Source: a virus. From it: a stretch of 23,555 nt of DNA. The notes under the pieces were generated by a model. It made no database searches. It was given only the letters and a program-made list of their open reading frames with translations, and was not told the origin of the DNA. The stretch lies in IMG/VR virus record IMGVR_UViG_3300044655_001457, positions 1 through 23,555 of that record; one strand, 5' to 3'. Below are positions 1-23,555 of the stretch, one piece after another (the first letter of the stretch is position 1; each line of letters begins with the position of its first letter). A program made the translations under genes and the position numbers.

Positions 1-200
1 TGAAAAATCACATTAACGGACTTGGTTTTGAAGATGGAAAGATTATCGTAACACCACACGGTTTCTTACCAGGAAAAGAAGCTTCCGAAGAAAAGGCATC
101 AATCGAACAATACAAAAAAGAATATGCCGAGTATTGGAAGGAAATAATCGGAGTTGATGGTGACTTTGATTTGAAAGCAGAAAAAGAAGAAGTAGAGTAG
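1..200 (+). CDS. Small unknown acidic protein, 5' end at or beyond window edge
   Basis: An open frame reads from the window edge to TAG at 198-200 and gives 65 residues starting KNHINGLGFEDGKI and ending EKEEVE. The first two bases of the window are TG, so an ATG start whose A is just outside the window is possible and would make a complete 66-residue protein; this cannot be proven here. The protein has a short Gly-rich N-terminal part and then a charged, probably helical part rich in Glu, Lys and Tyr. No family is recognised. The stop TAG is followed at once by an in-frame TAA. The next gene, a replication exonuclease, starts 21 bases later on the same strand in the same frame, so the two are probably co-transcribed. 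Codon use matches the neighbours. Confidence 0.6.
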   Translation, partial: KNHINGLGFEDGKIIVTPHGFLPGKEASEEKASIEQYKKEYAEYWKEIIGVDGDFDLKAEKEEVE

Positions 201-221
201 TAACAATCAAAAACAAAAAAA

Positions 222-1229
222 GTGACAAAAACCTTATTGGTTGATGGAAACAATTTGATTAAAATTGGTTTTCATGGGGTGAAAGATTACTTTCACAACG
301 GACAACATATCGGTGCTATTTGGCACTTTTTGAATACTTTAAGAAAGTTCTTAGAAGAAAACAACTATAACAAAGTTGTTGTATTTTGGGACAGTGATAC
401 GAATTCATCTCAAAGAAGGATTATCTACCCAAAGTATAAATTAAATCGTAGGGACGATTCTAATGAGTTTAAACAAGCTTCTTACGAAAGTCAGAAACAA
501 CGTGTTAAACAATATCTTGAAGAGATGTTTGTTAGACAAGTTGAAGTTGAACATTCAGAGGCCGATGATTTAATTGCTTACTACTGTCAAATTTCTAAAG
601 ACGAGAATAAAACAATATTCTCAAGTGATAGGGACCTTACACAACTAATCTCTGAAAGGGTCACTATCTATTCACCATCTACAAAAAGATATTATAAGAT
701 GGGGGACACAATCAAAATGAGTGATTTTGAAGTTCCCCACTTTAATGTCAAAACAATCAAAATCCTCACTGGTGATTCATCCGATAATATTGATGGTATT
801 TTTTATTTAGGTGAAAAAACCCTATTTAAGTTTTTCCCTGAACTACTTGAAAGAGTGGTAGAAATACCCGATATTTTAACAAAAGGTGAGGAACTCCTCA
901 AAGAAAATAAGGACAACAAATCATTACAAAACCTTTTATCAGGTAAGACAAAAGAGGGTGTATTTGGTGAAGAGTACTATGTTATAAACAAAAAACTAAT
1001 TGATTTAGATGAACCACTCGTAAATCAAGAAGGTAAAGATTTAGTTGATGTGTATTATTCAGAATCATTGGACCCTGATGGTAGGGGTTATAAAAACCTA
1101 ATCCGTATGATGATGGAAGACGGTTTATTTAAGTACCTACCAAAACAAGATGACGGTTGGATTTATTTTTTAAAACCATTTTTAAAGTTAACAAGAAAAG
1201 AAAAGTCAAAATTCAAAAACAAAAATTAA
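222..1229 (+). CDS. rnh: T4 RNase H-like 5'-3' exonuclease / flap endonuclease
   Basis: Predicted metal-dependent 5' nuclease of the FEN/Pol I N-domain family, which removes RNA primers and flaps from lagging-strand fragments. The conserved acidic residues are visible in order: D8 in LVDGNN, D57 and D59 in FWDSD, E113, D115 and D116 in SEADD, D136 and D138 in SSDRD, and D185, D188 and D191 in TGDSSDNIDG. A helix-hairpin-helix-like stretch follows (LGEKTLFKFFPEL, about 196-208). The length of 335 residues is close to T4 RNase H (about 305). The start is GTG at 222: an in-frame TAA lies at 201-203, and the conserved DGNN motif must sit close to the N terminus, so no ATG fits. The leader is A-rich without Shine-Dalgarno. 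The gene lies beside a helicase and ribonucleotide reductase, as expected for a replication block. The family call is strong; whether it is a strict T4 RNase H orthologue is less certain. Confidence 0.9.
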   Translation: MTKTLLVDGNNLIKIGFHGVKDYFHNGQHIGAIWHFLNTLRKFLEENNYNKVVVFWDSDTNSSQRRIIYPKYKLNRRDDSNEFKQASYESQKQRVKQYLEEMFVRQVEVEHSEADDLIAYYCQISKDENKTIFSSDRDLTQLISERVTIYSPSTKRYYKMGDTIKMSDFEVPHFNVKTIKILTGDSSDNIDGIFYLGEKTLFKFFPELLERVVEIPDILTKGEELLKENKDNKSLQNLLSGKTKEGVFGEEYYVINKKLIDLDEPLVNQEGKDLVDVYYSESLDPDGRGYKNLIRMMMEDGLFKYLPKQDDGWIYFLKPFLKLTRKEKSKFKNKN

Positions 1230-1237
1230 AAATTATG
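1225..1237 (+). promoter_or_regulatory. AT-rich non-Shine-Dalgarno initiation region
   Basis: The 13 bases ATTAAAAATTATG lead into the start codon at 1235 and overlap the stop codon of the exonuclease gene. The same 13 bases occur before nrdB (3110-3122). There is no purine-rich Shine-Dalgarno element. This choice of start removes the 26-residue overlap with the exonuclease that an upstream ATG at 1157 would create. Confidence 0.45.
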
Positions 1238-1687
1238 AAAGAACAAAACGACGTAACAAAAGTTGAATTTCTTATTACATTGAACAACAACTTTGTAGTT
1301 CAAAGATTCTTCAACGTAAAGGGGTATAACCCAAAAACCAAAGGGAGTCTTGAACTTATGAACTACATGTTCGGTTTAAGAGAAGATTTGCAAACACAAC
1401 TTAGAAACAAATGTGCTGTTTACATGTTGGAAAATAGATTCCAAATTGAAGAGGACCAATCGGTTCTTGAAACATCAAATACAGATGGACCCGAAACATT
1501 TAACATTATTTTAAGAGTCGGAAATGAGACAATTTGTCACTATGTTATTGATGGTAAATTGTACCCACCAAAGGTAAGATATACGCTGGATGTACGACCA
1601 TCCATAAAAAACATATTAAGAGATCTTACTGACATTTTTTCAGCTAAAAATTTATCTTACAATTACCTAAACTATTCATTAGTTTAA
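1235..1687 (+). CDS. Unknown 150-residue protein in the replication cluster
   Basis: The frame is open from an ATG at 1157, which lies inside the exonuclease gene, but the better start is ATG 1235, right after the exonuclease stop. It has an AT-rich leader identical to that of nrdB and yields MKEQNDVTKVEFLITLN. The protein has 150 residues, mixed alpha/beta in character: an N-terminal strand-like segment (VEFLITLNNNFVVQRFF), a central helical part (LREDLQTQLRNKCAVYML), and a C-terminal helix (IKNILRDLTDIFSAKN). No signal peptide, membrane segment or catalytic motif is evident, and no family is recognised. It does not resemble the T4 genes that follow rnh (dsbA, 33, 59, 32) by any motif visible here. 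Its place between exonuclease and helicase suggests, but does not show, a replication or middle-gene role. Confidence 0.75.
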   Translation: MKEQNDVTKVEFLITLNNNFVVQRFFNVKGYNPKTKGSLELMNYMFGLREDLQTQLRNKCAVYMLENRFQIEEDQSVLETSNTDGPETFNIILRVGNETICHYVIDGKLYPPKVRYTLDVRPSIKNILRDLTDIFSAKNLSYNYLNYSLV

Positions 1688-1725
1688 TCATATTTATCAT
1701 ATACAAAAAGAAAAAATCATAATAT

Positions 1726-3105
1726 ATGTCAGACAAAAAAAGCTTCGGATACTTAGGAAATACCTTTCAAATACAGTTGTTAAACAACATCATCTTATAC
1801 AAGGATTTCTCAAATTCGATTCTTGAAGTTATTGACCCACATTACTTTGATAACCAATATTTTCGTATCATCTGTCAAATGATTAAGGAGTATTATTCAA
1901 AATATGAACATACCCCTACATTTGATACCTTAGAACAACTTACAAAGTCAGAAATCTCTTCTCCAATGGCTCAGAAGAGTGTTTTGGATACATTACAACA
2001 AGTAAAAGATGTATCTGATGAAGGTTCTATCTTTGTTCAAGAGAAGTCATTAAAATTCTGTAAACAACAAGAATTACAGAAGGTTATGACTAAAGCACAA
2101 TCAATTATCGATAAGGGTGATTTTGAAAGTTACGACCACTTAGAAGAGATGGTAAGAGGAGCCTTACAGGTTGGTGAAGTTGATAAAGGAACAACCGATG
2201 TTTTCTTTAACCTTGATGAGGTTTTAGATGACGACTATAGACATCCAGTTCCAATTGGAATCCCCGGCATTGACAATCTTCTTCGTGGAGGTTTGGCAAA
2301 AGGAGAAATTGGTGTTATATTAGCACCTACTGGGGTTGGTAAGTCTACATTTACTACAAAAATTGCAAACCACGCATTCAATTTGGGATACAATGTTTTA
2401 CAAATATTTTTTGAAGACAACCCCAAAATTATCCAAAGAAAACACATTACACTTTGGACTGGAATGCACCCTGACGATTTAACAGAAAATAGAGAAGATG
2501 TTATTGAAAAAGTAAGACACATCCAATCTACAAGAAAAAACAAGTTGATAATGAAAAAGTTACCTTCAGATACGGTCACTATGAACCAGATTAAAAATCA
2601 GGTTAGAAAAATGATAGCTGAGGGTAATAAAGTAGATATGGTTATCTTGGATTACATTGATTGTGTGGTTCCTGATAAAATGTTGGGAGATGAGTGGAAA
2701 AGTGAAGGTTCGGTTATGAGAGCATTTGAGGCGATGTGTCACGAATTGGATATTGCAGGTTGGACGGCAACACAAGGAAATCGTAATTCGATTTCATCAG
2801 ATGTTGTAACCACAGACCAAATGGGTGGGTCAATTAAAAAAGCTCAAGTTGGTCACGTAATCATTACGATTGCTAAATCATTACAACAAAAAGAAATGAA
2901 CTTGGCAACCATTGCAATTACAAAATCAAGAATTGGAAAAGATGGTATTGTGTTTGAAAATTGTAAATTCGACAACGCGATGCTTGAGATAGATACAGAA
3001 CAAAGTGTTACTTTCTTAGGTTTAGAAGAACAAAAAGAAGATAGAAACAGAAATAGAATCAAAGAGCTTTTAGAAAAGAAAAAGCAAAAAGAACAACAAT
3101 CTTAA
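1726..3105 (+). CDS. Replicative DNA helicase, DnaB family (T4 gp41-like)
   Basis: Hexameric 5'-3' helicase expected to unwind the phage replication fork and to partner with a primase, which is not in this window. Residues 1-150 form a helical N-terminal domain of the DnaB type. The RecA-like core follows: Walker A APTGVGKST at 200-208; the catalytic Glu in FFED at E230; Walker B VILDYID with D309; the sensor Gln in TATQGN at Q350; and SRIGKDG at 401-407, carrying the likely arginine finger R402. The length of 459 residues is close to T4 gp41 (475). The C terminus is a Lys/Gln/Glu-rich tail (about 435-459), probably a partner-binding extension. The ATG at 1726 is preceded by an A-rich run (AAAAAGAAAAAAT) rather than a Shine-Dalgarno site. 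A RadA or KaiC-like ATPase is the alternative, but domain order and context favour the helicase. Confidence 0.92.
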   Translation: MSDKKSFGYLGNTFQIQLLNNIILYKDFSNSILEVIDPHYFDNQYFRIICQMIKEYYSKYEHTPTFDTLEQLTKSEISSPMAQKSVLDTLQQVKDVSDEGSIFVQEKSLKFCKQQELQKVMTKAQSIIDKGDFESYDHLEEMVRGALQVGEVDKGTTDVFFNLDEVLDDDYRHPVPIGIPGIDNLLRGGLAKGEIGVILAPTGVGKSTFTTKIANHAFNLGYNVLQIFFEDNPKIIQRKHITLWTGMHPDDLTENREDVIEKVRHIQSTRKNKLIMKKLPSDTVTMNQIKNQVRKMIAEGNKVDMVILDYIDCVVPDKMLGDEWKSEGSVMRAFEAMCHELDIAGWTATQGNRNSISSDVVTTDQMGGSIKKAQVGHVIITIAKSLQQKEMNLATIAITKSRIGKDGIVFENCKFDNAMLEIDTEQSVTFLGLEEQKEDRNRNRIKELLEKKKQKEQQS

Positions 3106-3109
3106 ATTA

Positions 3110-3122
3110 ATTAAAAATTATG
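3110..3122 (+). promoter_or_regulatory. AT-rich non-Shine-Dalgarno initiation region of nrdB
   Basis: The bases ATTAAAAATTATG end in the nrdB start codon at 3120 and are identical to the leader of the gene at 1235. No Shine-Dalgarno element is present within 20 bases. This fits the translation style of Bacteroidetes, where the anti-Shine-Dalgarno tail of 16S rRNA is little used. Confidence 0.45.
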
Positions 3123-4067
3123 GAAAAAATATTAACAGAAAACCCTGGTCGATTTGTCATCTTCCCTATCGAACACAACGATATATGGGAATATTACAAA
3201 CAACACCAAGCCGCATTTTGGACGGCAGAAGAGGTCGATTTAACAAATGACATCAGAGATTGGGAAAATTTAACAGACAACGAAAAATTCTTTATTAAGA
3301 ACGTGTTGTCATTTTTCGCAGCTTCAGATGGTATTGTGAATGAAAACTTGGCTGAAAACTTCTATCGTGAAGTTCAATATCCTGAAGCTAAGTTTTTCTA
3401 TGGAATCCAATTGGCGATGGAAAACATTCACTCATTAATGTATTCATTATTAATTGATACATATATCTCAAACGCTAAAGAAAAAGATGAGTGCTTCAAT
3501 GCAATTGACAGATTACCTGCGGTTCAAAAGAAAGCTAAATGGGCATTAGAATGGATTGAAAAAGCATCATTCGCAGAAAGATTAGTGGCGTTTGCTGCCG
3601 TTGAAGGTATCTTCTTTTCAGGATCATTCTGTTCTATTTTTTGGATGAAATCAAGAGGTATCATGCAAGGTTTATGTAACGCTAACTCACTTATCTTTAA
3701 AGATGAAAACTTACACTGTGATTTTGCAATTCACTTGTTGAATAACCACTTGGAAGAAAGACCATCTGAAAAACGAATTAAAGAAATCTTACTTTCAGCA
3801 TTGGAAATTGAAAAAGAATTTATTACTGAATCACTTCCCGTATCTTTAATTGGTATGAACTCAAACTTAATGAAACAATATTTGGAGTTTGTTGTTGATG
3901 GATTGTTAGTTAAAATGGGTTGTAGTAAAGAATTTAATGTAGAACAACCATTCAAATTCATGGAACAAATTGCAGTTGAAACTAAAGGTAATTTCTTTGA
4001 ATCAAGAACGATGGAATACCAAAAAGCAAAATTAAACGAAACTATATCATTCACAGACGATTTTTAA
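3120..4067 (+). CDS. nrdB: Ribonucleotide reductase class Ia, small (R2) subunit
   Basis: Diiron-tyrosyl-radical subunit that starts radical transfer to NrdA for reduction of ribonucleotides to deoxyribonucleotides. All six expected metal ligands and the radical tyrosine can be placed, with the same spacing as in E. coli R2: D70 (FFAASDGIV), E101 and H104 ([10 protein letters not shown]), E162 (AVEGIFFSG), E196 and H199 (KDENLHCDF), and Y108 as the radical tyrosine. The C-terminal tail SFTDDF resembles the short peptide that docks onto the large subunit. At 315 residues it is a compact R2, near the core length and without an N-terminal extension. The wording of motifs such as [13 protein letters not shown] is closer to the eukaryotic-type R2 subgroup than to enteric NrdB. 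It starts 14 bases after the helicase stop and is followed 10 bases later by nrdA, so the two subunits are surely co-expressed. Confidence 0.96.
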
Positions 4068-4077
4068 ATTTTATAAT

Positions 4078-6501
4078 ATGTCATTAAAAATAATTAAAAG
4101 AGATGGAGACCTTGTGGCTTTTAATCCACAAAAGATTTACAATAGAGTAAAAAGATCATCTAAAGGACTTAACGTAAACTCAGATGAGATATTCATTAAA
4201 GTAATCACATCAGTACCAACTGAAGGGGAAGTTACAACAAAAGAGTTGGATAAATTGGTATATGAAATTGCTGCATCATATACAGGAAGTCATCATGACT
4301 ACTCAAGATTGGCAGCGTCAGTTGCAATTTCTTCATACCATAAAGAAACAAACGATAGTTTTTCACAAACTATGATGACTTTATACGAAGATGGTATTAT
4401 TAATGAAAAGTTAATTGACACGATTAAAGAATACGGTGAGGATACAATTGATGCAATCATTAATCACGACAATGATTATAATTTTGATTATTTTGCTTGG
4501 AGGTCATTACAAGAAATGTACTTGTTGAAAAGACCAAATGGTAAAGTAATCGAAAGACCACAACATATGTACATGAGAGTGGCTCTTTGGGTAACAAATA
4601 ACATAACAGACGCATTTGAATATTATAAATCATTGTCAGAGCAACTTATCTCCAAGGCAACACCAATAATGATAAATGCCGGAACCAAAGTTCCTCAGTT
4701 GGCGTCTTGTGTTTTACATTATAATAATTCAGATTCAAGACAAGGATTGTTAGACACGTTAAATGATATATCAACATTCTCATCAGATGCTGCAGGTATA
4801 GGATTATCAATGTCAAACCTTAGAAGTAAAGAAAGTAGAATATCAACATCCGGTGGATACGCAGGAGGACTATTAAAATATCTTAAAATTGTTAACGAAT
4901 CATTAAGATTCTTTAATCAACAAGGTCGTAGACCGGGTTCTGCGGCAATATACATAGAACCTTGGCATAAGGATATTTTTGATTTGTTAGATATTAAAAA
5001 GAACACAGGTGCTGAAGAATTAAGAGCTCGTGATTTATTCACGGCACTTTGGATACCTGACAACTTTATGAGAGCAGTAAAAAACAATAGTGATTGGTAT
5101 TTGTTCTGTCCTAATGATATTAAAAAGGCAGGATTGAAAGGGTTACAAGAATGTTATGGAGAAGAATATGAAACGGTTTATAATAATGCTGTTAGTCTTG
5201 GTTTAGGTAAAAAGGTTAAAGCTCAAGATATATGGACTAAAGTTATTGAATCACAAGTAGAAACTGGTGTTCCTTACTTATGTTCTAAAGACAACGCTAA
5301 TAGTAAAACAAATCACCAAAATATTGGAGTAATAAAGCAATCAAATTTATGCAATGAGATTTACCAATATACAGATGAAAAGACAACAGCTATCTGCACA
5401 TTATCATCAATGGTTTTGAAGAACTTTATTAAGTCTGGTAAGTTTGATTTCGAACTATTATTTACTGAGGTTAGAAAGGTTGTAAGATCACTTAACAAGG
5501 TTGTAGACATTAATAACTACTCAACTGAAAAAGGAAGAAAAGGTGGTTTAGAACAAAGAGCAATAGCCATCGGTACACAAGGTTTAGCGGATGTATTCTA
5601 TTTAATGGATTATATCTTTACATCTGAAGAGGCAAAAAAACTAAATAGAGATATTTTTGAAACTATTTACTACGCATCAATCTATGAGAGCAACCAATTA
5701 TGTATGAACGGTAGTTACAAACCATATGACTTCTTTAAAGGTTCACCAATGTCACAAGGGACATTCCAATTTGATATGTGGGGTGTTGATGAAACAAAAC
5801 TTTCAGGAATGTGGGATTGGAACAAACTTAAAGAAAGTGTTAAATCATATGGAGTATGTAACTCATTATTCACAGCTCAGATGCCTGTTGCATCTTCTGC
5901 GAAAATTACAGGGTCTTATGAAATGACAGAACCAGCACATTCTGCGATATTTAATAGACGAGTTGTTGGGGGAGAGATTATGATTGTAAACAAATACCTC
6001 ATTAACGATTTTGAAAAAATAGGTATTTGGTCTGAAGATTTGAAAAATGAAATCATTTTCAATGAAGGGTCGATTCAAAATATTAATTTCAACAATTATT
6101 TAGACCCTGAGGATAAAAATTACAATAAGAAAGTTAAACGAATTGAACACTTAATACCAAAGTACAAAACAATTTGGGAGATTTCACAGAAACAACTAAT
6201 TGATATGGCTGCAGATAGAGCACCATTTATTGACCAATCACAATCAATGAATATCTATATGTCCAACCCAACTTTATCAAAGATTACCTCATCACACTTT
6301 CACTCTTGGGAAAGTGGATTGAAAACACTTTGTTATTATGTTAGAACGAAGGCGATTTCAACAGGAGCAAAACACTTGGCTATGGACATCTCTAAAAGAG
6401 AAAAACCAAAAACAACACCAGAACCACCAAAGGTAGATTATTTGAATTTACCACAAAAACCTGAGAATTCTGATTTTGAATGTTTTGGTTGTTCATCCTA
6501 A
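4078..6501 (+). CDS. nrdA: Ribonucleotide reductase class Ia, large (R1) subunit
   Basis: Catalytic subunit that reduces ribonucleoside diphosphates with the radical supplied by NrdB. Residues 1-90 form an ATP-cone (KIIKRDGDLVAFNPQKI and following), so dATP feedback control is likely retained. Active-site features: C211 in ASCVLH (redox Cys), N423, C425 and E427 in SNLCNEI (radical-site loop with the thiyl Cys), and C440 in CTLSS (second redox Cys). Further on come PVASSAKITG (about 603-612, phosphate-binding loop), Y753 and Y754 in LCYYVRT (radical transfer pair), and a C-terminal CFGC pair (C802, C805) for regeneration by thioredoxin or glutaredoxin. The length of 807 residues is full size. 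The motifs are of the eukaryotic-like class Ia type. No intein or intron interrupts it. A strong terminator follows 10 bases after the stop, so this gene ends the nucleotide/replication unit. Confidence 0.96.
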   Translation: MSLKIIKRDGDLVAFNPQKIYNRVKRSSKGLNVNSDEIFIKVITSVPTEGEVTTKELDKLVYEIAASYTGSHHDYSRLAASVAISSYHKETNDSFSQTMMTLYEDGIINEKLIDTIKEYGEDTIDAIINHDNDYNFDYFAWRSLQEMYLLKRPNGKVIERPQHMYMRVALWVTNNITDAFEYYKSLSEQLISKATPIMINAGTKVPQLASCVLHYNNSDSRQGLLDTLNDISTFSSDAAGIGLSMSNLRSKESRISTSGGYAGGLLKYLKIVNESLRFFNQQGRRPGSAAIYIEPWHKDIFDLLDIKKNTGAEELRARDLFTALWIPDNFMRAVKNNSDWYLFCPNDIKKAGLKGLQECYGEEYETVYNNAVSLGLGKKVKAQDIWTKVIESQVETGVPYLCSKDNANSKTNHQNIGVIKQSNLCNEIYQYTDEKTTAICTLSSMVLKNFIKSGKFDFELLFTEVRKVVRSLNKVVDINNYSTEKGRKGGLEQRAIAIGTQGLADVFYLMDYIFTSEEAKKLNRDIFETIYYASIYESNQLCMNGSYKPYDFFKGSPMSQGTFQFDMWGVDETKLSGMWDWNKLKESVKSYGVCNSLFTAQMPVASSAKITGSYEMTEPAHSAIFNRRVVGGEIMIVNKYLINDFEKIGIWSEDLKNEIIFNEGSIQNINFNNYLDPEDKNYNKKVKRIEHLIPKYKTIWEISQKQLIDMAADRAPFIDQSQSMNIYMSNPTLSKITSSHFHSWESGLKTLCYYVRTKAISTGAKHLAMDISKREKPKTTPEPPKVDYLNLPQKPENSDFECFGCSS

Positions 6502-6511
6502 TCGCGACACT

Positions 6512-6538
6512 AATCCCGACACTATGTCGGGATTTTTT
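6512..6538 (+). terminator. Rho-independent terminator after nrdA
   Basis: A perfect 10-bp stem (AATCCCGACA at 6512-6521 against TGTCGGGATT at 6525-6534) closes a 3-base CTA loop and runs into a T tract at 6533-6538. It lies 10 bases downstream of the nrdA stop and points in the direction of transcription. It should end the replication and nucleotide transcripts before the baseplate genes. Confidence 0.88.
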
Positions 6539-6546
6539 ATTTAATA

Positions 6547-6555
6547 ACTATTTAT
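6547..6555 (+). promoter_or_regulatory. ACTATTTAT motif, candidate promoter element, before the gp25-like gene
   Basis: The 9-mer ACTATTTAT lies between the terminator and the gp25-like gene, 31 bases before its ATG. A related string, ACTATATTTAT, is at 6571-6581. The same 9-mer occurs in two other gaps, upstream of starts at 8966 and 18037. Because a terminator precedes it, some promoter must lie in this short gap or read-through must occur. That this 9-mer is the promoter is an inference. Confidence 0.35.
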
Positions 6556-6586
6556 TGAAAATATCGCGACACTATATTTATCTAAT

Positions 6587-7048
6587 ATGGCAAACGGAAT
6601 TACATATGGTTTAAATTTCCCATTAAGACAGAGTCTACAGGGAAAATATGTTTCATTAACACAAACACCGGATGAGGAAATAAGGGCTAATCTTGTTCAC
6701 CTTTTATTAACAAGAAAAGGGTCAAGATATTATCTACCTAATTTTGGAACTAGACTTTATGAATACATTTTTGAACCTTTGGATGGGGATACGTTTTCAA
6801 CACTTAGAAGTGAAATAGAAGAATCAATTTCAACATTTATTCCAAATTTAACTATACAAAATATAAGTATTGAGCCATATGTAAATGCGGAACCATCTTT
6901 AGGTGAATTAGTTGTGCCTGAGCAAGACATTCCTGTTTATGCGGTACCAGGGGCTAATACTGAAGAATACACCGCAAAAATAAAAATAGAATATATTGAC
7001 GAAAGTAGTGCTTTCGGTACAAGACAATTCGTTATTATCAATTTATAA
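6587..7048 (+). CDS. Baseplate wedge protein, gp25/gpW-like
   Basis: Conserved core protein of contractile-tail baseplates; in T4 and related systems gp25 joins the wedge to the sheath start and helps trigger contraction. The family signature is clear in residues 26-70: TPDEEIRANLVHLLLT followed by RKGSRYYLPNFGTRLYEYIF and then EPLD. The length of 153 residues is slightly above T4 gp25 (132), the excess being a C-terminal strand-rich part that ends in RQFVIINL. The start ATG 6587 has an AT-rich leader with no Shine-Dalgarno. It opens the structural block just after the terminator and is followed 3 bases after its stop by the gp6/J-like gene, in the order W then J known from P2. Historical labels of gp25 as a lysozyme are not supported by catalytic evidence. 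Confidence 0.9.
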   Translation: MANGITYGLNFPLRQSLQGKYVSLTQTPDEEIRANLVHLLLTRKGSRYYLPNFGTRLYEYIFEPLDGDTFSTLRSEIEESISTFIPNLTIQNISIEPYVNAEPSLGELVVPEQDIPVYAVPGANTEEYTAKIKIEYIDESSAFGTRQFVIINL

Positions 7049-7051
7049 AAC

Positions 7052-8893
7052 ATGGCAAATAGAAGGATAGCTTACACTGATAGAGATTTTGAAGCACTAA
7101 GACAAGATCTAATCGATTACACACAACAGTATTATCCAGAGTTAATACAAAATTTTAATGATGCTTCCGTTTTTTCTGTTTTGATGGATTTGAATGCTGC
7201 AATAGGGGATAATTTACATTTCCATATCGATAGAAGTATTCAAGAAACTGTGTTACAGTTTGCACAACAGAGATCATCAATATTTAATATAGCCAGAACC
7301 TACGGTTTAAAAGTACCTGGGTTTAGACCTTCAGTTGCACTTGTAGATATATCAATTACAGTACCAGCATTTGGAGATTCTGAAGATGTAAGATACCTTG
7401 GAATATTAAGGGCGGGTGCGCAATTTAATGGTGGTGGTACAACATTCGAAACTGTATATGATATTGATTTTTCAACACAATTCAACAGAGAAGGATTTGT
7501 AAATAGAACAAAAATTCCACAGTTTAGTGATAACAATTCTGCACCGACAAGTTATATTATTACCAAAAGAGAAATTGTCGTTAATGGAAGTACACAAGTT
7601 TTCAAAAAAGTTATTACACCTGCTGAAGTAACACCATTTTACGGTTTCTTTTTACCTGAAAAGAATGTATTAGGTGTAACTTCTATTATACAAAAAGACG
7701 GAACAAATTACCAATCTACACCATCTTTTTCCGAGTTCCAAAGTTCACCAAATAAGTGGTATGAAGTAGATGCGTTAGTTGAAAATACGGTTTTTATTGA
7801 AGACCCAACAAAACCAGTTGATGAAGCTGGTGTTAAAGTTGGTAAATATATCAAAACAGATAATCGTTTTATCACTGAATATACACCTGAAGGGTTTTTA
7901 AGAATTCAATTTGGTAACGGTACTGTAACACCTGAAGAGCAGTTAAACCAATTTACCACTACAGGAGTTCCACTTACTATACAAAATTATCAAAATAACA
8001 TAGGGTTAGGATTAACCGTTAAGGCTAACACTACAATATTTGTACAGTATAGAACAGGTGGTGGATTAGCTAGTAATGTTGGGGTAGGGTCAATAAATCA
8101 AGTTGGATTAGTTGATTTTGCGGTCAATGGTCCATCTTCTGTTATTAACAATAATGTAACACAATCAATACGTGTGAGCAATGTTACTGCTGCGATAGGT
8201 GGAGCTAACCAACCCTCAGTGAATGAAGTTAGAAACATGGTTACATATAACTTTGCGGCACAAAAAAGAGCAGTAACTATAAATGACTACAAATCTTTAA
8301 TAGATACTATGCCTGGTCAATATGGTGCTCCTGCTAAAGTTTCTATAACGGAATTCAATAATAAAATTTTAGTTAAAATATTATCTTTTGATACTCAAGG
8401 AGCGTTAACTCAAATAGTCTCTAATAATTTGAAAACAAATTTAGCAACATATCTATCCAAGTATAGAATGATAAACGATTATATATCAATCGAAGTTGCG
8501 AAAGTTATAGATTTAGAATTTGAGTTTTTTGTTGTTTTAACCGCTGCTGGATCACAAAGCCAAGTAATCACTCAAATAATTAACAATGTCACAAACTATA
8601 TGGCACCATCAACAAGGGAACTTGGAGAAAATGTTAATGTATCCGAAATAAGACAATTAGTACAAAGTATTGAAGGTATTAATAGTTTGGCAGAAATAAG
8701 AGTATACAATAGGGTTGGTGGTCAATACTCTTCTTCCGAAACATCACAAAGATATATCGACAATAGTACTAAACAGATTGAATTAATTGACGATACTATA
8801 TTTGCAGAACCAGACCAAATTTATCAAATCAGATTCCCAAATAAGGACATAAAAGTTAGAGTTAAAAATCTAACTAGTGTAGATTTCATGTAA
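7052..8893 (+). CDS. Baseplate wedge protein, gp6 / gpJ-like
   Basis: Main wedge protein expected to form the inner dodecameric iris of the baseplate. The N-terminal region matches the family: TDRDFEALRQDLIDYTQ, then a helical DLNAAIGDNLHFHIDRSIQE segment and QQRSSIFNIARTYGLKVPG (about residues 8-90). The middle has the typical RIQFGNGTVTPEE loop (about 285-297) and the hallmark QYRTGGGLASNVGVG at about 332-346, followed by RAVTINDYKSLI (about 408-419). The length is 613 residues, close to T4 gp6 (660). The C-terminal third is alpha/beta, as in the J family. It begins 3 bases after the gp25-like stop, in the same frame. No Shine-Dalgarno is present. Assignment to the Baseplate_J family is firm; one-to-one equivalence with T4 gp6 is an inference from order and size. 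Confidence 0.92.
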   Translation: MANRRIAYTDRDFEALRQDLIDYTQQYYPELIQNFNDASVFSVLMDLNAAIGDNLHFHIDRSIQETVLQFAQQRSSIFNIARTYGLKVPGFRPSVALVDISITVPAFGDSEDVRYLGILRAGAQFNGGGTTFETVYDIDFSTQFNREGFVNRTKIPQFSDNNSAPTSYIITKREIVVNGSTQVFKKVITPAEVTPFYGFFLPEKNVLGVTSIIQKDGTNYQSTPSFSEFQSSPNKWYEVDALVENTVFIEDPTKPVDEAGVKVGKYIKTDNRFITEYTPEGFLRIQFGNGTVTPEEQLNQFTTTGVPLTIQNYQNNIGLGLTVKANTTIFVQYRTGGGLASNVGVGSINQVGLVDFAVNGPSSVINNNVTQSIRVSNVTAAIGGANQPSVNEVRNMVTYNFAAQKRAVTINDYKSLIDTMPGQYGAPAKVSITEFNNKILVKILSFDTQGALTQIVSNNLKTNLATYLSKYRMINDYISIEVAKVIDLEFEFFVVLTAAGSQSQVITQIINNVTNYMAPSTRELGENVNVSEIRQLVQSIEGINSLAEIRVYNRVGGQYSSSETSQRYIDNSTKQIELIDDTIFAEPDQIYQIRFPNKDIKVRVKNLTSVDFM

Positions 8894-8928
8894 GATTATT
8901 TATTTTACAAAATGACATACTACTTTTA

Positions 8929-8949
8929 AAATAGTCAATTTGACTATTT
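8929..8949. repeat. Inverted repeat in the gap before the giant virion protein gene
   Basis: AAATAGTCAA (8929-8938) and TTGACTATTT (8940-8949) are perfect reverse complements around one central T. As RNA the likely form is an 8-bp stem with an AATTT loop. A T-rich stretch, ATTTTT, follows. It could be a weak terminator between the gp6-like gene and the next gene, or a dyad operator. It overlaps the candidate promoter motif at 8943-8951. Confidence 0.55.
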
Positions 8950-8951
8950 AT
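8943..8951 (+). promoter_or_regulatory. ACTATTTAT motif before the giant virion protein gene
   Basis: Second exact copy of ACTATTTAT, 14 bases before ATG 8966. It forms part of the right arm of the inverted repeat at 8929-8949, so its role as a promoter cannot be separated from that of the dyad. The 72-base gap from 8894 to 8965 holds nothing else recognised. Confidence 0.3.
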
Positions 8952-8965
8952 TTTTAAACGATACT

Positions 8966-11900
8966 ATGTCCAAAAGCTATAGAATTAGAACAACACCTGG
9001 AATTGATAAAAACATCAGAATCGATATTCAACAAGATTTTGACTTGATTGAAATTTTATCATTAAAATTAAAACAAGAAGATGTTTATACTCGTTTTTGT
9101 GCCGATTATGGTGTTGTAGTTGGAAGAGTAATTGCGAATGGTGGGTACGGTGTACCAAACGTATCAATATCAGTATTTGTACCTTTAACGACTGAAGATG
9201 AAAATGACATTGTCATTTCAACCCTTTACCCATATAAAACGGTTTCAGATAAAAATGATGAAGGTTACCGTTATAATCTTTTACCTTATGTCCAAGAATA
9301 TGGTGGACACACACCAACCGGTACTTTTCCTGACATAGAAGATGTCTTGAACAGAAAAGAGGTCTTAGAAGTATATGAAAAATACTACAAGTACACTGTA
9401 AGAACTAATGAAAGCGGAGACTTTATGATAGTTGGTGTACCACTAGGAATTCAGACAGTGGTAATGGATTTAGACCTCTCAAATATAGGATGTTTCTCAC
9501 AAAGACCCTCAGATTTAGTTAGACAAGGTCTTGGTGTTGAATCACAATTTGCTGGACCCAATTTTAGATCATCTGAAAATTTAGATTCATTACCTCAAAT
9601 AGTAAATCAAGCAAAAGATGTTGAAGTCGCATCGTTTTGGGGTGAGGAAAATATATGTAACGTAGGTATTACGAGAATTGATTTTGACTTAAGAGATTCG
9701 GGTATAGAGATTCAACCACAGGCAATCTTTATGGGGTCTATATTTTCAACAAGTGAAGAGGATACCTTGAATGTTAATTGTAAACCAAAGTTCGATTCAG
9801 GTAATTTATGTGATTTAGTTACCGGTGCGGGAAAAATTTTAGCATTAAGACAAACAGTCTTCAACGATAGCCAAGGATTACCTGTATTAGAAGAATATAA
9901 ATTTCAAGATGGTGGAAATGTAATTGATGATAGTGGAACTTGGTTAGTGGAGGTACCTATGAATTTTGATTATGTTAGCACAAATGAATTCGGTGAGCAA
10001 ATAATATCAAATGACCCAACAACAGGTATACCAACTAAAGGTAAATATAGGTTCAGAATCCAATATCAAAATGAAGATGGTGAAGAGAATAATGCAATGA
10101 GGGCCGATTATCTCGTCCCAAATATTAAAGAGTATGGTTGGTCTTTATCACAAAATGAAGAACCTACAGATGATACTTTACAAAAACAATCATATGCCTT
10201 TAGTCTAGATTGGAACGATTACGGTGATACTGCTACAACAATTGGTAATCTTATGATACAAGAAGCTATCAATTGTGAAGATAGATTTTTTGAAATGAAT
10301 TTTAATCGTGTCTACACGGTTGCAAATTTTATTGATAGGTGGAAATGGGGGTACAATAGGGCTAGACATTTAGGAATAAAAGAAATAACAGATAGGAGTT
10401 GCTCAACAACCACAAACAGATTTCCCGTAAACGACGGTGTTAGGAACTTCGATTTTATTTATTTCCTATTCAACTTACTTATTACAGTTTTATCACCTGT
10501 ATTCGCCACAATTATAGTATTACTACATGTCGCCGCATTTTTGTACCCAATTGTGGTTAGGTTTGTAAATAAGTTAGTTGATTTTATAAATGGAGTTGTA
10601 TATCAAATTTGTAAAGCAATAAATTGGCTTACGAACGGAAACAAACCGGTGGGTGGATGTAACACAGAAACTTTAGAAAAATTGTCTGAAAACAACCCCT
10701 TCAAAAGAATATCATTACCCATGATGTCCTACCCCGATTGTGAGGCTTGTAATTGCGAGGATGCATCTTTGGATGCTAATGTTAATTTCAACCCTTTTGC
10801 AAATTTTGGGGTTAGTGAGGGTAACTATAGTCAATTAATAAATTCAAACTCATTATCATCTTTCGAAGGACTGGTTATAAGTCCAAATGCGAGTGAAGGT
10901 GAAAATAACGGATTGAGACAAGCGGTTGCTGGTTACCAATATTTAGACGGTTCTAATTTAGGTGTTAATAATATGGACCCTAAGTTGGCTAGATTACCAA
11001 TAGTAGAAATCCCAAATCAAGGTTCGAGTTATAAGTATTTAGGAAATGATGTTACATTATCTCAGTCATTAAACATGGCTAACTTAAGAGCTAGATATTT
11101 TGAAGGTGTAAATGTTATTAGAACAACAGTTTCAAACACAATACCTAATGGAACTCAAGTATTTCCTTCACAATCTTTCACCGATTCAGTTCTTATGGTT
11201 GTCTGTGATCCAGGAACTCTCCAATTACTATTAGCTGGAGATTTAATTAGTTTTCATGATACTACAAAAATTAATGACCCTAATCTAACAGGAGCAACAC
11301 TAAATCAATTCGATACGACTAGTGTAACTGGTACTACGAACCCAAATCAAAACGTCTTAATATCTAAAACAGTTTCATACATAACAACAGGTGGTACCGT
11401 TAGTAGTGCTAACTTATTATTGAAAATAACAGAAGATGGTAAGGCTTATAATTTTGTTGCCGGTAATGAATACTTCCAAGTAATTACAGGAGGGACTGTT
11501 ACACAATTTTCAGCAGCAACAAATGCTAATTCTATTAATTGTCTACTCAACAAATATTTATTTAACAAAACACAAAGAGTTTATTACGCTAACCCTTTAG
11601 CTCAAACATATTTGGCGAATCCACTCACGGCTTACGATTTATTTCAAGACCAAGAAATTATATTCATGTCTAGAGGGGTTGACCCGTACACACAAAAGCA
11701 AAATATAAAATATGACCTATCAGTTCTTTTTGGTTATGGATTTAATCAAGGACCTGTTGTTCAAGGAAGTTATTATTTGAATATACCAATAAAACAGAAC
11801 TCCAATACCATTATATCCAACAACAGTTGGAGAAATGACTATATCACACCTGAAAGTCACCAAGTTACAAACAATCTAAATACAGTTCTATATCATGAAC

Positions 11901-14323
11901 CGTATTCATTTGTAATACAAACACCATTCAGTTCATTTACTAACAACATAGTAAAATATTATAATTCTACTGATAAATCTAGACTAAATAGTCTTGCTTG
12001 GGTTGGTGATTCATTTGATTTAAGTCAATTTACATCACCTGCGGGTGTTTATTCAGATATCGCATGTAATGGTACAGAATTAGGTAAAAGTACCATAGGA
12101 TTTCAATACGGATCTTCGCAGTCATCCACACAAACTTATACTTGGTTTTACAACCCAACCGCTTATGCTTTTCCTAATAACGCTCAAGCTTCTCAATACG
12201 GTTTAACTGTAAACTGTTTTCCAACTATCACCGGTATACCATGTAACTTTGGTATTGGTGCAGGGGCTTGGGAAAATTATGGAACATTTGGACCAAGTGT
12301 TGTCACAACAACACCTGGCGTAAATATAGGTGACGTATTTTATGAAACATATATTGGTCCAAATAACCCTGGAAATGTCCCATTGACCGCTCAGTTTAAT
12401 AACACAACAAACGAATATATGTGGTACGGTATGCAATATCAGTATTACGACCCAACTACGAATCAACTTTTATGGGATGTTGGTGTATCAGTACAGATAG
12501 GTTTAGGTGGTGTAGTATTAGATGTCGTTGTAATGGCTGGTGCATGGCAGGGGCAACTATCACTTTGTGCTACATCACCACAAGGTCACATTGAAGGAGG
12601 TACATTACTTGCGGGATATGAACCACAAGAGGTGTGGATGCCACAACTACAACAAAATAGACATAGTAGGACTTTCTCACCGGCATACCATTTAGATTAC
12701 ACACCTACGGTTCAAATGATAAGTCAAACAAGGCTTGTTTTGAGATCCGATAGATTACCAACATCAGATATAGTTGATGTATCAGGAAATACGTCTTTTT
12801 CACTTCATCTTAACAATAAATTCTTGATGTATAAATTAACGGATGAAGGTGACGTAACTGTAGTACCTAAATTTGACATGCAACCAACTGATAATACAAA
12901 TAACTTATTAGATTTTGAAGATGACAATACGGGTATAAGTGACGCTGTTTTGGGTTCATTAACTTGTGACCAATTAACATTATTAGAATGTTATTCAGGT
13001 AGTGGTGAAAATTTCGGAGTAAAACAACCATGTGCTGCAAATTTCCCAACAAACCCTGAAAAAACAAGGGTTAAAGGTGGGTGTTATTATTTTGTACAGG
13101 ATAAATTATTTAAAACAATAAAAGACGATTTCAAATACTTAGCAGAATGGAAGGCAAGATTTAGATTTGTATTTGGTGCTTGTCGAGGAGTAATTAGTCA
13201 CGTATTTCAAAATAATTGGGTAAATGGTACCCTTTATAGTTTTTCTTTCAGAAAACAAACAATTTTTGATAGTGCTGGTAATGTAAAAAAATATAAGTTT
13301 TGTGGGACTAAAGACCCTGTATTAATCCAAGTTACAACAAACCAAGGACCTATTTATTTTGATGAAGATAGATTTTCTTTTTTCTATCGATCAACACCAT
13401 TCGATTACTCAACAGGTCAATTTATAGGTCAACTTCCTATGAAGAAAAATTTATTGAATAATAACTGGGAACCCGTAGGTCCTGTATATAAAGGAATGAA
13501 CAATAGAAATTTGTTCTTCCCTACCACTATCATGGACTTAGGACCTAGAGACAAATTTGCAAAAGAAATATGTTTGAATCCACAATTGGAAGGTTATTTA
13601 GTAGATACATTAAAAAGTACGAGTTATAACGAAACTAGTGACATACTTTTGTTCGCTATCTTATCAAGGTTACTTTCTACATCGTTCGCTCAAAAAATAT
13701 TTGGTGCTGGTGATGCTTCCATAAACACCTTGTTTTCTAGAACCGAAGATAGGATAGACGGAGATATTGCACAAATGTTTAGTATAAATTCAGAATATGG
13801 AATATTACCTTTTAATGATGAGTTTTATGACGATAATGATATATATTTAGCTACAAACACAACTGATGGTGCATTGATAGGGGCGTTATTCTCAGCGATA
13901 ACTGAAAATAGAATAAGACTAACACCCGGTACTATAACTTTTGGTAACGTAACACAAACAGTTGGTTACCCAAAAACCCAAGTCGTACCGATGTATAAAT
14001 GGATTAAAGACGGAAATACACAACCACAAACAATTTTAGGAAGTGAAGAAAATGAATGGTACACGTCTTTTGACGCTAACAACGGTTATTATACTGCACC
14101 TTACCAAATTATGAGTTTCAATACTACAGATTACTTCCAATCAACTAATGGTCCGTCAACGGGTTATATTTATAACTATAATAATAACGGAGTCCCTACA
14201 TTTGCCCCGTCAGTTAACCAAACATCAAATAGATTTGTTGTTGGGGCACCTTACCATTTCTATTTTGGACTTAATAAAGGAAAATCTGCATTGAACAGAT
14301 ACATTACAAAATACTTAGTATAA
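8966..14323 (+). CDS. Giant virion/baseplate protein (1785 residues), gp7 position, unknown family
   Basis: Probably a structural tail or baseplate protein, judged by position directly after gp25- and gp6-like genes, its size and its Asn/Thr/Tyr-rich composition; the family is not recognised. Residues about 48-170 read like a carboxypeptidase-regulatory or Cna-B-type beta-sandwich (VVGRVIANGGYGVPNVSISV, later TNESGDFMIVGVPLG). A strongly hydrophobic segment spans about 497-531 (FIYFLFNLLITV, ATIIVLLHVAAFLYPIVV) and continues into an amphipathic helix to about 555. A small Cys cluster follows at C565, C592, C595 and C597 (DCEACNC). The remainder, about 600-1785, looks strand-rich, with a more conserved-looking part near 1370-1590 (AEWKARFRFVFGACRG, PTTIMDLGPRDKFAKEICLN). 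T4 gp7 (1032 residues) is the positional counterpart, but no sequence match can be shown. ATG 8966 lacks a Shine-Dalgarno; the gene ends with tandem TAA TAA directly before the next ATG. Confidence 0.75.
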   Translation: MSKSYRIRTTPGIDKNIRIDIQQDFDLIEILSLKLKQEDVYTRFCADYGVVVGRVIANGGYGVPNVSISVFVPLTTEDENDIVISTLYPYKTVSDKNDEGYRYNLLPYVQEYGGHTPTGTFPDIEDVLNRKEVLEVYEKYYKYTVRTNESGDFMIVGVPLGIQTVVMDLDLSNIGCFSQRPSDLVRQGLGVESQFAGPNFRSSENLDSLPQIVNQAKDVEVASFWGEENICNVGITRIDFDLRDSGIEIQPQAIFMGSIFSTSEEDTLNVNCKPKFDSGNLCDLVTGAGKILALRQTVFNDSQGLPVLEEYKFQDGGNVIDDSGTWLVEVPMNFDYVSTNEFGEQIISNDPTTGIPTKGKYRFRIQYQNEDGEENNAMRADYLVPNIKEYGWSLSQNEEPTDDTLQKQSYAFSLDWNDYGDTATTIGNLMIQEAINCEDRFFEMNFNRVYTVANFIDRWKWGYNRARHLGIKEITDRSCSTTTNRFPVNDGVRNFDFIYFLFNLLITVLSPVFATIIVLLHVAAFLYPIVVRFVNKLVDFINGVVYQICKAINWLTNGNKPVGGCNTETLEKLSENNPFKRISLPMMSYPDCEACNCEDASLDANVNFNPFANFGVSEGNYSQLINSNSLSSFEGLVISPNASEGENNGLRQAVAGYQYLDGSNLGVNNMDPKLARLPIVEIPNQGSSYKYLGNDVTLSQSLNMANLRARYFEGVNVIRTTVSNTIPNGTQVFPSQSFTDSVLMVVCDPGTLQLLLAGDLISFHDTTKINDPNLTGATLNQFDTTSVTGTTNPNQNVLISKTVSYITTGGTVSSANLLLKITEDGKAYNFVAGNEYFQVITGGTVTQFSAATNANSINCLLNKYLFNKTQRVYYANPLAQTYLANPLTAYDLFQDQEIIFMSRGVDPYTQKQNIKYDLSVLFGYGFNQGPVVQGSYYLNIPIKQNSNTIISNNSWRNDYITPESHQVTNNLNTVLYHEPYSFVIQTPFSSFTNNIVKYYNSTDKSRLNSLAWVGDSFDLSQFTSPAGVYSDIACNGTELGKSTIGFQYGSSQSSTQTYTWFYNPTAYAFPNNAQASQYGLTVNCFPTITGIPCNFGIGAGAWENYGTFGPSVVTTTPGVNIGDVFYETYIGPNNPGNVPLTAQFNNTTNEYMWYGMQYQYYDPTTNQLLWDVGVSVQIGLGGVVLDVVVMAGAWQGQLSLCATSPQGHIEGGTLLAGYEPQEVWMPQLQQNRHSRTFSPAYHLDYTPTVQMISQTRLVLRSDRLPTSDIVDVSGNTSFSLHLNNKFLMYKLTDEGDVTVVPKFDMQPTDNTNNLLDFEDDNTGISDAVLGSLTCDQLTLLECYSGSGENFGVKQPCAANFPTNPEKTRVKGGCYYFVQDKLFKTIKDDFKYLAEWKARFRFVFGACRGVISHVFQNNWVNGTLYSFSFRKQTIFDSAGNVKKYKFCGTKDPVLIQVTTNQGPIYFDEDRFSFFYRSTPFDYSTGQFIGQLPMKKNLLNNNWEPVGPVYKGMNNRNLFFPTTIMDLGPRDKFAKEICLNPQLEGYLVDTLKSTSYNETSDILLFAILSRLLSTSFAQKIFGAGDASINTLFSRTEDRIDGDIAQMFSINSEYGILPFNDEFYDDNDIYLATNTTDGALIGALFSAITENRIRLTPGTITFGNVTQTVGYPKTQVVPMYKWIKDGNTQPQTILGSEENEWYTSFDANNGYYTAPYQIMSFNTTDYFQSTNGPSTGYIYNYNNNGVPTFAPSVNQTSNRFVVGAPYHFYFGLNKGKSALNRYITKYLV

Positions 14324-14326
14324 TAA

Positions 14327-16039
14327 ATGAGAAAACAAGATGAAATAAGAATTGTTTTAGGTTCCAAAAGGTTCGCGGGTTCTGCTAATGTAGATGAGCA
14401 AATACAAGTACCTTTATTTGGTAAGAGAAGAAACTTAGTCCAAGGGGATAGGTCTAGAATTGTTAGTTTGAATGATGTGTTTGACCAAGAAAGGACCGAA
14501 TCTTCAACATTCAGATTAAATGGTAAAATAGTAAATTTGTTTAATAATACAATCTCTGGAAGTACAACTTATACACCATTTAAAAACTCATTGTATTATA
14601 TCAATCCCGAAATTTCCGTTAATACAAATGTTTGGAAAGGATATCCACAGTACGATGAATTTAGTATGATAAGATCGAGTGGATTAACGGGACACTTTTT
14701 GTATCAACCCATAAGTGCTTCTACATATAATTGGACATATTATGCAACATACGCATTTAGTAGTACTACTGCTCAAACTATGTCATACACCAACGAAAAA
14801 TATAATGTCACAAACCAAGGATTTAATGTGTCAGATGGAATACCTTTTGTGATGAATACAGGACAAACTAATGGTAAAGACTTAATATTTTTTAATTGCC
14901 CCACAAATCATAATTTGAGAGTTGGCCAATGGGTTCAATTAAATATTACCATAAATGGTAAATCACTTTTTCAAGTGTATTCTTTAGGAAATAGTTCATA
15001 TAGGTCCGAAAATAATGTTTTCAGTGTATATAATTTATCATATTCCCAAAATGATGTTTACGATGGAAGGTATGGTAATTTCAAAAGAATAATAGATATT
15101 ACAAATAGTGCCGAAACCAAATCAAATTATTATGTAAGATTACATAAAGTTTTAACTAATGTTGAGGATACTTTTGTTACTAAGTTAGGGTTTGAAAATA
15201 ACCCATTTCCCGTTAAAAGAAAGTTAGAGTTTTCCGCATTAACTCCAAATTCAGTACAAAGAGTATCAACTAAAACGGGAACTCAAAGTTATGGATTTTC
15301 AGTTAATAAAGATATTGATATATCATCATTAATTGATAATAATGGAAAACCTGTAAGTGAGTTATTTTTTACCATGTTATATAAAGGGTACGCAGGTTGG
15401 TTTAATAAACCTAATCCTGGACAAACGAGTGCTTTAGAGATTGGTTGGGAATTTAATTTTTTGAAAAATGGTATAAGCCAGTGGTGGCAAAAATCATCTT
15501 CATATAATAAAGACAACATACCTTTTGGGTTCTACACTAAACAAGGAAAAACGTTTTACTTTAATAAGGATTTAAAAGAAGGGGATATAATAAAGGGGGA
15601 TTTTTGTGAATATAATAATATAGAACAAAATGAGTATGTTTTGTCTCCATTATATCACAAATACTCAATTAACCCTAATAACTTTATAGATGACGCCACT
15701 TCAGGGGCAACTCAATTACCATCAGGTTATGTGTATAAACCACACTATAATATCCCTATTAGAGTTTTTAGTGATTTTATAGAAACTGCACCTGTTAATA
15801 GTGTTGTTGAAGTACCATTCTATTCTTACTTCTCCAAAAAAACAGGAAACTTTATTTGGAGAGATATATATAGTTATGGTTATATAGATGGTGATGGTAT
15901 TGGTTTAAATATACCTTTTTTAAATGATGCCCATTACCCCTTCAAAGAAGTAAGAATGATACAATTTCCTGTGATTAGAAATGTGTCAGATTTAGAAACT
16001 GATTTAATAAACGACCCAATAACTGACGATTGTGAGTGA
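14327..16039 (+). CDS. Virion protein of unknown family, 570 residues
   Basis: Not recognised. It starts at ATG 14327 immediately after the double stop of the preceding gene and in the same frame. The N terminus is basic (MRKQDEIRIVLGSKRF, then FGKRRNLVQGDRSRI); the rest is rich in Asn, Ser, Thr and Tyr with alternating strand-like patterns, as in beta-rich tail proteins. Segments worth searching are HNLRVGQWVQLNITINGKS (about 199-217), GWEFNFLKNGISQWW (about 373-387) and the C-terminal YSYGYIDGDGIGLNIPF. No signal peptide or membrane helix is present. Its end overlaps the next gene by 8 bases, which suggests coupled translation. Context, between gp6/J-like and I-like genes, points to a baseplate or tail-surface component; the exact role is open. 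Confidence 0.7.
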   Translation: MRKQDEIRIVLGSKRFAGSANVDEQIQVPLFGKRRNLVQGDRSRIVSLNDVFDQERTESSTFRLNGKIVNLFNNTISGSTTYTPFKNSLYYINPEISVNTNVWKGYPQYDEFSMIRSSGLTGHFLYQPISASTYNWTYYATYAFSSTTAQTMSYTNEKYNVTNQGFNVSDGIPFVMNTGQTNGKDLIFFNCPTNHNLRVGQWVQLNITINGKSLFQVYSLGNSSYRSENNVFSVYNLSYSQNDVYDGRYGNFKRIIDITNSAETKSNYYVRLHKVLTNVEDTFVTKLGFENNPFPVKRKLEFSALTPNSVQRVSTKTGTQSYGFSVNKDIDISSLIDNNGKPVSELFFTMLYKGYAGWFNKPNPGQTSALEIGWEFNFLKNGISQWWQKSSSYNKDNIPFGFYTKQGKTFYFNKDLKEGDIIKGDFCEYNNIEQNEYVLSPLYHKYSINPNNFIDDATSGATQLPSGYVYKPHYNIPIRVFSDFIETAPVNSVVEVPFYSYFSKKTGNFIWRDIYSYGYIDGDGIGLNIPFLNDAHYPFKEVRMIQFPVIRNVSDLETDLINDPITDDCE

Positions 16040-16919
16040 TAAATTTTTAACAAATTTAAAAGTACAAGATGGATTTTTAAATATTCCATTGGAAATCGAT
16101 TTCGATTTTGAAGGTCGTTCGCAGGCGGTAGAAGAATATGAGAGTGACATACTTAGACAAATAATAAATCCCGTTGTGGATTTTGAGATGACTAAGTTTG
16201 CCCATTCAGGATGGACTTTTAATTTTCCTATAACGGTACCACCTATTTTTCCTGGAGCATCACCAACGGTCGTAAATGTAACTCTTAATCCTACGACTTT
16301 GGATTATGAATTTTACTTTTTTGATTATACAACAGAAGTAAATTTAGCAACTATTTCTAACTGGAATGATGATTATGAAAATGCAACTTTTACCGACAGT
16401 GAAATATACTATTTTGCAAATTCTTTTAAGGGTAGTTTTTTTAAACTAGACTTTTATGACAAAAAAGACTCACAAACTCAAAAGATTTTATTAACTGTTA
16501 TTTTACCAACCCAACAAGGAATCAAAGAAACTGGATTTATTGGGTCTCCAAACAACCCAATTACGGTACAAGTTCAAAAACCTAAATTTAGATTGGATTA
16601 TATGGGGGCAAATAAAGAGGGATTCTTCATTTATTTCCTAAAAGATAAATCTATATTCAACTTAGACTCTTTTTATGTATCATGTAAATTTTTTAATGCT
16701 AAAATTGGTCAGTTTGTAAGAATGTTAAATGTTCCACAATCCAATTTTGTAGGTCCTGGAATCTTTAATGTTAATAAAGAAGATACGTTTTATTACAAAT
16801 ATGTTTTGAATTACAATAATTTCAAATATGCTGTTTATAATGAATCACCTAATGGTAGTTTATCGAGAGTCGGTACATCTATTAACCCAATAAAATGGTA
16901 CGAATATGTTAATCCATAA
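16032..16919 (+). CDS. Virion protein of unknown family, 295 residues, GTG start
   Basis: Not recognised. The start is GTG at 16032, which overlaps the previous stop by 8 bases and reads (M)SDKFLTNLKVQDGFLNI; the next in-frame ATG is about 50 residues further in and would remove a well-formed N terminus, so GTG is preferred. The protein is strand-rich, aromatic and acidic in its first third (IDFDFEGRSQAVEEYESDI). A Pro-rich stretch (FPITVPPIFPGASP) lies near residues 65-78. No membrane segment or catalytic motif is seen. The stop TAA shares its last base with the ATG of the following gene (TAATG), so this gene is translationally linked on both sides. It is most likely a tail or baseplate component, by context only. 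Confidence 0.68.
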   Translation: MSDKFLTNLKVQDGFLNIPLEIDFDFEGRSQAVEEYESDILRQIINPVVDFEMTKFAHSGWTFNFPITVPPIFPGASPTVVNVTLNPTTLDYEFYFFDYTTEVNLATISNWNDDYENATFTDSEIYYFANSFKGSFFKLDFYDKKDSQTQKILLTVILPTQQGIKETGFIGSPNNPITVQVQKPKFRLDYMGANKEGFFIYFLKDKSIFNLDSFYVSCKFFNAKIGQFVRMLNVPQSNFVGPGIFNVNKEDTFYYKYVLNYNNFKYAVYNESPNGSLSRVGTSINPIKWYEYVNP

Positions 16920-18001
16920 TGAATCCTGAAAAAATTAATATAGTAATATCACCTGAAGTTCTCAGAGACGACTTGTTTGAAGAAATATACCAAACACAAA
17001 CATTTGATGTGTATTCTGGATTGAGTTATGTGTTGAGTGGTGGTACGGGTGGAACCTCATTACTAACCGGACTTACTATACCGATTCTATTAACGTCAAA
17101 TTATAATGATATTGGTTACTATTCACCATTCGAAGGATTCATTAATCAAAAAGATGTGGTAACAAATTTTGTCATTTCTGGTGACCCTATAAATTCCTAT
17201 CAGGTTCACATATATAATAGTGCGGGGTATAATTTTCAAAACTATTTACAAGTTTCATCCTATTATGTTTCATGGGGTGACGGGTCAACAAGTTCAACAC
17301 TGTCAATAAATAACCCAATCCAATCTCATATTTACCCAAGTACTCCACAAAACTATACTATAACCTTAACACAATCTAATATGTTTGGTATAACTACAGT
17401 TCAACAACCCGTTACTTTACCATTCACAGGAGTGACAGTAACCAATCAATTAGGTAATATAAATTTTACTCCTCAAGGAGGAAGTTGGTCAGGGGTACAA
17501 TTAAGTTTGGACTATATTTTTACTGGTGACTCAAACAATAACTTGAATCAACAGATATCAAGTGCATTTACGACGGTGCCGTTTCAAGTATCAGGATATA
17601 CGAACTCACAATTAGAACTTTTAAGAAGATGGGGACCACAACCTTTTACTGTTGGTTATATAACCCAATTATCTAATGGAGGGATAGGGTATGTGTCAGA
17701 AATAACGAATGAATATACCGCTTATACAATCAATAATATTAATTATTATAATTTACCTAACGGATTAACCTATTTTTTATTTGATTCTTCAGGTTTCACA
17801 TCAAATGATTTAGTCGTGTCGGCACTTACTAAAAACGAATATCTTTTAGATTTCGTTATGGACCCTGAGATTCAGTCAGATGTTGCTGTAGAAAGAGGTC
17901 AGTACAGTCCTTTTGAACCATTACAAAGATTAAATGAAGTTGATAATTTGGGTGATTTAGTGAGTTACGGTTATGGGTATTATAAAATTAACAACGCTTA
18001 A
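16919..18001 (+). CDS. Virion protein with a PKD-like domain, 360 residues
   Basis: Structural protein of unknown family that carries one PKD-like immunoglobulin fold. The diagnostic strings are VSWGDGSTSS with W119, D121 and G122, then QSHIYPSTPQNYTITLTQSN (about 135-154), in the usual PKD spacing of W-G-D-G...H-x-Y...Y-T-I-T-L. PKD domains mediate carbohydrate or protein contacts on cell surfaces and are common in Bacteroidetes secreted proteins, so a role on the outside of the tail is plausible. The N-terminal part contains a Gly-rich loop (LSGGTGGTSLLTG, about 40-52). The C-terminal part, DPEIQSDVAVERGQYSPFEP, ends in a Tyr/Gly-rich tail. The start ATG overlaps the preceding stop (TAATG). 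There is no signal peptide, as expected for a virion protein assembled in the cytoplasm. Confidence 0.7.
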   Translation: MNPEKINIVISPEVLRDDLFEEIYQTQTFDVYSGLSYVLSGGTGGTSLLTGLTIPILLTSNYNDIGYYSPFEGFINQKDVVTNFVISGDPINSYQVHIYNSAGYNFQNYLQVSSYYVSWGDGSTSSTLSINNPIQSHIYPSTPQNYTITLTQSNMFGITTVQQPVTLPFTGVTVTNQLGNINFTPQGGSWSGVQLSLDYIFTGDSNNNLNQQISSAFTTVPFQVSGYTNSQLELLRRWGPQPFTVGYITQLSNGGIGYVSEITNEYTAYTINNINYYNLPNGLTYFLFDSSGFTSNDLVVSALTKNEYLLDFVMDPEIQSDVAVERGQYSPFEPLQRLNEVDNLGDLVSYGYGYYKINNA

Positions 18002-18009
18002 AAAGGCGT
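17994..18009 (+). other. Small hairpin over the stop codon of the PKD-protein gene
   Basis: ACGCTT and AGGCGT can form a 6-pair stem (one G-U) around an AAAA loop, enclosing the TAA stop. No T tract follows directly, so this is at best a weak transcription-pausing or processing element. It lies just before the ACTATTTAT motif of the next gene. Confidence 0.25.
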
Positions 18010-18014
18010 CATAA

Positions 18015-18023
18015 ACTATTTAT
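18015..18023 (+). promoter_or_regulatory. ACTATTTAT motif before the 302-residue virion protein gene
   Basis: Third exact copy of ACTATTTAT, 13 bases before ATG 18037, in a 35-base gap. Within CTATTTATAAAATAA the string also resembles T4-type late promoters (TATAAATA) only loosely. Spacing to the start codon is nearly the same as for the copy at 8943-8951 (14 bases). Confidence 0.35.
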
Positions 18024-18036
18024 AAAATAAAAACTA

Positions 18037-18945
18037 ATGGCATTAGGATCATATGGTACGATAAGACCCGCAGATGTTTCACCATCAGATGTTGAGATAT
18101 TATTACATTATTCACCATCTCGTGATGTTACGTCTAACTTTGTGTTAAAAAAGTTAGATGCAACTACAATTTTAACACCTTATTTTCATAACACACAAAC
18201 AGGTGGAAATAATAATATTGAAATTTTAGGAGGTCTTTATAATTTGAGATTACCTGCAACCGAATTCAATGCTGTTGGTATTTACACACTATACATTAGA
18301 CCTGCTGAAATAAGAACAAAGATAACTGATTGTGGTGTATTATCTGCATTACCAAATGTTAAGGGTATTATAATTGATATTAATCAGGTACCGCAACAGT
18401 ATAGAAATAAATTTGTAAACCAAGGTTTGGTTGGATTTAGAGTTGAATATTTGAATAACGACGGTACCAAAATACCTAATTTTTATAGAATTGTGACTTC
18501 TTCATTTTTTTGTGAACCTGTCGTATCTGACCAAACTAATACTACACAAAAATCTATTAGATATAGGTATGTTGAAGGATCAAGTGATTTGTTATTTTGC
18601 ACACTTTCACCTAGCTCGTCACCAACAAATAAACCTAATGCTACACCATTTATTGGTCAGCCTAATCAGAATATTATAATTACTAACACATTTTTCAATC
18701 CACTTAGTTTAGATATACAAATTTCAAATTATGATATTGACACATTGGCAATTGCGTTGTACGGTAATCAAACTAAGTCAATAGAAGATGGTGTCTACAC
18801 TCTTTATGATAGTGCAGGTAACATTTATAAACAATACAACCTATTTGAAGTTAGAGATAACTTTAATGAACTTCTTTATGAAGTTAGACAGGATAGAGGT
18901 ACTAATATCGACTTTAGTAAAAACTTTACAAATATTATTAGTTAA
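18037..18945 (+). CDS. Virion protein of unknown family, 302 residues
   Basis: Not recognised. The N-terminal hundred residues look like a beta-sandwich: SDVEILLHYSPSRDVTSNFV, then GGLYNLRLPATEFNAVGIYT and LYIRPAEIRT. A central alpha/beta part follows (VKGIIIDINQVPQQYRNKFV, about 108-127), then RVEYLNNDGTKIPNFYRIVT. The C terminus has another strand-turn unit (IEDGVYTLYDSAGNIYKQYN) and a charged end with NELLYEVRQDRGTNIDF. No membrane segment or signal peptide is seen. It is the only gene in the 14-22 kb part with a clear gap and a candidate promoter motif in front. Its stop overlaps the next start as TAATG, tying it to the tail protein I-like gene; T4 gp53 or gp8 roles are conceivable but unsupported. 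Confidence 0.68.
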   Translation: MALGSYGTIRPADVSPSDVEILLHYSPSRDVTSNFVLKKLDATTILTPYFHNTQTGGNNNIEILGGLYNLRLPATEFNAVGIYTLYIRPAEIRTKITDCGVLSALPNVKGIIIDINQVPQQYRNKFVNQGLVGFRVEYLNNDGTKIPNFYRIVTSSFFCEPVVSDQTNTTQKSIRYRYVEGSSDLLFCTLSPSSSPTNKPNATPFIGQPNQNIIITNTFFNPLSLDIQISNYDIDTLAIALYGNQTKSIEDGVYTLYDSAGNIYKQYNLFEVRDNFNELLYEVRQDRGTNIDFSKNFTNIIS

Positions 18946-21900
18946 TGGCGGTTACAAAATATAAATGTCCAGCACCACCTCCTAACGGATCAGGTACTTT
19001 TTCCAATGAGTTAGTTGGGGTACAGTTAGTTACTGGTGGAGGACTGACGCAAGGTAATTTTCAATTTACATCTGCGATATATGAAAAAATTGATAGAAAT
19101 TTTGACACCGGTTTATTTTCAGACCCTTACACTCTTGAAAATTTAAAAATAGATTCTATTGAGCAAGCTAAAGTTATAATACAAAAAAACTTTAAGGTCT
19201 ACCCTAATTTTGATTTAGCACAAATAACTAATTACACTTTATACGGTTCTTTACAAAAAAGATTATCCTCTTCGATTACAAAAATAATTAATTTTTTTCC
19301 TGCCGCGATACAAATAGATTTCAAAAATTATAGTTTAAACACTGGATATACCGCATCTAATATTTTTTATGATACGGTAAGTAATGAAACTACTTTTGAC
19401 GTCGATGTACAATTTTTCAAGAATCCATTTGGAATTGATTATACAATTAATGCTGAACAAAATATTCAAGTTTTACCCTACAAAGTTAGTAAGTATAGGG
19501 ACCTTAAAACGTATTACGAAAGTTATTCACTCTATACTACATCATTCAATCAGGAGTACCCAATATTGGATTTGACCCCTACAACAACGTTAACTGCTGG
19601 TACCATACAAATAATAGTACAAGGTAAACCGTTTACTGGATCTGAAATAACTGATACAATAATCATCAAACCTAATAATTTAGTCACTGAGGAGGTTTTT
19701 AAAAACGATTTCGATGAGGTTGAAGACTACCTACTAAATAGAAAAGGGTTTCCTAAGTACACTGCTAAATTCCAATATCCTGATTACGATAGTAATGGTA
19801 ATTATACTATTTTTACTAAACCTGTTACTTGGAAACTTGACGGAGCATGGAACTTAGATATCACAACTACAAATTTTGATAACTACTTAACGACTATACA
19901 AGAAATTGCCGAATTAGTTGACCAGTTTAAAACTAATTTACTGAGTAGATTTTTAACTTCAGATTCTCTTAAGGAGTTCGACACACCTGACCAAAAATTA
20001 GAAAAAGTACTTCAAATATACGGTAGAAGTTTCGATGAAACAAAAAAGTTAATTGATGCGTTAGCTAACATGAACTCTGTCAATTATGTAACAAAAAATG
20101 ATATCCCAGACCAATTGTTATCGTATTTAGCAGAAACTTTAGGATGGAAAACTAATATTTCACCTATAACAACATTTGGTTTAAACCAAACAATATACAA
20201 TACTTCAAGTAGTGTAATTTATCCTGGACAGTCTAAAGAACAAACGCCAGAACAAGTAAATTTCCAATACTTTAAAAATTTAATTCTTAACTCAGCTTAT
20301 TTGTATAAGACAAAGGGTACTAGAAAGTCGATTGAGTACATCATGAGACTAATTGGGTCTCCCGAACAATTAATAGAGTTCAATGAATATATTTATTTGG
20401 CGGACCAAAAAATATCGGTAGATGAGTTTGAAACTCAATTTGCTCAAATATCAGGAGGTACAAAATTAGATAAAGTTACTTCGCTAAATTCTAATATACA
20501 GTTCTCAATTCAAAGTGTTAATTTTACGGGTTATGTTGCGAATTCTATAATCACTTCAGTAAATACTAATATTGGTGACTATCCTATATCATTAGAAACA
20601 GGTTATCCTGAAAGTGCAACAGAAACCGAAGACTATTTTTTCCAAAAAGGCGCGGGGTGGTTTGAGTCGACACCTGACCATAGATCGACAGAAGTAATTA
20701 ATTTTTCTACGTCTGAGATAAACCCACAGATTGCGGTTTTTTCATCGGTACTTACTCCATTCACATACGGTAAAGATTATTTAGATAGATATGAAAAATT
20801 CCCATTTTTAGATTTGGGATATAGATTAACAAGAACGGTAGATAACACTAAATCTTGGACAGAGAATCAACCTGAACTTAGAAAAAATACACAAAATTTT
20901 TCAGAGACTTTTTATTCAACACCAAATGAAGATTTAGTGGTGAATTCAAAAAACATGGAGTTATACCTTAATATGGGTCAAGGTATTACATATGACATAT
21001 GGGACATGTCTTCAAAATACGGTTACCCTATTCCAAATTCAGGTTTGACTGGACCATATCCTTCACCTGGTAATATAGATTGGACCGTAATAAATCCAAA
21101 ACCAAACCAAAAAACATTTCTAGAATTTGCACAAACATTCTATAATAATATGATTAATGTTAGAAATAGACAATGGATTTATGATGGAAAAACTGGAGGA
21201 TATCCAACCCTACAATATATTTTTTGGAAATATTTAGAGTCAACCCAAAATACTAATTTCCCATTTAATGATTTCACATATCAAAAAATGATAGACTATA
21301 CTCTTAACTTGGGTGATTACTGGGTGAGATTGGTTGAGCAATTTGTACCGGCAACCACTTTGTGGAATACAGGGCAAAAGTTTGATAACTCTATTTTCCA
21401 TAGACAAAAAGTTTCTTGGAAAAGACAAAGAGGGTGTACCTATGTTGGTATCGGAACGTTTACTCCCGAAACTAACCCTGAATTATTTTCCGTTTATCAA
21501 GGAGGTTCAGAGTCTTATGATTGTAGTGAGCAATCACTTAGTACGAATGTCATACAGTTTGACCCAATAGATTTATTATCAACTGAGACATATGAAACTA
21601 TAGTTAATCAAGGTATAGATCCGTTACAATGTAACAATAATACGATAGTTTCTACTTGGTATTTAGAGGTTGTTTTAACAAATCTTATAACAGGAAATGA
21701 ACAAGTTTTATTATTAGAACAAATTTGGATTGGCGATGGTCCACAGTCAATTGGTCAAACTAATGGGACACCATTAACTTTTGACATACTATTGGACCAA
21801 ACAATTAACGGACTACAGACTTTAGATTCTCTTGGATTAGGTTATAGTTTCGAAGGGGGAGTTTTGACTATTTACAATACAACGTGTTACGATGATTTTA

Positions 21901-21959
21901 TGAATAGTCAATTAACCATTAACTACATCTTAGATGTGACTGTTGAATGTATTAATTAA
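18945..21959 (+). CDS. Large baseplate protein with tail protein I-like region, 1004 residues
   Basis: Likely a baseplate wedge component that links the core to fibres. Residues about 332-490 resemble phage tail protein I: a helical run LLSRFLTSDSLKEFDTPDQK, a QIYGRSFDETKKLIDAL segment, DIPDQLLSYLAETLGW, and the typical YLYKTKGTRKSIEYIMRLIG at about 452-471, which corresponds to the KGT-R signature of that family. Around 770-830 lies a second aromatic helical region (LGDYWVRLVEQFVPATTLW, then FHRQKVSWKRQRGC). The N-terminal 330 residues and the C-terminal 170 (ending LDVTVECIN) are strand-rich and unrecognised. At 1004 residues it is several times larger than P2 gpI (about 176), so the I-like part is a module inside a larger protein. 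The gene overlaps the previous stop (TAATG) and is followed by the adhesin gene after 8 bases, as I is followed by fibre gene H in P2. Confidence 0.75.
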   Translation: MAVTKYKCPAPPPNGSGTFSNELVGVQLVTGGGLTQGNFQFTSAIYEKIDRNFDTGLFSDPYTLENLKIDSIEQAKVIIQKNFKVYPNFDLAQITNYTLYGSLQKRLSSSITKIINFFPAAIQIDFKNYSLNTGYTASNIFYDTVSNETTFDVDVQFFKNPFGIDYTINAEQNIQVLPYKVSKYRDLKTYYESYSLYTTSFNQEYPILDLTPTTTLTAGTIQIIVQGKPFTGSEITDTIIIKPNNLVTEEVFKNDFDEVEDYLLNRKGFPKYTAKFQYPDYDSNGNYTIFTKPVTWKLDGAWNLDITTTNFDNYLTTIQEIAELVDQFKTNLLSRFLTSDSLKEFDTPDQKLEKVLQIYGRSFDETKKLIDALANMNSVNYVTKNDIPDQLLSYLAETLGWKTNISPITTFGLNQTIYNTSSSVIYPGQSKEQTPEQVNFQYFKNLILNSAYLYKTKGTRKSIEYIMRLIGSPEQLIEFNEYIYLADQKISVDEFETQFAQISGGTKLDKVTSLNSNIQFSIQSVNFTGYVANSIITSVNTNIGDYPISLETGYPESATETEDYFFQKGAGWFESTPDHRSTEVINFSTSEINPQIAVFSSVLTPFTYGKDYLDRYEKFPFLDLGYRLTRTVDNTKSWTENQPELRKNTQNFSETFYSTPNEDLVVNSKNMELYLNMGQGITYDIWDMSSKYGYPIPNSGLTGPYPSPGNIDWTVINPKPNQKTFLEFAQTFYNNMINVRNRQWIYDGKTGGYPTLQYIFWKYLESTQNTNFPFNDFTYQKMIDYTLNLGDYWVRLVEQFVPATTLWNTGQKFDNSIFHRQKVSWKRQRGCTYVGIGTFTPETNPELFSVYQGGSESYDCSEQSLSTNVIQFDPIDLLSTETYETIVNQGIDPLQCNNNTIVSTWYLEVVLTNLITGNEQVLLLEQIWIGDGPQSIGQTNGTPLTFDILLDQTINGLQTLDSLGLGYSFEGGVLTIYNTTCYDDFMNSQLTINYILDVTVECIN

Positions 21960-21967
21960 TAAATAAT

Positions 21968-23555
21968 ATGGCGTGTATTAGTGGTTATACAAATGGTATA
22001 TACAGTTTTGTAGACTGTTGTGGAATTTATCGCAACGGTGTTTCGTCAGGAGAAACGGTTTGTTTGGATCAATCATACTCTGCAACGTCAATTAATATTA
22101 TTTATGATACTGGTAGTACCTGTACACAATCATGTAGCGGCACATCTTTTTTATCATATAGTTTTACGGTAACTGGTACATGTGACCAAGCAACAGGTTC
22201 TGTCACTTTTAACCCTAATGGAGGTTTTCCACCTTATACTATTGACCCTATTTTCCCAATAGGTCACTCGTTATCTGCAAAAACTGGCACAACTTCAATA
22301 TCATATACAGGACTTTCAGCTTCGACATACGTTTTCAGACTTAACGATAGTTTAGGTAACGTAAATTCAGAACTTTATATAAATGTATCAATAGGAAATT
22401 GTTATAGTGCAACTACAACTTCGGTAGGTGGTACAAACTGTGGTTTAAACAATGGTTTCATAATTGTTAGTGCAACAACAACATCTCCACCGTATGGAAT
22501 AGTTTTATACAAAGATGACGTTTTAGACCAAATACAATTTACTCAAACATTACCATATACATTCACTGATTTGAGTGATGGTATATTTTATGCAATGTTT
22601 TCAGATGCTAGTAGTGTTACCGCTAAAACTGAAAATGTCGTAATAAGTGCAAGTACAGAATTTGATTTTGGACTTTGGAAAGTTGATACATCTGAATGTT
22701 TAGTTGATAAAGGTAAAATTTCAGTAACGGGACAAACAGGAGTATGTCCTTATACATATCTATGGTCAAATGGACAAACAGGTCAGACAGTTACGGGGCT
22801 TACTGTTGGTGAATATTCAGTTACGGTTACAGATAGTAAAGGTTGTGAACTAACAAAAAGTATTTTTGTAGGGAACTCTGAAACTTTGGGGGTTGCTTTA
22901 ATAACGGGAACAAATCCTACTTGTTTTAGTAATAATGGTTCATTAGAATTAACTATAACAGGTGGTAGTGTACCATATTATTATTCTGCGTCTTCTGGAA
23001 ATATTGGAGTCACACTTTCAAATGAAATAACCCTAACTGGTTTAACTGCTGGTGATTATCAGATTACTATAAAAGACGGAAATCTTTGTACTTTAGATGT
23101 TATCACGGAACTAAACTCGGTAAATGGGTTCAAAAGGGTAACAAATACAATCACTAACTCAACGTGCTCTTTCGATAACGGTCTAGTGGAGACCGTCATA
23201 GAAGGTTCATACGGATTTTATCTTTACTCACTATCAGGTCAAAATACTAACAATGTATATACTAACTTTACTCAGGACCAAAATGTTACTTTTAGTAATT
23301 TAGAGAGTGATACCTACCTTTTAACTATATCGGGTTCGTCAAGTGAATGTGTTTATACTGAAACTTTAGAGGTTTTGTCTGAAAGTAAATTTACAGTAAC
23401 AGCAACTACAACACCATCTTACTGTGGATCTCAAAATGGGACAATATCTGTAGTTTTAAGTACTGGATATACAGAACCTATTGAATATGTTTTAAGTAAT
23501 GGCAACACATTACAAAATGTTAATTTTAGTTCATATACTTTTAATTTTTTAACAC
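21968..23555 (+). CDS. Tail adhesin/fibre with SprB-like repeats, 3' end beyond window
   Basis: An open frame of at least 529 codons runs off the window. It begins MACISGYTNGIYSFVDCCGIY without a signal peptide, which favours a virion protein over a secreted one. About six repeats of 75-86 residues can be aligned; each begins with a Cys near an NG or KG (C72, C158, C244, C319, C400, C486). The best copies show the SprB form: CPYTYLWSNGQTGQTVTGL then TVGEYSVTVTDSKGCE, and LTGLTAGDYQITIKDGNLCT. SprB repeats are known from the mobile gliding adhesin of Flavobacterium and other large surface adhesins of Bacteroidetes. Position after the I-like gene, where P2 has its fibre gene, supports a host-contact role. 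The ATG at 21968 has an AT-rich leader. Receptor binding is an inference; a structural neck-like role in the baseplate periphery is the alternative. Confidence 0.8.
   Translation, partial: MACISGYTNGIYSFVDCCGIYRNGVSSGETVCLDQSYSATSINIIYDTGSTCTQSCSGTSFLSYSFTVTGTCDQATGSVTFNPNGGFPPYTIDPIFPIGHSLSAKTGTTSISYTGLSASTYVFRLNDSLGNVNSELYINVSIGNCYSATTTSVGGTNCGLNNGFIIVSATTTSPPYGIVLYKDDVLDQIQFTQTLPYTFTDLSDGIFYAMFSDASSVTAKTENVVISASTEFDFGLWKVDTSECLVDKGKISVTGQTGVCPYTYLWSNGQTGQTVTGLTVGEYSVTVTDSKGCELTKSIFVGNSETLGVALITGTNPTCFSNNGSLELTITGGSVPYYYSASSGNIGVTLSNEITLTGLTAGDYQITIKDGNLCTLDVITELNSVNGFKRVTNTITNSTCSFDNGLVETVIEGSYGFYLYSLSGQNTNNVYTNFTQDQNVTFSNLESDTYLLTISGSSSECVYTETLEVLSESKFTVTATTTPSYCGSQNGTISVVLSTGYTEPIEYVLSNGNTLQNVNFSSYTFNFLT

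Follow-up and report, generated by a model that had tools for sequence, protein, structure and literature searches.

The SprB module builds the giant gliding adhesins of Bacteroidota, and its presence in a viral gene that lies next to baseplate genes raises the question of what such repeats do in a phage and how long they have been there. The window, i.e., the whole stretch of DNA that was analysed, is the IMG/VR virus record IMGVR_UViG_3300044655_001457, of 23,555 bases, and the SprB gene is its last gene. We consider it probable that this gene encodes a virion tail fibre or spike attached to the baseplate of T4-like phages, which themselves probably infect Bacteroidota, and that the protein consists of a shaft of seven Ig-like units with an optional tip.

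The SprB gene of the window

The gene and the parts of its product, all on the + strand, are the following:

21968..23554, +, SprB-repeat tail (fibre) protein, putative; ORF of 529 aa with an ATG start, 3' end cut by the contig end; PF13573, orthologues with the same neighbour
21968..22150, +, N-terminal Cys-rich domain, residues 1-61 (N-terminal profile match 5.2e-26, alignment)
22151..22390, +, repeat R1, SprB-type Ig-like, residues 62-141, anchor C72 (repeat HMM, alignment)
22409..22660, +, repeat R2, residues 148-231, anchor C158 (repeat HMM, alignment)
22667..22882, +, repeat R3, residues 234-305, C244/C293, the best conserved unit (repeat searches, alignment, conservation)
22892..23125, +, repeat R4, residues 309-386, C319/C374 (strongest Pfam SprB stretch)
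23132..23383, +, repeat R5, residues 389-472, C400/C461 (repeat HMM, alignment)
23393..23554, +, repeat R6, residues 476-529, C486, cut by the contig end (Pfam stretch 23399-23509, repeat HMM)

The 529-residue frame matched the Pfam family SprB (PF13573) in four stretches with 50.5 bits (cut-off 28, E 1.6e-13); a six-frame search of the contig also detected SprB, and none of 14 control genomes was positive. The first-pass annotation had counted six tandem Cys-anchored repeats, and a repeat HMM built from the family recovered the same number, i.e., five complete units and a sixth cut by the contig end. It had also read the units from about C244 and C319 as clear SprB repeats; these residues anchor R3 and R4, which are the clearest of all, and both are invariant across 35 aligned members of the family. 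Its remark that the protein has no signal peptide holds as well, since no hydrophobic stretch was detected by the Kyte-Doolittle scale in the window protein or in the tail-cluster relatives examined: the maximum value over 10 residues, within the first 35, was at most 1.89 in the family versus 2.6-2.9 in secreted controls. Likewise, a type A or type B C-terminal sorting domain of the type IX secretion system (T9SS) was found neither in the window protein nor in two full-length relatives; given that the C-terminus of the window protein is missing, this negative rests on the relatives.

A family with a fixed number of repeats

A first scan returned 7 related viral loci and a profile scan 361 confirmed relatives, 80 of which were kept; in total 86 loci were examined, corresponding to 83 distinct contigs after removal of duplicates. 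As many of the contigs hardly differ (79 full-length proteins leave 44 at <93% identity), the independent lineages are fewer than the contigs. The number of repeats is exactly seven in all 84 loci that are not truncated inside the array, including three in which the gene is cut further downstream. PF13573 was matched by each of 35 diverse aligned members (the next family by 18), and in profile comparisons all seven repeat positions matched one another at 94.6-99.6% probability. Every unit carries a conserved Cys anchor and five of the seven a Cys pair, with the first and second Cys of R3 to R7 invariant or nearly so.

Most full-length relatives have 710-1139 residues, with outliers of up to 2134. 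Their order of parts is an optional N-terminal Cys-rich domain, R1 to R7, an alpha/beta domain of approx. 120 residues, and then either a stop or extra modules. The Cys-rich domain is present in the sub-clade of the window and missing from the 711-residue forms, and the extra C-terminal modules are limited to a subset of this sub-clade, where they often stand behind Thr-Pro linkers and vary among members; such a tip is lacking in more than half of the family. The nearest relative of the window protein, in locus L094, is 79% identical across the 529 residues, and its tip is 57% identical to that of locus L005. Modular tail fibres with Thr-Pro linkers are known to combine a constant shaft with an exchangeable C-terminal tip; the proteins described here differ from them in that the shaft is made of SprB/Ig repeats and in that tipless forms predominate.

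Position in the baseplate cluster

The genes of the cluster that are needed for the argument are the following:

6587..7048, +, gp25-like baseplate wedge protein (PF04965, E 2.2e-11)
7052..8893, +, gp6-like baseplate wedge protein (phrog_219, E 4e-20)
18945..21959, +, conserved baseplate-cluster protein of 1004 aa, immediate upstream neighbour in all relatives (ORF, synteny)
21516..21956, +, C-terminal alpha/beta domain of the 1004-aa protein, homologous to the post-repeat domain of full-length SprB relatives (hhalign, HMM matches, models)

The SprB gene starts 8 bases past the stop of the 1004-aa gene, and the gp25 and gp6 genes are found further upstream in this cluster. A homologue of the 1004-aa protein adjoins the SprB gene in all 84 loci that show upstream DNA (82 distinct contigs), so the place of the gene within a virion gene cluster is a constant of the family. 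The first-pass annotation had put the gene directly after a 'tail protein I-like' gene; the position was correct, while the label corresponds to a sub-threshold match of a fragment of the 1004-aa protein to Tail_P2_I (PF09684, P2 gpI), with 14.5 bits, below the cut-off of 20.6, and E 0.03. The same stretch of this profile appeared below threshold in three of nine relatives, and the label would thus be a fair hunch and not a positive identification. No confident family or fold was obtained for the 1004-aa protein, its AlphaFold model being poor (mean pLDDT 55.5) and a fold search of the PDB giving no match. In the window, a further protein of the cluster, of 1785 residues (8966-14323), showed no Pfam or PHROG match. 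In one relative (L165, around 8445-9998) the 1004-aa homologue is split in two frames, the last piece of which adjoins the SprB gene; this may be a frameshift, a sequencing error or a real split.

A further relation between the two neighbouring proteins was found in their C-terminal parts. The profile of the alpha/beta domain matched the C-terminus of the 1004-aa protein with 95% probability in hhalign (E 2e-8), whereas non-overlapping segments of the same protein gave at most 1% and four repeat decoys less than 1%. In HMM searches 45 upstream proteins matched the domain directly (E<1e-3), and the AlphaFold models of both proteins show there the same order of helices and strands, E-H-E-E-H-E-E-E. 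Pairwise BLASTP of the SprB protein against its neighbour gave nothing convincing, and an earlier hhalign comparison with small alignments had reached only 29%; it was the profile comparison that did detect the homology. A domain common to two adjacent genes of the baseplate cluster is the strongest argument that sequences provide for joint assembly of their products. We infer that the domain aids assembly, and it could serve some other function instead.

Hosts of the phages and origin of the repeats

NrdA is nearest to the homologues of Cellulophaga and Tenacibaculum phages (approx. 40-42% identity, 552-585 bits, versus 306 bits for the next group), and gp6 is nearest, among cultured phages, to that of Flavobacterium phage immuto; for this reason Bacteroidota are the likely hosts of the clade. 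The phages with the SprB protein form a large, aquatic family with hosts that are probably Bacteroidota. Neither a homologue of the SprB protein nor one of its neighbour was found in the flanks examined of three phages that share gp6, i.e., immuto, LR756508.1 and Microcystis phage Mel-JY01, and a search of phage records for either protein gave no match except a secreted SprB protein of the metagenomic phage LR756502.1.

A scan of cellular genomes yielded at least 560 matching stretches, with E down to about 1e-45. The 79 cellular loci that were kept are nearly all from Bacteroidota by their titles, and the few that name other phyla are possibly misbinned; the matches cover mainly the repeat part, and none extends to the C-terminal tip. 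On this basis, homology between the phage repeats and those of Bacteroidota adhesins is firm: the repeat is the same by profile, with similar spacing and Cys anchors. The phage proteins differ from the gliding adhesins in that they have neither a signal peptide nor a T9SS C-terminal domain, in their location in a baseplate cluster, in the added alpha/beta domain, and in a count that is constant at seven versus up to 47 repeats in the sampled cellular ORFs.

The uptake of a host module had been part of the first reading, and here its two halves fared differently: membership of the SprB family is confirmed and a fibre-like role is likely, while recent uptake is not supported by the relations among repeats. 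The two outcomes that the first-pass annotation had named as contrary to its reading, absence of a profile match and a place outside any virion gene cluster, were both looked for, and neither was observed. For each of R1 to R5 of the window the best partner is the repeat at the same position in distant phages (47-94 bits), ahead of every sampled cellular repeat (33-72 bits) and of the other repeats of its own protein (25-41 bits); some members differ, e.g., for R5 of L008 a cellular repeat is closer. In the repeat tree the copies of R1 to R5 fall into five clades, one for each position (SH-aLRT 64-99). Since the repeats group by position across distant phages, the array would be old, and it was most likely assembled as seven units before the clade diversified. 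The phage repeats do not form a single clade (the best split holds 53 of 75, with a minimum of 6 changes), and a tree of units of 75-80 residues cannot settle whether they entered phages once or several times. The module may have been taken anciently from the pool of Bacteroidota adhesins, or be common to both, and then inherited vertically.

The nearest precedent is provided by the BACON domains of crAss-like phages, which are tandem repeats also present in Bacteroidota proteins, tied to tail proteins, and suggested to serve in host binding (PMC6949934). Both cases concern a tandem domain common to Bacteroidota proteins and phage tails, with a different domain family and a different phage group in each. 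The BACON array of crAssphage arose by sequential duplications within the phage (PMC6949934); in contrast, the seven SprB units are about as distant from one another as from cellular ones. Searches of an open-access library gave no account of phage tails with SprB repeats. The best viral structure match in BFVD, UniProt A0A6J5LD72 (714 aa, E 1e-55, with 30% identity almost from end to end), is a 'SprB repeat' protein of an uncultured Caudovirales phage and apparently a tipless 711-residue form of the same family; it is known by its database name only, its context, architecture and function not being described in the sources found. What the present family adds is a domain of Bacteroidota gliding/T9SS adhesins that seems to have become a permanent core part of the tail, with a repeat count that never varies, in a widespread clade of environmental phages.

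A proposed shaft of set length

The AlphaFold model of the SprB protein shows confident all-beta repeats, with a whole-protein pTM of 0.33, which is too low to define the geometry of the array. In Foldseek, the top PDB matches are to segments of the Aureispira (Bacteroidota) grappling-hook adhesin, GhpA, with 14-20% identity and low TM-scores, as would be expected for flexible arrays.

From these features the following course may be proposed. The protein would be made in the cytoplasm without export signals and assembled onto the baseplate, aided by the alpha/beta domain that it has in common with its neighbour. The seven Ig-like units would make up a rod of constant length that disulphides stabilise once the cell has lysed, and this rod would hold a tip, or fibres encoded downstream, at the host surface, leading to adsorption. 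The constant number of repeats, seven, agrees with a shaft of set length, and a conserved array with optional, variable tips seems to point to a shaft that carries the tip. Given that more than half of the members are tipless, receptor binding may lie elsewhere. Three kinds of product are encoded downstream in relatives: a glycosyltransferase, a protein with collagen repeats that matches PHROG tail fibres, and another protein in which one or two SprB units occur. The SprB tail protein offers a concrete target in the adsorption machinery of large, so far uncultured phages, parallel to BACON in the crAss-like phages.

Some of the downstream genes deserve mention in their own right. The second, shorter SprB protein, of about 530-545 residues and two units, lies in the fibre cluster of three relatives (L005 19337-20968, L007 19399-21015 and L098 18796-20391), and the copy of L007 also matches a PHROG virion structural protein. 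Shortly past the SprB gene, inside the tail-fibre cluster, there are a glycosyltransferase (PF11397) and other likely sugar-modifying genes (L007 13893-15149 and neighbours; L005 13267-17467), whose products perhaps glycosylate the fibres.

A different role for the array, suggested by the first-pass annotation, would be mimicry, in which the repeats themselves bind the ligands of the host adhesin, either surface polysaccharides or the gliding/T9SS apparatus, during adsorption. The repeats are true members of the SprB family, cellular repeats reach about 52% identity to R3, and it is at the same surface that phage and host come together; nevertheless, we regard this role as unlikely from the way in which the protein varies. 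Mean pairwise identity in the repeats is 37-59%, with R3 (59%) and R4 (50%) the best conserved, versus 45-71% by blocks in the upstream protein. The repeats evolve somewhat faster than this structural baseplate protein and are not hypervariable; rates near those of a structural neighbour are not the pattern of a host-range determinant, and the variation is located in the optional tips while the repeat count stays at seven.

Less probable still is that the array is a generic Ig-like decoration or spacer of the virion, as found on capsids and necks, which Pfam calls SprB by chance. Two virion proteins of solved structure were also touched by the profile, the neck-whisker protein 9occ (E 3e-4) and the phage decoration protein 5lxk (E 0.003). 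However, SprB is the sole family matched by all of the aligned members, the cellular matches concentrate on the repeats and, in the 79 loci kept, come almost entirely from Bacteroidota by title, and the gene is fixed in the baseplate cluster and not among head genes. That the protein is secreted to the host surface, as an adhesin or for superinfection exclusion, is barely credible: separate SprB proteins that carry signal peptides and T9SS sorting domains do occur in some relatives and in a 642-kb phage, but the tail-cluster members examined have no hydrophobic N-terminus, the window protein and the two relatives tested have no sorting domain, and the synteny with baseplate genes is invariant, with a domain common to one of them.

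Separate T9SS-type proteins in the same phages

The fibre or spike is thus the reading that we prefer for the gene of the window, and the exported proteins just mentioned form a distinct group. Sorting domains of T9SS type A or B, with scores that exceed the curated cut-offs, were found in proteins of three large contigs of the clade (G003, G007 and G008) and of the 642-kb phage LR756502.1, i.e., in 4 of 23 records searched, many of the remaining records being fragments. The loci of these proteins are:

L175 (G003:76000-86000), T9SS-domain proteins
L174 3892-9489 (G007), T9SS-domain proteins
L182 and L186 (G008), T9SS-domain proteins
L012 13711-18720 (LR756502.1), T9SS-domain proteins

Several of these proteins have signal peptides, and some carry SprB repeats (those of 1866 and 1675 residues). 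The cluster of G003 (76-82 kb) lies between genes that, judged from their sequence and not by a profile, look like those for phage heads and tails. The occurrence of separate T9SS clients in the same genomes suggests that these phages exploit a secretion system of the Bacteroidota type. It is possible, and put forward tentatively, that the SprB module serves twice: once as the seven-unit shaft of the virion, and once, where the genomes are largest, in proteins that carry signal peptides and T9SS domains and are exported to the surface of the infected Bacteroidota cell, where they perhaps alter adhesion or keep out superinfecting phages that use the same apparatus for docking.

In G003, three consecutive frames of 445, 189 and 199 residues (L175 3835-6319) each have their own signal-peptide-like start, and the third has a CHU_C/type B sorting domain at its end. 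The 445-residue frame starts much like the 1675-residue SprB protein of LR756502.1, and the three may represent either fragments of a single longer adhesin or a modular set.
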